Positions 1-64,000 of a stretch of 64,000 nucleotides of DNA are shown here, piece by piece. Made by a program: the position numbers and the translations under genes. The notes under the pieces are model-generated. The model was given only the letters and a program-made list of their open reading frames with translations. It was not told the origin of the DNA and ran no database searches. Numbering within the stretch: position 1 is the first letter of the stretch; every line of letters begins with the position of its first letter. Location: NCBI RefSeq assembly GCF_001083785.1, contig NZ_LAVL01000007.1, forward strand, positions 62,001 through 126,000. The letters run 5' to 3'. The DNA is from Nonomuraea sp. SBT364. Its GTDB lineage: Bacteria > Actinomycetota > Actinomycetes > Streptosporangiales > Streptosporangiaceae.

Positions 1-186
1 GAGTGCCTGACCTGCGGCTACGTCGGCTGCTGTGACACCTCTCCCGGCCGGCACGCCGCCGCGCACTGGGCCGCGACCGCCCACCCGGCGACCGCCTCGC
101 TGGAGCCCGGCGACCGGTGGGGCTGGTGCTACGCCGACCGGCGCTACCTCAGGTCCGTACGGCGGGGCCGCCGGATCACCGCGTAA
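1..186 (+). CDS. UBP-type zinc-finger protein (3' end only)
   Basis: Reading frame 1 is open from the window edge to a TAA at 184-186 and gives 61 residues. The visible pattern is CLTCGYVGCCD, then H, AAH and a closing WGWCYAD segment. This matches the C-terminal half of the UBP-type zinc finger found in small stand-alone bacterial proteins, where Cys and His residues bind zinc and, in eukaryotes, the fold binds ubiquitin C-termini. The bacterial role is unknown. The last 11 bases overlap the 3' end of the opposite-strand LuxR gene, so the two genes converge. The start lies outside the window. Confidence 0.75.
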   Translation, partial: ECLTCGYVGCCDTSPGRHAAAHWAATAHPATASLEPGDRWGWCYADRRYLRSVRRGRRITA

Positions 187-2977
187 CGGAGTCGTGTTCG
201 AGGACCATCCGGGTGAGTTCGACCCGTGAGCTGATCCCGAGTTTGGTGAAGGCGTGCCACAGGTGGGTGCTGACGGTGTGCGGCGACAGGAAGAGCCGCT
301 CGGCGACCTGCTTGTTGGTGGCGCTGCCCGCGACCAGCTTGACGATCTGCAGTTCGGAGACGGTGAGGCTGTCCCAGCCCGCGGTGGGCCTGCTGGGGGC
401 CTCGCGTGATCGTCGCTCCCCCAGGCTCCTGAGGCGATCGCGCACGCGGGAGGCGTCACCCTCCGCGTCCGCCTGCTCGTAGAGCCGCAAGGCCGTGTCC
501 AGATGGACGATCGTGCCCGTGTCCTCCAGAGCTCCCGCCAGCACGAGCGGCCGGGGGATGTCCTGGTACAGCTCTATGGCGTCGGCCAGCAGAGCGACGT
601 CGCCGTCCACAAGGGCGCGGGCGTGCAGGGCCGTGGCCGCGTAGATCGGGATGCCGGGGTTCTCGCGGTGACGAGTCTCGGCGAACTCGGTGACCAGGGC
701 TGCGCGGGCATCGTCCCCCGCCCTCAGCGCCATTCTGACGAGGACGGGCTCGTCGGCCGGGTCGGGCGGGGAGGCCAGCGGCGAGGTCGGGCGATAGTAG
801 GAAGCCGCGGCGTGGCCGGTCAGCTCCATCGCCAGGGCGAGGTCACCCTCGGCGGCGGCGATCTGCGCGGCCAGCCACGCTCCCGCCCGCCGTACCTGCC
901 CGGCCTCGGCCCCCATGATGGACGCGGCGAACTCCCGGCCGCGCGCCAGGTCCTGCGGGTCGCCGGTGTGCAGGGCGACGCGGCCGAGCACGTATCGGGT
1001 CGAGACGTCGTCGAAGTTGCCAGGACCGACTTCGTCGGACATGGCCAGGACCGCTTCGGCCTCGGCGCGCGCGTCGCTGAGCCGCCCCGCGTCCAGGTAG
1101 ATCCGGCAGCGCGCCATCCCGAGCATCCTCAGCATGCCGGCCTGTCCGTGATGCCGTGCCCGGCGTACGCCGTCGTCCGCCTGGCCAAGCGCTTCTTCCA
1201 CCCGCCCCAGCGTGGTGAGCAGCAGGGCTCGCCACACGCCAGGCAGCCACAGCCCTCCGGAGTCGACGTCGCGAGCCGCGGCGACCGCTTGGTCGATGAG
1301 GTCGACAGCACCGCGGGCGTCGAGCCGGCGGTTGGCGATGATCGAGCTCACGCCCAGCAGCGTGGCCCGTGACGCCTGATCGGCCGCCTGGTTCGCGGTG
1401 GCCAGCGCGGCTGGGATCAGGTCTTCCGCCTCGGCAGTCTCATCGGCGTCCATGAAGGCGAGGTTGAAGGCCAGCATGGCCATCAACTGGGCACGGGTGC
1501 GGGGCGGGAGCCCCGGCAGGGCCACTCCGGCCCGGCTGTGCCCTACGGCCTCGCTGAAGGAACGCCGGTTTGCCTCGAGCGCCAGGCCGAGCCTGATGCC
1601 CGCCTCGACCTCGACGGGCAGCGGCCGGAGCAGCGCGCTCTCGGCCAGTGCGACGGCTTCGCTCGCGTGGCCCGTCTGGGAGAACAGCGGCAGGGCCTCG
1701 GCGATGAGGCCCGCCTGCCCGAGCGGGTCCAGGGCGGACAGCTCGATCGCGCGGCGGCTCATCTGTACGGCGGCCGACGGTGCGACAACCGCCAGGTCAC
1801 GGACGGCCTGGCGGAGCAGCGTGATGGCGGTGCGGTCGCCGGGCTCGGCGGTCTCAGCCAGGTCAGCGGCGATCCGCGCGACCGGGACGCCCTGAGCGAG
1901 CCGCAGGTCGACGGCCTGGCGGCGGAGCGCCTTGCGCAGGGTTGCGGGCAGGGCCGCCTGGATCGACTCGCGGATCAGGTCGTGGCTGAAGACCAGCGTG
2001 CTGTCGCGCTCGACCAGGAGATCGGCCGAAAGGAGCTCCTCCAACGGTTCCAGCAGCGTGACGGCGGATTCTCCGATCAGCTCGGCGAGCTGGTCGATGG
2101 AGACCGTTCTGCCCAGAACCGAGGCGATCTGCGCGGCCTTCCTGGCCAGTGGGGAGACCTGCTCCAGGCGGTGCTGGACGGAGGCGTGGAACCGCAGGGG
2201 CACGCGCTGCCGGGTCAGCCGGGCGACACCGTCGGCGACGGTGATCCCTCCCTCGTCGAGCATGCCGTTGATCAGCTCGGTGAGCAGCAACGGGCGGCCC
2301 TGGGCCCGCTGTGCGAGCTGCAGGATGGCGCCGTCGGGAGTGGCCGCGAGCAAGTCGCCGGTCATCGCGGCGACCGCCTTGCCCGCCAGGGGGGCGAGCG
2401 TGAGGTGCTGCCCTCCGGGCCGGGCCAGCGCGGAGATCGTGGCGCGGACGTCGGGGCTGAGCGGCCCGGTCCGCGCGGCGAGGATCCAGGCGATGGGGTG
2501 CAAGGACAGCCGGTGCGGCAGGGTGCGCAGGGCCAGCAGGGTGCCCTCGTCGCACCACTGCAGGTCGTCGATGGCGATCACCAGCGGCTCGGCCAGCGCG
2601 GCGCGCTCCAGGTGCTCGTGAAGTTCCTGCAGCAACCAGTACGTCCCCGGAGCCGCCTGGACCGTGCCGGCCGGGATGATCTGGTCGGGGCCGGAGTGCA
2701 GCGCCCCGAGCAGGGCGCCGAAAGGGATGGTCTGCCCATCCGGGTCGCCGCCGCCGTGGATGACGCGCAGCCCCGCCTCCTCGGCCATCTGCCGCGCCTC
2801 GGTGAGCATGCGAGTCTTGCCGATGCCGGGGCTGCCCTGGATGAGCGTCGTCGTGCCCCGGCCGCTGGTCAGTGCGGCAAGGTGGGTACGCAGGGCGGCG
2901 ACTTCGGACTGCCGTCCGCGCAGCCGGTGCCGTCCGTACTCGGCCGAGGCGCCGATCTTCGAATCACGCGCGTTCAC
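176..2977 (-). CDS. Large LuxR-family ATP-binding regulator (LAL/MalT-like)
   Basis: A 933-residue transcriptional regulator. It has an N-terminal AAA-type ATPase with Walker A GSPGIGKTR (about residue 50) and Walker B LVIAIDDLQW. A long helical, TPR-like middle follows, and then a C-terminal LuxR helix-turn-helix (LTVSELQIVK through SPHTVSTHLWHAF, last 65 residues). Length and order fit the LAL family, which activates genes for secondary metabolism or sugar use after binding ATP and an inducer. The GTG start at 2977 follows GGAGGG by 5 bases. It is a clear paralogue of the regulator at 6304-9138: both share an IDDLQWCD/MDDLQWCD box and a near-identical DNA-binding end. The target is unknown; the adjacent degenerate SDR or the second regulator are candidates. 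Confidence 0.9.
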   Translation of the reverse strand: MNARDSKIGASAEYGRHRLRGRQSEVAALRTHLAALTSGRGTTTLIQGSPGIGKTRMLTEARQMAEEAGLRVIHGGGDPDGQTIPFGALLGALHSGPDQIIPAGTVQAAPGTYWLLQELHEHLERAALAEPLVIAIDDLQWCDEGTLLALRTLPHRLSLHPIAWILAARTGPLSPDVRATISALARPGGQHLTLAPLAGKAVAAMTGDLLAATPDGAILQLAQRAQGRPLLLTELINGMLDEGGITVADGVARLTRQRVPLRFHASVQHRLEQVSPLARKAAQIASVLGRTVSIDQLAELIGESAVTLLEPLEELLSADLLVERDSTLVFSHDLIRESIQAALPATLRKALRRQAVDLRLAQGVPVARIAADLAETAEPGDRTAITLLRQAVRDLAVVAPSAAVQMSRRAIELSALDPLGQAGLIAEALPLFSQTGHASEAVALAESALLRPLPVEVEAGIRLGLALEANRRSFSEAVGHSRAGVALPGLPPRTRAQLMAMLAFNLAFMDADETAEAEDLIPAALATANQAADQASRATLLGVSSIIANRRLDARGAVDLIDQAVAAARDVDSGGLWLPGVWRALLLTTLGRVEEALGQADDGVRRARHHGQAGMLRMLGMARCRIYLDAGRLSDARAEAEAVLAMSDEVGPGNFDDVSTRYVLGRVALHTGDPQDLARGREFAASIMGAEAGQVRRAGAWLAAQIAAAEGDLALAMELTGHAAASYYRPTSPLASPPDPADEPVLVRMALRAGDDARAALVTEFAETRHRENPGIPIYAATALHARALVDGDVALLADAIELYQDIPRPLVLAGALEDTGTIVHLDTALRLYEQADAEGDASRVRDRLRSLGERRSREAPSRPTAGWDSLTVSELQIVKLVAGSATNKQVAERLFLSPHTVSTHLWHAFTKLGISSRVELTRMVLEHDSVTR

Positions 2978-3021
2978 GTTGCCCTCCGTTCGGTGACGTC
3001 AATGACGGATGCCGCGCTCGG

Positions 3022-3795
3022 TCAGGTGTCCGGCGATGACCGGTGCCCGTTCTGCCCGGACAGATCGTCATGATCAATGTCCGTGCTGAGCGAGACCGGC
3101 CGCCAGCGGTCGAGCTCCTGGGCCACCTGTTCGAGCTTGGCCTCGACGTGGGCGACGGCGTCGGCGCCGAGTTGCAGCCGAAGCGGCGGGTCGTCGACGG
3201 TCAGGAGATCGACGATGGCGGAGGCCGCCTTGCGCGGATCCCCCGGCCGGTGCGGTTCACGATCGAAGACGGCAGGCACGGTGTTGAACCGGCCGAGTTC
3301 GGCGACGGTCACGCGGACGCCGTCCTCCGCCAGTTCGGCGCGGAGCGCCTCGCACAGCGCCTCGACGGCTGCCATCGAGGCCCCGTGCAGGCCCGAACCG
3401 GCCTGGGCCGAGAACCCGGCGGCCGAGCCGACCACGATGATCCGCCCGGTCTGCTGCGAAGTCAGCACCGGCAGCACGGCGCGGGTCACGGCGAGCATCC
3501 CGAAGACGTTGACGTCGAACACGGCCCGCACCTGCGCGTCCGCCGTCTCCCTCAGCGGGGCGCGTTGGATCGTGGCCAGGTCGTGGACGAGCACGTCGAT
3601 ACGGCCGAAGCGGCTCATCGCCTGCGCGACGGCCGCCTCCGGCCGCGACGGATCCAGTTCCAGAGGGAGGAGTTCGCCGGCGAAGTCCGCTGCCAGGTCA
3701 GAAGCGGCGGCCACCCGGTGCCCTCTCCGGAGCGCTTCGCGGACGACGCGCTGCCCCATGCCGCGCGCGGCTCCCGTGACGAACCAGACGGCCAT
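3022..3795 (-). CDS. SDR-fold protein lacking the catalytic Tyr and Lys
   Basis: A 257-residue short-chain dehydrogenase/reductase fold. The nucleotide-binding TGAARGMG glycine motif is at residue 8 onward, and a Ser is kept in VVGSAAG. Where active SDRs carry YxxxK this protein reads HGASM: His replaces Tyr (codon 3385-3387) and Met replaces Lys (codon 3373-3375). The structural NNAG is HDLA. It may bind NAD(P) but is unlikely to be a normal dehydrogenase. The frame is intact and typical in length, so this is not simple recent decay. A 10-base element CGTGCGATGT on the minus strand lies about 80 bases upstream, shared with the ECF sigma promoter at 11.27 kb. It sits 44 bases from the LuxR gene and may be cotranscribed with it. 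Confidence 0.8.
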   Translation of the reverse strand: MAVWFVTGAARGMGQRVVREALRRGHRVAAASDLAADFAGELLPLELDPSRPEAAVAQAMSRFGRIDVLVHDLATIQRAPLRETADAQVRAVFDVNVFGMLAVTRAVLPVLTSQQTGRIIVVGSAAGFSAQAGSGLHGASMAAVEALCEALRAELAEDGVRVTVAELGRFNTVPAVFDREPHRPGDPRKAASAIVDLLTVDDPPLRLQLGADAVAHVEAKLEQVAQELDRWRPVSLSTDIDHDDLSGQNGHRSSPDT

Positions 3796-3871
3796 ACGTG
3801 TCCACCCGAGGTCGGCGCCTCCCCGGGCGGGAAGCGGTGTGGACCACGGTGTCAGTCCTGGGTGGTGGGAT

Positions 3872-3893
3872 ACATCGCACGAACATGCGATGT
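3872..3893. promoter_or_regulatory. Palindrome and ECF41-like element upstream of the SDR
   Basis: Arms ACATCGCA and TGCGATGT are perfect over 8 bases with a 6-base spacer. On the minus strand it contains CGTGCGATGT followed by ATCCC. The same 10-mer occurs in the two ECF41-type promoter candidates at 11.27 and 11.36 kb, but here the -35 part matches poorly. It is either an operator or a weak member of that promoter set. Confidence 0.4.
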
Positions 3894-3894
3894 T

Positions 3895-6144
3895 TCATTC
3901 GGCTGCTTCGAGCTCCTTGAGCACCTCGGCGGCCTTGTCGCCGTCGCCCTCCTCCTCGTACAGCCGCGCCGCCTCCGCCAGCGCCTCGCGGGCCTCCACG
4001 AGCCGGCCCGCGCACCGCAGCGCGGTGCCGAGCCTGTGCTGGGTGAGCGCCACCGAGAAGGGCAGCGGGTGGACGCTCAGCTGCGGCAGTGCCTGCCGGT
4101 AGGCCTCGACCGCCTCTTCCCAGCGCTGGAGCGTCAGGTAGGTGGTGCCGAGATGGCCCAGAGCGGCCCCGAGCATGTAGGTGGTGATGATCGGGAACCC
4201 GCCGAAGGCGGGGTCACGGAGTTCGGCCACCAGCGCGAGGTTGCGCTCCAGGGCGGCCTCCGGGCGGCCGGCCCGCCGCAGGGCGTGGACCTCGGTGAGC
4301 ACGGCCTGGGGGTAGTACTCCAGATCGCCGCCCCGCAAGGCAAGGCCGGCACCCCGGCGGGCGTAGTCGAGCTCCTGCTCCAGTCTCGCCGGATCGCTGC
4401 GCAGAGCCCAGGCAAGGTGGATCAGAGCCGCTCCCTGCTGGGCGAGGTCGCCGACCTCGCGGGCCAGTTCCAGCGCCTGCGAGGCGCAGGTCTCCGCGTC
4501 CTTCATCCGGCCTTCACACACGTACATCGCCCAGGACAGCTGGTTGATCTGCGCCGCCTCCTCCCGCCGGTCGCCGATGGCCTGCGCCGCAGCGGTGGAC
4601 AGCGTGAACACCTCGACCCAGTGCCCCCACTTGGGCCACATGTCCGGGAACCGGTTCATGGATCCGGCCACCTCGATCACTGTCGCGTGCTCACCGCGTC
4701 GTGCCGCCGAGCGCAGCGCCTCCATCCAGGCCGCGCCTTCCGCCTGCAGCCAGACGCGCGCCTGCGTCCTGCTGTCGAGTGGGACGTGGGAACGCCACTC
4801 CGGCGGCGGCGTGCCGTACTCGGGCTCGAACCAGCGCGCGGCGACCACCGCCACCTCCAGCAGCCAGTGCTCCATCCGCGAGCGCGACGCCTCCCGCTCC
4901 TCGGCCGGCTCCTCCTGCTCCAGCCGGGCACGGGCATACAGCCGGACCAGGTCGTGGAAGCGGTAGCGGCCGGCGTACGGCGAGCTGAGCAGTCCCAGGT
5001 CGACCAATTCCTCCAGCGCGTCCTCCGCGTCGTCGAGCTGGGTCAGGACGGCGGTCATCGGGATGCCGAAATCGGACCCGGCGGCCAGCGCGAGCCGCCG
5101 GAAGGTCTACCGGGCAATGGGGGTCAGCTGCTCGTAGGACAGCGCGAACGCGGCGGCGACATGCAGGTCCCCGGCGGTCAGCGCGTCCAGGCGGTGGTCC
5201 TCGTCGCCGAGCCGACCGGTGAGCTGCCTGATCGTCCAGCCCGGACGGCTCTGCAGCCGGTTGCCCGCGATGCGCATGGCCAAGGGCAGGTGGCCGCACA
5301 ACCGGGCGAGCTCGCCGACGGCGTCGGGCTCGGCCTCCGAGCGGGCCTCGCCGACGATGGCACGCAGCAGCGCGGCCGCCTCCGGCTCGGCGAGCTGGGC
5401 CAGCGGAATCTGGTGCACCCCCTCCAGCCCGGCCAGCGGACGGCGGCTGGTGATGAGAATCATGCTCGGCCCGTCGCCCGGCAGCAGCGGCCGTACGTGG
5501 CTCTCGCTCTCCGCGTTGTCCAGCACGATGAGACAGCGCCGCTCGCGCAGCAGCGCCCGGTAGTGGCCGGCGCGTTCCTGCTCGTCGGCCGGGATGCTGC
5601 GCTCGGCTACTCCCAGCGCCCTGAGCAGCCGCGACAGGCCGTTCGAGCTGGTCAGCGGGGCGGCGTCCATACCTCGCAGGTCGAGGAAGAACCGGCCGTC
5701 GGGAAACAGGTCCGCCAACTGCCCGGCGGCGTGGACGGCCAGCGCGGTCTTGCCCATGCCCGCCGTACCCGAGATAGTGGCGATCGCGGCGGCGTCGTCC
5801 GCGCGGGAGCGCCGGGTGGCCAAGTCGCGCAGCACGCCCAGCTCGCGCTCACGGCCGGTGAAGTCACCAACGCCGCGGGGCAGCTCGCAGATCCCGGCGG
5901 TGGAGGGAGCGGCGCGCGGCCGACCGACGCGGGCGGCTGCGAGGAGCGCGTCGCGACCCGCCTGCGACAGTCGCAGCGCCTCGGCGAGCGCGGCGACGGT
6001 ACGGCCCTGAGGCCCTCGGCTGACGCCGCGTTCCATGTCGCCGATGGCCCGCACGCTCACCCCCGAGGCGTGTGAGAGCCCCTCGATCGTCAGCTCCGCG
6101 GCCAGTCTGTGGGCTCTCAGCAGCGCTCCGAAAGAGTCGCTCAC
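3895..6144 (-). pseudogene. XRE / NB-ARC / TPR regulator split by one in-frame TAG
   Basis: One continuous frame of 750 codons is interrupted only by TAG at 5107-5109 (codon 346). The order is an XRE helix-turn-helix (residues 1-70), then an NB-ARC ATPase with Walker A GTAGMGKTAL, LIVLDNAE, LITSRRPL and a PLAMRIAGNRL box, then winged-helix and TPR repeats after the stop. Such AfsR-like proteins are STAND-type signalling regulators. The reading across the stop (PIAR-stop-TFRRLALAAG) is exactly the normal family sequence, so a single CAG- or CGG-to-TAG change would explain it. The start is GTG at 6144 behind AAGGGAGC. Either a real nonsense mutation leaving a DNA-binding/ATPase fragment, or a sequencing error. 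A re-start at the ATG at 5058 would give a TPR-only protein. Confidence 0.8.
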
Positions 6145-6303
6145 CTCTGCTCCCTTTCCCCGGCAGAAGGCGGAATCGGCTACTTCTGCCTGTCGTTCTG
6201 CCTCGTCCCACAAACGCCCTGTTTGATTCCATTGTCCTACACGATCTCCGCCTGAAAACGGCACCTCTGGCCGAGCGCCACTCCACGGAAACGGAACGAG
6301 CAC

Positions 6304-9138
6304 ATGAGCCTCAACAACGCGGCTGCAGCGGGCTTCTCGGTCCCTTCTGAGCGTCGCCCTGCCGCAGACACCTTCCCCACGATGCCGCTGCGCGGCCGGG
6401 AGCCCGAGCTGTCGGTGCTGCGTGACCGGCTGCGCGACCTGCGGCGAGGGCACGGCGGGGCCGTTCTGATCGAGGGAGCGCCGGGGGCGGGCAAGTCACG
6501 CCTGCTCGCGGAGGTCGCCGATCTGGCCGCGGCCGGCAATCTGCGCGTCAGGGCAGGCGCCGGCGCGCAGGACGGCCATGCCGTACCTTTCGCTCCCCTG
6601 CTGGACGCGCTGCTGGCCGGCCCGGCGCCGCTCGTGGCGCGCGAAAGGTTGCTGGCGCTCAGCGAGGCGGAGGAACAGCGCTTCTGGCTGCTGCGGGAGC
6701 TGCAGCACGAACTGGAGAGAGCCGCGTCGGCTGCTCCGCTGGTGATACTCATGGACGATCTGCAGTGGTGTGACGCGGCCACCCGCAGCGCCCTTCGCAC
6801 GCTGCCCGCACGCCTGTCCGGCCGGCCCATCCTGTGGGTGCTGGCCATCCGCGAACAACATCAGGCCGGTACGGCTCGTGCCTGGCCTGCGGAGCGGATC
6901 GTGCTGCGACCGCTGTCGACGGAGGCTGTGGCGCTGCTGGCCCAGGACATCCTGCAGGCCGTCGCCGAGCCCGTGCTGCTCGAACTCGCCAGGAAAGCCG
7001 ACGGCCGGCCGCTGCTTCTTGTCGAGTTGCTGAACGGGATGCGCGAGGAAGGCGCCATCACCATCCAGAACGGGATGGCGCATCTCACGGCGGCCGGGGG
7101 CATCCCCATGCGCTTCCGCTCCTCGATCCGGCAGCGCCTCGAACGGCTCTCGCCGCTGGCCCGCGACAGCGTCCGCTTCGTGGCCATGCTGGGCCGCGAC
7201 GCCGACGTCGAGGTTCTGGCCGAACTCCTGCGGTGCTCGCCCGTCGACCTGATGGGCCCGCTGCAGGAGGCTCTGCGCGCCGACCTGCTGACCGACCTCG
7301 ACGGCCGGCTCGCCCTGCGCAACGACCTGGTCCGCGAGGCCGTACGGAACAGCGTGCCCGCCGCGTTCAAGGACCTCGTCCGCCGACAGGCCGTCGATGT
7401 GCGGCTGCGGCGCGGCGCAGCCGCCATGGAGGTGGCGGCCGACCTGGCGGAGGTCGCCCAGCCGGGCGACCACGAGGCCGTCTCGCTGCTACGCCGGGCC
7501 GCCACCGACCTCGCGCCCACCTCCCCTGCCGCCGCGGCCGCCCTGAGCGGCCGCGCCCTGGAACTGGCCCCCGCCGACCACCCGGACCGCCCGGCACTGA
7601 TCGCCGAGACCGCCGTCCTGCTGTGGCTGACCGGCCACGACGACGAAGCCCGCGCGATGGCTGCCGACGCCCTGGCCGGGCTGCTGGAACCAGAAGGCGA
7701 GGCGCAGGTACGGCTCAGCCTGGCCAGGCTGTCGAGCCAGCGCTCGTTCGCCGAGGCAGTCAGGCAGTGCCGTGTTGCGCTGGCCCTGCCCGGGCTGTCG
7801 GAGACGACCCTGGCGCACCTGCTCACCCTGCAGGCCCTCGCTCTCATCGTGGCCGGCGACCTGGAGGAGACCGGTCGCGCCGCCGAGGCGGCGCTGCTCG
7901 CCGGCTGCTTCTGCGGCAATCGCGCCATCGAGGCCACCGCGATGGCGGTGGAGGCCACGCTCTCGTTCCACCGCACGGACTGGCGGCATGCCTTCGACCG
8001 GCAGGACGAGGCGGTACGACTGGCGACCGACGCGGGCATCCTGCACTCGCCCTGGATCCCCGGGCCGTCCTGGCAGAGCTTCCTGTGGAGCTCGGCGGGC
8101 GAGCCCCTGCGCGGACTCGAGGAGATCGACCTCGCCCTGGGAAGAGCGCGGGCGCACGGACAGGTCGCCGCAGCGCGCATGTGGTCGCTGTACCGCGTCC
8201 GTATGCTGCTCGACGCCGGCCGGCTGGCCGGCGCCTGTGCCGAGGCGGAAGCCGCCCTGACCGAGGAGGGCGCGCCGGGGAACACCGCCGACGTGACAGC
8301 CCGCTACGCCCTGGGCCGTTCGGCCCTGTACGCGGGTGATCGTCTCGGCATCGCCCAGCTGGCCGCCGACGGCCTGCGCATGACAGGTGACGAGGCTCCC
8401 TTCATCACCAGGGCAGGCTCCTGGATGCTCGCTCTGGTGGCCGATTGCGACGAGGACCCGGCACGCGCCATGGCCCACGCCGCGGCGGCGGTCGCGCTGG
8501 GCCCGGACGGCGCGACCGGGGCGACACCGCTGGACGCGGCCGACGACGTGGTGTTCGTCCGCATGGCCCTGCGCGCCGGTGACCGCGAGGCGGCCGCGCG
8601 CATGGTGCGCGAGGCCGAGGACCGGGCCGGGCGCAACCCCGAATTCCCGTTCCTGACCGCTGTCGCGGAACACGCCCGCGGACTGCTCGACGACGACGCG
8701 GCCCTGCTCTCACGTGCCGCGGAACGGTTCGCCGGCTTCCCCCGGCCGATCGTCCGCGCGTCGGCGCTGGAAGACGCCGGCCGTACCCTGGCGGCCACGG
8801 ACCGGCGGGCCGCCGTCGCCCGCCTGAAAACGGCGTCGGAGCTGTACGAGCAAGCCGGAGCGTTGCGGGACGCGGCCCGGGTGCGGCGGCGGCTGCGCGA
8901 GGCCGGGATACGCCGGCGCGGCCGCAAGTCCGGCGCCGCGCGCGGCTGGGACGGGCTGACCGCCGCCGAATTGCAGGTGGTCAGGCACGTGGCCCAGGGC
9001 GCCACGAACCGGCAGGTCGCAGAGCGGCTGTTCCTGTCGCCGCACACCGTCAACACCCACCTCCGTCATGCCTACACCAAGCTGGACGTCAATTCGCGCG
9101 TGGAATTGACCCGGCTGGTCATGGAACACGACGGCTGA
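6304..9138 (+). CDS. Large LuxR-family ATP-binding regulator (LAL), paralogue 2
   Basis: A 944-residue protein with the same plan as the regulator at 176-2977. Walker A GAPGAGKSR is near residue 58, Walker B VILMDDLQW follows, then a long alpha-helical repeat region, and a C-terminal LuxR domain with SPHTVNTHLRHAYTKL. It is divergent from the interrupted XRE regulator with a 159-base gap. The next gene, a hydrolase-fold protein, starts 34 bases downstream in the same direction and is probably cotranscribed. The purine stretch GGAAACGGAACGAG precedes the ATG. Ligand and target are not visible from sequence. Confidence 0.88.
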   Translation: MSLNNAAAAGFSVPSERRPAADTFPTMPLRGREPELSVLRDRLRDLRRGHGGAVLIEGAPGAGKSRLLAEVADLAAAGNLRVRAGAGAQDGHAVPFAPLLDALLAGPAPLVARERLLALSEAEEQRFWLLRELQHELERAASAAPLVILMDDLQWCDAATRSALRTLPARLSGRPILWVLAIREQHQAGTARAWPAERIVLRPLSTEAVALLAQDILQAVAEPVLLELARKADGRPLLLVELLNGMREEGAITIQNGMAHLTAAGGIPMRFRSSIRQRLERLSPLARDSVRFVAMLGRDADVEVLAELLRCSPVDLMGPLQEALRADLLTDLDGRLALRNDLVREAVRNSVPAAFKDLVRRQAVDVRLRRGAAAMEVAADLAEVAQPGDHEAVSLLRRAATDLAPTSPAAAAALSGRALELAPADHPDRPALIAETAVLLWLTGHDDEARAMAADALAGLLEPEGEAQVRLSLARLSSQRSFAEAVRQCRVALALPGLSETTLAHLLTLQALALIVAGDLEETGRAAEAALLAGCFCGNRAIEATAMAVEATLSFHRTDWRHAFDRQDEAVRLATDAGILHSPWIPGPSWQSFLWSSAGEPLRGLEEIDLALGRARAHGQVAAARMWSLYRVRMLLDAGRLAGACAEAEAALTEEGAPGNTADVTARYALGRSALYAGDRLGIAQLAADGLRMTGDEAPFITRAGSWMLALVADCDEDPARAMAHAAAAVALGPDGATGATPLDAADDVVFVRMALRAGDREAAARMVREAEDRAGRNPEFPFLTAVAEHARGLLDDDAALLSRAAERFAGFPRPIVRASALEDAGRTLAATDRRAAVARLKTASELYEQAGALRDAARVRRRLREAGIRRRGRKSGAARGWDGLTAAELQVVRHVAQGATNRQVAERLFLSPHTVNTHLRHAYTKLDVNSRVELTRLVMEHDG

Positions 9139-9172
9139 CCCGGTACCTCAACGGAAAGGAAGCGGCAACTTC

Positions 9173-9997
9173 ATGGCCTACCTGCCTGTCGGCGTCGACC
9201 ACGGCCATACCCCGGTCGAGCTCTGCTTCGAGGACTACGGTGACGGTCGTCCCGTGGTCCTGCTCCATGACTGGCCGCTGTCCAGACATATGTGGGCGGC
9301 ACAACTGGCCGCGCTGGTGGAGGCCGGGTATCGCGTGATCACCTACGACCGCCGGGGATTCGGCGACTCCACCCGTCCCTGGGGCGGCTACGACTACGAC
9401 ACCCTGGCCGGCGATCTCCGTGCGGTGCTTGAGAGGTTGGAGCTGAGCGACGCGACGCTGGTGGGAGCGGGGATGGGCGCAGCGGAAATCGCACGCTATC
9501 TCACCCGGTACGGCCCGGCGGGGATCGCGGGGACCGTCCTGGTGGGGGCCGCGCTGCCGTACCTGTATCGCTCCTACGGCAACCCACAGGGCCCCTGGAC
9601 CCACGAGCATTTCGACCATCTCAGGGCGCGGCTGGGCACCGACAGGTTCACCATGCTCGACTACTACGTGACCCGGATGTTCCGGGCCGGCGACCGCGTA
9701 CTGCTGAGCGACCTCCACCGCGGCCACTACCGCGACCAGGGAGCCGTCGCGTCCCCGCAGGCGCTCGACGCCGGGCTGGCAACGCTGGCGCGCAGCGATC
9801 TGCGCGCCGAACTCGCCCTTCCGGTGCCGACGCTGATCATCCACGGCGAGCACGACGAGATCACCCCGTTCGCGGCCACCGGCGCGCGGATCGGCTCCGC
9901 TGACGTGGAGGTGATCCAGGACGCGCCGCACGGCTGCCAGGCCACGCACCCCCTGCGCTTCAACCGCACGCTGCTCCAGTTCCTTGCCGGCAGCTGA
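9173..9997 (+). CDS. Haloperoxidase-like alpha/beta hydrolase with Gly in place of the nucleophile Ser
   Basis: A 274-residue protein of the non-haem chloroperoxidase/esterase type. The oxyanion region VVLLHDWPLS, the D of GEHDEITPF and the H of APHG are at the expected places. The nucleophile elbow, normally GFSMGGGE, reads GAGMGAAE. Codon GGG at 9470-9472 (Gly100) takes the position of the catalytic Ser. The rest of the fold is intact, so the protein may be non-catalytic, perhaps a ligand-binding or receptor-like protein, or may use different chemistry. It follows the LAL regulator by 34 bases with ribosome site GGAAAGGAAG. Its 3' end is 12 bases from the converging SDR remnant. Confidence 0.82.
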   Translation: MAYLPVGVDHGHTPVELCFEDYGDGRPVVLLHDWPLSRHMWAAQLAALVEAGYRVITYDRRGFGDSTRPWGGYDYDTLAGDLRAVLERLELSDATLVGAGMGAAEIARYLTRYGPAGIAGTVLVGAALPYLYRSYGNPQGPWTHEHFDHLRARLGTDRFTMLDYYVTRMFRAGDRVLLSDLHRGHYRDQGAVASPQALDAGLATLARSDLRAELALPVPTLIIHGEHDEITPFAATGARIGSADVEVIQDAPHGCQATHPLRFNRTLLQFLAGS

Positions 9998-10009
9998 CGC
10001 GGCGGGCGC

Positions 10010-10575
10010 TTACCGAGTCTGGTCGGTCGGCCGGACGAGGATCTTGTTGATCGCGACGTGTTCCGGCTCCTGCCGCAGCGGCTCGGCGAAGGCGGTGACA
10101 CCGAACTTCGTCGCGGAGTAGACCGCGTCGCCCGCCGACGCCATCCGGCCCGAGGTCGAGGAGACCTGCACGACCGTGCCCCTGCGTTCCAGCAGGTAAG
10201 GCAGCGCCGCATGGACCACGAACATCGACCCGAGCAGGTTGGTCTCGACCATGCGTACCCACTCCGCAGTGTCCGCGCCCTCGATCGGACCGGCGAGCAT
10301 GACTCCCGCGTTGTTCACCAGGATGTCCAGGGCGCCGAAGTGCTCGACGGTCTTCGCGACCGCGGCCCGCGCCGATGCTTGGTCGGTCACGTCCAGCCCC
10401 AGCGCCGGCATCTCGCTGGCCGCCATGTCCACAGCGTGTCCAGCCGGGCGACGCGGCGGGCTCCGACGACCACCTTGGCTCCCTCGGCCGCAAGGGCCAG
10501 AGCAGTGGCCTCGCCTATGCCCGACGACGCGCCGGTGATGAGGACGACTCTCCCCTCCAACGTGTCGCTCATCAC
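10010..10575 (-). pseudogene. SDR oxidoreductase with a frameshift and an internal deletion
   Basis: The first ~48 codons ([28 protein letters not shown]) are in one frame. The rest ([31 protein letters not shown]) continues in another, so a frameshift lies near 10430. The active-site YSATK is present, but about 60 residues are missing between AFAEPLRQE and the family's C-terminal VAINKILVRPT. That junction is in frame. Start is GTG 10575 or ATG 10572, overlapping the stop of the ECF sigma gene (GTGATGA), so the two were translationally coupled. ECF41 sigma factors are commonly linked to redox enzymes. The product as it stands should be non-functional. Confidence 0.8.
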
Positions 10576-11207
10576 GCACTCCTTCTCATGGTGATGTCGG
10601 CGGCGAGAAACACTTCCAGCTCAGCCAGGTCGCCGGTCCGCGTCGCATCGAGAAACACCTGCACGAGGCGCTGATACTCGGTGATGTCCACCGGCCTGCG
10701 TCGCCCGGTCTCGATGCGTTCGCGGGCTCGCCGTACGAGCTGCCGCGCATACGCCGCGTCCAGGTGAAGGACCTCGGAGATGCGCCGGTAGGGGTAGTCG
10801 AAAGCCTTGCGCAGGAGGTAGGCGGCCCGCTCGGCGGGCGACAGCTTCTCCAGCAGCACCCGGACCGCGAGGTCTACGGCCTCATGCTGCTCGGCCGCCG
10901 AATCAGGACCGGCGCTGTCGTCGTTCCTTTCGGCCAGCCAGGGGCCGGGGAACGTCTCACGACGCATGCGCGCGGACTGGACGACGTTGAGAGAGAGCCT
11001 GACGGTGGTCTTCGCGAGGAACGCGGGCGCGTTGACGATGGCCGAGCGGTCGGCGCGTTCCCACCGCAGCCATGTCTCCTGCACCACGTCCTCGGCCTCA
11101 CCCGCGTCCCCGAGATAGCGGTAGGCGATCGCGAAGAGCCGCGGTCGTGTGGTGATGAACGCAGCTTCGCGGTTGACGTTCTCCGTGAAAGGGCCGATGG
11201 GGATCAT
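10572..11207 (-). CDS. ECF41/SigJ-like sigma factor lacking its C-terminal SnoaL-like domain
   Basis: A 211-residue RNA polymerase sigma factor. Sigma-2 region [23 protein letters not shown] is broken only by normal variation, and a sigma-4 helix-turn-helix spans [15 protein letters not shown] to [13 protein letters not shown]. This group normally carries about 90 further residues of a SnoaL-like domain that tunes activity. Here it stops right after the linker ([20 protein letters not shown], then seven residues). In ECF41 factors, removal of part of this extension is reported to change activity, so the product may be hyperactive or inert. ATG 11207 follows GGAGAG. A probable autoregulated promoter is at 11266-11292. 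Confidence 0.75.
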
Positions 11208-11265
11208 TCGTCTCTCCAGCTGAGGGCCTGCATCAGTCGGAGCCCAGCAAACGCCCGACGAGGCC

Positions 11266-11292
11266 GGACGACATCGCACGGATGCTTGACAT
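11266..11292 (-). promoter_or_regulatory. Probable ECF41-type promoter of the sigma gene
   Basis: On the minus strand TGTCAAGC, then ATC, CGTGCGATGT and CGTCC. ECF41 promoters are described with a TGTCACA-like -35 and a CGTC -10. Here the two boxes are TGTCAAG and CGTC, with 14 bases between. The start codon is about 60 bases downstream. This is the usual autoregulation of ECF41 genes. Confidence 0.5.
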
Positions 11293-11345
11293 CCGGGCGG
11301 AACGCCAGGCGACGATGCCGGCCGCGCGCCGCGAGGGGCGGTGCG

Positions 11346-11372
11346 ATCTCAAGTCTTCGTGCGATGTGTGCC
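11346..11372 (+). promoter_or_regulatory. Second copy of the ECF41-type element, facing the secreted hydrolase
   Basis: On the plus strand TCTCAAGT, CTT, CGTGCGATGT, GTGCC and GGCC. It aligns base for base with the minus-strand copy at 11266-11292, including the flanking GGCC. The two copies diverge, one toward the sigma gene and the other toward the hydrolase starting at 11476, leaving a 5' leader of roughly 100 bases. Confidence 0.45.
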
Positions 11373-11475
11373 GGCCACCGCGCTGAAACCGTGGAGCACG
11401 CACCGACAGAGGAGGTCGCCGGCGCACCCGGCACCCTCACCGGCCGTGATTCATCCCTTAACGAAAGGTCTCGTC

Positions 11476-12294
11476 ATGCGTCATCGACCGTCCGTCTGGC
11501 AGAGCGCCGCCGCCGCTCTCGGCCTGGCCGCCGTCACGCTGTCCACCGCTCCCGCCATGGCCGGCACCGCCGAGGGCACCCGGCCCACGGTGGTGCTGGT
11601 CCACGGCGCCTTCGCCGACGCAAGCAGCTGGGACAGGGTCACCGCCCAACTGCAGCGGCGCGGCTACCCGGTCGTAGCGGCCCCCAACCCGCTGCGCACC
11701 CTGTCAGGGGACGCCGCCTACATCGCGAGCATCCTCAAGAGCATTCCCGGCAAGGTGATCCTGGTCGGCCACTCCTACGGCGGCGTCGTGATCACCAACG
11801 CCGCCCGCGACGCCGGCAATGTGAAGGCCCTGGTGTACGTCGCGGCGTTCCTGCCGGACAAGGGCGAGAGCACAGAGACCGTGCTGGACCCCGAGAAGTT
11901 TCCCGGCAGCCTGCTCGGCCCGGCCACGCTCGACCAGCGCCCGTACACCGACGCGGCGGGCGAAGGCGTCGACCTGTACATCAAGCAGGCCAGCTTCCCC
12001 GAGGTGTTCGCCGCCGACCTGCCCGCCGACACGGCCCGACGGATGGCAGTGGCCCAGCGTCCCTTCGGCGTGGGCGCCTACACCGGCGTCTCGGGCGCCC
12101 CGGCCTGGAAGAAGATCCCCAGCTGGGTCATCGTCAGCGGCGAGGACAAGGCCATCGCGCCCGCAGGTCAGCGGTGGATGGCCGCGCGGGCCAAGGCTCG
12201 CACCATCGAGGTGAAGTCCTCGCACGCCATGTCGCTGAGCCACCCGTCCGCCATCACCGACGTCATCGTCGAAGCCGACCGCCGTACCCGTTAA
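11476..12294 (+). CDS. Secreted alpha/beta hydrolase (salicylate-esterase/EstC-like)
   Basis: A 272-residue protein with an N-terminal Sec signal (AALGLAAVTLSTAPAMA, cleavage near residue 30 after AMA). The hydrolase core has VLVHGAFADASSW, nucleophile elbow GHSYGG, Asp in SGEDKAI and His in SSHAMSLSHP, so the Ser-Asp-His triad is complete. It belongs to the small-ester hydrolase group found in many actinomycetes; the substrate is unknown. ATG 11476 follows GAAAGG. The upstream ECF41-like element suggests it belongs to the sigma factor's regulon. A strong hairpin at 12297-12346 ends the transcript. Confidence 0.85.
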   Translation: MRHRPSVWQSAAAALGLAAVTLSTAPAMAGTAEGTRPTVVLVHGAFADASSWDRVTAQLQRRGYPVVAAPNPLRTLSGDAAYIASILKSIPGKVILVGHSYGGVVITNAARDAGNVKALVYVAAFLPDKGESTETVLDPEKFPGSLLGPATLDQRPYTDAAGEGVDLYIKQASFPEVFAADLPADTARRMAVAQRPFGVGAYTGVSGAPAWKKIPSWVIVSGEDKAIAPAGQRWMAARAKARTIEVKSSHAMSLSHPSAITDVIVEADRRTR

Positions 12295-12296
12295 CA

Positions 12297-12346
12297 GCCG
12301 GAGAGGGCCGGCCCGCCCGTCGTCACGGGCGCGGCGGCCCTCCGGC
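12297..12346 (+). terminator. Hairpin terminator after the secreted hydrolase
   Basis: Arms GCCGGAGAGGGCCG and CGGCCCTCCGGC pair with one bulged A. An inner CCCG/CGGG hairpin fills the loop. There is no U-tract, as is common in GC-rich actinomycetes. Confidence 0.6.
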
Positions 12347-12368
12347 GTCGAGCACACAGGTGGCGACC

Positions 12369-12635
12369 ATGGACATCGAACCGAGGCTGACACTCCGCTG
12401 GGCCGACCGCGGGGCCTGCCGGAACAGCGATCCCGACCTGTTCTTCCCGCTCACCTGGGACGGCAGGCCCGCCCCGCACACCGCCATGGCCCGGCGGATC
12501 TGCATGAGCTGCCCGGTGCGCGTACCCTGCCTGACCTGGGCTGTCGAGACCGGTGAGCCGGAAGGCATGTGGGGCGGCACCACACCGGACGAGCGTCGCC
12601 GCATGCGCTCCAGGCGGCTCAAGAAGACCGGCTGA
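12369..12635 (+). CDS. WhiB-family iron-sulfur regulator
   Basis: An 88-residue Wbl protein. Four cysteines are in the family pattern: GACRNSDPDLFFP, then CMSCPVRVPC, which together hold a [4Fe-4S] cluster. The turn motif GMWGG and a basic tail RRRMRSRRLKK for DNA contact follow. Wbl proteins bind the sigma-70 region 4 of the main sigma factor and respond to redox state or nitric oxide in developmental and stress responses. The order and spacing are complete. It lies next to Ohr and universal stress genes, fitting an oxidative-stress neighbourhood, but is a separate transcription unit between two hairpins. The subclass (WhiB1-7) cannot be fixed. Confidence 0.92.
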   Translation: MDIEPRLTLRWADRGACRNSDPDLFFPLTWDGRPAPHTAMARRICMSCPVRVPCLTWAVETGEPEGMWGGTTPDERRRMRSRRLKKTG

Positions 12636-12643
12636 CCTCCTGC

Positions 12644-12677
12644 ATGTGGCGCCGTCCGTTTCCGGACGGCGCCACAT
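12644..12677. terminator. Bidirectional terminator between whiB-like and ohr genes
   Basis: A perfect 15-base stem (ATGTGGCGCCGTCCG with its complement) closes a TTTC loop. It lies between two convergent genes and can serve both. Confidence 0.85.
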
Positions 12678-12695
12678 TGTCGTGCCGGGGGTGCC

Positions 12696-13172
12696 CTAAG
12701 AGGCAAGGCTGATGGTGGCGGGGATGCCCTGTTTGGTCATCTTCGCGTACGGGCACAGCGCCGTCGCCTGAGCGAGCAGCGGGGCTGCCTGCTCGCTCTC
12801 GACTCCGGGCCAGGACACGACGAGATCGGCGTGCAGTTCATGACCGCCGTCAGCGGGATCACGGCCGAAGGCGACGGTCGCCTCCACCGTGATGTGTTCG
12901 GGGTCGAGGAGGTGCCGCCGGGCCGGCATGCTGAGGGCACCGTGGAAGCAGGCGGCGTATCCGGCGGCGAAGAGCTGCTCCGGGTTCGGACCCGGGTTGT
13001 CACCGCCCATCTCTTCGGGAAGCCGCAGTTCCAAGGAGAGCATGCCGTCGGTGGAGCGAGCTTGGCCGGAGGCCCGGCCGTGAGCGAAGCCGCCACCGGC
13101 CACGGCGACGCGCGTGGTGTAGAGCGGCTTGAACGCCTCGTGCTGTTTGCTGTTCACCGGTGTTTCCTTCAA
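12696..13172 (-). CDS. ohr: Organic hydroperoxide resistance protein (Ohr/OsmC family)
   Basis: A 158-residue thiol peroxidase that reduces organic hydroperoxides in the cytoplasm. The two redox cysteines are visible: one in FAAGYAACFHGAL and the other in TALCPYAKMTKQ near the C-terminus. The conserved Arg in SGQARSTDG and the ending IPATISL are also present. Length is that of the family. It overlaps the end of the universal stress protein gene by 4 bases (ATGA), so the two are translationally coupled. Regulation is probably by a redox sensor such as OhrR, but none is adjacent. Confidence 0.92.
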   Translation of the reverse strand: MKETPVNSKQHEAFKPLYTTRVAVAGGGFAHGRASGQARSTDGMLSLELRLPEEMGGDNPGPNPEQLFAAGYAACFHGALSMPARRHLLDPEHITVEATVAFGRDPADGGHELHADLVVSWPGVESEQAAPLLAQATALCPYAKMTKQGIPATISLAS

Positions 13173-13963
13173 AAGACCCGGATGACCGCCACAGGGCAGG
13201 TGGCGTGGCTCAGGACCGCCTGGCTGACCGAACCCTGCAGAAGTGCGCGGAGCCCATGACGCTGGTGCGAGCCGACCACGAGCAGGGACGCCCCGGAAGC
13301 GGGGCGCGCCAGCGCCTTGCCCGGGCGGCCGGTCAGCCTCTCCTGGCCGACCGTGACCGACGGGAAGCGCTCACGCCACGTCCCCAGGTCGTGTTCGGGC
13401 ACGGCCGGCCCGCCGCCGGCATGCGCCAGCGTCAGGGCATTCGTGGTCCGCGAGGCATGAGCGAAGGCGAACGCGAGCAGCGCCTCGCTCTCGTCATGGT
13501 CGGCGACACCCACCACGACGGGCCCCTTCGGCGTGACATGCCCGCGCACGACCACGACCGGGCAGGCGGCCTCAGCCCTGAGCCTGGCACCGACCGAGCT
13601 CAGCAGCAGGCTTCCGACCTCGCCGAGGCCGTGACTGCCCACAACGAGCAGCCCCGCCTGACGGGACCGGCTCAGCAGCGCGTTGACCGGCACGGCCTCA
13701 GGCAGACCGGTGGTCACCTCGATACCGGGCGCGACCACACGCGCACGCGTCACGGCCGTGTTCAGGATGCGTTCGGCGTCGTGCCGGAGACCGCCCTCAG
13801 GCGGGCCTCCCGGCGCAGGGCCGAGAGGCACCCCGAGCAGCGGCCAGACGAAGGCATGGAGGATCTCCAGCGGCCGACTCCGGCGTTCTGCCTCGGCGGC
13901 GGCCCACTCCACGGCCCGCAGGCCGTTCTCGGAGTCGTCCACACCTACGACTACAGCGCTCAT
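13169..13963 (-). CDS. Universal stress protein with two Usp domains
   Basis: A 264-residue tandem Usp protein. The first domain starts VVVGVDDSENGLRAVEWAA and ends with LLVVGSHGLGEVGSLLLSSV. The second starts GPVVVGVADHDESEALLAF and ends LLVVGSHQRHGLRALL, followed by CPVAVIR. The G-2x-G-9x-G(S/T) ATP-binding pattern is recognisable in the first domain and weaker in the second. Usp proteins help survival under stress or dormancy. It is first in a two-gene operon with ohr (ATGA overlap). Confidence 0.9.
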   Translation of the reverse strand: MSAVVVGVDDSENGLRAVEWAAAEAERRSRPLEILHAFVWPLLGVPLGPAPGGPPEGGLRHDAERILNTAVTRARVVAPGIEVTTGLPEAVPVNALLSRSRQAGLLVVGSHGLGEVGSLLLSSVGARLRAEAACPVVVVRGHVTPKGPVVVGVADHDESEALLAFAFAHASRTTNALTLAHAGGGPAVPEHDLGTWRERFPSVTVGQERLTGRPGKALARPASGASLLVVGSHQRHGLRALLQGSVSQAVLSHATCPVAVIRVF

Positions 13964-13990
13964 CGATGTTCCTATCTCGTTTGCCGCCGG

Positions 13991-15055
13991 TTATTCGACG
14001 AGCTTTCCCGTGGCCGAGACCTCGCGCATGAGCGCGGCGATCTCGGCCGGAATCGGAGGGAGGGTCTCCCGCCGTACCGATCCGGGACCGGACCACACAA
14101 GGTTGACCTGCAGCTCGGGGTCGGGCTCCGGATAGTCGGAGCGGTTGTGGCAGCCACGGGTCTCGCGGCGTTCGAGCGCGGCCTCGATCGTCGCGCGGCC
14201 GTCCTCGTCACGCACCACTCCGGCGTGTTCCGTCATGAGGTCGCGGAGGCTCGCTGTAGCGCCCGCACGTTCTCCGGGCCGTCGGCGGCGAGAAGTCCGT
14301 CCACCTCCGAACGTGCGTCGCCGACCGCCTCGGCCGAGCGGCGCTGCGCATCCAGCCCCGCGGAGTAGCCGGCCGCTGCCTGTCCCACGATCCGGCCGAG
14401 AACGAGCAGTTCGATGAGGGAGTTGCCGCCCAGGCGGTTGGCGCCGTGCAGGCCGCTGGCCGCCTCCCCGATCGCGTACAGGCCATCGACGCCCGTGCCG
14501 TGGTCCTCGGGCCGCACCCAGACCCCGCCCATCGAGTAGTGGGCGGTCGGCGCGATCTCGATCGGCTCCTTGGTGATGTCGAGCATCTGCAGTTCCAGAA
14601 GCGTCTGGTAGACGTGCGGCAGGTGCGACACGTCCAGCCAGACGCCGCCGTTGGCGGTTCCCCGGCCCTGTTTGATCTCCGTGTACAGGGTGCCGGCCGC
14701 GTTCTCGGGTGCGATCAGGCCGGAGGGGGGAAACTGCACCAGTTCGGGGTCCCGGATGCGGCAACCAGCGAGTACGGCGAGACGGAAAGGAGTCTTCGGT
14801 GTTCTCGTCTCTCCGGGAGGAGGTACGCCGCCAGATCCGGGTGTGGCCTCCGGCGGCGAGGATCACCGCGTCGGCATGGATGACGTAGCGGCTGCCATCG
14901 GTCAGGTCGAACCCGTACGCGCCGAAGACCGCGTTGTCCCGGGTGAGGATGCGCGTGATGTACACGGTGTCGAACTCGATGGCGGCTCGCAGGCCGGCTC
15001 CTCCCGTGCCGATGACCAGGACGGACGTGGCAATCCGATGCTCCGTGGAATGCAT
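13991..15055 (-). pseudogene. Collapsed fumarate reductase/succinate dehydrogenase flavoprotein subunit
   Basis: Recognisable blocks of FrdA/SdhA in the right order: VLVIGTGGAGLRAAIE (FAD), FGAYGFDLTDGS, ILAAGGHTRIWRRTS, IAPTAHYSMGGVWV, GEAASGLHGANRLGGNS, RGCHNRSDYPEPDP and TGKLVE at the end. The remnant is 354 codons against about 560-580 normally. One extra T in a T-run near 14786-14788 shifts frame after ENTEDSF, and a one-base loss near 14250 shifts it back. Whole blocks are missing after AAIEF, after AAGTL, after SHLP and after VVRDEDG. The last stretches of each block are well conserved, so the loss is recent or stepwise. The iron-sulfur subunit gene is absent nearby. Confidence 0.85.
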
Positions 15056-15138
15056 GGCGCTCCTTGACCCGTTCGAAGAAGGCCCTCATGAACAAGACAG
15101 AACGGCACGGCGAGGTGTGACACGCCCGGTGTCCTCGG

Positions 15139-16368
15139 TCACCCAGGACCGGCATGGCGTGCCGCCGTCCTGGCCGCGATGGCCGTCGGCCAGATCGCGA
15201 CGGCGACCAGCAGAACGCAGCTCGCCGAGATCACCGCGACCACGCCGGCCACACCGATCCAGGGCGTCGCGAGCGGCAGCGCCAGGACGACGACGCAGCC
15301 CACAACCGCCCTGGGCGGGATGACGGGCCTCGCGAGGACCAGCGCGTGCGTCACCTGCAGCAGGACGAGATATGCGCAGACCGGGATGGCGACCGCGTAG
15401 CCGAGCGCCACGGGCGATGCCACGACCTCCTGCCCGCTCTGTTCCACCGCCACTTCGAGTCCGGCGCCGAGGGCGGCCAGGGCGGCGAAGACGCCGTAGT
15501 GGCCGTATCCCCACAGGTACGACCGATGGCGGCGATCGCTGAGCCCCTCACCCGCCTGCACCAGGAAGTACAGCCACCACAGCGCGAACAGCAGAACGAG
15601 GCCGGAGCCGGCGATGACGACGAGGGTGCCGCTGATCCCGCCGGCTCCGAGCGCCCCTTCCACTCCCCTGCTCGCCGCCAGCACGCTTTCACCGAGCAAG
15701 ATGATCGTGAACAGGCCATAGCGCTCGGCGATGTGGTGCGGGTGCCACGTGGTGGGCCGCACCCGTTCCGCCCACCGCGGCACGGCGAGCTCCAGGACAA
15801 CCAAGCAGACGAAGATCGGCAGCCCTGACGAAGCGGGCAGCCCGCCCTTCTCCACCAGGAAGAACCGGAGGATCCACGCCAGTTGCAGGACCGCGATGCC
15901 GCCGGCGTAGCGCAGCGCGGTGCGCCGGCTCGCCCGATCCTCGACTGCGGCCCGCAGCCATTGGACGACGAGCCCCGCCCTCATGATGAGGTAGCCCAGC
16001 GTGACGATGCCGAAATCAGCCTCGCCGGCCGCGGCGGGCACGCCGGCGGCCAGCACCAGCACCCCGGCCATCTGCAGCATGGTCAGCAGCCGATAGGCGA
16101 CGTCGTCGGTGTCGTAGGACGAGGCGAACCAGGTGAAGTTCATCCACGCCCACCAGATCGCGAAGAACACCTGCAGGAACGGGAGCAGCCCGGCCAGGCC
16201 ATGACCGTCCGCGAGGTCGTGCGCGAACCGCGCGGTGACGGCGGCGACCGCGACCACGAACGTGAGGTCGAACAGGAGCTCCAGCTGGCTCGCAGCGCGG
16301 TGCGGCTCGTCAACGGGGCGAGCGCTCATCCTGACCCTGATGCGGATGGCGGTGTTAGCTGGTGGCAA
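15139..16368 (-). CDS. LtrA-family integral membrane protein
   Basis: A 409-residue protein of the low-temperature-requirement A family with about 11-12 hydrophobic segments. The family start is ELLFDLTFVVAVAAV, followed by WWAWMNFTWFASSYD and the AERYGLFTIILLGESVL box. The function of the family is not established; membership in Listeria gave the name. I chose TTG 16368, which follows AGGAGGG by 5 bases. ATG 16329 has no comparable site. An inverted repeat lies 28-45 bases before this start. It is the only intact gene between the frdA remnant and the flavin oxidoreductase. Confidence 0.85.
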   Translation of the reverse strand: MPPANTAIRIRVRMSARPVDEPHRAASQLELLFDLTFVVAVAAVTARFAHDLADGHGLAGLLPFLQVFFAIWWAWMNFTWFASSYDTDDVAYRLLTMLQMAGVLVLAAGVPAAAGEADFGIVTLGYLIMRAGLVVQWLRAAVEDRASRRTALRYAGGIAVLQLAWILRFFLVEKGGLPASSGLPIFVCLVVLELAVPRWAERVRPTTWHPHHIAERYGLFTIILLGESVLAASRGVEGALGAGGISGTLVVIAGSGLVLLFALWWLYFLVQAGEGLSDRRHRSYLWGYGHYGVFAALAALGAGLEVAVEQSGQEVVASPVALGYAVAIPVCAYLVLLQVTHALVLARPVIPPRAVVGCVVVLALPLATPWIGVAGVVAVISASCVLLVAVAIWPTAIAARTAARHAGPG

Positions 16369-16395
16369 GGTCGCCCTCCTGTCGCTCCGTGAATC

Positions 16396-16413
16396 TGTCT
16401 CGCTAGCAAGACA
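16396..16413. promoter_or_regulatory. Inverted repeat upstream of ltrA-like gene
   Basis: TGTCTCGCTAGCAAGACA is an 18-base dyad with one mismatched pair, centred on GCTAGC. It resembles TetR-family operators (TGTCT...AGACA) and lies just upstream of the TTG start, where a repressor would block transcription. Confidence 0.45.
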
Positions 16414-16564
16414 GGACAGCGCTCCGTTCTGTGACAAGAGATACGAGCAAGGGCTCAGGCGGTGGCCTCGTGCAGGAAGCTGCTCTCATCGGCCGGATCG
16501 CTCGAGGAGAGCCGGCCGAACGGGCGGCGTATCTGCTCAGGCCCTGCCACCTCCACCCGGCCGT

Positions 16565-18049
16565 TCAGCGGTGACCCCACCCCGCCCCGGCCGACCGCCT
16601 GAGCGACATCGTCACCACCGTGGCCCTGTCGGCGATGCTGTGGGAAGGCGAAGAACGCCACACCCTCAGGTTCACAGCTGTGACCGGTGAACGATGCCGC
16701 TGCCGGGCTGGTAGCCCGGCCTCTGCGATCTTGTCGTGCAGGCCCTTGAGCGCGGCAACGTAGATTTCCGAGAAGGTGGGGAACGGTTGGATGGTGTCGC
16801 GCAGCACTTCCAGCGGGATCCGGGCGCGGATCGCAACGGTCGCCTGCTGTAGCCACTCGCCCGCCTCGGGGCCAAGAGCGTAGGCACCGGTGAGCACACG
16901 GCCGTCGCTGAACAGCGCGAGGAATCCGTTGGATTCCTCGAAGGCTCGGGTGTACGTGGCGGTCTTCGCCACCTCGGAGAGAGGAACGGTGGCGCTGAAC
17001 CGTGCCTCGACGTCGCCGACCGATGCGGCCTGCGGGTCGGTGTAGACGACGCGGGGCACAGCCGTGTAGTCCGCCTCGCGGTGTGTGCCGAGAATGTTGT
17101 CCGCGACGACCTCGCCCTGGTATTTGCCGACGTGGGTCAGCATCCAAATGCCGGTGGCGTCGCCGACGACCCAAAGCTTCTCGGCGGCGCGCAGCCGCCG
17201 ATCGACCGGGATGCCATGGCCGTCGGCGCTTACGCCGACCGTCTCCAGGCCGATGTCGTGCACGCGTGGGCGCCGCCCGGCGGCGACGAGCAGCTTGTCG
17301 CCGCGCAACTCTTGACCGTCGTCGAGCGTGAGGACGTAGTCCTCGCCGTCGTGCCGGGCACCGGTGACCTGCGGGCCGAGCACGATCTCGACCCCGTCGC
17401 GGCGGAGGACCTCGCCGAGCGCCTCGCCCAGTGATGCGGGCTCGCGCGGCAGGACATGCCGGCTCCGCGCGGTCAGGACCACCTCGCCGCCCAGACGCCG
17501 TACCGCCTGGGCCATCTCCACACCTACGGCACCGCCGCCAAGTACGAGAAGCCGCTGCGGCACCGCCTTCATGCCGGTCGCCTCACGACTGGTCCAGACG
17601 CCCGGCAGTTCCCGCAGGCCCGGGACGGGTGGAATGATCGGTGACGCGCCGGTGGCGATGACGATGTGCTCGGCGGTGTGGCGAGCACCGTTCACCTCCA
17701 CGACACCCGGCCCGGCGAGCCGGCCGGTGCCACGCAGCAGATCGATGCCCTTGGCGGCCAGCCACCGCTGCTGGCCCGCGTCGGAGTAGTCGGACACCAT
17801 GAAGTCCCGCCAGGCCAGGGCTCGCTCGGCGTCGACCTCGGCGGTGGCGGCCGCCTCCCGCGCTCCGTGGACCGCCTCGCCCGGACGCAACAGCGTCTTG
17901 GACGGGATGCAGGCCCAGTAGGAGCATTCCCCGCCGACCAGTTCCCGTTCCACGAGCGCGACGCGCAACCCTCCGTCGGCCAGGGCGCCGACACAATGCT
18001 CTCCAGGCGATCCGCCACCGATCACGATGACGTCGTAGTCGCTGCTCAT
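16565..18049 (-). CDS. Pyridine nucleotide-disulfide oxidoreductase (dihydrolipoamide dehydrogenase/mercuric reductase-like)
   Basis: A 494-residue flavoprotein. It has an N-terminal FAD motif [14 protein letters not shown], the redox-active cysteine pair in [13 protein letters not shown], an NAD(P) motif [14 protein letters not shown], a second FAD motif LWVVGDATG and the dimerisation domain. The C-terminal box, HxHPTxSE in classic enzymes, reads [11 protein letters not shown], so the His that acts as base is missing. This is usual in an actinobacterial subgroup with unknown substrate. About 50 residues after HDKIAEAG have no family counterpart, and the opposite strand there reads more like coding sequence. 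The natural stop may have been lost. Confidence 0.85.
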
Positions 18050-18150
18050 CTGTTTGTCTCCTGCTCGTTTCGATAGGGGGCGTGCGCCGCTGCCGGGTGT
18101 TCATGGCCGCGCCGGCATCGGCCTTCGAGATCGCGCTCGGGTATGCGCGG

Positions 18151-18358
18151 CTACCATGTTGGGTCGCCGGCACGGGTCAGCATCTCGTCGACGGCGGCCC
18201 GTCGCTCCCGTGTGACGATGTAGCCGATCGCGTCCGTGATGTCCGCCGGCCGCAGCGCTTCAATCCCGGCGATCTGCCAGGCGGGCGGCGTCCCTCGGGG
18301 CGATACCGCTGCTGGCGCCGGTGAGGGCGACGGCTCCGTCCAACGGCTGTTCGGACAT
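18151..18358 (-). pseudogene. SDR reduced to its N- and C-terminal ends
   Basis: From ATG 18358 the reading MSEQPLDGAVALTGASSGI is an SDR nucleotide-binding start. Then, after a change of frame near 18270, the sequence goes directly to LRPADITDAIGYIVTRERR and AVDEMLTRAGDPTW-stop. That is the C-terminal end of the same SDR subfamily seen at 10010-10575. Roughly 180 residues, including the whole active site, are gone. The upstream in-frame sequence up to about 18480 may be an older fragment. Confidence 0.65.
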
Positions 18359-19021
18359 GTCTGCGCACTGGGCGATCTTCCCCAGGAGAAACGTCCAGTG
18401 GCCAGCGAAGGCCATGCGCGTGGCCCTGTTCGTGAGACCGCCGACACCATCGCCCAGCGCCCTGGCCAGTGAGCCGACCTTCATCGTCACCCCGCACCAT
18501 GCTCGGTTGCACTCCATACCAACGACCGGATGGGGCGACGAAAATGTGACAGACACGTACCGATAGTGCGAATGCCGGGATCACCCAGGGCTGCTGGACT
18601 TAGCGAACACGCGGCGGACGTGGGTGTGCGACCCCTCGCGCACGAAGTCCGGGCAGGGGCGCAGCAGAGATGCCGCAACTCGACGCCTACGCCGAGACCG
18701 GACGCCGCCGCGTCGCGCATGAACTAGCGGAGGCCGGCGTCTCTGACGCGACGGTGATCACAGACTCGCTGATGGCGACATGTCCCTGCTGCCCCTTGGA
18801 CCGGCGGAGCGCTGCAACGCCGGCCGCGTGCCCCGGCCAGTGTTACAGCTCTCGCGAACACTTGGCGCGGATGTTCTCGATGCTTCTTACGTGCCAGGGG
18901 CAGGCAGTGCCGGTATGCGGCGAGGGTGCCGGGTCACGCATGGCGGACATACCACCGACATACCGCCCATCCCTAAAGTGGCCGTTCGTCCGTACCGAAT
19001 CACCCCAGACGAAAGGGCGTC
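18359..19021. other. Gene-poor stretch with possible fragments
   Basis: No intact gene is visible in about 660 bases. A minus-strand reading directly upstream of the SDR remnant (NRATRMAFAGHWTFLLGKIA) and a plus-strand reading near 18670 (MPQLDAYAETGRRRVAHELA) look like coding debris but match no family I recognise. The last 70 bases carry the promoter region and GAAAGGG ribosome site of the next gene. Confidence 0.5.
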
Positions 19022-19495
19022 ATGCGAGTGACAGGCATACTTCGGAAGACCGCGATCTTCGGAGCTCTGGGGGTGGCTTTGTCGATCATGCCCACGGCCG
19101 GCGCCTCGGCCTCGGCGACCTCCGCCTCGGGGCAGCGGGAGCTCAATGACAGCTGCGTGGAGTGGGACGACTACAAGGGGCAGGTCAGGGTCTTCTACAC
19201 GCCGAACGGCTACGCCGACGTCGTCGACGAGATCAAGTACTGGCTGGGCACCGAGAACAACAGGGCCCTTGGCAAGAAGAGCAACGTGAGGCTGAGGATC
19301 CGCGAGTCCCTGGCCGATCGGCCCGACAAGACGCTGTGGGAGTGGAATTCCGGAGACAACGTCAAGCCGGGCTGGCACAAGCAGAAGACCTGGCGGCAGG
19401 TGGATTACAAGAAGAGGTGGCACGTCGACGCCAAGTTCGTCTTCGATGTCGGCGGCGTCGACCCGAAGTGCACCGCCACCACCGGTAAGGCCTGA
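19022..19495 (+). CDS. Small secreted protein of unknown function
   Basis: A 157-residue product with a Sec signal: basic MRVTGILRK, a hydrophobic core, and GASASA as cleavage region near residue 32. The mature part is polar and rich in Trp, Lys and Asp, with two cysteines (one near residue 46 in NDSCVEWDD, one in VDPKCTATTG) that could form a disulfide. I recognise no family. ATG follows GAAAGGGCGTC. The next gene, a lipoprotein, starts 60 bases later in the same direction, so the two may form one exported-protein operon. Confidence 0.75.
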   Translation: MRVTGILRKTAIFGALGVALSIMPTAGASASATSASGQRELNDSCVEWDDYKGQVRVFYTPNGYADVVDEIKYWLGTENNRALGKKSNVRLRIRESLADRPDKTLWEWNSGDNVKPGWHKQKTWRQVDYKKRWHVDAKFVFDVGGVDPKCTATTGKA

Positions 19496-19555
19496 CGCCA
19501 CGTGACGGGTGTGCCGCGGGCGGCGCGGCACACTCTCCCAGGAGCGGAATCTGTG

Positions 19556-20560
19556 ATGTCCCGAGCCGTGCTCGCCCTGCTGGTGTTCGTGACCGGCTGC
19601 AGCGCCGCGACCGCTCAGCCGGAGCCCGACGCGCGGCCGCCGGCGATCGTGGCCGTGTCCGCGGAGGGTGTCGTGGTGGCCGACAACCGGGCCGAGGCGT
19701 TCTACGGTCTGGACCGGTCGGGCAGGGAGCTCTGGCGAGACCCCGCCGCGTACGCCGGGGGCGCCGACGTGATCTGCCAGGCACGCTGTCCCAACCCGGT
19801 GTTCTCCGGCTCAGCGGAGGCACCGGACCCCGAGCCGCGTTCCCTATCGGGCGTGTTCGCGCGATCTGACGCCCGGATCAGGCGAGTGCTGACAGCACGC
19901 GATGCCTCGGACGCCGTGATCGTCGAGAGCGACGGCTCGGAAACGGGCAGCCTGCGCCTGATCCGGCCCTCGGGCAAGGACGTGCGCATCCCACTGAACG
20001 GCGCCTTTTCCTGGGCGGAGGACGCGTCCAGGACCACCGCGGTCGCGACCTCAGGCAAGCAGGCGCTGTGGTTCCGGCACGACCGGCGGGGTTGGCGCAA
20101 GGTGGCCGGCAACACGTTCGACGAACCGGTCAGGTCGCTCTGCGCATCGGGCGCCATCTCGGTGGTCAAGGGCGAGCGCGCCTATGTGCTGACCGGCTCG
20201 GGCAAGCCGGTACCGATCATCACGAGCCTCCCGGTCGTCGCTGGATGCGCCGCCGGGACGCAGGGCCTCGTCGTGTACGCCCACTGGCGCGACGAAGGCG
20301 GCAGGCGGTTCACCGGCATCAGCGGCGTCGACTCCCTCGGCAAGCAGACGTGGTCACGCGAGATAGCCGACGAGGCGCAGATCCGTGCCCATCCGTCCGG
20401 CACAACCTTCGTGATCACGTACGGCGGTGCGGCCGAGGTGATCGACCCGGCCGGCCGTACGGTGGCCAGACACTCGGGCACCGCCTCGGCCGCCTATACC
20501 GCGGACGGTGAGCTGGCCCTCCTGACCACCGAAGGAAAGCTGCGCTGGCTGGCCCATTAG
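19556..20560 (+). CDS. Lipoprotein with a beta-propeller-like repeat fold
   Basis: A 334-residue protein. The lipobox FVTGC ends at residue 15 after a short hydrophobic signal, so it should be lipid-anchored outside the membrane. The body has repeated strands such as GVVVADNRAEAFYGLDRSGRE, GAAEVIDPAGRTVARHSG and GELALLTTEGKLRWL, as in PQQ/WD-like propellers, but no enzyme motif. AGGAGC lies 10 bases before ATG 19556, and GTG 19553 is an equally good start. It probably works with the secreted protein encoded just upstream. Binding partner unknown. Confidence 0.7.
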   Translation: MSRAVLALLVFVTGCSAATAQPEPDARPPAIVAVSAEGVVVADNRAEAFYGLDRSGRELWRDPAAYAGGADVICQARCPNPVFSGSAEAPDPEPRSLSGVFARSDARIRRVLTARDASDAVIVESDGSETGSLRLIRPSGKDVRIPLNGAFSWAEDASRTTAVATSGKQALWFRHDRRGWRKVAGNTFDEPVRSLCASGAISVVKGERAYVLTGSGKPVPIITSLPVVAGCAAGTQGLVVYAHWRDEGGRRFTGISGVDSLGKQTWSREIADEAQIRAHPSGTTFVITYGGAAEVIDPAGRTVARHSGTASAAYTADGELALLTTEGKLRWLAH

Positions 20561-20785
20561 GCGGTCGCGCGCGAAACTCGTGGCCACGTCGATGGTCGTC
20601 CCGCGAAGCGCCCCCGGTACACCTATACCAACGGTTACCTCATTTGCGCCACCCATCGACTGCAGATCACCCGGGAGCCATCTATTTCCGGGATTGCCCG
20701 TCGAAGTTACGCTCTCGCCCTGCGGCCCCTCAGCCTTTCGATCAGGAGCTGCGACCTCATCCGCAGGGGCAACATAATAGGAAAC

Positions 20786-21265
20786 ATGCCCGCGCCTGCC
20801 CCTGCTCGAACAATACAAATCCTGCTGCACGCCCAGGGCGGGCTGGCCATCGCTGGCGGCCTCCTCCTGGGGTTCGCCGGCCTCATCGTGACTCCAGGGC
20901 CCGAAGCAGTCGAGTGGGCTCGCTGGCTCATTATTGTGATTTCACTCACGGGATTCGCGGTGGGGGCGTCCGCCATCTATCTTGCGATCAAATGGCCGAC
21001 ACGAAGAAAATGGATATGGCGTAGCACGGTAGCCTTCGAAACTGTCAGCGTCGCACCAACCGTGACAGTCGCCCTGCTCGAGAATGATGGGACCGCCATG
21101 GGCGGGATTTCCGTACCGATCATCGTACTGACGCTGCTGATGATGCCGTCTACCCGGCGATGGTTCAGCCACTCCGAACGCATTCAGGACCACCGAGACC
21201 GGCAGTTCCCCGAGATCCGCCATCGGACAGGTGAGCTCGAGGAGAGGGAGGCGGGTACGGCGTGA
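20786..21265 (+). CDS. Small four-helix membrane protein
   Basis: A 159-residue product with about four hydrophobic segments (near residues 16-36, 45-68, 80-98 and 106-120) and a charged C-terminal tail (HRDRQFPEIRHRTGELEERE). No family recognised. Base composition from about 20.56 to 21.2 kb is visibly lower in GC and less biased at third positions than the neighbours, which hints at a different origin. TAGGAAAC precedes the ATG. It stands alone between a lipoprotein gene and a converging antiporter gene. Confidence 0.6.
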   Translation: MPAPAPARTIQILLHAQGGLAIAGGLLLGFAGLIVTPGPEAVEWARWLIIVISLTGFAVGASAIYLAIKWPTRRKWIWRSTVAFETVSVAPTVTVALLENDGTAMGGISVPIIVLTLLMMPSTRRWFSHSERIQDHRDRQFPEIRHRTGELEEREAGTA

Positions 21266-21358
21266 TGACCGGCCGTGCTCCTTCGCCCGGCCTGTCCACC
21301 GTCACACCGTCGGCGTGGGATCTGGCGCTGTCTCGCCTCCTCTGAGCGCACCACCGCT

Positions 21359-22588
21359 TCAGTCCCCGCTGGTCGCCTGCGGTGACCTACGGGCCCGGCG
21401 CACCCTGCCGAACCAGGCCGGGACGTCGCGCTCGTCGTCGAAGCCCCGCGCGACCACGATGTCGGTGGAGGAGTGCAGCAGGATCGAGGCCACGATGGTG
21501 ACGGCGACCAGCTGGAAGACCTGCTGGGAGGCGGCGATGCCGGAGCTGAGCACGATGAGCGCGTACACCACGGAGGCGAAGCCCTTGGGCCCGAACCAGG
21601 CGACCGCGGCCTGCTCGCGCACCGACAGCCCCGATCCGAGGAAGGACAGCCAGATGGCCGCCGGGCGGGCCAGCACCAGCGCCAGGATCGCGAACACCCA
21701 GCCCTGCCAGCCGACCGAGCCGAGCAGCGCCGGGGTGATCAGGACGCCGAACACCAGCAGCGCACCCAGCTTGAACAGCTCGGCGATGAGCTCGCCGAAG
21801 TGCTCGAACGAGGCGCGCTGCCGCTCGCCGAAGGTGGCCACCGTGATGCCGGCGGCGAACGCGGCCAGGAACAGGTTGCCGTGGGTGGCCTTCCCCAGGG
21901 CCAGCACCAGCAGTCCGATCGCCAGCGCGTTGAGCGGTTCGTACTGGGTGGAGGCGGAGAACCAGCGTGTCTGTTCCAGCTTGATGGCCAGCCACGGCAC
22001 CGCCACCCCGATCACGATGCCCAGGCCGAGCTCCAGCCCCAGCTCGCCGAGATGCAGGTCGCTCGATCCGGCGGCGATGGCGAGGAAGACCATGACGAAG
22101 GGCAGTGCGAGCCCGTCGTTGACGCCGGATTCCACGTTCAGCAACTGCCGCAGCCGGGGCGGCACCTTCTCGTTGCCGACCAGCGCGGCGGCGAACACCG
22201 GGTCTGTCGGCGCCAGGATCGCGCCGACCAGCAGCGACTCGATCCAGCCCAGGCCGATCAGGTAGTGCGCGCCGAGTGCCGTGATCACCAGAGTGAGCGG
22301 CAGCCCCCAGCCCAGCGCCCGGCCCGGCAGCCGCCACGCGCTGCGCAGCTCGGCCCAGCCCACCCGCATGCCGTCGGTGAACAGCACCGCGAACAGCGCC
22401 AGCTCCGCCAGCGTCCCGACCAGCTCGTCGTCCGGGCGCAGCGAGAGCACGCCCAGCACGCCATCACCCAGGACGAACCCGGCCACCAGGAACAACGCGG
22501 CCGTCGACAGGATCGTCCGGTGCGCCAGGCTCGACAACAGCACCGCGAGCAGCAGCAGGCCCGCGAAAGCGGTGAGCAGGGTGATCAT
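21359..22588 (-). CDS. Sodium/proton antiporter (CPA1/NhaP type)
   Basis: A 409-residue protein with 12-13 hydrophobic segments. The ion-binding ND pair is present in VESGVNDGLALPFV, and the ILAPTDPVFAAALVG segment is typical of CPA1. It exchanges Na+ or K+ for H+ across the plasma membrane. The family C-terminal cytoplasmic domain is reduced to about 30 basic residues. ATG follows GAGGACACG. The upstream STAS gene, same strand, ends 67 bases away and may be cotranscribed. Confidence 0.9.
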   Translation of the reverse strand: MITLLTAFAGLLLLAVLLSSLAHRTILSTAALFLVAGFVLGDGVLGVLSLRPDDELVGTLAELALFAVLFTDGMRVGWAELRSAWRLPGRALGWGLPLTLVITALGAHYLIGLGWIESLLVGAILAPTDPVFAAALVGNEKVPPRLRQLLNVESGVNDGLALPFVMVFLAIAAGSSDLHLGELGLELGLGIVIGVAVPWLAIKLEQTRWFSASTQYEPLNALAIGLLVLALGKATHGNLFLAAFAAGITVATFGERQRASFEHFGELIAELFKLGALLVFGVLITPALLGSVGWQGWVFAILALVLARPAAIWLSFLGSGLSVREQAAVAWFGPKGFASVVYALIVLSSGIAASQQVFQLVAVTIVASILLHSSTDIVVARGFDDERDVPAWFGRVRRARRSPQATSGD

Positions 22589-22655
22589 CGTGTCCTCTTC
22601 CGGGGGGTGGTCCGTACTGCTGACCGCTTCCAGCCGCCCGAGGCGAGGCCGCGGC

Positions 22656-23027
22656 TCAGCTGTGCGCAGGCGGTGGGAGGACGGCGGGCAGCGCCGCTTC
22701 CACGGTGTCGAAAATCGGTAGATAAGCGTGCAGCCCGGTAATCAGCAGCCATCGTGCGACCACCGGGCTGGGCGCTGCGAAGGCCATCGCCGTGCCTTGC
22801 CGCTGCGCCTGTTGGAAGGCTCCGACGAGAGCGGAGATTCCGGAGGAATCGATGAAGGCCAGCTTCGCCAGATCGACCAGTACGGGCAACGGCGTATCGG
22901 CCGCCAGGTGTGCTTCGAGCCATGATCGCCATGCGGCGACGCTCTTCCAGGCCAGTTCCCCCACGGGCCGGACGACGATGACGCCGTGCTCTTCGGCTGT
23001 ACTCAGGGTGAATGCGTCGTCGGTCAT
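22656..23027 (-). CDS. STAS-domain anti-sigma factor antagonist
   Basis: A 123-residue single-domain protein of the SpoIIAA/RsbV type. The phosphorylatable Ser is in LAFIDSSGISALVGAF. In this family a partner kinase phosphorylates the Ser, and the unphosphorylated form frees a sigma factor by binding the anti-sigma factor. No kinase or sigma gene is adjacent, so its partners are elsewhere. The start is clear: GGAGGAG lies 5 bases before ATG. It precedes the antiporter gene on the same strand, suggesting an osmotic or ion-stress link (inference). Confidence 0.88.
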   Translation of the reverse strand: MTDDAFTLSTAEEHGVIVVRPVGELAWKSVAAWRSWLEAHLAADTPLPVLVDLAKLAFIDSSGISALVGAFQQAQRQGTAMAFAAPSPVVARWLLITGLHAYLPIFDTVEAALPAVLPPPAHS

Positions 23028-23249
23028 CCCGTCTCCTCCGGATGTTCACGTCAGGCACCGCCGCCGCGGGTGCGGCACGCGCAAGCCAGGTCGGCCTCCG
23101 GCACAGGGCTTCCCCGGATGATCGCGGGCAATGGTAGGAGCAGTGCGCATGACGGGGCCTCATTCACTGGTCGACGACATCACTTGCCGACCAGGCTTCC
23201 CGGCACACCTGCAAGGAACCTATCAAGGACGCCCGCAGCGCGCTTGCCC

Positions 23250-23287
23250 GCATGCTGAACAGATGTTTAGCATGCTGTTCATGCGTT
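23250..23287. promoter_or_regulatory. Repeat-rich operator candidate at the TetR start
   Basis: GCATGCTG occurs at 23250 and again 20 bases on at 23270. TGAACAG (23255) is mirrored by CTGTTCA (23274). The element overlaps the proposed start of the following TetR gene, so autorepression would be direct. Confidence 0.45.
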
Positions 23288-23904
23288 CAGAAAGTGATGT
23301 GACCGGGCGGGCCCGGATCCGGAACGCGGCGCTGGAGTTGTTCGGCGCCGAGGGGGTCAACCGGGTGAGTGTGCGCGCCATCGCGGCCCGCGCGGGCGTG
23401 TCGGCCGCGCTGGTGCTGCACCATTTCGGGTCCAAGGAGGGCCTGCGCAAGGCGTGTGACGCGTACGTGGTCGAGCAGGTGCGCGGCGGCCCCGAGGCTG
23501 ATCTGGACGACGTCAGCGGGCTGGCCGCGATGCTGGAGGCGGGCTCGGCGGTGCGGCTGTATCTGGGGCGCGCCTTCCTGGACGGCACCCCGGAGGCGGC
23601 GGCGCTGTTCGACGACATCGTCGAGGCGACCGAGCGCTGGCTGGAGGACGGCGTGCGGGCGGGCTGGGTGCACCCGAGCGACGACCCGCGCGCCCGCGCC
23701 GCCGTCTACGTGACGTGGCTGCTGGCGCCGCTGACGTTCGGCGAGCACCTGGCGCGGGTGCTGCCGGCGGGCGACCTGCCCGAGACCGACCGGACCCTGC
23801 GCTCCTCCCGGGCCGGTATCGAGATCTTCACCCGCGGCCTGTTCGCCGACGACCGCGTCCTGCACGCGTGGGACGCGGTCCGCAAGGAGCGAGGCTCACG
23901 GTGA
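23281..23904 (+). CDS. TetR/AcrR-family regulator
   Basis: A 207-residue regulator. The helix-turn-helix spans ARIRNAALELFG to LVLHHFGSKEGLRKACD, and the C-terminal part is a ligand-binding/dimerisation domain. I place the start at ATG 23281 because family homology begins there; ATGs at 23263 and 23272 are also possible. Its stop overlaps the GTG of the glycosyltransferase by 4 bases (GTGA), so the two are coupled. This suggests the regulator controls a transferase acting on its own ligand. Confidence 0.88.
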   Translation: MRSESDVTGRARIRNAALELFGAEGVNRVSVRAIAARAGVSAALVLHHFGSKEGLRKACDAYVVEQVRGGPEADLDDVSGLAAMLEAGSAVRLYLGRAFLDGTPEAAALFDDIVEATERWLEDGVRAGWVHPSDDPRARAAVYVTWLLAPLTFGEHLARVLPAGDLPETDRTLRSSRAGIEIFTRGLFADDRVLHAWDAVRKERGSR

Positions 23905-25163
23905 AGGTGCTCGTCCTGACCCACGGCACGCGCGGCGACGTCCAGCCGTACGCCGCCCTCGCCCTGGCCCTGCGCCAGGCCGGGCACCAGCCGGTGCTGG
24001 CCGCTCCGGCGGCGATGGCCTCGCTGGCCGAACCGTACGGGCTGACGTTCGCGCCGCTGCACGACGGGCCGAACACGCTCGTCGACGACCCCGAGATCCG
24101 CGAAGCCATCGAGACGAACTACCGGGGCCTGCGCGGCAAGCGGGTCGCGCTGCGGGTCGTGCGACGGACCAAGCCGCTCATGGCCCGGGTGTTCGACGAC
24201 CTGGCGAGCGCGGCGGAAGGCGGCGCCGACCTGGTGGTGCACGCGCCCGGCATGCCGGGCCAGCACTTCGCCGAACGGCTCGGCGTGCCGGCGGTGCCGG
24301 CGGCGTTGCAGCCGGTGTGGGTGCCGACCGGCGCCTTCCGCAACCCGATGCTCCCGCTGCCGCTGCCCAAGGCCCTGAACCGGGCGTCCTACCTGCCGAT
24401 CAAACTGATGCTCCGCTCCTTCGGCGGCATCGCCGACAAGCTGCGCGCCGGACGACTCGACCTGCCACGCCGGCGCGGGCGGCACGACATCCTGCGCCGA
24501 CCGGACGGCGGGCCGGCCACGGTGCTGCAGGCGTTCAGCGCTCACCTGCTGCCCGCCGGGCTGGACTATCCGGCGTGGGTGCACACCACCGGCTTCTGGT
24601 ATCTGCCCGCCGCCCCCGGCTGGTCGCCGCCCCCGGAGCTGGCCGCGTTCCTGGACGCCGGAGATCCCCCTGTGTACGTGGGATTCGGCAGCATGGCGGG
24701 CACCGATCCGGCACGGGTCGGCCAACTGGTCGCCGAGGCGGTACGGCTGGCCGGAGTGCGGGCCGTGCTGGCAACCGGCTGGGGCGGGATGCAGACCGGC
24801 GCCCTGCCCGAGAACGTGTTCCTGCTGGAGCAGGCTCCGCACGACTGGCTGTTCCCGCGCATGGCCGCGGTCGTCCACCATGGAGGCAGCGGCACCACCG
24901 GCGCCGCGCTGGCCGCCGGCAAACCACAGGTCGTCTGCCCGTTCGTGGCCGACCAGCCGTTCTGGGCCGCCCGCGCGCACGCCGCCGGCGTCGCCCCCGA
25001 ACCGCAGCCGCAACGCCGCATCACCGCCCACCGGCTGGCCGAAGCCATCCGCCGGGCGGTCACCGATCCGGCCATCGGCCGTGCCGCCGCCGAGACCGGC
25101 GAGCGTATCCGCACCGAGAACGGCGTTCACAAGGCGGTCATGACACTGGAGGGCTTGTCGTGA
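23901..25163 (+). CDS. UDP-glycosyltransferase-like protein (GT1 family)
   Basis: A 420-residue GT-B glycosyltransferase. The N-terminal acceptor domain starts VKVLVLTHGTRGDVQPYAAL, a motif shared with sterol glucosyltransferases and antibiotic-modifying transferases. The C-terminal donor domain has VYVGFGSMAG, the box DWLFPRMAAVVHHGGSGTTG and PFVADQPFWAA. It moves a sugar from a nucleotide donor to a lipophilic acceptor, often inactivating macrolides or modifying sterols. GTG start overlaps the tetR stop. An acceptor sensed by that TetR protein is a likely substrate (inference). Confidence 0.9.
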   Translation: MKVLVLTHGTRGDVQPYAALALALRQAGHQPVLAAPAAMASLAEPYGLTFAPLHDGPNTLVDDPEIREAIETNYRGLRGKRVALRVVRRTKPLMARVFDDLASAAEGGADLVVHAPGMPGQHFAERLGVPAVPAALQPVWVPTGAFRNPMLPLPLPKALNRASYLPIKLMLRSFGGIADKLRAGRLDLPRRRGRHDILRRPDGGPATVLQAFSAHLLPAGLDYPAWVHTTGFWYLPAAPGWSPPPELAAFLDAGDPPVYVGFGSMAGTDPARVGQLVAEAVRLAGVRAVLATGWGGMQTGALPENVFLLEQAPHDWLFPRMAAVVHHGGSGTTGAALAAGKPQVVCPFVADQPFWAARAHAAGVAPEPQPQRRITAHRLAEAIRRAVTDPAIGRAAAETGERIRTENGVHKAVMTLEGLS

Positions 25164-25576
25164 GCGTCGCTTGAGTCGTCCTGGCGCTCACGGCGGTGTC
25201 CGGCCCAGGCGATGGAACCAGCAGATCGGTGACCAGCCGGCCGCCCCATCGCCATCGCCATCGCGGGCAACATCTATACGACCGCGCCTGGCAGCCGCTG
25301 TGGATCCTGTCGCTCACCTTGTTCGTGGCGACGACGGTGGCCACGATCCGCGAGTTCCTCCCGACCCGGAAGCGCTCAGGCACCACCCTGATTCGCGGCT
25401 TCAGCGACCTGGGCGGCCCCGGGGCCGGCATGGCTGGGCCGGCTCGTACCGAACGGCTGAGTCCCGCGCGCCGCGCCCCAGGGGCCGGGGTCACGCTCGT
25501 GGCCGCCGGCCTGTGCGCGCTCCGCCGCCGGGATCTGGCCCTGTGACGTGTCTGGACAGGCCCGCCTCGGGCGAAT
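25164..25576. other. Stretch without a convincing gene
   Basis: A plus-strand reading at 25196-25546 has one membrane-like segment (WILSLTLFVATTVATIREF) and a second hydrophobic run near its end. Composition and lack of a ribosome site do not support it strongly. It may be a fragment of a membrane protein. Confidence 0.4.
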
Positions 25577-25598
25577 ATGTTTGCGGAAACGCAAACAT
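25577..25598. promoter_or_regulatory. Perfect palindromic operator of the MarR gene
   Basis: Arms ATGTTTGCG and CGCAAACAT are perfect over 9 bases around GAAA. It ends 12 bases before the MarR start, exactly where a MarR dimer would shut off its own operon. The sequence is AT-richer than its surroundings. Confidence 0.75.
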
Positions 25599-25609
25599 TG
25601 TGAGCGTGC

Positions 25610-26065
25610 ATGCATATGGAGGACGAAGCGGAGCGCAAGCGGCTGCTCGATGCGTTCAGGTCGCTGCGTTCGGGTCTGCCGGCCCTCGCCGCGGTGCGGG
25701 ACGAGGACGGCGAGCTTCAGCTCCTGCACGCGGTGATGCTGCAGGTGCTCGCCCGCGGCGACGAACCGACGATCAAGGAGCTCGCCGTCGTCGTCAGGCG
25801 GTCGGTGTCGCAGACCAGCCGGCTGGTTGATCAGCTGGTGCGCCGCGGCCTCGCCGAACGCTACGAGGACGCGGCCGACCGGCGGGTGCGGCGGGTGCGG
25901 GTCACCGGCCGCGGCGCGGCGTCGCTGCGGCGGATGGATCAGATGCGGGTCGAGACGCAGCTGAGGTTGTGGGACCACCTCGAACCGGATGAGCGGCCCG
26001 TCGTGCTCCAGGCCATGGAGCTGCTGGCCAAGGCCGCCGAAAGGATGCGGCATGACGATCGTTGA
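25610..26065 (+). CDS. MarR-family regulator
   Basis: A 151-residue winged-helix regulator. The recognition region is TIKELAVVVRRSVSQTSRLVDQLVRRGLAER, followed by the wing with EDAADRRVRRVRVTGRG (the usual DxRxxR box). Start is ATG 25610 or 25616; the short leader and closeness of the operator suggest very little 5' untranslated sequence. It overlaps the downstream dikinase gene by 14 bases, so both proteins come from one message and the regulator probably senses the substrate or product of that enzyme. Confidence 0.88.
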   Translation: MHMEDEAERKRLLDAFRSLRSGLPALAAVRDEDGELQLLHAVMLQVLARGDEPTIKELAVVVRRSVSQTSRLVDQLVRRGLAERYEDAADRRVRRVRVTGRGAASLRRMDQMRVETQLRLWDHLEPDERPVVLQAMELLAKAAERMRHDDR

Positions 26066-28499
26066 CCTCGGCCGGGCGCGCGCGGGCATGATCGGGCTGG
26101 TGGGCGGCAAGGCCGCCGGGCTCGGCGAAATGATCGGAGCGGGTGAACGCGTCCCGTCCGGCTTCTGCCTGACCGCCGAGTCCTACGCCTCCCGGCATCT
26201 GCCCGAGAAGGAACTGATCGACGCCTACGAGCGGCTCGGCGGGGGGCGGGTGGCCGTCCGTTCCAGCGCGACGGCCGAGGACCTGCCGGACGCCAGCTTC
26301 GCCGGCCAGCAGGACACCTACCTCAACGTGGAAGGCGCCGGCCCGCTCCTCGACGCGGTGCGCAGGTGCTGGGACTCCCTGCACTCCGAACGGGCCGTGG
26401 CCTACCGCGCCGCCGCGGGCATCACCGACGCCGCCATGGCGGTGGTGATCCAGCGCATGGTCGACCCCGCCGTCGCGGGCGTCCTGTTCACCGCGAACCC
26501 GATCACCGGCTGCCGCACGGAGATGGTCGTCGACGCCGCTCGCGGCCTGGGCACCGCCGTCGTCGACGGGACCGTCGTCCCCGACCACCACGTTCTCGGC
26601 CACCGCACGCCCGTGCGGGACGGCGGCGAGTGTCTCGGCCGCGAGCAACTCGAGGAGCTGCGGAAGGCCGGGCTGCGGCTGCAGGCGCACTTCGGCTCGC
26701 CCCAGGATGTCGAGTGGGCGATCGACGCGGACGGCACGCTGTGGCTGCTGCAGTCGCGGCCCGTCACGACCCTGTTCCCGGCCCCGCCGGACACCGGTGA
26801 CATGCGCCTCTACCTGGAGTTCGGTCACATCCAGGGGATGCTCAGGCCGGCCACGCCGATGGGGGTGTCCTTGCTGAAGGTGGGGTCGGGGACGTGGTTC
26901 GCGGCCGCCGGCGCACGCGTCGACCCGCGCGATCCGTTGCCCCGGCTGGTGCCCATCGGCGGGCGGCTCTACTTCGACCTGACCGATTTCGTGCGCAACG
27001 AGGCCATGCGCGGGCGGCTCGGAGCGTCCCTGAAGGTGTACGGGCCGCGGGTGCAGAGCGCCGTCGAGCGGATGCTGGACGATCCACGGTTCGCGCCGCG
27101 GCCCGGCCTGCCGTTCCGCCTCGGCACCGCGGCGAGGATGACGGCGCGATTGGCGCCCGGCGCGCTCGCCGGCCTCGTGGGCAGCCTGGCGAGGCCGGAT
27201 CTGGCCCGGGCCAGGGCCTTTCGCGCGGTGCACGAGATCAGGCGCCGGACCATACCTCCGGCCGAGCAGGCGACGGCGGCGGAGCGGCTCCGCTGGGTGA
27301 TCGAGGACTCCCACCGGACGGCCACGGGCCCCGCCATGACGACGCTGATGGGGCCGCTGATGGCCGGGATACTCGCCGGGATCGTGCCGTCCGGGCTGCT
27401 GGAGGGCATCGCCACGCCGGAGGAGCTGGACATCGTCCTGGGCGGGATGCCGCACAACGTGACCACGGAGATGGACCTCGCGCTCTGGCAGGTCGCGGAG
27501 CGGGCGCGCGTACACCGTGAGCTGTTCCTCGGCACCCCGCCGCAGGAGCTCGCCGAGCGCTATCGCGCGGGCGAGCTGCCGGACATCGGAATGTCCGGCT
27601 TCCTCGGCAGGTACGGCATGCGCGCCGCCGCCGAGATCGACGCCGGCATGCCGCGCTGGGAGGAGGACCCGGCTCCCCTGTTCGCCACGGTCGCCAACTA
27701 CCTGCGCGTGGACGACCCCGAGCAGGCGCCCGACCGGCGGTTCGCGCAGGCCGCCGAGAGGGCGGAGAAGATGATCGCGACGCTGTCGCGGCGGGCGCGG
27801 CGGGCCAGGCCGGTACGCGGCCGGATCGCGGCCTTCCTGATGCGGCGATCCCGTAAGCTCACCGGACTGCGGGAGATCGCGAAGTTCGCCTGGCTACCCG
27901 CGATCCAGGCAGGGCGCCGGCAGCTCCTGCTGATCGGGGACGATCTGGTCGCGCGCGGGCTGCTGGAGCGGGCGGACGACATCATGTTCCTCGACCTGTT
28001 CGAGGCCGGGGACGCCGTGCGCGACGGAGCCGACCATCGGGAGCTGATCGCGACGCGCCGCGCCGAGTACGAGCGGGAGCTGCGACGGCCCAGCGTGCCG
28101 GGCGCCTTGCTGTCGGACGGGACCGACGTGGAAGCACTCGCCCCTCAGGGCCCGGTGGAGGACGGCGTACTGGTCGGGATGGCGGGAGCCGCCGGACGGG
28201 CCAGCGGCAGGGCGCGGGTGATCCGCGACCCGGCCGGCGCGTACATCGAACCGGGCGAGATCCTCGTGGCGCCGACCACCGACCCCGGCTGGACCCCGCT
28301 GTTCATGACGACGGCGGGCCTGGTCACAGAGACGGGCTCGCCGATGGCGCACGGCCCCACCGTCGCCCGCGAGTACGGCATCCCGGCCGTCATCTGCGTC
28401 CGCAACGCCACCCACGAGATCAAGACCGGTCAGCTGATCACGATCGACGGCGCCGCGGGGACCGTCACCATCGACGACCCGGCCGGAGCTGCCCCCTGA
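26052..28499 (+). CDS. Rifampicin phosphotransferase-like / PEP-synthase-type dikinase
   Basis: An 815-residue enzyme in three parts. An N-terminal ATP-grasp pair has VGGKAAGLGEMI, AVRSSATAEDLPDASFAGQ and QSRPVTTL. A long middle region follows (about residues 270-710), and then a C-terminal phosphohistidine swivel domain with GSPMAHGPTVAREYGIPAV, the His being the phosphocarrier. The middle segment SGFLGRYGMRAAAEIDAGMPRW and the ending resemble rifampicin phosphotransferase (Rph), which phosphorylates rifamycins, rather than true PEP synthase. The identity of the acceptor is inference. Coupled with the MarR gene upstream. The known rifamycin-associated element of rph genes is not what I see upstream. 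Confidence 0.78.
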   Translation: MTIVDLGRARAGMIGLVGGKAAGLGEMIGAGERVPSGFCLTAESYASRHLPEKELIDAYERLGGGRVAVRSSATAEDLPDASFAGQQDTYLNVEGAGPLLDAVRRCWDSLHSERAVAYRAAAGITDAAMAVVIQRMVDPAVAGVLFTANPITGCRTEMVVDAARGLGTAVVDGTVVPDHHVLGHRTPVRDGGECLGREQLEELRKAGLRLQAHFGSPQDVEWAIDADGTLWLLQSRPVTTLFPAPPDTGDMRLYLEFGHIQGMLRPATPMGVSLLKVGSGTWFAAAGARVDPRDPLPRLVPIGGRLYFDLTDFVRNEAMRGRLGASLKVYGPRVQSAVERMLDDPRFAPRPGLPFRLGTAARMTARLAPGALAGLVGSLARPDLARARAFRAVHEIRRRTIPPAEQATAAERLRWVIEDSHRTATGPAMTTLMGPLMAGILAGIVPSGLLEGIATPEELDIVLGGMPHNVTTEMDLALWQVAERARVHRELFLGTPPQELAERYRAGELPDIGMSGFLGRYGMRAAAEIDAGMPRWEEDPAPLFATVANYLRVDDPEQAPDRRFAQAAERAEKMIATLSRRARRARPVRGRIAAFLMRRSRKLTGLREIAKFAWLPAIQAGRRQLLLIGDDLVARGLLERADDIMFLDLFEAGDAVRDGADHRELIATRRAEYERELRRPSVPGALLSDGTDVEALAPQGPVEDGVLVGMAGAAGRASGRARVIRDPAGAYIEPGEILVAPTTDPGWTPLFMTTAGLVTETGSPMAHGPTVAREYGIPAVICVRNATHEIKTGQLITIDGAAGTVTIDDPAGAAP

Positions 28500-28584
28500 C
28501 GCACACGCCCGTCGCCCTATGGCGGATCGGGCGGTGCCCGCCGGATGGGTGCGCACCGGTGCGGAGGCCGGCGCTGACGTGCGC

Positions 28585-29199
28585 CTATCGGCGGCAGGCC
28601 GCCAAGGCGACGAGGATGACCTCGACCAGCCGGTCGTGGGCGTACGGGTCGGCGAAGTCACCGTCGGCCGTGAGGGTTTGCGGGCGCGCGTATGTGAGTC
28701 CGACCAGGCAGTCAAGGGCCAGATCGGTGTCCAGGTCGGCGGGCAGTTCGCCGCGCTGGATCGCGCGGTGCAGCATGGCGGTGCCGGCGGCGCGGCGGGG
28801 CTCGCGGAGGGCGGCGTAGAAGGTCTGGGCGAGCTGTGGGTTGCGGATGGCTTCGGCGCCGAGGTCGGCGATGATGCGGGTGGTGCGCAGGTCGCTCCTG
28901 AGCGCGGCGGCGTCCCCGACGTAACTGCTGACGTCGTCGCGCAGGTTGCCGGTGTCGGGAACGGGGACGGCGTGCCATGCCAGGTTGCCGACGATCTGCT
29001 GGACCATGACCTCCTTGGATGCCCAGCGCCGATAGAGGGCGGCCTTGCCGACGCCGGCCCGCCGGGCGACCGCTTCCATGGACATCCGGGCGTAGCCGGT
29101 GTCGGCGAGCTCGTCGAGGACTGCCGTGGTGATCACGTCGGTGACGTGTTCGCGCAGGAGCGCCGCTCCCGCCACTCGACGCCCGTGGGTCGCGGCCAT
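28585..29199 (-). CDS. TetR/AcrR-family regulator
   Basis: A 204-residue regulator with helix-turn-helix TTAVLDELADTGYARMSMEA to KAALYRRWASKEVMVQQI. The C-terminal ligand domain carries the RTTRIIADLGAEAIRNPQLA segment common in one TetR subgroup. It diverges from the FAD monooxygenase gene, and two strong palindromes lie in the 107-base gap. It likely represses both genes and is released by the monooxygenase substrate. Confidence 0.9.
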   Translation of the reverse strand: MAATHGRRVAGAALLREHVTDVITTAVLDELADTGYARMSMEAVARRAGVGKAALYRRWASKEVMVQQIVGNLAWHAVPVPDTGNLRDDVSSYVGDAAALRSDLRTTRIIADLGAEAIRNPQLAQTFYAALREPRRAAGTAMLHRAIQRGELPADLDTDLALDCLVGLTYARPQTLTADGDFADPYAHDRLVEVILVALAACRR

Positions 29200-29219
29200 G
29201 GCGACACCTTACTACGGAA

Positions 29220-29237
29220 CGGAACGGTTGCGTTCCG
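29220..29237. promoter_or_regulatory. TetR operator 1
   Basis: CGGAACGGTTGCGTTCCG has 7-base arms CGGAACG and CGTTCCG around four bases. It covers TTGCGT (29228-29233), the probable -35 of the monooxygenase promoter, whose -10 TAGGCT lies 18 bases on at 29252-29257. Confidence 0.7.
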
Positions 29238-29268
29238 ACGGCTCGCCCGCTTAGGCTCGGCGATGAGA

Positions 29269-29286
29269 CGGAACGGATCCGTTCCG
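29269..29286. promoter_or_regulatory. TetR operator 2
   Basis: CGGAACGGATCCGTTCCG is a perfect 18-base palindrome with the same arms as operator 1, 49 bases from it. It lies just downstream of the TAGGCT -10 and 20 bases before the monooxygenase ATG. Confidence 0.8.
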
Positions 29287-29306
29287 ACGTTCGGGATCGG
29301 GAGCGA

Positions 29307-30839
29307 ATGGTGGATGACACCGAGGTGCTGGTGGTCGGCGCGGGGCCGGCCGGTCTGGCGCTGGCCTGTGCGCTGCGCCTGCACGGCATCGCCGCCCAAG
29401 TGGTGGATTCGGCGTCCGGGCCGGCGTCCACGTCGCGAGCGAACATCCTGCACGCGCGGGGCGTCGAGGTGCTCGACCGGCTCGGCGCGCTCGGCGACCT
29501 GCCGGATCGCGCGCTCTCGGCGGTCACCATCACGCAGTACCTGGACGGGCGGCCGGCCATCACCATCCGCTTCGGTGACGTGGGGCTGGGCGCGGCGCGG
29601 CCGGCTCTGTACATCTCACAGGCGGACATCGAGGCGGAACTGCGGCGCCGACTGGCCGAGCTGGGGGCCGGCGTCCGCTGGAACACGCCGCTGGTCGAGC
29701 TCACCCAGGACGCCGACGGTGTCACCGCCCTGCTCGGCGACGAGCGGGTCCCGCTGCGCTGCCGATGGCTGGCAGGCTGCGACGGCTCGCACAGCACCGT
29801 GCGCAAGCTGGCCGGGATCGGCTTCTCGGGGGTCCGGCTCACCGAGGGGTTCCTGCTGGCCGACGTGCACGCCGACTGGCCGGTGGACCGGGCCGGCGGC
29901 CACGGCTGGCCGCACCGGGACGGCCCGTTCTTCGCCCTGCCGATGCGGGAGGCGGGCGGCGCGGACGACCTGTGGCGGTTGATGGCCTACGACCCCACCG
30001 GTGCGGACGGCGTACCGGGGGATCAGGAGATCGTCGAACGCTTCCGCCGGCTCGTGCCCGAGCGGACCGGACGAGCCGACATCCGCATCAAGGACGCGGT
30101 GTGGACGTCGGCCTTCCGCGTCCACCGCAGGCTGGCCGACACCTACCGCCGGGGCCGGATCTTCCTGGCGGGCGACGCCGCGCACATCCACAGCCCGCTC
30201 GGCGGCCAGGGCATGGTCACCGGGATGGGCGACGCGGAGAACCTCGCGTGGAAGCTCGCCCTGGTGGCTCACGGGCGGGCGGCTGACGCGCTGCTCGACA
30301 CCTACGAGGCCGAACGGCGTCCGCTGGCGACCGAGGTGCTGCGGCAGACCAGCGCCGCGACCAGGTTGCAGGTCGGCGACAGCCCTTTCATGCGTTTCCT
30401 GCGCAACCGCGTGCTCGTTCCTGTCGCCAACCTGCCGGCTGTGCAACGCCGGGCCGGGCAGCTCGCCTCCCAGCTGTGGGTGACGTACCGGCGCGGACCA
30501 CTGGGCGGCGGGGCCGGGTCCCGGCGGCGGCCACGGCCCGGCGACCGGGTCCCGGACCTGGCCTGCCTCCGTCCCGACGGCGGCGCCACCCGCCTGCACG
30601 CCGAACTCGGCCGCCGCTGGGTGCTGCTCTCTCCCGGCGGGGACACATACGCGTACGCGGACGAAGCACGCGAACGGCTCGGCGACACGGTCACGGCGCT
30701 GACCCGCGACTCCGGCACGCAACGGGACGTCTGGCTGATCCGCCCGGACGCCCACCTGGCCTGGCGCGGACGGCACGCCGCGGCACGCCTCGGCCCATGG
30801 CTGGACCGGGTCCTGCGACAGGAGCAGACCCAGTCATGA
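29307..30839 (+). CDS. FAD-dependent aromatic monooxygenase (class A, PgaE/RdmE-like)
   Basis: A 510-residue flavoprotein hydroxylase. The FAD dinucleotide motif VLVVGAGPAGLALAC is at residue 8, the DG motif reads AGCDGSHSTVRKLAG, and the second FAD motif is RIFLAGDAAHIHSPLGGQGM. A C-terminal thioredoxin-like domain follows. Enzymes of this class hydroxylate polyketides, phenols or rifamycin-like aromatics with NAD(P)H and O2. It is controlled by the divergent TetR through twin operators. Its stop overlaps the converging MarR gene by 6 bases. Close to an Rph-like gene, so a drug-detoxification role is possible (inference). Confidence 0.9.
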   Translation: MVDDTEVLVVGAGPAGLALACALRLHGIAAQVVDSASGPASTSRANILHARGVEVLDRLGALGDLPDRALSAVTITQYLDGRPAITIRFGDVGLGAARPALYISQADIEAELRRRLAELGAGVRWNTPLVELTQDADGVTALLGDERVPLRCRWLAGCDGSHSTVRKLAGIGFSGVRLTEGFLLADVHADWPVDRAGGHGWPHRDGPFFALPMREAGGADDLWRLMAYDPTGADGVPGDQEIVERFRRLVPERTGRADIRIKDAVWTSAFRVHRRLADTYRRGRIFLAGDAAHIHSPLGGQGMVTGMGDAENLAWKLALVAHGRAADALLDTYEAERRPLATEVLRQTSAATRLQVGDSPFMRFLRNRVLVPVANLPAVQRRAGQLASQLWVTYRRGPLGGGAGSRRRPRPGDRVPDLACLRPDGGATRLHAELGRRWVLLSPGGDTYAYADEARERLGDTVTALTRDSGTQRDVWLIRPDAHLAWRGRHAAARLGPWLDRVLRQEQTQS

Positions 30840-31298
30840 ACCTTGAGCTCCGGGGCGCTGCCGATCCCACTCGTCGAGGAGCTTGGGAAACTCTTGGCCC
30901 ATGAAGCCGTACATGTCCCGCATCAGCTCAAGCCTGGCCCGGCTCTTGGGACTGTCGCCGACCACGGCCAGCCCCTGCTCCGCGAGCTGCGCGAATGCGG
31001 AGAACTCCGCCATCTTCGCCCGGAACGCACGCCCGAAGACGTCCTCGGTCAGCCGATAGTGGTCGCGCCGCCCCCGTGGTGGGCGGAAACGCTCGACGAG
31101 CCCGCCTCGTTCGAGCTGCCCCAGAGCCACGCTCATGCTGCTCTTGGCCACGCCGAGTCGCTCGCACAACCCCGGCGCGTCGGCGGACTCGTCCGGATCG
31201 ACCAGTAGCACGCCGACGACCCGCCCCGCTGTACGACTGAGCCCCAGCCGCTCGAAGTACAGCCCCGCACTCTCCACGAACTCCTCAATACCGGCCAC
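30834..31298 (-). CDS. GbsR/MarR-like regulator
   Basis: A 154-residue winged-helix protein starting at GTG 31298. It opens with VAGIEEFVESAGLYFERLGL, then the recognition segment LCERLGVAKSSMSVALGQLERGGL and the wing FRPPRGRRDHYRLTE. The C-terminal helices are typical of the actinobacterial GbsR/PadR-like group. It diverges from the SDR gene at 31350, with a single strong palindrome in the 51-base gap, so it probably represses that SDR and itself. Overlaps the 3' end of the monooxygenase gene by 6 bases. Confidence 0.82.
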   Translation of the reverse strand: MAGIEEFVESAGLYFERLGLSRTAGRVVGVLLVDPDESADAPGLCERLGVAKSSMSVALGQLERGGLVERFRPPRGRRDHYRLTEDVFGRAFRAKMAEFSAFAQLAEQGLAVVGDSPKSRARLELMRDMYGFMGQEFPKLLDEWDRQRPGAQGS

Positions 31299-31313
31299 CC
31301 AACAGATTCTAAG

Positions 31314-31335
31314 TTGTTCGGATCGTTCCGAACAA
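31314..31335. promoter_or_regulatory. Palindromic operator in the GbsR/SDR gap
   Basis: Arms TTGTTCGGA and TCCGAACAA are perfect over 9 bases around TCGT. TTGTTC (31314-31319) also serves as a -35, with TAGACT (31338-31343) as -10 after 18 bases. Transcription would start at about the SDR ATG (31350), giving a leaderless message. Confidence 0.72.
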
Positions 31336-31349
31336 ACTAGACTCTCGGC

Positions 31350-32210
31350 ATGCTGTCCATCGCCATCACCGGCGCCAACTCCGGGATCGGCCTGCGCGCC
31401 GCCCAAGCCCTCGCCACCGCAGGCCACCACGTGCTGGCGCTGTGCCGGGACCCCGATCGAGGCCGCGCCGCCCTGGCCGACATCAACGCCCACGCCACAC
31501 ACCCGGCCGGCCTGATCGAAGCCGACCTGTCGATACCCGACTCGATCAAGGCCGCCGCCGACCAGATCACGCACACCGTCGGCCACCTCGACGTGCTCAT
31601 CAACAACGCCGCCGTCTTCGACCAGACAGTCCGGGAGCCCCGCTTCACGGCGGACGGCCATGAGCTGTTCTGGGCCACCAACCATCTGGGCCCCTTCCTG
31701 CTCACCGCACACCTCAGCCCTCTGCTCGCCGCCGCGGACCGGCCTCGCGTGATCAACGTCGCCAGCAAGGGACTGCTCTCGATGCCCCGCATCCGGATCC
31801 GGTTCGATCAACTCGACGACCCGAGCTGGTACACCCCGACCCGCGCCTACTATCACGCCAAACTCGCCCAGGTCATGACCACCCTCTCTCTGGCCGAGAA
31901 GGCCGAAGGACACCTGGAGACCACCTGCGTCCGCGTCCCCGCCGTGCGGCTCGACCCCGACCGGGTGGCGGCCATGCCACGGTTGCTGCGCACCCTGTAC
32001 GCGCCCAAGAACCGCATGGCAGTCCCCGCCGAACGCCTCGGCGAGACGTACGCCCGCCTCGCCACCCGGGCCGGCAGCCTGCCCGGGCCGTACGTGGACG
32101 AGAACCTTCGCCCGGTCCGCGCCCCGGCCTCCGCCTATGACAGGGCCGCCCGCGAACGGCTGTGGTCGCTCTCCCAGACCGCCACCGGCGACCCCGCCTG
32201 GGCCTGGTGA
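31350..32210 (+). CDS. SDR-family oxidoreductase (retinol dehydrogenase-like)
   Basis: A 286-residue SDR with all catalytic parts: cofactor motif TGANSGIGLRAAQ, DVLINNAAVF, Ser in VINVASKGLL, and active-site YYHAKLAQ giving YxxxK. Family relatives reduce or oxidise aldehydes, ketones and lipophilic alcohols with NADP(H). It has no ribosome site and seems leaderless. Transcription is governed by the divergent GbsR-like protein through the palindrome upstream. The 3' end converges on the SLC13-type transporter gene. Confidence 0.88.
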   Translation: MLSIAITGANSGIGLRAAQALATAGHHVLALCRDPDRGRAALADINAHATHPAGLIEADLSIPDSIKAAADQITHTVGHLDVLINNAAVFDQTVREPRFTADGHELFWATNHLGPFLLTAHLSPLLAAADRPRVINVASKGLLSMPRIRIRFDQLDDPSWYTPTRAYYHAKLAQVMTTLSLAEKAEGHLETTCVRVPAVRLDPDRVAAMPRLLRTLYAPKNRMAVPAERLGETYARLATRAGSLPGPYVDENLRPVRAPASAYDRAARERLWSLSQTATGDPAWAW

Positions 32211-32213
32211 TCA

Positions 32214-32262
32214 CGGGAGGCGGGCCGGGCTTCCCCCGTTCAGCCGCCCACCGGCCTCCCTC
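32214..32262. terminator. Possible bidirectional hairpin between SDR and transporter genes
   Basis: GGGAGGC (32215-32221) and GCCTCCC (32254-32260) can pair, enclosing about 32 bases with smaller internal G/C pairings. It lies between convergent stops. The loop is long, so the call is weak. Confidence 0.35.
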
Positions 32263-32265
32263 GTG

Positions 32266-33555
32266 TCACAGGTAGCGCAGCCACAAGTACGGCGCGACGA
32301 GCGTGACGGTGACCACCGTGACGATCAGGCCGTACTTGGTGAACTGCCAGAAGCTGATCGGCGTGTGGTTGCGCGCCGCGATGCCGAGCACGACCACGTT
32401 GGCCGCCGCCCCCACCGCCGTGGCGTTGCCGCCCAGGTCGGCGCCGAAGGCCAGCGCCCACCACAGCACCTGCGTCGACCCGTCACCGCCGCCCGCGTTG
32501 ACCAGGTCCGCGACGATCGGGCTCATGGTGGCGACGTAGGGGATGTTGTCCACGATCGCCGACAGCGCGGCCGAGGCGCCAAGCAGCCCCATCGTCGTCA
32601 GCTCCAGCTGCCCGGCGGTCGCCTCGACGGCGGCCTCGGACAGGTTGCCGATGACGCCGGTCTCGACCAGTCCGCCGACCATCACGAACAGCCCGGCGAA
32701 GAACACCAGCGTGGGCCACTCCACCTCGGAGATGGCCTCCTCGGTGGTCACCTTGGTGGCCGCGACCAGGATGCCCGCACCCAGCAGCGCGACCACCGAC
32801 GGTTCGTAGTGCAGCACCGGATGCAGCACGAACGCGGCCATCACCAGGGCCAGCACCGCCAGGCTCTGCCACAGCAGCCGCCGGTCGGCGATCGCCTCCT
32901 TCTCGTCCAGCGCCATGATCGCCGCCGCCCGCTCCGGATCCTGGCGCATGTGCCGGCCGAACATCAGCCAGCACAACCCCACGAAGACGATCATCAGCAC
33001 GATCACCATGGGCGCCATGTGGATGAGGAAGTCGTTGAAGCTCAAGCCCCCGCGACTGGCGATGATGATGTTCGGCGGGTCTCCGACCAGGGTGGCGGCG
33101 CCGCCGATGTTGGACGCCATCGCCTCGGCGATCAGGAACGGCACCGCCGAGACGGCCAGCCGCTCGCACACCAGGAACGTCACGGGCGCGATCAGCAGCA
33201 CCGTGGTGACGTTGTCCAGCAGCGCCGAGGCCAGGGCCGTGATCACCACCAGCAGCACCATCAGCCGGAACGGCCGCCCCTTGGCCCGTTTGGCGGCCCA
33301 GATGGCCAGATACTCGAACACGCCGGTCTGCTTGAGCACCCCGACGATGACCATCATCCCCAGCAGCAGGAAGATGACGTTCCAGTCGATACCCGAATGC
33401 TCGGAGAAGAACGCGGCCTCGGCGTCGGTGGCATGCAGAAGCAGCATGATCCCCGCGGCGCCGAGCGCGGCGGCGACCCGGTGCACCTTCTCGGTGGCGA
33501 TCAGCGTGTAGGCGGCCAGGAACACCACCACGCTCACCCAGGCGACCACGGTCAT
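32266..33555 (-). CDS. SLC13/ArsB-type ion transporter
   Basis: A 429-residue protein with about 11-12 membrane segments. Family signatures are DNVTTVLLIAPVTFLVCERL, ASNIGGAATLVGDPPNIIIAS and the second half FGADLGGNATAVGAAANVV. This is the ion transporter superfamily holding arsenite, dicarboxylate and YbiR-like carriers. The N-rich repeat pattern suggests an anion or Na+-coupled carrier; the substrate is open. Coupled to the upstream CBS-domain gene by an ATGA overlap, as seen in other actinomycetes, so the CBS protein probably senses adenylates and gates the carrier. Confidence 0.85.
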   Translation of the reverse strand: MTVVAWVSVVVFLAAYTLIATEKVHRVAAALGAAGIMLLLHATDAEAAFFSEHSGIDWNVIFLLLGMMVIVGVLKQTGVFEYLAIWAAKRAKGRPFRLMVLLVVITALASALLDNVTTVLLIAPVTFLVCERLAVSAVPFLIAEAMASNIGGAATLVGDPPNIIIASRGGLSFNDFLIHMAPMVIVLMIVFVGLCWLMFGRHMRQDPERAAAIMALDEKEAIADRRLLWQSLAVLALVMAAFVLHPVLHYEPSVVALLGAGILVAATKVTTEEAISEVEWPTLVFFAGLFVMVGGLVETGVIGNLSEAAVEATAGQLELTTMGLLGASAALSAIVDNIPYVATMSPIVADLVNAGGGDGSTQVLWWALAFGADLGGNATAVGAAANVVVLGIAARNHTPISFWQFTKYGLIVTVVTVTLVAPYLWLRYL

Positions 33556-34016
33556 GCCGGCAGCACCCGCTCCAGCAGCGCCTTCAGCGTGACCGCGCCC
33601 AGCAGCCTGCCGTCCTCCACGATGGCGACCAGCGGGCTGCGGGTACGTGCCATCAGCGCGGCCACCTCCAGCACGGTGGCGCCGGGATCGGTCACCGGCA
33701 ACTCACGCGGCCTGCTCGGCAGGGCCTCACGCACGGTACGCCGGTCCAGCGCCCGCAGGAACTCATCCGCATGCGCCTCGTCGATCACCCTGGCCAGGGC
33801 CGGATCGTCCTGACAGTAGGCGGGCACGGCCAGGCGCAGCACCTCGGCGCCGGGCAGGATGGTGAACGGCTCGCCCTCGTCGCCGAGCACGATGACGCCC
33901 GGCAGATCCTGCAGGGCCAGCAGCCGGGCCGCGTCGACCACAGGCGCGTCGAGACCAAGGGTCGGAAAATCGGTGAGCAAGTCTCGGGCGCGCACGCGCA
34001 CATCCTTCTCAAGCAA
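33552..34016 (-). CDS. CBS-domain protein
   Basis: A 154-residue protein with two CBS motifs: RARDLLTDFPTLGLDAPVVDAARLL with LPGVIVLGDEG, and REALPSRPRELPVTDPGATVLEV with SPLVAIVEDGRLLGAVT. CBS pairs bind adenosine nucleotides and regulate attached channels or enzymes. It precedes the transporter with a 4-base ATGA overlap, which strongly suggests a regulatory subunit of that transporter. No DNA-binding or catalytic part is present. Confidence 0.88.
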   Translation of the reverse strand: MLEKDVRVRARDLLTDFPTLGLDAPVVDAARLLALQDLPGVIVLGDEGEPFTILPGAEVLRLAVPAYCQDDPALARVIDEAHADEFLRALDRRTVREALPSRPRELPVTDPGATVLEVAALMARTRSPLVAIVEDGRLLGAVTLKALLERVLPA

Positions 34017-34386
34017 CAGGAATAGGACATGCCGACCAGACTTCCCGGCTCACCAGCCCCAACCTATCAGGGAGCCGCAACCCCACAACGGCCCGAGCCC
34101 CGGAGCCGGATGGCCAGGGCTGGCAGGGTGGCGGTGCCGAGCGTGGTGGCGGCCGCGATCTTCATCTGGCCGGCCGGCGCGATCGGCCTGTCGGCGGGGT
34201 CGGGGGAGCCGGAACGGCTGCTGCTCCGGCACTTTCGCACCGGAGCCGAACGCGCCTTCGCGCAGGACACCGCGTCCGGGTTCCGGCTGCCGGCCGACAC
34301 CGCTCTCCGGGCCATGCCGGTGGCGGTCAACGACCCGGTCACCGCCGTCCTGAGCGCCACGGACGGCGGGTCGGGCGACCAGGTCC
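34017..34386. other. Stretch without a supported gene
   Basis: A plus-strand reading from 34029 has a hydrophobic segment (VPSVVAAAIFIWPAGAIGL) and then plausible residues up to about 34370. It runs antisense into the alkyl sulfatase 3' end and matches no family. It may be the start of a secreted protein that has lost its end. Confidence 0.35.
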
Positions 34387-36186
34387 CTACGGGGTCACGA
34401 TCGCGAACGCGGGAACCGGGCTGCCCAGTACGGCGGTCAGGCGGTTCAGGACGTTCATGTCGCCCTCGTGCCGGATGCCGTCCGCCGGTTGGCCCGTGAG
34501 CAGGCCGAGCAGGTCCTGCTTGGTGAGCGTGAGCGTCAGGTCCACCTGCTGCGGGCGCGGATCGGCCTGCTGGATGAGCGCGCCGTTGGACAGCGTGGTG
34601 CGGTAGCGCTGGTCGAGGTCCGTCAGGTGCCAGTCGATGGCCAGGCTCTCGTCCCACGCCTTGGGCCCGTCGACGCGGATGGCGATGGAGTCGAAGATCT
34701 GCTCCATCGAAAGGGCGCTGAGCATCTCCGGCGAGGCCGTGTCGAGGTCGGGCGGAACGATGCCACCGACCAGCTCCTGGGCGGCCACCAGGTAGAAGTT
34801 GCGCCAGGTGCCGTTCTCCGCGCCGTGGCCGAGCCGGGTGTAGACCTCGGCGAGCATCGCGCGCGCCCGGCGGTCGCTCTCGTCGGCGAAAACGGCGTGG
34901 TTGAGCAGCGAGGCGGCGAAACGCAGGTCGCCCTCGTCGAGGTAGCGGCGGGCGTAGGAGAGGACGCCCTCACGCCCGCCCATGCACTCGACGTAGCGTC
35001 GCGCCTGCTCGACCGGCGGGTGCTCCCACAGGTGGGCGGGGTTGCCGTCGAACCAGCCCAGGTAGCGCTGGTAGATGGCCTTGACGTTGTGGCTGACCGA
35101 GCCGTAGTAGCCGTGGGTGTGCCACGCCTGCTCCAGAGCGGGCGGCATCCGCATCGCCTCGGCGATCTCGGTGCCCGTCATGCCCTCGTTCATCATCCGC
35201 AGCGTCTGGTCATGCAGGTACGCGTACATGTCGCGCTGCCGCGACAGGAAGGTGACGAGGTTCTCCCTGCCCCAGGTCGGCCAGTGATGCGAGGCGAAGA
35301 CCACGTCGGCCTGGTCGGCGAACAGGGCGATCGCCTCGTTCAGGTAGCGCGCCCACACGCGGGTGTCACGGACCACGGCGCCGCGCAGCGTGAGGATGTT
35401 GTGCTGGTTGTGGGTGGCGTTCTCGGCCATGCACAGGGCCCGGTGGTCGGGGAGGAGGAAGTTCATCTCGGCCGGGGCCTCGGTGCCGGGGGTGAGCTGG
35501 AAGACGATCCGTACCCCGTCCAGGGTCTCCTCCTGCCCGGTGCGCGTGACGTCCTTGGTGGGCGGGATCAGGGAGATGGTGCCGGTCGAGGTGGTCATGC
35601 CCAGACCGGTGCCGATCTGGCCTTCCGGTGAGCGAGGCAGGTCCGGGCCGTACATGTAGACGGCGCGGCGATTCATCGCGGCGCCGGCATAGACGTTCTC
35701 CGACACCGCGTGCTCCATGAACCCGGCCGGCGCCAGGATCGGCACGCCGCCGTCGGTGACGCCGCGTACTCCGCCGAAGTGGTCGGCGTGGGAGTGGGTG
35801 TAGATGACCGCGGTGACCGGGCGGTTCCCCCGCTGGTCACGGTAGAGCTTCAGCCCCGCGGCGGCGCACTCGACGGACAGCAGCGGGTCGACCACGATGA
35901 CGCCGCGCTCGCCCTCGATCAGCGTCATGTTCGACAGGTCGAGGCCGCGCACCTGGTAGATGCCCGCCGTCACCTCGTACAGACCCTGCTTCACGCACAA
36001 CTGCCCCTGCCGCCACAGGCTGGGGTGCGCGGTGTCCGGGCAGTCTCGCTCAAGGAAGCTGTATGCGTCGTTGTCCCACACGACCCGGCCGTCGGCGGTC
36101 CTGATCACTGCGGGATCGAGCGCGGCCAGGAATCCGCGGTCGGCGGCGTCGAAGTCCGCCCGGTCCTGAAAGGGAAGGTCTGCCAT
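34387..36186 (-). CDS. Alkyl sulfatase (SdsA-type metallo-beta-lactamase fold)
   Basis: A 599-residue enzyme. The zinc-binding motif THSHADHFGG lies near residue 133, with further ligands in MAENATHNQHN. A helical dimerisation domain follows (WYGSV-like WHTHGYYGSVSHNVKAIYQRYLGWFDG), and a C-terminal SCP2-like sterol-carrier domain brings in alkyl chains. It hydrolyses primary or secondary alkyl sulfates such as SDS to alcohol and sulfate. No signal peptide is evident, so it is probably cytoplasmic. GGAGGGAAGG precedes the ATG. Standing alone; the SulP transporter at 56 kb is unlinked. Confidence 0.92.
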   Translation of the reverse strand: MADLPFQDRADFDAADRGFLAALDPAVIRTADGRVVWDNDAYSFLERDCPDTAHPSLWRQGQLCVKQGLYEVTAGIYQVRGLDLSNMTLIEGERGVIVVDPLLSVECAAAGLKLYRDQRGNRPVTAVIYTHSHADHFGGVRGVTDGGVPILAPAGFMEHAVSENVYAGAAMNRRAVYMYGPDLPRSPEGQIGTGLGMTTSTGTISLIPPTKDVTRTGQEETLDGVRIVFQLTPGTEAPAEMNFLLPDHRALCMAENATHNQHNILTLRGAVVRDTRVWARYLNEAIALFADQADVVFASHHWPTWGRENLVTFLSRQRDMYAYLHDQTLRMMNEGMTGTEIAEAMRMPPALEQAWHTHGYYGSVSHNVKAIYQRYLGWFDGNPAHLWEHPPVEQARRYVECMGGREGVLSYARRYLDEGDLRFAASLLNHAVFADESDRRARAMLAEVYTRLGHGAENGTWRNFYLVAAQELVGGIVPPDLDTASPEMLSALSMEQIFDSIAIRVDGPKAWDESLAIDWHLTDLDQRYRTTLSNGALIQQADPRPQQVDLTLTLTKQDLLGLLTGQPADGIRHEGDMNVLNRLTAVLGSPVPAFAIVTP

Positions 36187-36345
36187 GAAATCGACCTTCC
36201 CTCCGGTAGTCCGGCCGCCCGGCCGCAGCCGGTATCTTCACCCGCTCGTGAACATCTCTTGCACCGGCTCCCGCCCGGCGCGGGTAGCCCGGCCGCGCGC
36301 TGATCCGCGGCTCCAGCGTCAGCGGGCAGCGAGAACGGGCGACCC

Positions 36346-37353
36346 TCACGAGGTCGCACCGATCCGCCCGGCCTGGATCGTGCTGCCCTGCGTGGTCTCG
36401 ATCACGATCGGCACCCCGTCCGGAACGCGCCCGCGCAGAGCGTCGAGCAGACCGGAAACCGGCGGCAGATCACCCGGCGTCTGAACGCGGATGTGCAACT
36501 CCCGGGAGACGACGTCGACGCCGGCGATCGACGAGTCCGGCACACCGGAGATCCATTCGGCGGCCGCCGCCTTGGCCCGCGCGCTCCAGACGGTCAGCAG
36601 CCAGCTCACCACGGTGTTGGCCGACAACGGGATGACCACCACGACCAGCAGCAGCGCCAGAACGAGCCGGGCACGGCGGTGACTCCGGCCGGACACGGCG
36701 ACCGCCTCGGCCCCGTACCCCGTCGCCGTGAACACCACCATGCCGCCGAGCACGAGAGCCAGCAGATTGGACAGGAACAGCACCAGCGCGCCCAGCGCCA
36801 GCCAGCCCGCACCCCGGCCGAGACACACCCCCACCACGGCCAGCGGCGGCACCAGCGAGATCGCGATGGCCACGCCCGGCAGCACCGCGGAGACGTCGCG
36901 GCGGGCATACGCCACCGCACCGGCCAGCCCCGTGGCGAGCGCGGCCACCAGGTCCATCAGCTTGGGCGAGGTACGCCCCGCGATCTGACTGTTGGCCAGC
37001 AGCTCGTACGAGGCCGGCAGCAACGCCGAGAACACCAGCCCGATCGCGACGACCAGCAGGCCGCCGAAGCACACGAACCCGATCGCTCCCTGGCCGCGAC
37101 GCCGCACCGACGCCAGCGCGATGCCCATGATCGGCGTGCCCAGCGGCGCGATGATCATCGCCCCGATCACGGTGGCCGTCGAATCGGTGAGCACCCCCGC
37201 CGAGGCGATCACCGCCGACAGCGTCAGCATCGTCCAGAACGCCGACTGCTTCGAACGGACGTCGCCCGAGGACAGATCCAGGCTCTCGACCAGGTCCCCC
37301 AGTGGGCGACGCTGCACCTCGGGCAGTACGCGCTCGCGAAGTCCGCTCAGCAT
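36346..37353 (-). CDS. DUF389 membrane protein
   Basis: A 335-residue protein of the DUF389 family. It has an N-terminal soluble start (QRRPLGDLVESLDLSSGDVRSKQSAFWTML), six or so membrane segments including ADSTATVIGAMIIAPLG-type and SLVPPLAVVGVCLG, and a C-terminal soluble domain. Its function is unknown; it is often linked to stress or ion homeostasis. The LapA-like gene lies 46 bases upstream in the same direction and may share its message. Confidence 0.85.
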   Translation of the reverse strand: MLSGLRERVLPEVQRRPLGDLVESLDLSSGDVRSKQSAFWTMLTLSAVIASAGVLTDSTATVIGAMIIAPLGTPIMGIALASVRRRGQGAIGFVCFGGLLVVAIGLVFSALLPASYELLANSQIAGRTSPKLMDLVAALATGLAGAVAYARRDVSAVLPGVAIAISLVPPLAVVGVCLGRGAGWLALGALVLFLSNLLALVLGGMVVFTATGYGAEAVAVSGRSHRRARLVLALLLVVVVIPLSANTVVSWLLTVWSARAKAAAAEWISGVPDSSIAGVDVVSRELHIRVQTPGDLPPVSGLLDALRGRVPDGVPIVIETTQGSTIQAGRIGATS

Positions 37354-37399
37354 GCGATGGTCTCATCAGGCCGCGGGGCGACGATGCGGATTGCGCGTG

Positions 37400-37636
37400 T
37401 CATCGTGCCCGTCGGCCTCTGCGGCTCATCAGCGAGCCGATCAGCATCCCGATGGCGACGCACACCACCAGCGTGATCCACAACGGCGCCGTCACCACGA
37501 TCATGAACAACTGGATCGCCGCGTCCTGCCGATTCTGCAGGATGAACACGATCGCCAGCACCAGCAGAACGAGCGCCAGCCACACGCGTGGCGGCACACC
37601 CTTGAGCCGGCTCGCCGGCCTCTGCTCCGTCACCAT
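37400..37636 (-). CDS. LapA-domain small membrane protein
   Basis: A 78-residue protein from ATG 37636, which follows a GGGGGG stretch. Two hydrophobic helices (WLALVLLVLAIVFILQNRQ and TLVVCVAIGMLIGSLM) enclose the NRQDAAIQLF motif of LapA/DUF1049 proteins, and a basic tail follows. In E. coli the homologue helps lipopolysaccharide assembly; the actinobacterial role is unknown. Earlier in-frame ATGs at 37675 and 37726 have poorer ribosome sites. Confidence 0.72.
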   Translation of the reverse strand: MVTEQRPASRLKGVPPRVWLALVLLVLAIVFILQNRQDAAIQLFMIVVTAPLWITLVVCVAIGMLIGSLMSRRGRRAR

Positions 37637-37781
37637 GTCCCCCCGGATGGCTTCAGTGCCCTTCGCATCGGCCATACCCGAGAAACCGCCGCTGATGTGG
37701 GAAAACCGGCGGTCCCGCCACCACAAGATCGTGGAAGGCCATGGCGCGCCGGGCGCGGGCCGGCTCGGCCAGGCGGATCGG

Positions 37782-38642
37782 TCAGCCGCCGACGGGGCTT
37801 GCCGGAGCGCCGCCCGTGCCCTTGCCCGCGTTGCGGACCAGCCAGGTCGTCACCCCCAGCACCACCAGAGCACGGCGGCCGACCGGCGACCGCAGCGCCG
37901 GCACGGCGGCCACCATCGCCAGCGCCCACATGGACGGATAAGCCCACCGGGGCGAGATCAGCGCACCGACCAGCGAAGCGCCGAACACCACCCCCATCCA
38001 GCCCAGCAGCCGCCGGCTCCCCAGCGAACCGGGTCCGGGAGATGGCGCGAGGAACGACATCGTCCCGCACAAGATCGGGGACAGCACCGACATCGCCAGC
38101 CCGCCGAAATCGACGGGCACGCCTCCGATCAGCACTATTCCGTCATTGACCACGTAGTACGTGGACGACCAGGTCAGCTCGCGCTGCACGACCGTCCATG
38201 CGATCACCAATGCGTACGCCCACGCGCAAGCAGCAGCCGCGCCGCGTCTCCCGCGCCAGGACAACCACACGACGAGCGCGTACGGCAGGGCGTACGAGAC
38301 CAGCTCCAGGAGCTGCCGGAGCTCCTCCTCCACGAACGACCCCTGCGACGCCAGCGCCCCGTACAAGACGGCCCGGGCGAGCGCCGCCAGCAGGAGCGCG
38401 ACGGGTGCGACGAGCGCGGCCACGTTGACCGCCTCTCGCCAGTGCGAACCGGCTCCGCGCCGCACGCGGATGGCCAGCCCGCCACGCACCAGGTCGAACG
38501 TGTCGCGCATCCCGGGCCGATCCCGGCCGGGCTCCGCGCCCGCGAGCAGCACCGCGATCATCTCCTCCTCGTGCAGGGCCCGGTGCTCCGCCGGATACCA
38601 CCGGGCGAGCAGTCGCCGGTAGCGCCGTTCCAGGACCGTCAC
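37782..38642 (-). CDS. Membrane protein coupled to a PadR-like gene
   Basis: A 286-residue protein from GTG 38642. A cytoplasmic head, LERRYRRLLARWYPAEHRALHEEEMIAVLL, is the usual start of membrane proteins encoded after PadR regulators in actinomycetes. It is followed by about seven hydrophobic segments. Function is unknown; such pairs may regulate permeases. Its start overlaps the PadR stop (38639-38641) by 4 bases. Since the PadR gene is 5'-truncated, this gene has probably lost its native promoter and regulator. Confidence 0.75.
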   Translation of the reverse strand: MTVLERRYRRLLARWYPAEHRALHEEEMIAVLLAGAEPGRDRPGMRDTFDLVRGGLAIRVRRGAGSHWREAVNVAALVAPVALLLAALARAVLYGALASQGSFVEEELRQLLELVSYALPYALVVWLSWRGRRGAAAACAWAYALVIAWTVVQRELTWSSTYYVVNDGIVLIGGVPVDFGGLAMSVLSPILCGTMSFLAPSPGPGSLGSRRLLGWMGVVFGASLVGALISPRWAYPSMWALAMVAAVPALRSPVGRRALVVLGVTTWLVRNAGKGTGGAPASPVGG

Positions 38643-38934
38643 TGCGCCCTCCCCAGCTCGCCGAATACCGTCGGCAGGCCGCCGAGCCCCTGCCGGACGC
38701 CCCGGGCGTGCAGCCGGGCCGTCGCCGTGTCCGCGTTGTGCCGCAGTTGCTCGGCCTCCGCTGCCAGCCGAAGCTCGCCCTCCGGCGTCAGCCGGTAGTA
38801 GCGTCGCGCCCGCCCGTCCACGATCTCCTCCTGGTCGGCCGCCACCAGCCCTTCCGCCTGGAGCCGGTCGAGGGCGGCGTACAGGGTGCCGACCCGAAGC
38901 CGCACCCGCGACGGGCACTCCGCCCGGGCAGGGG
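38639..38934 (-). pseudogene. PadR-family regulator missing its N-terminus
   Basis: The reading VRLRVGTLYAALDRLQAEGL, then VDGRARRYYRLTPEGELRLAAE, is a PadR winged helix from mid recognition helix onward. The roughly 30 residues that normally precede it (start and first helices) are absent. Homology ends near 38910, where sequence of the amidase 3' region begins 25-30 bases later. A GTG at 38905 could start an 88-residue fragment without a complete DNA-binding domain. The amidase gene seems to have arrived, or a deletion occurred, across the 5' part of this gene. Confidence 0.7.
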
Positions 38935-40347
38935 TCAGCCGGCGAACACGGGAGGGATCCGCCCCTTCCACGGCATGGCCTGTTCCAGGTGGGCGGCGAT
39001 CCGGAACAACAGGTCCTCGCGTCCGTGGGCGGCGACGAGCTGCACGCCGATCGGCAGCCCGTCGTCGCTCACTCCCAGGGGCAGGCTCATCGCGGGATGG
39101 CCGGTGACGTTGAAGACGACGGTGAACGGCGCGTACGCCGCCAGCGACTCCAGCCAGCCGGTCACCGTGTGGCCGGGGTCGTCGTATCGCAGGGTGCCGT
39201 GCGGCGCCGGGAGGCGGCCCATGGTGGGGGTGACGAGCAGGTCGTACGAGGCGAAGAAGGCGCTCACCGATCTCGTCACCCGGTTCTGGGCGTCGAGTGC
39301 GGTGAGCACGTCCAGCGCGCTGTAGCTCGCGGCCAGATCGAGGAAGCGCCTGGAGACGGCTTCCATCATGGCCGGGTCGGGCCGGCGAGGGGCCAGGAGC
39401 AGGGTGGCGGAGATCGCGACGCCTTCCAGGACCCACGCCCGCATGACGGCTTCCCAGTCCACTTGGGGACCGGCCGCGTCGACGGTGTGTCCCATCCGTT
39501 CCAACTGGCCGCCGGTACGGATCGCGGCCGCGGCCACCTGGGTGTCCACCGCCGTGCCGGGCCAGGACTCGGTGGTCACCGCGACGCGGAGCCGGCCGGG
39601 GTCGGCGCCGAGTTCGGCGGCGTAGGGGCGGCGCGGCGGCGGGGCGGTGTACTTGTCGCCGATCCCGGGACCCTGGACGGCGTCCAGCAGGTGGGCGGCG
39701 TCGCGGACGGTGCGGGTGAGCGCGAAATCGTACGACATGCCGAGCATCGGCTCGCCCGTGTCCGGCCCGCACGGTACGCGGCCGCGGGTCGGCTTGAGAC
39801 CGACCAGGCCGCAGCAGGCGGCCGGGACCCGGATGGAGCCGGCTCCGTCGCTGGCGTGGGCCACGGGCACGGCCCCGGCGGCGACCAGGGCGGCGGCGCC
39901 GCCGCTGGAACCGCCCGCGCCGAGGTCCGGGTTCCAGGGATTGCGGACGGGGCCGTACCGGACCGGTTCGGTGGAGAAGCTGAGGCACAGCTCCGGCACG
40001 GTGGTCAGGCCGAGCGTGACCAGCCCGGCGGCCCGGAAGCGGGCCATCAGGTCGGTGTCGTGCCGCGGGACGACACCGGGCAGGCTGCGGCTGCCGAGGA
40101 AGAACGGCACCCCTTCGGCCACCGGCCCGTGATCCTTGATCAGGAACGGGACCCCGGTGAACGGGCCCTGCCCGGCGTGGTGGAGAGCCGGCTGGAACGG
40201 GGGTAAGGCCAGGCCGTTGACCTGGGCGTTCGCCACGGTCAATGCGTGGCGGGCGGTGGCCTCGATCTCGGCGGCGGTGACCTCGCCGGACGTGATCAGC
40301 TCTGTGAGGCCGAGGGCGTCGTACCTGGCGTATTCGTGAAGTTTCAT
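38935..40347 (-). CDS. Amidase (amidase-signature family)
   Basis: A 470-residue serine amidohydrolase. The catalytic Lys is in PFLIKDHGP, and the Ser-cisSer-Lys signature is GGSSGGAAALVAAGAVPVAH followed by SDGAGSIRVPA. Family members hydrolyse aryl or alkyl amides, 6-aminohexanoate oligomers and the like in the cytoplasm. ATG 40347 is preceded by GAGGACCTC. It is located directly against the truncated PadR gene, suggesting it is a later insertion. Substrate unknown. Confidence 0.9.
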   Translation of the reverse strand: MKLHEYARYDALGLTELITSGEVTAAEIEATARHALTVANAQVNGLALPPFQPALHHAGQGPFTGVPFLIKDHGPVAEGVPFFLGSRSLPGVVPRHDTDLMARFRAAGLVTLGLTTVPELCLSFSTEPVRYGPVRNPWNPDLGAGGSSGGAAALVAAGAVPVAHASDGAGSIRVPAACCGLVGLKPTRGRVPCGPDTGEPMLGMSYDFALTRTVRDAAHLLDAVQGPGIGDKYTAPPPRRPYAAELGADPGRLRVAVTTESWPGTAVDTQVAAAAIRTGGQLERMGHTVDAAGPQVDWEAVMRAWVLEGVAISATLLLAPRRPDPAMMEAVSRRFLDLAASYSALDVLTALDAQNRVTRSVSAFFASYDLLVTPTMGRLPAPHGTLRYDDPGHTVTGWLESLAAYAPFTVVFNVTGHPAMSLPLGVSDDGLPIGVQLVAAHGREDLLFRIAAHLEQAMPWKGRIPPVFAG

Positions 40348-40588
40348 GAGAGGTCCTCTTCGATCACTGGGCGTACTGAAATGGGCGATGGTGCTCCATC
40401 GCCTGGTGTGATCGAAAGGTCTCTACGCTCGGTCCATCACCGGCCATGGTGACAGTGGACGGCTCCAGCGGTCCAACGGGTTTTCGCGCAGGGCGCCACC
40501 GGCCACCCCGGTGGACGACCGCGTACGGCCATGCCGGGGAAGGACGGGACGACTCGAACGCAGGATTGAACGGCCCCCGGGAACGAGC

Positions 40589-41449
40589 TCAGCCGGTGCG
40601 CCGGGACGGCTTCGCCCCCGTCCCGACCAGGAAATCGGTGAGCACTTCGGCGAGTCGTTCGGGCTGATCCTCGGGGACGAGGGTGGACGAGTCCGCGATC
40701 TCGACCAGCCGGCCCTTCGGATACAGCTCGGCGAGTCGAGGACCGTGCTCGCGCGGCATCAATCGATCTTCGGCCGCCCACACGATTAGGACAGGGCGGT
40801 CGAAGGCACCCAGTCGCTCGCTCCAGGCCAGCAAGATCTCGCGCTTGGGCGCCGAGGTGGCGAACTTGGCGAAGTCCCGGCGAATGGCACGGCTCCGGGT
40901 CGCGGGAGCGAACCAGTCGTCCATGATCTCGTCCGGGATCCCGCGCAGGCTCATTCCGCCGTATCCGTTGGGATTGTTCCGGATCACGGGGACGCGCATC
41001 AGCCGCGTAAAAAGCCAGACGCCGCCGGGGATCCTGCACACGGTGGCCGCCGCCTTGGCCGCCGGTCCCGGGGGAAAGTTGTCGAACGCCTCGCAGGCCA
41101 CCAGCACCAGCCGCGCGATCCGCCGGCCCTGCTCCTCCAGGACCAGGAACTGGCCACCGCCCCAGTCGTTGAGCACGAGGGTCACCTCGTCCAGGCCCAG
41201 GCGTTCGACGAACTCACCCAGCAGTCGTGCGACACCGCGCTGGGACAGGTCGGCGTCCCGCTTCATCGGTCGGCGATGGCCGCCCAAGGGCAGGGTGGGC
41301 AGGATGCAGCGATACCCGTCCAGCAGCGGTACCACCTTGCGCCACAGCGTCTCGTTCATGGGCGGGCCGTGGACGAGCACCAGCGCCGGCCCGCTACCGC
41401 CGGTGTCCTGATAGTCGATCGGTCCGGACGACAGCTCGATCTCCGGCAT
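40589..41449 (-). CDS. Haloalkane-dehalogenase-like alpha/beta hydrolase with incomplete triad
   Basis: A 286-residue protein. The oxyanion turn is VHGPPMNETLW and the nucleophile position holds Asp (LNDWGGGQ), as in haloalkane dehalogenases and epoxide hydrolases. The second acid is likely in WAAEDRLMP. The expected catalytic His near the end is replaced: IADSSTLVPEDQPE, where active relatives have a His before PxExP. Such sequences are a recurrent actinobacterial subgroup, so the loss may be ancestral. Divergent from a TetR gene with an 86-base gap containing a small dyad. Confidence 0.8.
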   Translation of the reverse strand: MPEIELSSGPIDYQDTGGSGPALVLVHGPPMNETLWRKVVPLLDGYRCILPTLPLGGHRRPMKRDADLSQRGVARLLGEFVERLGLDEVTLVLNDWGGGQFLVLEEQGRRIARLVLVACEAFDNFPPGPAAKAAATVCRIPGGVWLFTRLMRVPVIRNNPNGYGGMSLRGIPDEIMDDWFAPATRSRAIRRDFAKFATSAPKREILLAWSERLGAFDRPVLIVWAAEDRLMPREHGPRLAELYPKGRLVEIADSSTLVPEDQPERLAEVLTDFLVGTGAKPSRRTG

Positions 41450-41464
41450 CGCGCCTCCATTTGA

Positions 41465-41476
41465 TAGATCGTTCTA
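41465..41476. promoter_or_regulatory. Small dyad between hydrolase and TetR genes
   Basis: TAGATCGTTCTA has 4-base arms TAGA and TCTA; it resembles the TAGA...TCTA sites bound by LmrA/YxaF-type TetR proteins. It sits near both divergent starts. Confidence 0.45.
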
Positions 41477-41535
41477 CTGTAGCCTGGGTGAAGTCCGGCC
41501 GGCCCACCAGGACCCCGGACGGAAGGGCGAAAGAG

Positions 41536-42141
41536 ATGGGACAGGCACGGCCGGATACGCGGCTCAAGATCCAGGGTGCGGCCACGGTGTTGTTCCGCCG
41601 CAACGGCTACTCGGGCACCGGCCTGAAGCGGATCGCGACGGAAGCCGAGGCGCCCTTCGGCTCGATCTACCACTTCTTCCCCGGCGGCAAGCAGCAGCTG
41701 GCCGAGGAGGTGATCCGCACGTCCGGAGCCGAGTACGGCCAGATGGTGCTGGCGTTGCTGGACAGCGTTCCGGACCCGGTCGAGTCCGTCGTGCATGCCT
41801 TCCAGGCGGCCGCGGACCACCTCACCGCGACCGACTATGCCGACGCGTGCCCGATCGCGACGGTGGCACTGGAGGTCGCCGGCACCGATGAAGTCCTACG
41901 GGTCGCGACGGCCGAGGTCTTCGCCGGGTGGGTCGGCGCCGGTGAGCAGTGGTTCGCTCGCTGGGTGTCCGACCAGGACGCGGCGCGGTCACTCGCCTAT
42001 TCGATGATCATGATCCTGGAGGGCGCGTTCGTACTCTCCCGGGCCGCCCGAGATCCGGAGCCGCTGCGGGTGGCCGGCCGATCGATGGCCGAGTTGTTGC
42101 GCACGGCCATCGATCGGGCCGGTCGCCGGCCGAACCGGTGA
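41536..42141 (+). CDS. TetR-family regulator (LmrA/YxaF-like)
   Basis: A 201-residue regulator from ATG 41536 (GAAAGAG ribosome site). The DNA-binding part reads TVLFRRNGYSGTGLKRIATEAEAPFGSIYHFFPGGKQQLAEEVI; the FPGGK turn marks the LmrA/YxaF subgroup. The segment DACPIATVALEVAG in the ligand domain is also typical. It probably represses the divergent hydrolase gene and itself. Confidence 0.9.
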   Translation: MGQARPDTRLKIQGAATVLFRRNGYSGTGLKRIATEAEAPFGSIYHFFPGGKQQLAEEVIRTSGAEYGQMVLALLDSVPDPVESVVHAFQAAADHLTATDYADACPIATVALEVAGTDEVLRVATAEVFAGWVGAGEQWFARWVSDQDAARSLAYSMIMILEGAFVLSRAARDPEPLRVAGRSMAELLRTAIDRAGRRPNR

Positions 42142-42256
42142 CGGCACAGCGGATCGCGGCCCGCGCCCGTGGCCTTCGTCCATCACCCGCTTCGCCCCGT
42201 ACCCGGCGGTCGGAGCCGCTGGATTCGCCGCGGAGGTCGCGGGCTAGGCTGCGGCC

Positions 42257-42976
42257 ATGACCCGCGCGCAGTTGGACAAGCAGCCGCACGAGGTCGCCGC
42301 GATGTTCGACCGCACGGCACGGCGATACGACTTCGTGAACGACCTCATCTCGCTCGGTCAGATGCGGCTGTGGCGCAAGGCCGTCGCCGACGCCGTCGAC
42401 GCGGGCCCCGGCGAGATCGTCCTCGACCTGGGGGCGGGCACGGGCACCTCCACCGACGCCTTCACACGGCTGGGTGCTCGCGCGATCGCCTCCGACTTCT
42501 CCATCGGCATGTTGAGCACGGGAGTCAGGCGCAGGGGGCGCAACGCGCTCACCGGCGCCGGCCTGCCGTTCATCGCGGGTGACGCGCTGAACCTGCCGTT
42601 CGCCGACGACGCCTTCGACGCCGTCACGATCTCCGCGGCGCTGCGCAACGTGCACGACACCGAGCAGGCCCTGCGCGAGATGCTGCGCGTCACCAAGCCG
42701 GGCGGCAGGCTGGTGATCTTCGAATCCTCCCACGTGACGATCAAGTCGTTCGACCTGGTCTACCGCGAGTATCTGATGAAGATGCTGCCCAAGGTGGGCA
42801 AGCTCTTCGGCTCCAACGACGACTCCTACGCGTATCTCGCCGAGTCCATCAGAGACTGGCACGACCAGCCGGCCCTGGCCAGGATCATCCAGAGGGCCGG
42901 CTGGGAGCGGGTCGCGTGGCGGAACCTCGACCTGGGCATCGTCGCCCTGCACAGGGGCTACAAACCCCAGCGCTGA
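42257..42976 (+). CDS. menG: Demethylmenaquinone-type C-methyltransferase (UbiE/MenG family)
   Basis: A 239-residue SAM-dependent methyltransferase. It starts with [22 protein letters not shown], has motif [16 protein letters not shown], then [25 protein letters not shown] and the [15 protein letters not shown] region, as in UbiE/MenG. The expected reaction is methylation of demethylmenaquinone, the last step of menaquinone synthesis. No other men genes are nearby, so a paralogous methyltransferase is possible. TAGGCT, 8 bases before the ATG, suggests a leaderless transcript. Confidence 0.82.
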
Positions 42977-43035
42977 ACCACTGGCGTCATGAGCCGAGGA
43001 CACCGACGTCACCCTGACCCGGCTCCGAGCGGTGA

Positions 43036-44517
43036 TCATTCCGCGTGGCAGACCGTGCCCGGCTCCGGGAGGGTCAGGTTGATCAGGTACCTGGTGGCGT
43101 GCCGGATCGGGCACTTCTTGCCTGACAGGTACATGACGTGACCGGGCCCGTCGTAGGCGACGGTTACCGATCCCGGGATCATGCTGGTGAAGCTGCTGGT
43201 CGACGTATGGTCGAACCACGTGGTGCCGACCCCCAGAAAGGGCGGCAGACCGTGCGTTGGCAGCGGCCGGGACGGATTGGCCACCGGGAGCGGCCAGCCC
43301 GTGCACCCCAGCGCGTCGATCGCCGCTCCCGCGTACTCAGGTGCGATCTTCCGCGCCTTCCTGCGGAAGTCCTCAAGCTGGGCATAGCCGGCGTATCCGC
43401 GGTCGTCCCCGCAGCTCATCACCTGCGCTCCGGGCGTTGCCGCGTACCGCGCGTTGAAGAGCGCCTGATCGGCGAAGCCCGACCCGTCCCCGCGCCGCGC
43501 CTTGTCCACCGCGTCCGCGAAGGTCAGCCAGTTGGCGTTCTGCGGCCCTGGATCGAGGGGGAGGGTGGAGGTCAGCAGCCATCCGGTCAGCTTCCCGTCG
43601 CCATACTGCGACGAGGTGACTGGAATCGGATGGCGATCGGCATCCCGGAGGAGCCTGCGCCATACCCTCTCGGCGTCCTCACCGTGCAGCGCGCAGGCGG
43701 AAGCCTTCGCGCACCACTCGGCGAACCTGGTGAACATCCGCTGCAGAACAGGCAGGGCCAGCAGCCGCTGCGAGGGCCAGCCCCGGGTCTGGTTGTTCAC
43801 TCCGTCGAGGTACATGGCCCGGATGCGCTGCGGGAACAGCCGGGCGTACGCGGCGGCCGCCGCCCCGCCGACGCCGCTCGCCATGAAGCTCATCCGATCT
43901 TCACCCAGAGCCTGGCGGATCGCCTCGGTGTCCCTGGCGATCGACAGAGCGTCCAGGTGCGCGAACAGCCCCGTGGTGTCCGCCTTCTGACACTCCTTGA
44001 ACGCGTCGTTCATCGCCGCGGCCAGCATCGCGAACTCCTTCGTGCCGCGCGGGTCGTGCAGGGATGCCCCTGGCTGGGTGCACGCCTGGGGCATGCGGGC
44101 GATCCACGTGGTGGTACGCGTGTCGTAGCCGACCAGATCGAACCTGCGCCGCAGCTCGGAGAGGTCCGCCGCGGAGCGGGTCAAGCCCTGGATCCCGTAA
44201 CCGCTGGAGATGCCCAGGACGCTGCCGAGCCGGCGTGGCGGCTCGGTGGCCGGCAGCCGTGCCAGCTCCAGCGTGATCTTCTGCCCCTGCGGCTTCGCCC
44301 AGTCCGCGGGGACCTCGATCGCGGCGCACTGCATGCCCGCGGGCGCGCCCTCGCTGTCGCATTCCTGCCATCTCAGCGGTCCGTCAATCCGGGCAGCGGA
44401 CGCCGCCGGGGCCATCCCGATCAGCATCGCTGCGGCTACGGCGAGGACCGGCCACCTGCTCCCACCACGTACGCCGCCGTGGCGCTTGATCAGATTCCGT
44501 GCGCGTGTCGTGATCAT
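43036..44517 (-). CDS. Secreted TAP-like alpha/beta hydrolase with lost active site
   Basis: A 493-residue exported protein with a Sec signal (WPVLAVAAAMLIGMAPAASA). The layout is that of tripeptidyl aminopeptidases (SlpD/TAP): N-terminal WQECDS, C-terminal TAP-like domain with YDGPGHVMYLSGKKCP and EPGTVC. The oxyanion NPGGPGGSG is replaced by GISSGYGIQG. The nucleophile elbow GxSYG is replaced by MASGVGG, with Gly (43873-43875) in the Ser place. The usual GTHDPATPY reads GTTWFDHTS. Only the His remains. The cysteines are kept, so it is probably a folded, non-enzymatic exported protein. Confidence 0.8.
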   Translation of the reverse strand: MITTRARNLIKRHGGVRGGSRWPVLAVAAAMLIGMAPAASAARIDGPLRWQECDSEGAPAGMQCAAIEVPADWAKPQGQKITLELARLPATEPPRRLGSVLGISSGYGIQGLTRSAADLSELRRRFDLVGYDTRTTTWIARMPQACTQPGASLHDPRGTKEFAMLAAAMNDAFKECQKADTTGLFAHLDALSIARDTEAIRQALGEDRMSFMASGVGGAAAAAYARLFPQRIRAMYLDGVNNQTRGWPSQRLLALPVLQRMFTRFAEWCAKASACALHGEDAERVWRRLLRDADRHPIPVTSSQYGDGKLTGWLLTSTLPLDPGPQNANWLTFADAVDKARRGDGSGFADQALFNARYAATPGAQVMSCGDDRGYAGYAQLEDFRRKARKIAPEYAGAAIDALGCTGWPLPVANPSRPLPTHGLPPFLGVGTTWFDHTSTSSFTSMIPGSVTVAYDGPGHVMYLSGKKCPIRHATRYLINLTLPEPGTVCHAE

Positions 44518-44930
44518 GATTCCAGCTTGCTGGCGCGGATAGCCGGTTTCTTCCTACCTTGAGACGGTTCCGGCAGAGGCATCTAGGAGCCCGGCCCTAA
44601 TCGCCACGGTGGACAAGGCCACGCACGCGATGGTCACGGCTTGGGACGAGCCGTGGAGCCGGGGTCTTCGTGCGTGACGGTCCCCGGCGGGAATCCCATG
44701 CGGACCCTCTCCGCCGGCGCCGGGGGCGCCCCGTTCGAGCCCACCGCCGGGCCGTCGACGCGGCGGGCAACGAGGACGGCACCACCGTCGAGGGCTCCGG
44801 AGAAGCCTGCGCATGAACACGTCGTCTCGCGACCGCCCGCTCGGACCTGCGCTTCCACCGCCGCGTCGCCGACCTGGAGGCCGAACTCACCGATCCCGTG
44901 TCAACGTGCGATGCGGCTGAGGTCCGTTCA
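44518..44930. other. Gene-free stretch
   Basis: I find no supported gene. A short plus-strand piece near 44840-44880 (RFHRRVADLEAELTD) looks like a coiled-coil fragment, and other frames are broken. Possibly debris of a removed gene. Confidence 0.45.
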
Positions 44931-45557
44931 TCAGGCCGAGCTACCGGTCAGGTTCTGCGTCGGGCGGCGATAGATCAGGTGCGTCACGCCGATCCCCTCG
45001 ATGATCTCCGCCAGGTCGAAGTCGATCGGCGCTGTGTCGCCAAGCCCGGTCAGCATGGGTGTACCGGCGCCGAGAACCACCGGCACGATGTCCATCCGCA
45101 GCTCGTCGAGCAGGCCGGCGCTCAGCGCGTCGGCCACGGTGCCACCGGGGCCGACACCGACGTCGCGATCCCCTGCCACCTCACGGGCCCGCGCGATCGC
45201 GTTCTCCACGCCGTCACTGACGAACGTGAACGGCGTCGCAGTGGCCTCCCAGCCGACCGGCGGTGGACGGTGGGTGACGACGAACACCGGCACGCCGCTC
45301 GGGTGCCGCCCATTCCAACCCGCGGTGAGGTCGAACAGGTTGCGGCCGACGACACAGGCCCCGATCCGCTCCTGGAGTTCACGCAGGTACCGGGCGGTCG
45401 CCTCGGAGGTGAGGTAGGTCAGCCGATCCGGATCGGCCGTGGGGGTAGCGACGGTGCCGGCCGTGCACCATGCGAACAGCCGGTCGAACCCTGTCTGGCC
45501 AGGCCCGGAGATGTACCCGTCCAGCGAGACCGACGCCTGCGTGAAGACCTTTCCCAT
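44931..45557 (-). CDS. Dihydrofolate reductase/RibD C-terminal-like reductase
   Basis: A 208-residue protein of the RibD C-terminal (DHFR-like) family. It starts KVFTQASVSLDGYISGP, has CVVGRNLFDLTAGWNG and the cofactor loop VGVGPGGTVADALSAGLLDEL, and ends with IVPVVLGAGTPML. Such stand-alone proteins bind NADPH; their substrate is mostly unknown. It diverges from the ArsR-type operon at 45645, whose regulator may also control it. Confidence 0.85.
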   Translation of the reverse strand: MGKVFTQASVSLDGYISGPGQTGFDRLFAWCTAGTVATPTADPDRLTYLTSEATARYLRELQERIGACVVGRNLFDLTAGWNGRHPSGVPVFVVTHRPPPVGWEATATPFTFVSDGVENAIARAREVAGDRDVGVGPGGTVADALSAGLLDELRMDIVPVVLGAGTPMLTGLGDTAPIDFDLAEIIEGIGVTHLIYRRPTQNLTGSSA

Positions 45558-45581
45558 GGTGCCTCCAGAGCGTTCGCGATC

Positions 45582-45611
45582 TTGACAAAGCCGGACTGTA
45601 GCACATATAAA
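45582..45611 (+). promoter_or_regulatory. Strong sigma-70-type promoter of the ArsR operon
   Basis: TTGACA (45582-45587) and TATAAA (45606-45611) are separated by 18 bases, an almost consensus vegetative promoter, rare in such GC-rich DNA. It drives the ArsR-SRPBCC-VOC genes. Confidence 0.7.
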
Positions 45612-45618
45612 ACCAACA

Positions 45619-45643
45619 GGTTATCGAACCGGAGGGTTATCGA
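45619..45643. promoter_or_regulatory. Direct-repeat operator candidate
   Basis: GGTTATCGA occurs at 45619-45627 and 45635-45643, spaced 16 bases, between the -10 box and the ArsR start. A repressor bound here would block the strong promoter. Confidence 0.5.
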
Positions 45644-45644
45644 C

Positions 45645-45980
45645 ATGGTTGCAAGCGACACGCTGGACGCGACCTTCGCGGCACTGGCCGACCCCACCCG
45701 GCGGGCCATCCTGGCCCGGCTCGCGACCGGTGAAGCCACGGTCACCGAGCTGGCCGCGCCGTTCGCGATGAGCCAGCCAGCCGTCTCCAAACACCTGCGG
45801 GTGCTCGAACGAGCCGGCCTGGTCAGTCGCGGCCGCGACGCGCAACGCCGGCCGCGCCGGCTGGTGGCCGAACCGCTCAGGACGGCCATGGACTGGCTTG
45901 CCGACTACCGCGACTACTGGGAAGCGAGCTACCAGCGACTGGATGCCCTGCTGGAGGACCTGCAGGACGGCGAAACGTGA
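45645..45980 (+). CDS. ArsR-family regulator (SRPBCC-associated type)
   Basis: A 111-residue winged-helix repressor: FAALADPTRRAILARLATG, recognition region ELAAPFAMSQPAVSKHLRVLERAGL, and the tail AMDWLADYRDYWEASYQRLDALL. It lacks the metal-binding CVCD motif, so it belongs to the group that partners an AHSA1/SRPBCC protein. GGAGGG precedes the ATG. It overlaps the next gene by 4 bases. Confidence 0.92.
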   Translation: MVASDTLDATFAALADPTRRAILARLATGEATVTELAAPFAMSQPAVSKHLRVLERAGLVSRGRDAQRRPRRLVAEPLRTAMDWLADYRDYWEASYQRLDALLEDLQDGET

Positions 45981-46483
45981 CATCTCCACACCCCGGCCTC
46001 GGGCTGCGGGTCGTCGCGTCCGGAACCACCGACCTCGTCCTCACGCGCACATTCGCCGCTCCCGCGCCGCTGGTCTTCGCCGCGCTCACCCAACCGGAAC
46101 TGCTCCGCCGCTGGCACGGCGCGCGCGGCTGGCGGCTCACCGTCTGTGAGGTCGACCTGCGTCCCGGCGGTGCCTGGCGGTTCGTCTCCACCGGCCCGGC
46201 CGATGCCGAGATGGCACTCTATGGGCTGTTCCGCGAGGTCGTGCCGCCGGTGCGTCTCGTACAGACCGAGATCCACCGTGACTGGCCCGACGGTGAGGCA
46301 CTGGTCATCACCGTTCTGGACGAGACAGACGGACGCACCGCCATGACCGTCACCGCGCGATATTCCTCGTCCGAGATCCGCGACGCTGTCGTGCGCAGCC
46401 CGATGGAACGCGGCGCCGGCGAAGGATACGACCGTCTTGCCGCCCTGCTCGCCAGCCTCATCCACGAAAGGCGCCATCCATGA
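45977..46483 (+). CDS. SRPBCC (AHSA1-like) domain protein
   Basis: A 168-residue START-like protein from GTG 45977. Family features are LVLTRTFAAPAPLVFAALTQPELLRRWHG, the VDLRPGGAWRF strand, and the C-terminal helix MERGAGEGYDRLAALLA. AHSA1-like proteins bind hydrophobic ligands in a deep pocket; function is not defined. It overlaps the ArsR stop by 4 bases and the VOC start by 4 bases, so the three proteins are made together. Confidence 0.9.
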   Translation: MTSPHPGLGLRVVASGTTDLVLTRTFAAPAPLVFAALTQPELLRRWHGARGWRLTVCEVDLRPGGAWRFVSTGPADAEMALYGLFREVVPPVRLVQTEIHRDWPDGEALVITVLDETDGRTAMTVTARYSSSEIRDAVVRSPMERGAGEGYDRLAALLASLIHERRHP

Positions 46484-46920
46484 CCGGCACGCCCACCCCC
46501 GCCAACGAGATCCCCAAGGATTCCGGCAACCCACCCGTGCCGCCCGGCATGCTGTTGCTGGAGCTGGTGCCGGTACCGGTCACCGATGTCGACCGGGCCA
46601 AAGCCTTCTACCAGGACCGGCTCGGGTTCCGCCTCGACGTCGACGTCAACCCGAAGCCCGGCATCCGCATCGTCCAACTCACCCCACCCGGTTCGGCATG
46701 CTCGATCACCCTCGCCGAAGGTCTCCCCACCCTCGACATGCCTCCGGGAACACTGCGCGGTCTGCACCTGGTGGTCGCCGACATCAAGGCGTCCCGCGCT
46801 CAACTCGTCGAACGCGGCGTCGAGGTCAGCGAGGTCGAGGACCTCGGCGGAGTGTTCTACGCGTACTTCGCCGACCCCGACGGCAATACCTGGTGCCTCC
46901 AGCACATGCCCTGGCGTTGA
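46480..46920 (+). CDS. VOC-superfamily protein (glyoxalase/bleomycin-resistance fold)
   Basis: A 146-residue protein. The paired beta-alpha-beta modules show VPVTDVDRAKAFYQDRLGFRLDVD and then GVFYAYFADPDGNTWCLQHMP. The fold binds a metal and acts as isomerase, dioxygenase or drug-binding protein. Of the usual metal ligands, the early His is not obvious, so catalysis is uncertain. It is last in the ArsR-SRPBCC-VOC operon. Confidence 0.88.
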   Translation: MTGTPTPANEIPKDSGNPPVPPGMLLLELVPVPVTDVDRAKAFYQDRLGFRLDVDVNPKPGIRIVQLTPPGSACSITLAEGLPTLDMPPGTLRGLHLVVADIKASRAQLVERGVEVSEVEDLGGVFYAYFADPDGNTWCLQHMPWR

Positions 46921-47103
46921 CCCCGGGGACGCGGCACAGCCGTCGTCAGACTTCGCACGTGCTCATCGGCATGTGCGACGAAAGACCGTGAGACCCACCG
47001 GGCGACCTCTGGGTGAACCATCCGCAGGAAGTCAGCCGCAGCACCGGGGACGGGCACGCGATCATTCTTCGCCCGAGACCTCCTCCCAGCGTCAGCCCCG
47101 TTC

Positions 47104-48282
47104 CTAACGGGTCGGTTCATGATCCTCATGCCAGAGTTCCATGCCGTCCTCGCCGTAGCCGACGATCTTGAAGCCTTCGGCGTACAGGTCGTCGGTACGC
47201 TGCTGCGTCCCGGCGAACATCCGGAAGCCGCCGATCTTCCACGGGTCGGGCCTGGTGTCGGCGCTCACTGACGTGCCGTCCCTGAAGATCAGTGCGACGC
47301 GCCTGGTCTTGGTGCTGGTGATGCCGAACCAGTGCTTCTGATGTTCTAGCAGCTCCACCTTCATGGGTTTGCCGTCCATGTCGATCAGCGCCCGGTCGGG
47401 GCCGCCTCTCTCGATCACCGCCAGGCCGGGTGAGAGGCCGTTCACTCCCACGGCCTGCCCAGCCAGTTTCCAGATCAGATTCTTGTCGGGCGTCACGTAG
47501 AGACCCGCGTCGAGCTTGCCGGGCATCTCCACGGTGCGGCCGACCGGCTTCATGTCTGCCTCGGGCACCACCATGGGCCGCGACTCGACCCGCTTGATCG
47601 TCTCGCCATCGCTGCCCGCGAACTCGAGCGCCGTCACCGTCTTGTCCGCAGGAACGGTCACGGTCCAGACGGCCCGAGGAGCGCCCTGCGGTGTCTGGAG
47701 CGTGCCGGTGACCCGCCCGCCTTCCTTGAGTACGGCCGCGACCTGAGCGACCTCGGCGTTGGCGGTGCCGTAGTGCAGCACCTTCCCCGTGGCGGGGAGC
47801 GGGAACGACTGGGTGGAGCCCTGGTCCGTGGCCTGCTCGCCGTCGATCGGCCTGTCGCTGCAGGATTTCGTCCGCCCCCCGGACCTGGACTTGTATTCCT
47901 GGCAGAAGACGGTGGTGCCGCTCTTCGTCCTGGCGTACCAGAACGAGATGGGGCGCTTCTCTGAGGGGTTGTCGATCGTCAGGCGCTTGCCGATGGGGGG
48001 CGTGTCCCAGACCGGGTTCCCGAGCGAGGGGTCCGGGGCGACGGTGGCGACGGTGGCGACGGTGGCGGCATCGCCGCGATCGTCGGTGCCGCGCGTGATC
48101 ATCATCGTGATCGGCGCGGCGACCGCGACGACGCAGACGCCTGCCACCAGCGCGTTCCTGCGCATCCTGCGCCGCCGCGACCGGGACACCACCTCGGCGG
48201 GGAAGCCCTGCGGGGCCTGTGGCGCGCGCGTGGCGGCGTGCCCCAGTTTCGCGCGCAGACGGGATTCCAATGGGTCCATCAT
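47104..48282 (-). CDS. Membrane-anchored partner of the SigE-type sigma factor
   Basis: A 392-residue protein. A cytoplasmic head (MDPLESRLRAKLGHAATRAP) and a basic stretch RSRRRRMRR are followed by one membrane helix (NALVAGVCVVAVAAPITMMI), a short repeat linker (ATVATVATVA) and a large extracytoplasmic domain. It starts at ATG 48282, overlapping the sigma stop (ATGA). Genes in this position usually encode an anti-sigma-like or signal-sensing protein. No known anti-sigma motif (HxxxCxxC) is seen, so the role is inferred from context only. Confidence 0.7.
   Translation of the reverse strand: MMDPLESRLRAKLGHAATRAPQAPQGFPAEVVSRSRRRRMRRNALVAGVCVVAVAAPITMMITRGTDDRGDAATVATVATVAPDPSLGNPVWDTPPIGKRLTIDNPSEKRPISFWYARTKSGTTVFCQEYKSRSGGRTKSCSDRPIDGEQATDQGSTQSFPLPATGKVLHYGTANAEVAQVAAVLKEGGRVTGTLQTPQGAPRAVWTVTVPADKTVTALEFAGSDGETIKRVESRPMVVPEADMKPVGRTVEMPGKLDAGLYVTPDKNLIWKLAGQAVGVNGLSPGLAVIERGGPDRALIDMDGKPMKVELLEHQKHWFGITSTKTRRVALIFRDGTSVSADTRPDPWKIGGFRMFAGTQQRTDDLYAEGFKIVGYGEDGMELWHEDHEPTR
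48039..48066. repeat. Three tandem 9-base units inside a gene
   Basis: GCGACGGTG is repeated three times on the plus strand; it encodes the ATV triplets in the linker of the membrane protein. It is a potential slippage site, but in-frame changes would only alter linker length. Confidence 0.7.
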
Positions 48283-48707
48283 GCGGGGCTCCCGTTGATC
48301 TCTGAGGTGCTGGGCAGAACGGAACGGAGCTTGGCCAGGCCGAGAGAGGCGTGGCTGCGCACGGTCCCCCGGGAGATGCCGAGCACGTCGGCGATGTCCG
48401 TGTCGGACAGGTCCTCGTAGTAGCGCAGCACCAGTACGGCCCGCTGCTTGCGTGGCAGCGTGGCGAGCGCTTGCCACAGGCCCTCGTCGCTGTCGGAGGG
48501 CGGCGTGTCGAACCGAGCCGTCTCGTGCAGCGCCCAGTCCGGCCGCTCGCGCCTGCGTAACCGCCACGTGCTGATGTGCAGCCGGACCAGCGCCTCCTGC
48601 GTGAGGTCGGCCGCGTCGTGCGGGTTGCCGCTGAGCAGGTAGCCGTAGCGCAGCAGGGCGTCGGCGCGTTCCGCCACGAATTCCTCGAAGCGGGGCTCGT
48701 CCTCCAA
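48279..48707 (-). CDS. SigE-family RNA polymerase sigma factor
   Basis: A 142-residue small sigma factor: sigma-2 FEEFVAERADALLRYGYLLSGNPHDAADLTQEALVRL and sigma-4 LPRKQRAVLVLRYYEDLSDTDIADVLGISRGTVRSH. This is the SigE-70 subfamily common in actinomycetes, each with a membrane partner. Shorter than classic ECFs by lacking long linkers. Coupled to the membrane protein by an ATGA overlap. Confidence 0.92.
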   Translation of the reverse strand: MEDEPRFEEFVAERADALLRYGYLLSGNPHDAADLTQEALVRLHISTWRLRRRERPDWALHETARFDTPPSDSDEGLWQALATLPRKQRAVLVLRYYEDLSDTDIADVLGISRGTVRSHASLGLAKLRSVLPSTSEINGSPA

Positions 48708-48900
48708 AGACCTCTGCCTTTCCTCGTTCCGTCAGGGGATAGACGGCTCGGGAGGCCCAACTGTTGAATGCCCGCGGCCAAAGCCCGGGCGGGGAGTGGT
48801 CCGGAGGCGAGGTGTGTTGAGCGACAGAGTTCTGACGGTGCTTGCGACACCGTGGGTCAGTAGCGCACCGTAACCGTTGGCTTGGCCTGTCCTGCAGGAG

Positions 48901-49680
48901 TCACCTGCTCTGGGCTGGCCGCTGGGTATCGGTGTGTAGTACCAGGCCGCCGCCGAGGGCGGGCCGGAACCCCAGCTCAGCTAGGGCAGCATCGTCGATC
49001 TCGGTGACCACACGCAGGGCGCCGGCCTCGGCCGCCTCGAAGACCGCAAGTCGCACCAGCGCGTGGCATACCTCTGGCGGAAAGCCGGGCAGGACCTGCA
49101 CCAGGTCGAGACGGACGGTGGTGCGCTCCTCGTTCTCCCAGGACGCGGCCGCCTGGCCGACGACGGTCATGCGGCGCTCGTTGTAGACGTAGGCCTGCAG
49201 CCAGCAGGCGAGCCTGCTTCCGGCGCTCAGCTGTCTGGGGATGGTCACGTCCAGTCCCGCCTTGGCCAGCCAGGAGCCGGGCTCGGTTGGATGTGGGGGC
49301 ACCAGGCTGATGGAGTAGCCGGGTGGGTCGACGTCGGGGGCATCGCGGGGGTCCAGCAGGACGTACCCGCCGTGGACCGTCCGGCGGGCGCGGCGGACCA
49401 GCCCGGTCGCAAGCTCCTCCGAGAGCCGTCCCGCGACGTCCGCGGCCCATTCGTACGCCGAGTGCACCGGCAGGCCGGTCCACGGACTCCGCGGCGCCGT
49501 CGGATACTCGACTGCGATGGCGTAGAGGTTCGGGTCCCGCCGCCAGCGAAAGAGCACCAACATCCCGTCGGGCTCCGGTCTGACATTGACGCTGGAGTAG
49601 CCCTCCGTCACGGCGTCCGCACGTGACAGGCATGTCGTGACCGCTGCGAGGACCTCTTGCCGGGACCACTTGACCGCCAT
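48901..49680 (-). CDS. Protein of unknown function
   Basis: A 259-residue product from ATG 49680 (GGGAG ribosome site). No signal or membrane segment is seen. Possible domain points are VLFRWRRDPNLYAIAVEYP, YEWAADVAGRLSEELATGLV, and AELGFRPALGGGLVLHT at the end. I recognise no family. Codon use fits the neighbours, so it is very likely real. It stands alone. Confidence 0.65.
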   Translation of the reverse strand: MAVKWSRQEVLAAVTTCLSRADAVTEGYSSVNVRPEPDGMLVLFRWRRDPNLYAIAVEYPTAPRSPWTGLPVHSAYEWAADVAGRLSEELATGLVRRARRTVHGGYVLLDPRDAPDVDPPGYSISLVPPHPTEPGSWLAKAGLDVTIPRQLSAGSRLACWLQAYVYNERRMTVVGQAAASWENEERTTVRLDLVQVLPGFPPEVCHALVRLAVFEAAEAGALRVVTEIDDAALAELGFRPALGGGLVLHTDTQRPAQSR

Positions 49681-49745
49681 GTGTTCAGGCTCCCACACCC
49701 CCGTCTCTCACTCGATACGGTCGCGGCGGGCCCCCCGGAACCCTG

Positions 49746-49990
49746 ATGCTGATCGATCACTTGCGAAACAACCTTCGTCATCCGGCAACCGGGCGCATGG
49801 CGGAGGTCGGCACGCTGGATCCGGTCATCGCCGAGCTGAGCGCCGCACCGGTCCGCGCCTACCTGGCCGGGCTCACCGACCTGACGCCGGCCAGCCGCAC
49901 GCGCAAGCGCGCCGCGATCGCCTCCTCCACCATGTGGGCCGTCCGCCACGACCTCCTGGACGCCAACCCGATGGACCGCATCGACACCTC
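49746..49990 (+). pseudogene. Tyrosine recombinase core-binding domain remnant
   Basis: The reading ELSAAPVRAYLAGLTDLTPAS, then AAIASSTMWAVRHDLLDANPMDRIDT, is the SAM-like core-binding domain of XerC-type phage/transposon integrases. No catalytic domain (R...HxxR...Y) follows; the frame goes into unrelated sequence at about 49990. It is the only trace of a mobile element in the window. No attachment site or tRNA is visible close by. Confidence 0.6.
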
Positions 49991-50144
49991 GCGAGGCGGC
50001 TTCCGGGCAGCACGCCACCCGGTTTCGCCTCCAGAGGCGCATGGCAGAAACTCGTCCCTCAACAAGGTGCACGCCCGGCGCCGCGCCGACCTCGGCCATG
50101 CTCGGGCCGCCGGGAGTCGTGGCTGAGCACTCCGTACCACACCG

Positions 50145-50166
50145 ACATACATGTACCCATGTATGT
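50145..50166. promoter_or_regulatory. Perfect palindromic operator of a TetR gene
   Basis: Arms ACATACATG and CATGTATGT are perfect over 9 bases around TACC. It lies 43 bases before the TetR start, in AT-rich DNA. A related, imperfect element lies at 52991-53016 before the AraC-type gene. Confidence 0.72.
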
Positions 50167-50208
50167 ATGATGGCGATCAGGACGGACGCCGACGGCGGGG
50201 GAAGCAGC

Positions 50209-50844
50209 ATGAGCGGGACGGCCGTGCGCCGTACACAAGCCGACCGGCGAGCCAGGACGCGAGGGGCCATATTGGCGAGCGCCGCGCGAGGGCTGTCCAC
50301 GTACGGGTACGCCAACCTGGTTCTGGAGCAGGTGGCGAGGGAGTCCGGCTACACCCGGGGAGCGCTCTACCATCTGTTCGCCAACAAGGAGGACCTCACC
50401 CTCGCGGTGGTGGAGTGGGTGAGCGAGACGTGGAATGCCGAGGTACGCCGCCCCGCTCTCGCCGAGGTCGATCCCCTGGCCTCGCTTCTGACGATGGCCA
50501 GGGGGCATGTCCTCTACTGCCGTCGCGACATGGCCAGGGTGATGCTCACCCTGCGGGTCGAATTCGCCGGGCAGGATCACCCGGTCGGGCGTGCGGTCGG
50601 CGACATCATCGACGAGCTGGAGGCCGAGTGCGCCAAGCTCATCGCCGCCGGTCGCCGCGGCGGCTCGATCCCGCCGGGACCGCCGGCCCACCTGGTGGCA
50701 GCCGCCTTCACCGGAGTGTTCGAGGCAGTCGCGATCGAGGTGGCCGGCCACGCCCCCCACGACATCGAGCTCATGGAGAGAGCAGTACGCGGGGTCCTCG
50801 GCGTCGCCCCGATCGTGTCGCCGTCACCGGCCTCGCACCCGTGA
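50209..50844 (+). CDS. TetR/AcrR-family regulator
   Basis: A 211-residue repressor from ATG 50209, preceded by GGGGGAAGC. In-frame ATGs at 50167 and 50170 have no ribosome site. The helix-turn-helix is ILASAARGLSTYGYANLVLEQVARESGYTRGALYHLFANKEDLTLAVVEW broken into the usual helices; the C-terminal domain has the CAKLIAAGRRGG segment typical of AcrR-like proteins. The palindrome upstream suggests autoregulation. Confidence 0.9.
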   Translation: MSGTAVRRTQADRRARTRGAILASAARGLSTYGYANLVLEQVARESGYTRGALYHLFANKEDLTLAVVEWVSETWNAEVRRPALAEVDPLASLLTMARGHVLYCRRDMARVMLTLRVEFAGQDHPVGRAVGDIIDELEAECAKLIAAGRRGGSIPPGPPAHLVAAAFTGVFEAVAIEVAGHAPHDIELMERAVRGVLGVAPIVSPSPASHP

Positions 50845-50964
50845 CAGGCACGCGCCTCCGCCCGAAGGCCGCGGGCGCATGCGAAGACCTCCCAGCATGA
50901 ACAACCGGCGCTGTCGGGTCAGAACGAGCGTCAGGATCGCGTCCACGACAGAAAGGTGACGAGC

Positions 50965-51522
50965 ATGACGGAGAATTCTCGCCTGGCCGGGGAGGTGGTG
51001 GGCGTACATCTCAGCCCGGCTCACACGTTCAGCAAGGAAAGCAGGGATTTCATCGACCTGCTGGAGGGGCTGGGTGTCGACGGGGATGCCCATTGCGGGG
51101 TGACCGTGAAGCACAGGTCGCGAGTCAGGGCCGACGCCTCGCAACCCAATCTCCGCCAGGTTCATCTCATCCACTCCGAGCTGTTCGACTTCTTGAGCGA
51201 GGCCGACTTCGCGGTCAGGAGCGGCGACCTGGGCGAGAACATCACGACCCGGGGCATTGATCTGCTGGGACTACCCGTAGGGTCCAGGCTCGTGATCGGG
51301 GACGCGGTCATCTCCGTGACCGGCTTGCGCAATCCATGCCAGCAGATCAACGGCTTCATGGACGGGCTGCTGAAGCAGGTGGTGCGTACGGACGACGATG
51401 GAAACCTTGTCCGTCTGGCGGGAATCATGGGGACTGTGTCGCGGGGAGGGACAGTGAGACCCGGAGACCGGATTCGCGTCGAACTGCCGCCGCTTCCCCA
51501 CCATGCGCTCACTCGGGTGTAG
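50965..51522 (+). CDS. MOSC-domain protein
   Basis: A 185-residue protein. The MOSC fold is shown by GVDGDAHCGVTVKHRSR, NLRQVHLIHSELFDFL, GDLGENITTRGIDLLGLPVG and the conserved Cys in TGLRNPCQQINGF. MOSC proteins transfer sulfur or bind molybdenum cofactor, for example reducing N-hydroxylated compounds. ATG 50965 follows GAAAGG. It lies 120 bases after the TetR gene and may be its target. Confidence 0.9.
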   Translation: MTENSRLAGEVVGVHLSPAHTFSKESRDFIDLLEGLGVDGDAHCGVTVKHRSRVRADASQPNLRQVHLIHSELFDFLSEADFAVRSGDLGENITTRGIDLLGLPVGSRLVIGDAVISVTGLRNPCQQINGFMDGLLKQVVRTDDDGNLVRLAGIMGTVSRGGTVRPGDRIRVELPPLPHHALTRV

Positions 51523-51579
51523 CCCTCAGCGCGACATGGTGGCCAGAGCCTCGGCTCACGGCCACCGTGTCCAAGCTCC

Positions 51580-52212
51580 TCAACTGCTCATGGGGTGCCG
51601 GTCGTCACGGGAGGGACCGGGCGGGGTGTCCTGCCACCTGTGGGCGATCTGCTTCATGAGCTGCGGATAGACGATCAGGTAGCGAAACGGCCGGATCCCG
51701 GCCATGTAGGCCCGCCCGAACACGCCATTCGGTTTGATCAGGGCGGCAGCCTGGGCGCGGTAACCGCCCGAGCCGTCGGGGACCCATCCGTAATGGGACA
51801 GGCCGTGCACGGTCTTGTTGGACAGCTCCCAGCACATCTCGTTGTGCGTGAGGTAGACCGGGCGAAACGGCGCCCCGTGGGGCACCGGCGGGAGTGGGCC
51901 GTCGCGCAGGTCGGCGGGTAGCCGGTCGCGCAGTGACGGCGCCCGGACGCCGAGGTCGTGTTCGGGTTTGTCCCAGCCCAGCAGCCGCCCGAGCTGCCAG
52001 CGCAGTCCCCACAGGGCTCGCGCCGGCCATGCCCAGCCGTCCGTCGGGTTGTGGTCAGCGCCGGCGATCCGTTCGCCCATCCGCACGAATCGCTCGAAGT
52101 CGTCAGGACCGCCTGGGGTCGGCAGCGCCCACACGTCCTCAAGGTGGAAGTCGGCAGCGATCTCGTGGATGCGCCACGGCTGATCGGTGTGCGCGCTGTC
52201 GGGGAGTCTCAT
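51580..52212 (-). CDS. DUF2867-like protein
   Basis: A 210-residue protein from ATG 52212 (MRLPDSAHTDQPWRIHEIAADF). It has VYLTHNEMCWELSNKTVHGLSHYGW and the ending GIRPFRYLIVYPQLMKQIAHRW, as in the DUF2867 group, a START-like fold often fused to SDR domains. Its function is unknown. It diverges from the TetR gene at 52359 and is probably repressed by it. Confidence 0.72.
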   Translation of the reverse strand: MRLPDSAHTDQPWRIHEIAADFHLEDVWALPTPGGPDDFERFVRMGERIAGADHNPTDGWAWPARALWGLRWQLGRLLGWDKPEHDLGVRAPSLRDRLPADLRDGPLPPVPHGAPFRPVYLTHNEMCWELSNKTVHGLSHYGWVPDGSGGYRAQAAALIKPNGVFGRAYMAGIRPFRYLIVYPQLMKQIAHRWQDTPPGPSRDDRHPMSS

Positions 52213-52312
52213 GGCGTCGTACCGCCTGTCACTGGGAGCTGAGGGTGTGGCTTCGGGTGAGCCTGACCGGGGACGCGGGGGTGTCGTGGCGGGCGGCACT
52301 CGCCGCGATCAG

Positions 52313-52349
52313 GTTTCGGAACTAGAGTTTCGGTACTCACGTTCCGTAT
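52313..52349. promoter_or_regulatory. Repeat operator between DUF2867-like and TetR genes
   Basis: GTTTCGGAACT (52313) and GTTTCGGTACT (52327) form a direct repeat spaced 14 bases, and GTTCCGTAT follows inverted at 52341. The cluster lies between two divergent starts and ends 9 bases before the TetR ATG. Confidence 0.55.
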
Positions 52350-52358
52350 CATGCAGGC

Positions 52359-52991
52359 ATGGCAGCGAGAAGGCAACAGGGCGGGCGCCCCCGGGACAGT
52401 CGCGTGGATCACAAGATCCTGCAGTCCACCCGTGAGCTGATCGAGGAGGTCGGCTACCCGGCCATGACCGTCGACCAGGTCGCGGCTCGCGCCGAGGTGG
52501 GCAAGGCGGCGATCTACCGCCGCTACGCCTCCAAGGCCGAGATGGCGTACGCCGCCACCATGCACGGGCAGCGACTGTCGCCGCTGGCCGACACCGGCTC
52601 CCTGCACGGGGACCTCCTGGCCCTGGTCCGCACGTTCCATGTCCACATGGCAACCCCGGCGGCCCGTCAGGTGGCACCGGCCCTGATAGCCGAACTGGCC
52701 GCCAATCCCGAGCTGGACACCCGGTTCCAGGACACCTTCCTGACCGCCGAACACGCCGACCTCGCCGAAATCATCGAACGAGCCGTGACCCGCGGCGAAC
52801 TGGCCGGACCCGTCGACCCCACGCTCGCCCACCTGCTGCTGCTCGGCTCCCTCGCGGCCGGCCTGTACATCATCAACCTGCCCGTCGACGACACCGTGAT
52901 CGCCGATCTGGCCGCCGCTGCCGCCGCCGGCATCGCCGCCCTGGCCGACCGGCACAACAGCGCCCCCGGCGGAACCGCCCGGCCGGACTGA
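52359..52991 (+). CDS. TetR/AcrR-family regulator
   Basis: A 210-residue regulator. The DNA-binding region goes from DHKILQSTRELIEEVGYPAM to AAIYRRYASKAEMAYAA, with a C-terminal TetR_C-like domain (APALIAELAANPELDTRFQ). It has almost no 5' leader before ATG 52359. The divergent gene encodes the DUF2867-like protein. Confidence 0.9.
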   Translation: MAARRQQGGRPRDSRVDHKILQSTRELIEEVGYPAMTVDQVAARAEVGKAAIYRRYASKAEMAYAATMHGQRLSPLADTGSLHGDLLALVRTFHVHMATPAARQVAPALIAELAANPELDTRFQDTFLTAEHADLAEIIERAVTRGELAGPVDPTLAHLLLLGSLAAGLYIINLPVDDTVIADLAAAAAAGIAALADRHNSAPGGTARPD

Positions 52992-53016
52992 TGTATACAT
53001 GCATGAACGTATGTAA
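52991..53016. promoter_or_regulatory. AT-rich element related to the operator at 50145
   Basis: ATACATG (52995-53001) and CGTATGT (53008-53014) recall the arms of the palindrome at 50145-50166 (ATACATG and CATGTATG). The spacing differs by two bases. It lies 45-70 bases before the AraC-type start. Confidence 0.4.
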
Positions 53017-53060
53017 GTACGATGCCCGTCGGCTCTCAGTGGGGTGGAGGAGGTATTCGT

Positions 53061-54164
53061 ATGCCAGGTTCATGGGGTTCTGATCGTCGAGGGACGACCG
53101 CCGAGCGGGTGGCCCATGACGGTGGCGGCGATGCAGGTGGTGCGCGTCGGGCGAAGGCACCGTTTCGCTCGGTGGTGGCACTCGCCGTGGAGGGGATGAG
53201 CTCTTTCGCGCTGGGCGCGATTGGCTGGGGCTTCGCCGACCGTACGCATGCGGGGGTGCCGAAGTTCGATTTCCACGTGTGCGCGGAGGTGCCGGGCATC
53301 GTGCGCACCGATCTGGGCCTGCCGATGCCCGTGCCGCGCGGCCTGGACCTGCTGGCCGAGGCCGACCTGGTCGTGGTGCTGCCCGGACATGCGGCGGCTC
53401 CGCGGCCGTCGCCCGCCGTGACCTCGGCCCTGCGGGCCGCCTACCGGCGGGAGGCGATCATCGTCGCCTTCTGCGCCGGGGCCTATCTACTGGCCGACGC
53501 CCAACTGCTGGACGGTCGGCGGGCCACCACGCATGGGGACCTGATCGACGATTTCGCCGCCCGCTTCCCCCAGGTGAGCGTGGTGCCGGACGCGCTCTAC
53601 ATCGACGAGGGCCGCGTCGTCACCGGAGCCGGCGGCGCGGCCGGCCTCGATCTGTTCATGCACCTGCTACGCCGCGAACACGGTGCCCCCGTGGCCGACG
53701 CCATCGCCCGGGAGATGCTGACGGCACCGAACCGCGAGGGCGAGCCGGTCCGCCACCAGTACCAGCCCGGCTCGGCCACCGGCGCGGCTTCCCTCCGCGC
53801 CGTCATCCAGTGGCTGCATGCCAACCTGGACAAGCAGGTCTCGATCAGTGATCTGGCCGCCCGCGCCCTGATGAGCGAGCGCACGTTCAACCGCCAGTTC
53901 AAGGCCTTCACCGGCAGCACTCCCTATGCGTGGCTGTTGACCCGGCGCCTGCACCGCGCCGCCGAGCTCCTGGAGGCCACGAACCTCTCCATTCAGCAGA
54001 TCGCCCGTAGCGTGGGCTTCAACACCCACGCCGCCTTCCGCCAGAGGTTCGCCAGGCTCCACGGCATCTCACCTCGCGCCTACCGCCAGAAGCTCCAGCA
54101 CGACGCCTCCCGAGCCGAGGCACGGTGCGCGCCGCCGCCGGCCGAGGGGCCTCGACCACCGTGA
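53061..54164 (+). CDS. GlxA-family transcriptional regulator (DJ-1/PfpI plus AraC domains)
   Basis: A 367-residue regulator from ATG 53061, behind GGAGGAGG. The N-terminal class I glutamine amidotransferase/DJ-1-like domain has VVVLPGHAAAP and the nucleophile-elbow Cys in IVAFCAGAYLLADA. The C-terminal AraC double helix-turn-helix has SISDLAARALMSERTFNRQFKAFTG and LSIQQIARSVGFNTHAAFRQRF. GlxA-type proteins often control catabolic or stress genes; the ligand is unknown. The nearby element resembles the TetR operator at 50.15 kb. Confidence 0.9.
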   Translation: MPGSWGSDRRGTTAERVAHDGGGDAGGARRAKAPFRSVVALAVEGMSSFALGAIGWGFADRTHAGVPKFDFHVCAEVPGIVRTDLGLPMPVPRGLDLLAEADLVVVLPGHAAAPRPSPAVTSALRAAYRREAIIVAFCAGAYLLADAQLLDGRRATTHGDLIDDFAARFPQVSVVPDALYIDEGRVVTGAGGAAGLDLFMHLLRREHGAPVADAIAREMLTAPNREGEPVRHQYQPGSATGAASLRAVIQWLHANLDKQVSISDLAARALMSERTFNRQFKAFTGSTPYAWLLTRRLHRAAELLEATNLSIQQIARSVGFNTHAAFRQRFARLHGISPRAYRQKLQHDASRAEARCAPPPAEGPRPP

Positions 54165-54187
54165 GGTCGACCTCGTGGGCGGTGCGA

Positions 54188-54218
54188 TTGACGTCGCCTC
54201 ATAGACATATGTCAATAT
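54188..54218 (+). promoter_or_regulatory. Promoter/operator of the arsenic operon
   Basis: TTGACG (54188-54193) and CAATAT (54213-54218) are a plausible -35/-10 pair. The palindrome GACATATGTC (54204-54213) lies in the spacer, as expected for an ArsR-type operator. Confidence 0.55.
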
Positions 54219-54253
54219 GGCGTATCGACAGTCATCTATGCAGGGAGCTCTGA

Positions 54254-54595
54254 GTGGAACCGCTGCAGATCCTGGAGTGCGGCCCGCCGCTGGTGCGCGA
54301 GGAGCTGGACGCCGTCCAGAGCGCCGAGATCGCCCGCGTGTTCAAGGCGCTGGGAGACCCGGTGCGGCTGCGGATCCTGTCGATCGTGGCCGCCCGGCAG
54401 GGCGGTGAGGCGTGCGTGTGCGACATCACCGACGCCTTCGACCTGACCCAGCCCACCATCAGCCACCACCTGAAGGTGCTCAAGGACGTCGGCCTGCTCA
54501 CCTCCGAACGGCGCGGCATCTGGGTCCACTACCGGCTCGTCCCCGGGACGCTGTCGCGCCTGTCCGCCCTGCTCGACGTTCCGGCCACGGTCTGA
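54254..54595 (+). CDS. arsR: Arsenic-responsive repressor ArsR
   Basis: A 113-residue repressor from GTG 54254. The As(III)-binding Cys pair is in EACVCDITDAF, at the start of the DNA-recognition helix, and the recognition helix is LTQPTISHHLKVLKDVGLL. A further Cys near the N-terminus (ECGPPL) may act as a third ligand. It dissociates from DNA when arsenite binds. First gene of arsR-acr3-arsC. Confidence 0.93.
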   Translation: MEPLQILECGPPLVREELDAVQSAEIARVFKALGDPVRLRILSIVAARQGGEACVCDITDAFDLTQPTISHHLKVLKDVGLLTSERRGIWVHYRLVPGTLSRLSALLDVPATV

Positions 54596-54604
54596 CCTGC
54601 GAGG

Positions 54605-55717
54605 ATGGAAGCGATGTCGTCACGTACCGACCGCACTCAGGAGCCCGCGGAGGAGGCGACCACGGCCGTCGTCGGCCGGTTGCCGGTCCTGGACCGGTTC
54701 CTGCCGGTGTGGATCATCGCGGCGATGGCGGCCGGGCTGCTGCTCGGCCGGACCGTGCCGGGCCTGAACACCGGACTGGAAGCCGTCAAGATCGGCGAGA
54801 TCTCCCTGCCCATCGTGCTCGGGCTGCTGCTCATGATGTACCCGGTGCTGGCCAAGGTCCGCTACGACCGGCTCGGCACCGTCACCGGCGACCGGCGCAT
54901 GCTCCTCGCCTCCCTGGTGCTCAACTGGATCGCCGGACCGGCGCTGATGTTCGCCCTGGCCTGGACCTTCCTGCCCGACCTGCCCGAATACCGCACCGGC
55001 CTGATCATCGTCGGTCTCGCCCGCTGCATCGCCATGGTCCTCATCTGGAACGACCTGGCCTGCGGCGACCGCGAGTCGGCCGCCGTCCTCGTCGCCCTCA
55101 ACTCGATCTTCCAGGTGGTCGCGTTCGGCGCGCTCGGCTGGTTCTACCTGGAGGTGCTGCCCGACCGGCTCGGCCTCTCCCAGGCCGCGCTCGACGTGTC
55201 GATGTGGGACATCGCCCAGTACGTCCTCATCTTCCTCGGCATCCCCCTGCTGGCCGGCTACCTGTCACGCAGGCTCGGCGAACGCGCCAAGGGCCGCGAC
55301 TGGTACGAGAGCCGCTTCCTGCCACGCGTCGGCCCGCTCGCCCTCTACGGCCTGCTGTTCACCATCGTCATCCTGTTCGCCCTCCAGGGCGACACCATCA
55401 CCTCCCAGCCCGCCGACGTGGCCCGCATCGCGCTGCCGCTGCTCGCCTACTTCGTCCTCATGTGGGGTGGCTCGTTCCTGACCGGCCGCGCCATCGGCCT
55501 GCCGTACGAGCGCACCACCACGCTCGCCTTCACCGCCGCCGGCAACAACTTCGAGCTCGCCATCGCCGTGGCCGTCGGCGTCTTCGGCGTCACCTCCGGC
55601 CAGGCGCTGGCCGGAGTCGTCGGCCCGCTCATCGAAGTGCCCGTCCTGGTCGCCCTCGTCTACGTCAGCCTGGCCGGCCGCCGCCTGTTCCGCAGCAAGG
55701 GGATCACCCATGCCTAG
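54605..55717 (+). CDS. acr3: Arsenite efflux permease Acr3
   Basis: A 370-residue protein of the bile/arsenite/riboflavin transporter superfamily with ten membrane segments. The diagnostic Acr3 pattern is seen in RCIAMVLIWNDLACGDRESAAVLVALNS, with its essential Cys, and in YERTTTLAFTAAGNNFELAIAVAVG. It exports arsenite using the proton motive force. It follows arsR by 9 bases and overlaps arsC by 8. The start at 54605 or 54614 is open. Confidence 0.95.
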   Translation: MEAMSSRTDRTQEPAEEATTAVVGRLPVLDRFLPVWIIAAMAAGLLLGRTVPGLNTGLEAVKIGEISLPIVLGLLLMMYPVLAKVRYDRLGTVTGDRRMLLASLVLNWIAGPALMFALAWTFLPDLPEYRTGLIIVGLARCIAMVLIWNDLACGDRESAAVLVALNSIFQVVAFGALGWFYLEVLPDRLGLSQAALDVSMWDIAQYVLIFLGIPLLAGYLSRRLGERAKGRDWYESRFLPRVGPLALYGLLFTIVILFALQGDTITSQPADVARIALPLLAYFVLMWGGSFLTGRAIGLPYERTTTLAFTAAGNNFELAIAVAVGVFGVTSGQALAGVVGPLIEVPVLVALVYVSLAGRRLFRSKGITHA

Positions 55718-56138
55718 CGTCCTGTTCGTCTGCGTGCACAACGCCGGCCGCTCCCAGATGGCCGCCGGCTGGCTCACCCACCTGGCCGGCGACCGCATCG
55801 AGGTCCGCTCGGCCGGGTCCGCGCCCGCCGGCCAGATCAACCCGATCGCCGTCGAGGCCATGGCCGAGGTCGGCATCGACATCACCACCGCCCAGCCGAA
55901 GATCCTCACCACCGATGCCGTCCAAGCCTCCGACGTCGTCATCACCATGGGCTGCGGCGACGCCTGCCCCGTCTTCCCCGGCAAGCGCTACGAGGACTGG
56001 AAGCTCGACGACCCCGCCGGCCAGGGCATCGAGGCGGTACGCCCGATCCGCGACGAGATCCGCGACAGGGTCGAAAAGCTGGTCGACGAGCTTCTCGCGC
56101 ACGCGAGAGGCGGCGCGGACGCCCAGCCGTCACGCTGA
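55710..56138 (+). CDS. arsC: Arsenate reductase ArsC (low-molecular-weight phosphatase type)
   Basis: A 142-residue enzyme. The P-loop VCVHNAGRSQMAAGW holds the first Cys, and MGCGDACPVFPGKRYEDWKLDDP holds the redox Cys pair. This group reduces arsenate to arsenite with thioredoxin or, in actinomycetes, mycothiol/mycoredoxin. Product goes to Acr3. It is last in the operon; CTGCCCG/CGGGCAG directly after the stop could form a weak terminator. Confidence 0.93.
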   Translation: MPSVLFVCVHNAGRSQMAAGWLTHLAGDRIEVRSAGSAPAGQINPIAVEAMAEVGIDITTAQPKILTTDAVQASDVVITMGCGDACPVFPGKRYEDWKLDDPAGQGIEAVRPIRDEIRDRVEKLVDELLAHARGGADAQPSR

Positions 56139-56220
56139 CTGCCCGTGGAGCGCTGATTCGCGGGCAGGACGAGCGGGACCACAGCCCTTGCCCCGGTGCT
56201 GCCGGATCCCGGCGCGGGCG

Positions 56221-57702
56221 TCAGTGGCTCCCGGCGAGTTGTCCGGCGAGTGTGTCGTGCAGCTTGGCACTGGGCTGGTTGAGGCCGATGATGGTGACCT
56301 TCTTGCCGCGGGTGGCGTACTTGGTCTGTACGGCGTCGAGCGCGGCCACCGAGGAGGCGTCCCAGATGTGGGCGTCGGTGAGGTCGATGACCACGTCGTC
56401 AGGGTCGGTGGCGTAGGAGAACTGGTAGACGAGGTCGTTGCTGGAGGCGAAGAACAGCTCGCCGGTGACGGCGTAGACGACCTGCTTGCCGTCGGGGTCG
56501 AGGCAGGCGGTGACGTTGGCCAGGTGGGCGACGCGGCGGGCGAAGATGACCATGGCCGCGAGGCTGCCGACGACCACGCCGATGGCCAGGTTGTGGGTGG
56601 CCACGACCACGGCGACGGTGATCACCATGACGCCGGTCTCGCCGTACGGCATGCGCTTGAGGGTCGCCGGGGCGATGGAGTGCCAGTCGAAGGTGCCGAA
56701 GGAGACCAGGACCATCACGGCGACCAGGGCGGCCATCGGGATCTGCGACACCCACGGCCCGAAGACGATGCACAGGATCATCAGGAAGACACCGGCGGCG
56801 AAGGTGGAGATGCGGGTGCGCGCGCCGTTCTTCACGTTGATCATCGTCTGGCCGATCATCGCGCAGCCGCCCATGCCGCCGAAGAACCCGGTGACGATGT
56901 TGGCGATGCCCTGGCCGATGGACTCGCGGGTCTTGCCGGAGTGGGTGTCGGTGATGTCGTCCACCAGCTTGGCCGTCATCAGCGACTCCATCAGCCCGAC
57001 CAGCGCGAAGGCGAAGGCGTACGGGGCGATCAGGGTGAGGGTGTCGAGCGTGAAGGGCACGTCGGGCAGGCCGGGGATCGGCAGCGATGACGGCAGCACG
57101 CCCTTGTCGCCCACGGTGGGCACGGCCAGTCCTGCGCCGAGGGTGATCGCGGTCAGGATGGCGATCGACACCAGCGGCGCGGGCACCGCCCTGGTGATGC
57201 GCGGAAAGAACACCATGAGTGCCAGACCCCCGATGACCAGCGGGTAGACCACCCACGGGACGCCGGTGAGCTCGGGCACCTGGGCCATGAAGATGAGGAT
57301 GGCCAGCGCGTTGACGAAGCCGACCATCACGCTGCGCGGCACGAACCGCATCAGTTTGGCCACCCCCAGCGCGCCCAGCACCACCTGGAAGATCCCGCCC
57401 ACGATGACCGCCGCCACCAGATGGCCCAGCCCGTGCTCACGGGCCAGCGGCGCGACCACCAGCGCGATCGCGCCGGTCGCCGCCGAGATCATCGCGGACC
57501 GGCCGCCCACGATGGAGATGACCACGGCCATGGTGAACGAGGCGAACAGCCCGATGCTGGGATCGACGCCGGCGATGATCGAGAACGAGATCGCCTCCGG
57601 GATCAACGCCAGCGCCACCACCAACCCCGACAGCAACTCGGTACGCAGCACCCGGGGCGTCAGATGGCGCAGATCGGGCATATGCGGGCGGCGCGCGGCC
57701 AT
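56221..57702 (-). CDS. SulP-family anion transporter with STAS domain
   Basis: A 493-residue carrier. It has 10-12 membrane segments with the typical LVVALALIPEAISFSIIAGVDPSIGLFA start and GCAMIGQTMINVKNGARTRIST, then a C-terminal STAS domain (DDVVIDLTDAHIWDASSVAALD). SulP proteins move sulfate, bicarbonate or other anions. I place the start at ATG 57702; the ribosome site is poor, and ATG 57681 is also possible. Located tail-to-tail with the arsenic operon, but no functional link is evident. Confidence 0.88.
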   Translation of the reverse strand: MAARRPHMPDLRHLTPRVLRTELLSGLVVALALIPEAISFSIIAGVDPSIGLFASFTMAVVISIVGGRSAMISAATGAIALVVAPLAREHGLGHLVAAVIVGGIFQVVLGALGVAKLMRFVPRSVMVGFVNALAILIFMAQVPELTGVPWVVYPLVIGGLALMVFFPRITRAVPAPLVSIAILTAITLGAGLAVPTVGDKGVLPSSLPIPGLPDVPFTLDTLTLIAPYAFAFALVGLMESLMTAKLVDDITDTHSGKTRESIGQGIANIVTGFFGGMGGCAMIGQTMINVKNGARTRISTFAAGVFLMILCIVFGPWVSQIPMAALVAVMVLVSFGTFDWHSIAPATLKRMPYGETGVMVITVAVVVATHNLAIGVVVGSLAAMVIFARRVAHLANVTACLDPDGKQVVYAVTGELFFASSNDLVYQFSYATDPDDVVIDLTDAHIWDASSVAALDAVQTKYATRGKKVTIIGLNQPSAKLHDTLAGQLAGSH

Positions 57703-58130
57703 GGCGGAAAGAGCAGACAAAGTCCATCCAGACAGGTAGGAGTCATCGACCACGACTGATCGACGCACGAATGAGGAAGCGATGAGGGGGCTCGCGCACG
57801 CGGCCGGAAGGATTACCGGATGCTGTCCGAGCGGCACTGTGGAACGGCAGGCTGGACGAGCACGATGGTTCCCCCGGGCGATCGCTGGCGGCAGACGCCC
57901 CGGACGGCGACCCATGCCGGGGACACGCGCTCGCTGGGCGCGCGAGCCACATGGCTAAATGTACCCTCACGTAAGAGTTGGTTCCACTCGGATGAAGGGT
58001 GAGAAAGGTCGCACAACCTACTCTTACGTCACCTTGACCCGCTCGGGCTGTCGCGGAAGGCGCTGAAGGTGTGCTGCTGACGATACCCGGCCTTCGGGGC
58101 ACGGCCGGGTGGCGGCCGGGTGGCGGCCGG
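57703..58130. other. Intergenic stretch with a long inverted repeat
   Basis: No gene is supported in about 430 bases. It contains an inverted repeat (CACGTAAGAGT at 57968-57978 and ACTCTTACGT at 58020-58029, 41 bases apart), described separately, and the poorly defined promoter region of the SulP gene. Confidence 0.5.
57968..58030. repeat. Inverted repeat, about 15-base arms
   Basis: The left arm ACGTAAGAGTTGG and the right arm, whose complement is ACGTAAGAGTAGG, match at 12 of 13 positions. They enclose about 36-40 bases. Either two facing operator half-sites for one regulator or the ends of a tiny inserted element. Confidence 0.5.
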
Positions 58131-58718
58131 TCAGGCGTAGAGGGCGGCGATCGCGGCAAGCACCCGGTCCCGCGCGGAGCCGGCAGGGGTGAGGCCGATG
58201 AGCACGTAGTAGGCCAGCCCTTCGGCCAGAGCCACGAGCGACACCGCCTCCGCCTCGGCGTCCCGGTCGTGCCCGTGGTCCCGCCGGATCAGGTCCGCCA
58301 TCTGCCGGTGGAAGCGGTCGTAGTCGGCTCGCAACCGGCCCGCGATGGCCTCATCGGCCAGGGCGAGCGCCGCGAAGGACTGGCGGACGCGCAGGTGCGC
58401 CCGGGTCGCGGCATCGTACGGGATGAGCTCGCACAGCACGACGGTGAGCACCTGTCTCGCGGGCGCGCCGGCGGCGTCGTGGCCGAGCTCGGCGTCGATG
58501 CGGGCGCTGCTCAACGCGTTGCCTCGGTCGAACGCGGCGGCGATCAGCTGCTCCTTCGCCGGGAAGTAGTGCTGGACGCGGCCGTGGGAGACGCCCGCCC
58601 GCGCGGCCACCTCGGTCAGGGACACCGCCTGCAAGCCTCTGTCGGCGACGATCGCCAGCACCGCATCCGCGATCTCCGCCCGCCGTTGCTCCTGGTGCGC
58701 TCCGGGACCCCGGGCCAT
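58131..58718 (-). CDS. TetR-family regulator
   Basis: A 195-residue repressor from ATG 58718 (GGGAG ribosome site). DNA-binding part: IADAVLAIVADRGLQAVSLTEVAARAGVSHGRVQHYFPAKEQLIAAAF. The VQHYFPAKEQ form marks the BetI-like subgroup often controlling efflux. It diverges from the MFS transporter with an 81-base gap holding a dyad. Confidence 0.92.
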   Translation of the reverse strand: MARGPGAHQEQRRAEIADAVLAIVADRGLQAVSLTEVAARAGVSHGRVQHYFPAKEQLIAAAFDRGNALSSARIDAELGHDAAGAPARQVLTVVLCELIPYDAATRAHLRVRQSFAALALADEAIAGRLRADYDRFHRQMADLIRRDHGHDRDAEAEAVSLVALAEGLAYYVLIGLTPAGSARDRVLAAIAALYA

Positions 58719-58762
58719 TGCTCCCACCTTTCGACGTGGACATCTCGTCCTGTAGCCTGAGT

Positions 58763-58780
58763 ATACCGATGTGATCGTAT
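58763..58780. promoter_or_regulatory. Operator dyad between tetR and MFS genes
   Basis: ATACCGAT and ATCGTAT flank GTG; the arms match with one bulged base. It lies between the divergent starts, 20 bases before the MFS start, a typical TetR site for efflux control. Confidence 0.55.
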
Positions 58781-58799
58781 TGTTTTGCGGAGGTGTCGT

Positions 58800-60155
58800 T
58801 TGCGGGTCGTGCTGCCGCTCGTGTGCGCCGCCCAGTTCATGGTGGTGCTCGACGTCTCCGTGGTGAACGTCGCACTGCCGGCGATCCAGGACAGCCTGGC
58901 CTTCGACGCCCGGCACCTGCCGTGGGTCGGCAACGCCTACGCGCTGACCTTCGCCGGATTCCTGCTGCTCGGCGGCCGGTTGGCCGATCTGTACGGCCGC
59001 GAGAGGATGTTCGTCACCGGCCTGGCCCTGTTCAGCGCCGCCGCCCTGGCTGGTGGTCTGGCCGGCTCGGCCGCCGTGCTGATCGCCGCACGGGCCGCGC
59101 AGGGGCTCGGCGCGGCGATCCTCGCCCCGGTCACCCTGACGATCCTGACCACCACGTACGCCGAAGGTCCGCGACGTACCAGGGCGCTGGCCGTGTGGAC
59201 GGCGGTCAGCCTGGCGGGCGGCACGGCGGGCAACCTCATCGGCGGCGCCCTCACCCAGTACGCGGGCTGGCGCTGGATCCTGCTGATCAATGTGCCGATC
59301 GGCGTGGCGGCCCTCGGGGCGGCCCGGCTCCTCGGCCGCCGTTCCCGGACGCGGACGGGCAACCGCCTCGACGTTCCGGGCGCGGTGCTGGCCACCGGCG
59401 GACTGGCCGCGCTCGCCTACGGCCTGAACGGGCCGGTGGAATTCGTGGTCGCCGGAGTCGTCATGGTGGTGCTGTTCGTCGTGGTCGAGGCGCGGTTCGC
59501 CCGGTCCCCGCTGATTCCGCCCCGGCTGGTGCGCAGACGGCCGATCTGGCTGGGCAACCTGGTGATGCTGCTGGCCGGCGCCTGTCTCAACCCGATGTGG
59601 TACTTCCTCACCCTGTCCATGCAGCAGGTCCTCGGCTACGGCCCGCTGGAGACCGGGCTCGGCTTCCTGCCGCACACCGTGCTCACCATGCTCGTCGGCC
59701 TGCGCCTGACGCCGTGGCTGATGCGGCGCGCCGACGACCGCGTCCTCGTCGTCACGGGGGCGCTGATCGCCGCCGCGGGCTTCCTGTGGCAGAGCCGCAT
59801 CGCACCCGGCGAGCCCTACCTGACCGCCGTCCTCGGCCCCGCCATCGCGATCTCCGTGGGAGGCGGACTGCTCAACACGCCCCTCACCACCACCGTCACC
59901 TCCGGCGCGGACCCCGGCGACGCGGGAGCGGCCGCCGGCCTGATGAACACCACCAAGCAGATCGGCGGCGCCCTCGGCCTGGCCGCCCTCGTCACCCTGG
60001 CACCGGGAACCACCGGGACACCGCAGGCGCTGGCAGCCGGCTACAGCACCGCGTTCCTGGCCATCTCGGCCATCCTGGCGACCGCCGCCGTCCTGTCACT
60101 CGCCCTTCCGCCACGGCGTGACGCCGAGGCGGACGGACGCACCCCGCGCGGCTGA
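58800..60155 (+). CDS. MFS drug-efflux transporter (DHA2-like)
   Basis: A 451-residue transporter with 12-14 membrane segments. Motif C-like and D1 signatures are LDVSVVNVALPAIQ, GGRLADLYGRERMFV and the WRWILLINVPIG box of DHA2 proteins, which export drugs and antibiotics against protons. The start is TTG 58800, because GGAGGT lies 5 bases before it; the TTG at 58785 overlaps that site. It is controlled by the divergent TetR. Confidence 0.9.
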   Translation: MRVVLPLVCAAQFMVVLDVSVVNVALPAIQDSLAFDARHLPWVGNAYALTFAGFLLLGGRLADLYGRERMFVTGLALFSAAALAGGLAGSAAVLIAARAAQGLGAAILAPVTLTILTTTYAEGPRRTRALAVWTAVSLAGGTAGNLIGGALTQYAGWRWILLINVPIGVAALGAARLLGRRSRTRTGNRLDVPGAVLATGGLAALAYGLNGPVEFVVAGVVMVVLFVVVEARFARSPLIPPRLVRRRPIWLGNLVMLLAGACLNPMWYFLTLSMQQVLGYGPLETGLGFLPHTVLTMLVGLRLTPWLMRRADDRVLVVTGALIAAAGFLWQSRIAPGEPYLTAVLGPAIAISVGGGLLNTPLTTTVTSGADPGDAGAAAGLMNTTKQIGGALGLAALVTLAPGTTGTPQALAAGYSTAFLAISAILATAAVLSLALPPRRDAEADGRTPRG

Positions 60156-60174
60156 CGCGCTTCGGGCACGGGCG

Positions 60175-60789
60175 TCATCGGGACGCCTCCGCGTCGCCCA
60201 TCTGTTTGACGAAGTGCCCGCGGCAGTGGGGGCAGCAGAAGCCGTAGGTCCGCCCATCGCGCTCCAGCATGACGGCCTCTTGTAGCGGGACCGTGGCGCC
60301 GCACACGGGATCGACGACCATGTCGTCGGCGACCGGCGCCGCAGGGCCGCTCTTGGCCTGCTCGATCAGCGCCAGGACGTCGGAGGAGCGCTGGGGCCGC
60401 CCGTGCAGGCCGTAGGCGCCCTCGGGCAGGCTGATGACGTGCACCACGGCCCGCGGCTCGGGATCGCCCGCCGCCTGAGCCAGTTCCGCGGTGATGCGGG
60501 AGACGAGGTGCTCGCTCATCTCCTTTCCCCACATCCCGACGATCACGTTCACCACGAACCAGGGGCCCTGCGCGGGGTCGAGCAACCGGCCGCCGGCGAT
60601 CCACACCTCCTCCTCGCGCACCACCACATGGGAGAGCGAATCGAACAGGTCGATCACACCGGGATCGGCGGCCATCGTCTCTCCGTTCGCGGACGACAAC
60701 AGACGCCGCGCGCTCAGCCGCAAGGCGAGGCTTCGGCGCTCTCGCTCATCGAAAACACCTCTGGGCACCAGTAGCTCGACAAAGAGCAT
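60175..60789 (-). CDS. YHS-domain protein with a tautomerase-like N-terminus
   Basis: A 204-residue protein. The N-terminal 130 residues resemble the tautomerase/MIF fold (FVELLVPRGVF, VNVIVGMWGKEMSEHLV) but lack the Pro at position 2. The C-terminal YHS domain shows DPVCGATVPLQEAV and YGFCCPHCRGHFVKQM, with cysteines suited for metal binding. YHS domains occur in copper and heavy-metal proteins. Found beside an efflux gene but on the opposite strand. The combination is uncommon and the function unknown. Confidence 0.75.
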   Translation of the reverse strand: MLFVELLVPRGVFDERERRSLALRLSARRLLSSANGETMAADPGVIDLFDSLSHVVVREEEVWIAGGRLLDPAQGPWFVVNVIVGMWGKEMSEHLVSRITAELAQAAGDPEPRAVVHVISLPEGAYGLHGRPQRSSDVLALIEQAKSGPAAPVADDMVVDPVCGATVPLQEAVMLERDGRTYGFCCPHCRGHFVKQMGDAEASR

Positions 60790-61189
60790 CCTCGGTCCGT
60801 CCTTTCGAAGAGGGTCGATCCGCGGAAATGCTTTCGCACCGGCGGCCCCGCCGTCGTCACCCGGGAGACGGCTTTCCCGGCTACCTCGCCGGTCGTAGCG
60901 GGCAGCCGCGCTACGACGGCAGGAGTAGCGCGGCGCGTTCCGTACGGGCATCGGTGTGCGATTCACAACTCCACGCGGCCATTGACATGAAGACATAGCC
61001 ATGGTTCGAGTTTTATTCTGCCCAATCGCACCGCAACTCAACTGTTGCGAAAATCGTTTTGCGCCTCCTATATTAACCGGGCTGCCTTTCGATAAGTCCA
61101 TTGAAGACGGGGCGTCGAGTCCATTTGGGCCCACCCTTAAATGACGTGCCAGGCCCCTCGAACAATTGCCGTGAAATGAGGAGATCAGT
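60790..61189. other. AT-richer leader region of the trp-type operon
   Basis: No gene is visible in these 400 bases. Composition falls in GC between about 60960 and 61080. A TTGCGA/TATATT promoter lies at 61045-61074, leaving a leader of about 110 bases. The leader has a TGGGCCCA palindrome near 61120 but no run of tgg codons, so I see no tryptophan attenuator. Confidence 0.55.
61045..61074 (+). promoter_or_regulatory. Sigma-70-type promoter before the aminotransferase-trp genes
   Basis: TTGCGA (61045-61050) and TATATT (61069-61074) with an 18-base spacer. It is the best such pair in the 400-base gap. GAGGAG precedes the ATG at 61190. Confidence 0.55.
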
Positions 61190-62209
61190 ATGACGTGGGA
61201 GACCGGGCACCCGTGGCTGCCTTCGGTCGCGGTGTCGCGATGCGTCGGCGACGGCACCGGTTACGAGCCGCCCAAGCTGACGGCGAACGCCGTCGGAAAC
61301 CTGGCGGAGTTCAGCGCGGACGGGATCCAGTTCGGGTTCTCGGTCTTCGAAGGGATGCGCGTCTTCGTCACGGATCCGGCGTTCCTCGTCTTCCGGGCGC
61401 GCGACCACCACGAGAGGCTGAGGGTCTCGTGTGCGGCGCTCGCCCTGCCCTGCCCGGCGTACGACGTGTTCGTCGAGGCCGTCGGACGGGTGGTGCGGGC
61501 CAACTGGGACGGCAGCGCGACGCGCCTGTACGTCAGGCCCGTCGTGTTCGCGGCAGGCGGCGACGTCATGCCGCAGCGGAGCCGCAAGTACGTCTTCGCG
61601 GTCCTGGTGAAGAGGTTCGATCCCGTCCTGGACGGCATGGGCGTCCTCGTCGAGGAGTGCATGCCGCGGACGGTTCCGATGCTGGCGGCCGTCAAGACCG
61701 CCGGCAACTACACGAGCTCCGCGCTGGCGACGCGGAACGCCCGCGAGACGGGATGCGACACGATCCTGTGGCTCGACGACAACGGCTGCCTCCAGGAGTG
61801 CACGACCATGAACGTGTTCCTGTGCCTCGGCGGTCAGATCGTCACCCCGAGACTCGGCTCGATCCTGCCCGGCATCACCCGCCGGACCGTGCTGGACCTG
61901 CTGGCCGGCATGGGCGAGCGGGCGGTCGAACGGGACATCCGCCTGTCCGAGGTGACCGACGCGCTCGTCCGGCGGGAGGAGCTGTGCATGTTCGCGACGT
62001 CCACCGCGCTCGGCATCCAGCGGGTGACGCGTCTGCGGCTGGGCTCCGGCGACCACCTGCTCGACGGGAAGGTGCCGCGTACGTGGAGCCGCGTCGAGGA
62101 GCAGTACGCGTGGGTGACGGAGCGGTTCACCGAAGCGAACGGCTCGTACCCGGCCATCGTGTCGCGTTCTCATCGCGGCGACGTGCGTGCCCGCTACGGA
62201 TTGGATTGA
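61190..62209 (+). CDS. Class IV PLP aminotransferase (branched-chain aminotransferase-like)
   Basis: A 339-residue enzyme. FGFSVFEGMRVF opens the fold, the PLP Lys is in MLAAVKTAGNYTSSAL, and LQECTTMNVFL carries the Glu that contacts the cofactor. LPGITRRTVLDLL and TSTALGIQRVTRL are also family-specific. BCATs transaminate Val, Leu and Ile; relatives form D-amino acids or act in secondary metabolism. Placement just before trpBA suggests a role on a tryptophan-related keto acid or a non-proteinogenic amino acid (inference). Gap of 113 bases to trpB. Confidence 0.85.
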   Translation: MTWETGHPWLPSVAVSRCVGDGTGYEPPKLTANAVGNLAEFSADGIQFGFSVFEGMRVFVTDPAFLVFRARDHHERLRVSCAALALPCPAYDVFVEAVGRVVRANWDGSATRLYVRPVVFAAGGDVMPQRSRKYVFAVLVKRFDPVLDGMGVLVEECMPRTVPMLAAVKTAGNYTSSALATRNARETGCDTILWLDDNGCLQECTTMNVFLCLGGQIVTPRLGSILPGITRRTVLDLLAGMGERAVERDIRLSEVTDALVRREELCMFATSTALGIQRVTRLRLGSGDHLLDGKVPRTWSRVEEQYAWVTERFTEANGSYPAIVSRSHRGDVRARYGLD

Positions 62210-62307
62210 CGCGATCCGACGGCTCGTAAAGCCGATAAAGGCAATCGCGGATGGATTCGCGGAGACACGCGGCCTTCCGCGCGCCGTGACCGGCCTTCTC
62301 GCTTCTG

Positions 62308-62313
62308 TAATAG
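62308..62313 (+). promoter_or_regulatory. Possible -10 box directly before trpB
   Basis: TAATAG lies 9 bases before the GTG start, and there is no ribosome site. A leaderless trpB transcript from its own promoter is therefore likely. Confidence 0.4.
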
Positions 62314-62322
62314 CCTGGCCCG

Positions 62323-63519
62323 GTGTCCTCGCAGATTACCGGTCCCTACTTCGGTGAATACGGCGGCCAGTTCGTGCCGCAGATCCTCGTAGAGCCCCTC
62401 CGCCAGTTGGAGAAGTGCTTCGTCGACGCCTGGTCCGACCAGGCGTTCAGGGAGGAATACAGCACCCTCCTGAGGGAGTACGCCGGGCGGCCGACGTCGC
62501 TGACCCGGGTGCGCAACCTGACCGAGGGCACCAGGACCCGGCTCTACCTCAAGCGGGAGGACCTGCTCCACGGCGGCGCGCACAAGACCAACCAGGTGAT
62601 CGGCCAGGCGCTGCTCACCAAGCGGATGGGCAAGTCCTCGATCATCGTCGAGACCGGCGCCGGCCAGCACGGTGTTGCGTCCGCCATCGCGGCGGCGCTG
62701 TTCGGGCTGAAGTGCCGCATCTACATGGGCCGCGTCGACACCGAGCGGCAGCAGCCCAACGTGGAGCGGATGCGGCTGCTCGGCGCCGAGGTGATCCCGG
62801 TCGATTCGGGGTCACGCACCCTGAAGGACGCCTGCAACGAGGCCCTGCGCGACTGGTCGGGGTCCTACATGGACAGCCACTACGTGCTGGGCACCGCGGC
62901 CGGGCCGCACCCGTACCCGACCATCGTGCGGGAGTTCCAGCGGGTGATCGGCGACGAGGCTCGGGCGCAGATCCTGGAGCGGGAGGGCCGGCTGCCCGAC
63001 CGGGTGGTCGCCTGCGTCGGCGGCGGCTCCAACGCGATCGGCGTGTTCACCGCGTTCGTGCCGGACGAGTCGGTGGAGCTGGTCGCGGTCGAGGCCGGTG
63101 GGCACGGGGTCGACACCGGCAAGCACGGCGCGTCCATCGGGAAGGGCGAGCCGGGCATCTTCTTCGGCATGCGCTCCAGGCTGCTGTCGGACCCCGATGG
63201 GCAGATCTTCGAATCGCACTCGATCTCGGCCGGTCTCGACTTCCCGTCGGTCGGCCCCGAGTTGTCCTACCTCGTCGACTCGGGCAGGGTGCGCTGTGAG
63301 TCGGCCACCGACGACGAGGCCGTCGGCGCGTTCGTGGCGCTGACCAGGCGCGAGGGCATCATCCCGGCGCTGGAGAGCTCGCACGCGCTGGCGTTCGCGC
63401 TCAAGGAGATCCGCTCCGAGCCCGACAGGGAGCAGGTGGTCGTGGTCAACCTCTCGGGCCGGGGCGACAAGGACCTCGCCACCGTGACGTCATACCTTCA
63501 GGAGAAGGGGGAGCTCTGA
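62323..63519 (+). CDS. trpB: Tryptophan synthase beta chain, proteobacterial-like
   Basis: A 398-residue PLP enzyme joining indole and serine to tryptophan. The PLP Lys is in [18 protein letters not shown], followed by [14 protein letters not shown], the phosphate loop [10 protein letters not shown] and [10 protein letters not shown]. Several blocks match the enterobacterial type closely: [34 protein letters not shown] and [18 protein letters not shown]. The usual actinobacterial form has HTGSHKINN and GPHPFP. This suggests horizontal transfer and a dedicated pathway role. GTG start, likely leaderless. TGATG overlap with trpA. Confidence 0.93.
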
Positions 63520-64000
63520 TGAGCCGCTACGCCGCGATGTTCGAGTCGGCCCGGGCCGACGGCAGGGCGCCGGTGATGGCCTGGTCGGTCGTCGGCGACC
63601 CGACCCCGGAGGCGTGGCTGGACGTCGTCGACGCGGTGGTCTCCGCCGGGGCGTCGGCGCTGGAGCTGTCGCTCGCGTTCTCGGACCCGTCCGCGGACGG
63701 GCCGGTCAACCAGGACGCCTACACCCGGGTGCTCGGCAAGGTGGACAAACACCGCACCTTCGCGCTGATCAAGCAGGTGCGCGAACGGTATCCCGAGCTG
63801 CCCATCGGGTTGATGACCTACGCGAACCTGGTCTACACGCCTTCCCCGAAGGTGTTCTACGCCGCGTGCGCCGCGGCGGACGTGGACTCGGTGCTGGTCG
63901 CCGACGTGCCGGTGCACGAGGCCGGGATCTTCCGCGGCGTGGCGGCCGCACATGGCATCGAGGTGGTGCTCATCGCGCCGCCCAACGCGCGGGAGGCCGA
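63519..64000 (+). CDS. trpA: Tryptophan synthase alpha chain (5' part)
   Basis: The first 160 residues are inside the window. ATG at 63519 overlaps the trpB stop by one base. The two catalytic acids are kept: Glu in ALELSLAFSD and Asp in PSADGP. The usual GIPFSDPLADGP box, however, reads SLAFSDPSADGP, with Gly, Pro and Leu replaced in loop 2. LMTYANLVYTPSPKVFYAACAAADVDSVLVADVP is otherwise standard. The chain frees indole from indole-glycerol phosphate. The changed loop may affect rate or substrate. It runs off the right edge. Confidence 0.9.
   Translation, partial: MSRYAAMFESARADGRAPVMAWSVVGDPTPEAWLDVVDAVVSAGASALELSLAFSDPSADGPVNQDAYTRVLGKVDKHRTFALIKQVRERYPELPIGLMTYANLVYTPSPKVFYAACAAADVDSVLVADVPVHEAGIFRGVAAAHGIEVVLIAPPNAREA

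Follow-up and report, generated by a model that had tools for sequence, protein, structure and literature searches.

A trpBA gene pair whose TrpB is of gamma-proteobacterial ancestry lies at the right end of the window, i.e., the whole 64-kb stretch of DNA analysed here (bases 62001-126000 of contig C339, in the genome, of 10 Mb and 361 contigs, of a soil actinomycete, Nonomuraea), and is present in addition to the normal trp genes of its host. We give a probability of about one half to the reading that this transferred pair encodes a synthase that makes tryptophan or an analogue and is dedicated to an accessory pathway involving the adjacent aminotransferase. The genes read rightwards: a class IV, branched-chain-like aminotransferase (AT; 61190..62209, + strand, 339 aa, with a catalytic-type Lys169 in KTAGNY), a trpB of gamma-proteobacterial type (62323..63519, + strand, 398 aa, GTG start), a trpA of proteobacterial type (63519..64000, + strand) and a PknB-like protein kinase gene. 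The first 160 of the 267 codons of trpA are inside the window, and its stop lies 322 bases further on, at contig position 126322 (L003:6323). The ORFs of AT, trpB and trpA are all intact and sit where the initial annotation had placed them, with the TrpB motifs that it quoted. Their Ka/Ks against the orthologues of N. lactucae (0.29 for AT, 0.12 for TrpB and 0.30 for TrpA) shows that they are under purifying selection.

The initial annotation had placed the pair at the edge of a biosynthetic cluster continuing to the right, an idea that found no support: the contig ends at 127390, 1390 bases (1.39 kb) past the window, and the kinase gene, cut by the contig end, is alone there. The genes to the left of AT look unrelated; from their translations we take them to include a tautomerase-like/YHS-like gene on the opposite strand, genes for a transporter and for a SulP-like protein, and an arsenic-type set. 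Family searches with the proteins of part of the flanking genes brought up no NRPS, halogenase or prenyltransferase, no trpD or trpE was seen among the flanking ORFs read, and no known RNA element matched positions 60500-64000 at E 1 or better.

The TrpB scores 598 bits against NCBIfam TIGR00263 (cut-off 392.45, given also as 392), finds its best PDB match in Salmonella TrpB (1k8x, 8e-183) and is 68% identical to the E. coli protein. Aligned to Salmonella TrpB, it has HKTNQ and ETGAGQHG, which we take to be the site of the PLP lysine and a conserved loop, respectively. In a tree of 85 rows (from 119 hits, with some paralogues and short rows omitted and Corynebacterium thinned), it pairs with the TrpB of N. 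lactucae (support 100/100) within a set of 23 rows (99/97), the other 21 being E. coli, Aeromonas, Aliivibrio, Shewanella, sixteen Succinivibrionaceae or Aeromonadales rows and Tremblaya. The Tremblaya row is a long branch. AU tests on 30 rows, with clades chosen after sight of the first tree, rejected a clade with normal actinobacterial TrpB (10 rows, p 0.0007) and, less strongly, one with Corynebacterium/Dermabacteraceae (5 rows, p 0.011), the best tree grouping the pair with 8 gamma rows (97/96). The window TrpB is thus of gamma-proteobacterial ancestry, which bears out the transfer that had been proposed from its motifs. Vertical inheritance of an actinobacterial trpB is rejected by the first of these tests, and the same transfer as in Corynebacterium by the second. 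One of the motif contrasts proposed earlier, GPHPYP against GPHPFP, turned out not to be diagnostic: the N. lactucae orthologue has GPHPFP, and an actinobacterial-type paralogue in another genome of the family (G058) has GPHPYP.

A long stem leads to the pair (0.74 in TrpB, 1.64 in TrpA), and the donor was therefore not close to any sampled row. A scan of species genomes, which finds close kin only, gave one TrpB relative above 70% identity among the best 80 of 170 matches, that of N. lactucae NEAU-YG30 (93%), and among 341 Streptosporangiaceae genomes only the window's own had a match at 1e-150 or better. Of the best 20 of 112 plasmid records, none had a TrpB closer than the enterobacterial one (69%), and the aminotransferase matches in plasmid records were only distant. 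The window TrpB departs from 6 of 146 conserved positions, a number exceeded in 3 of 113 rows; among its few private changes is one from Ala to Val immediately before the catalytic-loop glutamate.

The TrpA scores 256 bits against TIGR00262 (cut-off 102.35, given also as 102) and is 40% identical to that of E. coli. Its tree puts it on a proteobacterial side that holds 23 of the 33 rows (100/100), with a placement inside that side that is without support. Glu49 and Asp60, the catalytic residues of TrpA according to PMC6608616, are kept, as are Tyr175, Thr183, Gly184, Phe212, Gly213, Gly234 and Ser235. The ordinary indole pocket (Phe/Tyr22, Gly51, Pro53, Ile64) is found neither in the window TrpA nor in that of N. 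lactucae, which have the identical changes Phe22Trp, Gly51Ser, Pro53Ala and Ile64Asn. Among the other rows (L082, L105 and L139 omitted), Trp22 occurs in 0/101, Ser51 in 0/108, Ala53 in 1/108 and Asn64 in 0/108. Published papers place Ile64 of Salmonella TrpA in the hydrophobic, indole-binding pocket (PMC13091236), list Phe22 among the residues around the tunnel or lining the site (PMC6635532) and count its equivalent among the TrpA-pocket positions (PMC6608616). Loop 2, which had been described as altered, is so and includes position 64; further differences, at 18, 19, 71 and 110 among others, are all common to N. lactucae. At the 32 TrpA positions that are at least 95% conserved, the window protein departs 8 times and that of N. 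lactucae 7 times. The median over 111 rows is 0 departures, and higher numbers than in this pair occur in two rows only, both from Anaerobiospirillum (15 and 11). A general acceleration of TrpA relative to TrpB is rejected by the ratio of their distances to 13 gamma rows, which is 2.50 for the window and 2.39 for N. lactucae, against 2.33 among the gamma rows. Losses of catalytic residues do occur among the proteobacterial TrpA rows, with Glu49 gone from one and Asp60 from one.

A normal trpC-trpB-trpA locus is encoded on contig C134, separate from the window pair and distant from it in sequence (57% identity in TrpB, 29% in TrpA); it is the second, canonical trpBA that the initial annotation had suggested looking for. 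The absence of trpC near the window pair, also pointed out there, extends to the genome: its single trpC (IGPS gene) is at the housekeeping locus and an extra one was not found, so the window pair is without a dedicated indole-glycerol-phosphate synthase. Two trpA matches were counted by eye (twice, from the listing) in 121 of the 341 Streptosporangiaceae genomes and, again by eye, in 46 of the 54 genomes of the genus, its own included, a split gene scoring as two in such counts. Since two matches are widespread in the family, duplication alone is ordinary. The nine other second copies that we read in Streptosporangiaceae are of two kinds, both of actinobacterial type. One lies beside a gene that, from its translation, presumably encodes a GntR-type regulator (L145-L148, L151, L152); in the other, TrpB and its housekeeping counterpart share 71% identity (L150, L153, L154). 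L155, retrieved alongside, is a housekeeping locus. The window trpBA is a third kind of second copy, and trpBA of the proteobacterial kind was seen in the family only in this genome and in N. lactucae.

The adjacent aminotransferase belongs to class IV, with 113 bits against PF01063 (cut-off 28.5) and Lys169 in place, and it shares with branched-chain aminotransferases (3ht5, IlvE) the class IV family, the YxR and FEG motifs and the catalytic Lys. The protein falls below the curated cut-off of every listed branched-chain transaminase model, including those by which IlvE would be recognised (TIGR01122, TIGR01123 and PRK13357, with 110.9, 136.1 and 144.5 bits against cut-offs of 245.55, 250.05 and 307), and its best PDB match, the Mycobacterium BCAT 3ht5, reaches only 2e-26. 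Relatives at 67-74% identity are present in 4 other genomes among the 341 of the family. The same family search, at 1e-45, gave none in G137, G146, G165, G171, G183 or G065, which we compared for their other second trpBA copies. A wider sample, 394 genomes of the class, yielded relatives from Streptosporangiaceae only. In an alignment of six AT sequences, the window protein differs at 10 columns that are otherwise invariant, against 3 to 21 for the five others; we rejected decay of the window AT, which shows no excess over the others. Its Ka/Ks is 0.39 to the AT of G040 and 0.32 to that of G061, the N. lactucae value being 0.25 in both cases.

The context of these genes in N. lactucae suggests what they may have been part of. 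The order there is BtpA, P450, AT, a GTP-cyclohydrolase-II-like gene, a Rieske ferredoxin, BenE (opposite strand), trpB and trpA, so that AT and trpBA, adjacent in the window, have three genes between them in N. lactucae. The window and N. lactucae proteins are 82% (AT), 93% (TrpB) and 83% (TrpA) identical. Five Streptosporangiaceae genomes, N. lactucae included, have the operon. All four further ones (G040, G044, G058, G061) keep P450, AT, cyclohydrolase and Rieske ferredoxin, and three of the four have BtpA and BenE; the 24.5 kb read of G061 contained neither. In none of the four does trpBA directly adjoin the operon, an arrangement seen in N. lactucae only. A second trpA occurs elsewhere in three of them (G040, G044 and G058, not G061), that of G058 belonging to an actinobacterial-type second trpBA about 21 kb from the operon. 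We rejected a second trpBA as a marker of the operon, as 121 of 341 family genomes have two trpA matches. An alignment of the N. lactucae GTP-cyclohydrolase-II-like protein to 2bz0 shows the zinc-type cysteines and an Asp-Arg pair conserved, and the RQEGR-type stretch changed.

What look like traces of this operon remain at the window locus. A promoter-like site, TTGCGA-18-TATATT, lies at 61045..61074 (+ strand), ending 116 bases before the AT start, and is the one such site found in 60800-62400, with 0.2 expected. DNA homology between the window and N. lactucae covers AT (87%), trpBA (89%) and a 38-base piece at 61044-61081, which stands before the P450 gene in N. lactucae and before AT in the window. 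The N. lactucae site has the same spacing (counted by eye), and similar sites, with spacings also taken by eye, are present in G040 and G044. Neither the 64-kb window nor its right flank contains a relative of P450, cyclohydrolase, Rieske, BenE or BtpA. One search of the window's genome, made with a tool in which no positive control was run, gave no P450 orthologue; the same query did find kin in four retrieved stretches. The sole cyclohydrolase II found in that genome is 37% identical, and its frame, at 418 aa, is as long as a RibBA. The shared promoter-like site and the breakpoints of homology suggest that P450 and the middle block were lost. In the simplest history, P450 would have disappeared from its place behind the promoter, ahead of AT, and the cyclohydrolase-Rieske-BenE block from the space that separates AT from trpB.

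According to the reading that we favour, a Nonomuraea-like lineage would have received a gamma-proteobacterial trpBA by transfer, and the pair would have come to lie downstream of an accessory operon, one that other genera of the family have with no trpBA next to it. The window lineage would then have lost P450 and the cyclohydrolase-Rieske-BenE block, leaving promoter, AT, trpB and trpA, although the order of gains and losses may have differed. TrpA would cleave indole-3-glycerol phosphate, or a more polar relative favoured by the Asn64/Trp22 pocket, to indole or an analogue, TrpB would couple this to serine, and AT would exchange the tryptophan-type product with the corresponding alpha-keto acid ahead of a later step, no gene for which was found. 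The ancestry of TrpB and of TrpA, the orthologous AT and trpBA of N. lactucae, the operon in that species and four further genomes, the promoter-like site together with the breakpoints of homology, the outcome of the P450 and cyclohydrolase searches, the low Ka/Ks values and the pocket changes all speak for this reading. We infer the change of substrate, the direction of transamination and the product. The initial annotation had proposed a pathway-dedicated synthase, and both the operon beside the pair in N. lactucae and the pocket changes common to the two species fit such a dedication, while the activities it would involve are predicted from sequence. We counted against this reading that TrpA has not evolved faster than TrpB overall, that the two Anaerobiospirillum rows have more departures at conserved TrpA positions, that there is a single trpC and that two trpA matches are widespread in the family, as well as the weak support for any one placement of TrpA within the proteobacterial side, the disappearance of the partner genes from the window and the post hoc naming of the AU clades.

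The same genes can be explained in other ways. A plain extra tryptophan synthase, i.e., a differently regulated copy that raises supply, whose pocket changes would be functionally unimportant and whose neighbouring AT would be incidental, would agree with the frequency of two trpA matches in family and genus (by eye; the nine other second copies that we read are of two other kinds), with the catalytic residues kept in TrpA and with the lack of an extra trpC. It is harder to reconcile with the linkage of trpBA to the same AT gene in both species and with several near-invariant pocket positions having changed together, identically in both, across a Ks of about 0.3, and we regard it as possible but doubtful. 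In a further reading, trpBA may have been re-tuned to a non-standard, more polar aromatic substrate made by the accessory operon, giving a new tryptophan-like amino acid that AT would turn into a keto acid. Such a substrate could be, as a conjecture, a nitrogen-rich bicycle from a GTP-cyclohydrolase-II-like step with a BtpA-type barrel; we hold this reading to be unlikely.

The losses around AT raise the question of whether AT-trpBA is a remnant, left without a pathway by the loss of P450, cyclohydrolase and Rieske and now on its way out. The five operon partners missing from the window and right flank, the absence of P450 and cyclohydrolase relatives from the genome as far as searched and the higher Ka/Ks of the window AT than of the N. 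lactucae AT (to both G040 and G061) are what it would predict. It would not predict three intact ORFs behind a kept promoter-like site, Ka/Ks well below 1 or a window AT whose 10 departures fall among the 3 to 21 of the others, and we find it distinctly improbable. Very improbable, in our judgement, is a TrpA that is no effective lyase and serves only as the allosteric partner of a TrpB using free indole or another nucleophile. The 8 (window) and 7 (N. lactucae) changes at 32 near-invariant TrpA positions, against 6/146 in TrpB, and the rows without Glu49 or Asp60, which indicate decayed TrpA among the relatives, speak for it, but all nine residues from Glu49 to Ser235 listed above are kept.

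If the favoured reading is right, a natural tryptophan synthase has moved between phyla and had the indole pocket of its alpha subunit altered with the residues of its chemistry kept. To our knowledge, most engineering of tryptophan synthase targets the beta subunit, and a natural alpha-site variant could therefore give new indole or tryptophan analogues. The locus also points to an operon of BtpA, P450, aminotransferase, cyclohydrolase II variant, Rieske ferredoxin and BenE, in five Streptosporangiaceae genomes, that we could not match to a described pathway. In our literature searches, no paper on the BtpA/P450/cyclohydrolase/Rieske set was recognised as describing the operon or trpBA, none was found on N. 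lactucae NEAU-YG30, and nothing useful came up on a transferred trpB in Nonomuraea, on additional trp copies within Streptomyces clusters or on trp operon transfer in Corynebacterium. One match for the operon set concerns 8-azaguanine (PMC7109123).

The window pair resembles several known systems in part. It has the trpB-trpA order and catalytic residues of the enterobacterial TrpA2B2 (Salmonella/E. coli, 1k8x), at the identities to E. coli given above, but is a second copy in an actinomycete host, has a TrpA pocket changed at 22, 51, 53 and 64, and has no adjoining trpC or other trp gene seen beside it. Corynebacterium and Dermabacteraceae likewise have a proteobacterial-type TrpB in actinobacteria, on a branch separate from the window pair (AU p 0.011 against a joint clade), and the enteric-type trpBA of Corynebacterium is part of the housekeeping trp operon, itself acquired by transfer. 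Of the features of natural-product clusters, the extra copy beyond the housekeeping one is present and a further trpC is absent; possible tailoring genes (P450, cyclohydrolase, Rieske) are beside trpBA in N. lactucae and not in the window, whose contig ends rightward. The hapalindole, ambiguine and welwitindolinone clusters, as described in PMC4236562, hold trpABCDE paralogues with prenyltransferase and isonitrile genes. They are thus alike in keeping extra trp genes with accessory biosynthesis genes, but have five trp genes where the window has trpBA and an aminotransferase only. The other second trpBA copies of Streptosporangiaceae, GntR-linked or of the stand-alone 71% kind, share the family with the window pair, and those read are of actinobacterial type.

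The accessory operon, which lies at 3103-9820 of the Nonomuraea lactucae locus L013 and at loci L098-L105 of four further Streptosporangiaceae genomes (G040, G044, G058 and G061), encodes a BtpA-type barrel protein, a P450, a class IV aminotransferase, a variant of GTP cyclohydrolase II, a Rieske ferredoxin and a BenE transporter. Our literature search matched no described pathway to this combination. In sequence comparisons with the PDB, the P450, which has a hydrophobic stretch at its N-terminus, had no relative at 1e-10, and the BtpA-type protein had none at 0.001. In G061, an AraC-type regulator fused to a phosphonate/NMT1-like binding domain is encoded a little ahead of the P450 gene (L100:10911-12560).

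Second trpBA copies of other kinds also occur in the family. In six genomes (L145-L148, L151 and L152), an actinobacterial-type second trpBA adjoins a gene for a GntR-type regulator, so named from its translations. A further kind is found at L150, L153 and L154, in the same genus, its TrpB being 71% identical to that of the housekeeping copy.

To the left of the aminotransferase gene in the window, judging by translations only, an arsenic-type set (54254-56138) comprises a small regulator, an Acr3-like transporter and a reductase-like protein, and a single minus-strand protein (60175-60789) joins a tautomerase-like N-terminal part to a YHS-like metal-binding tail.
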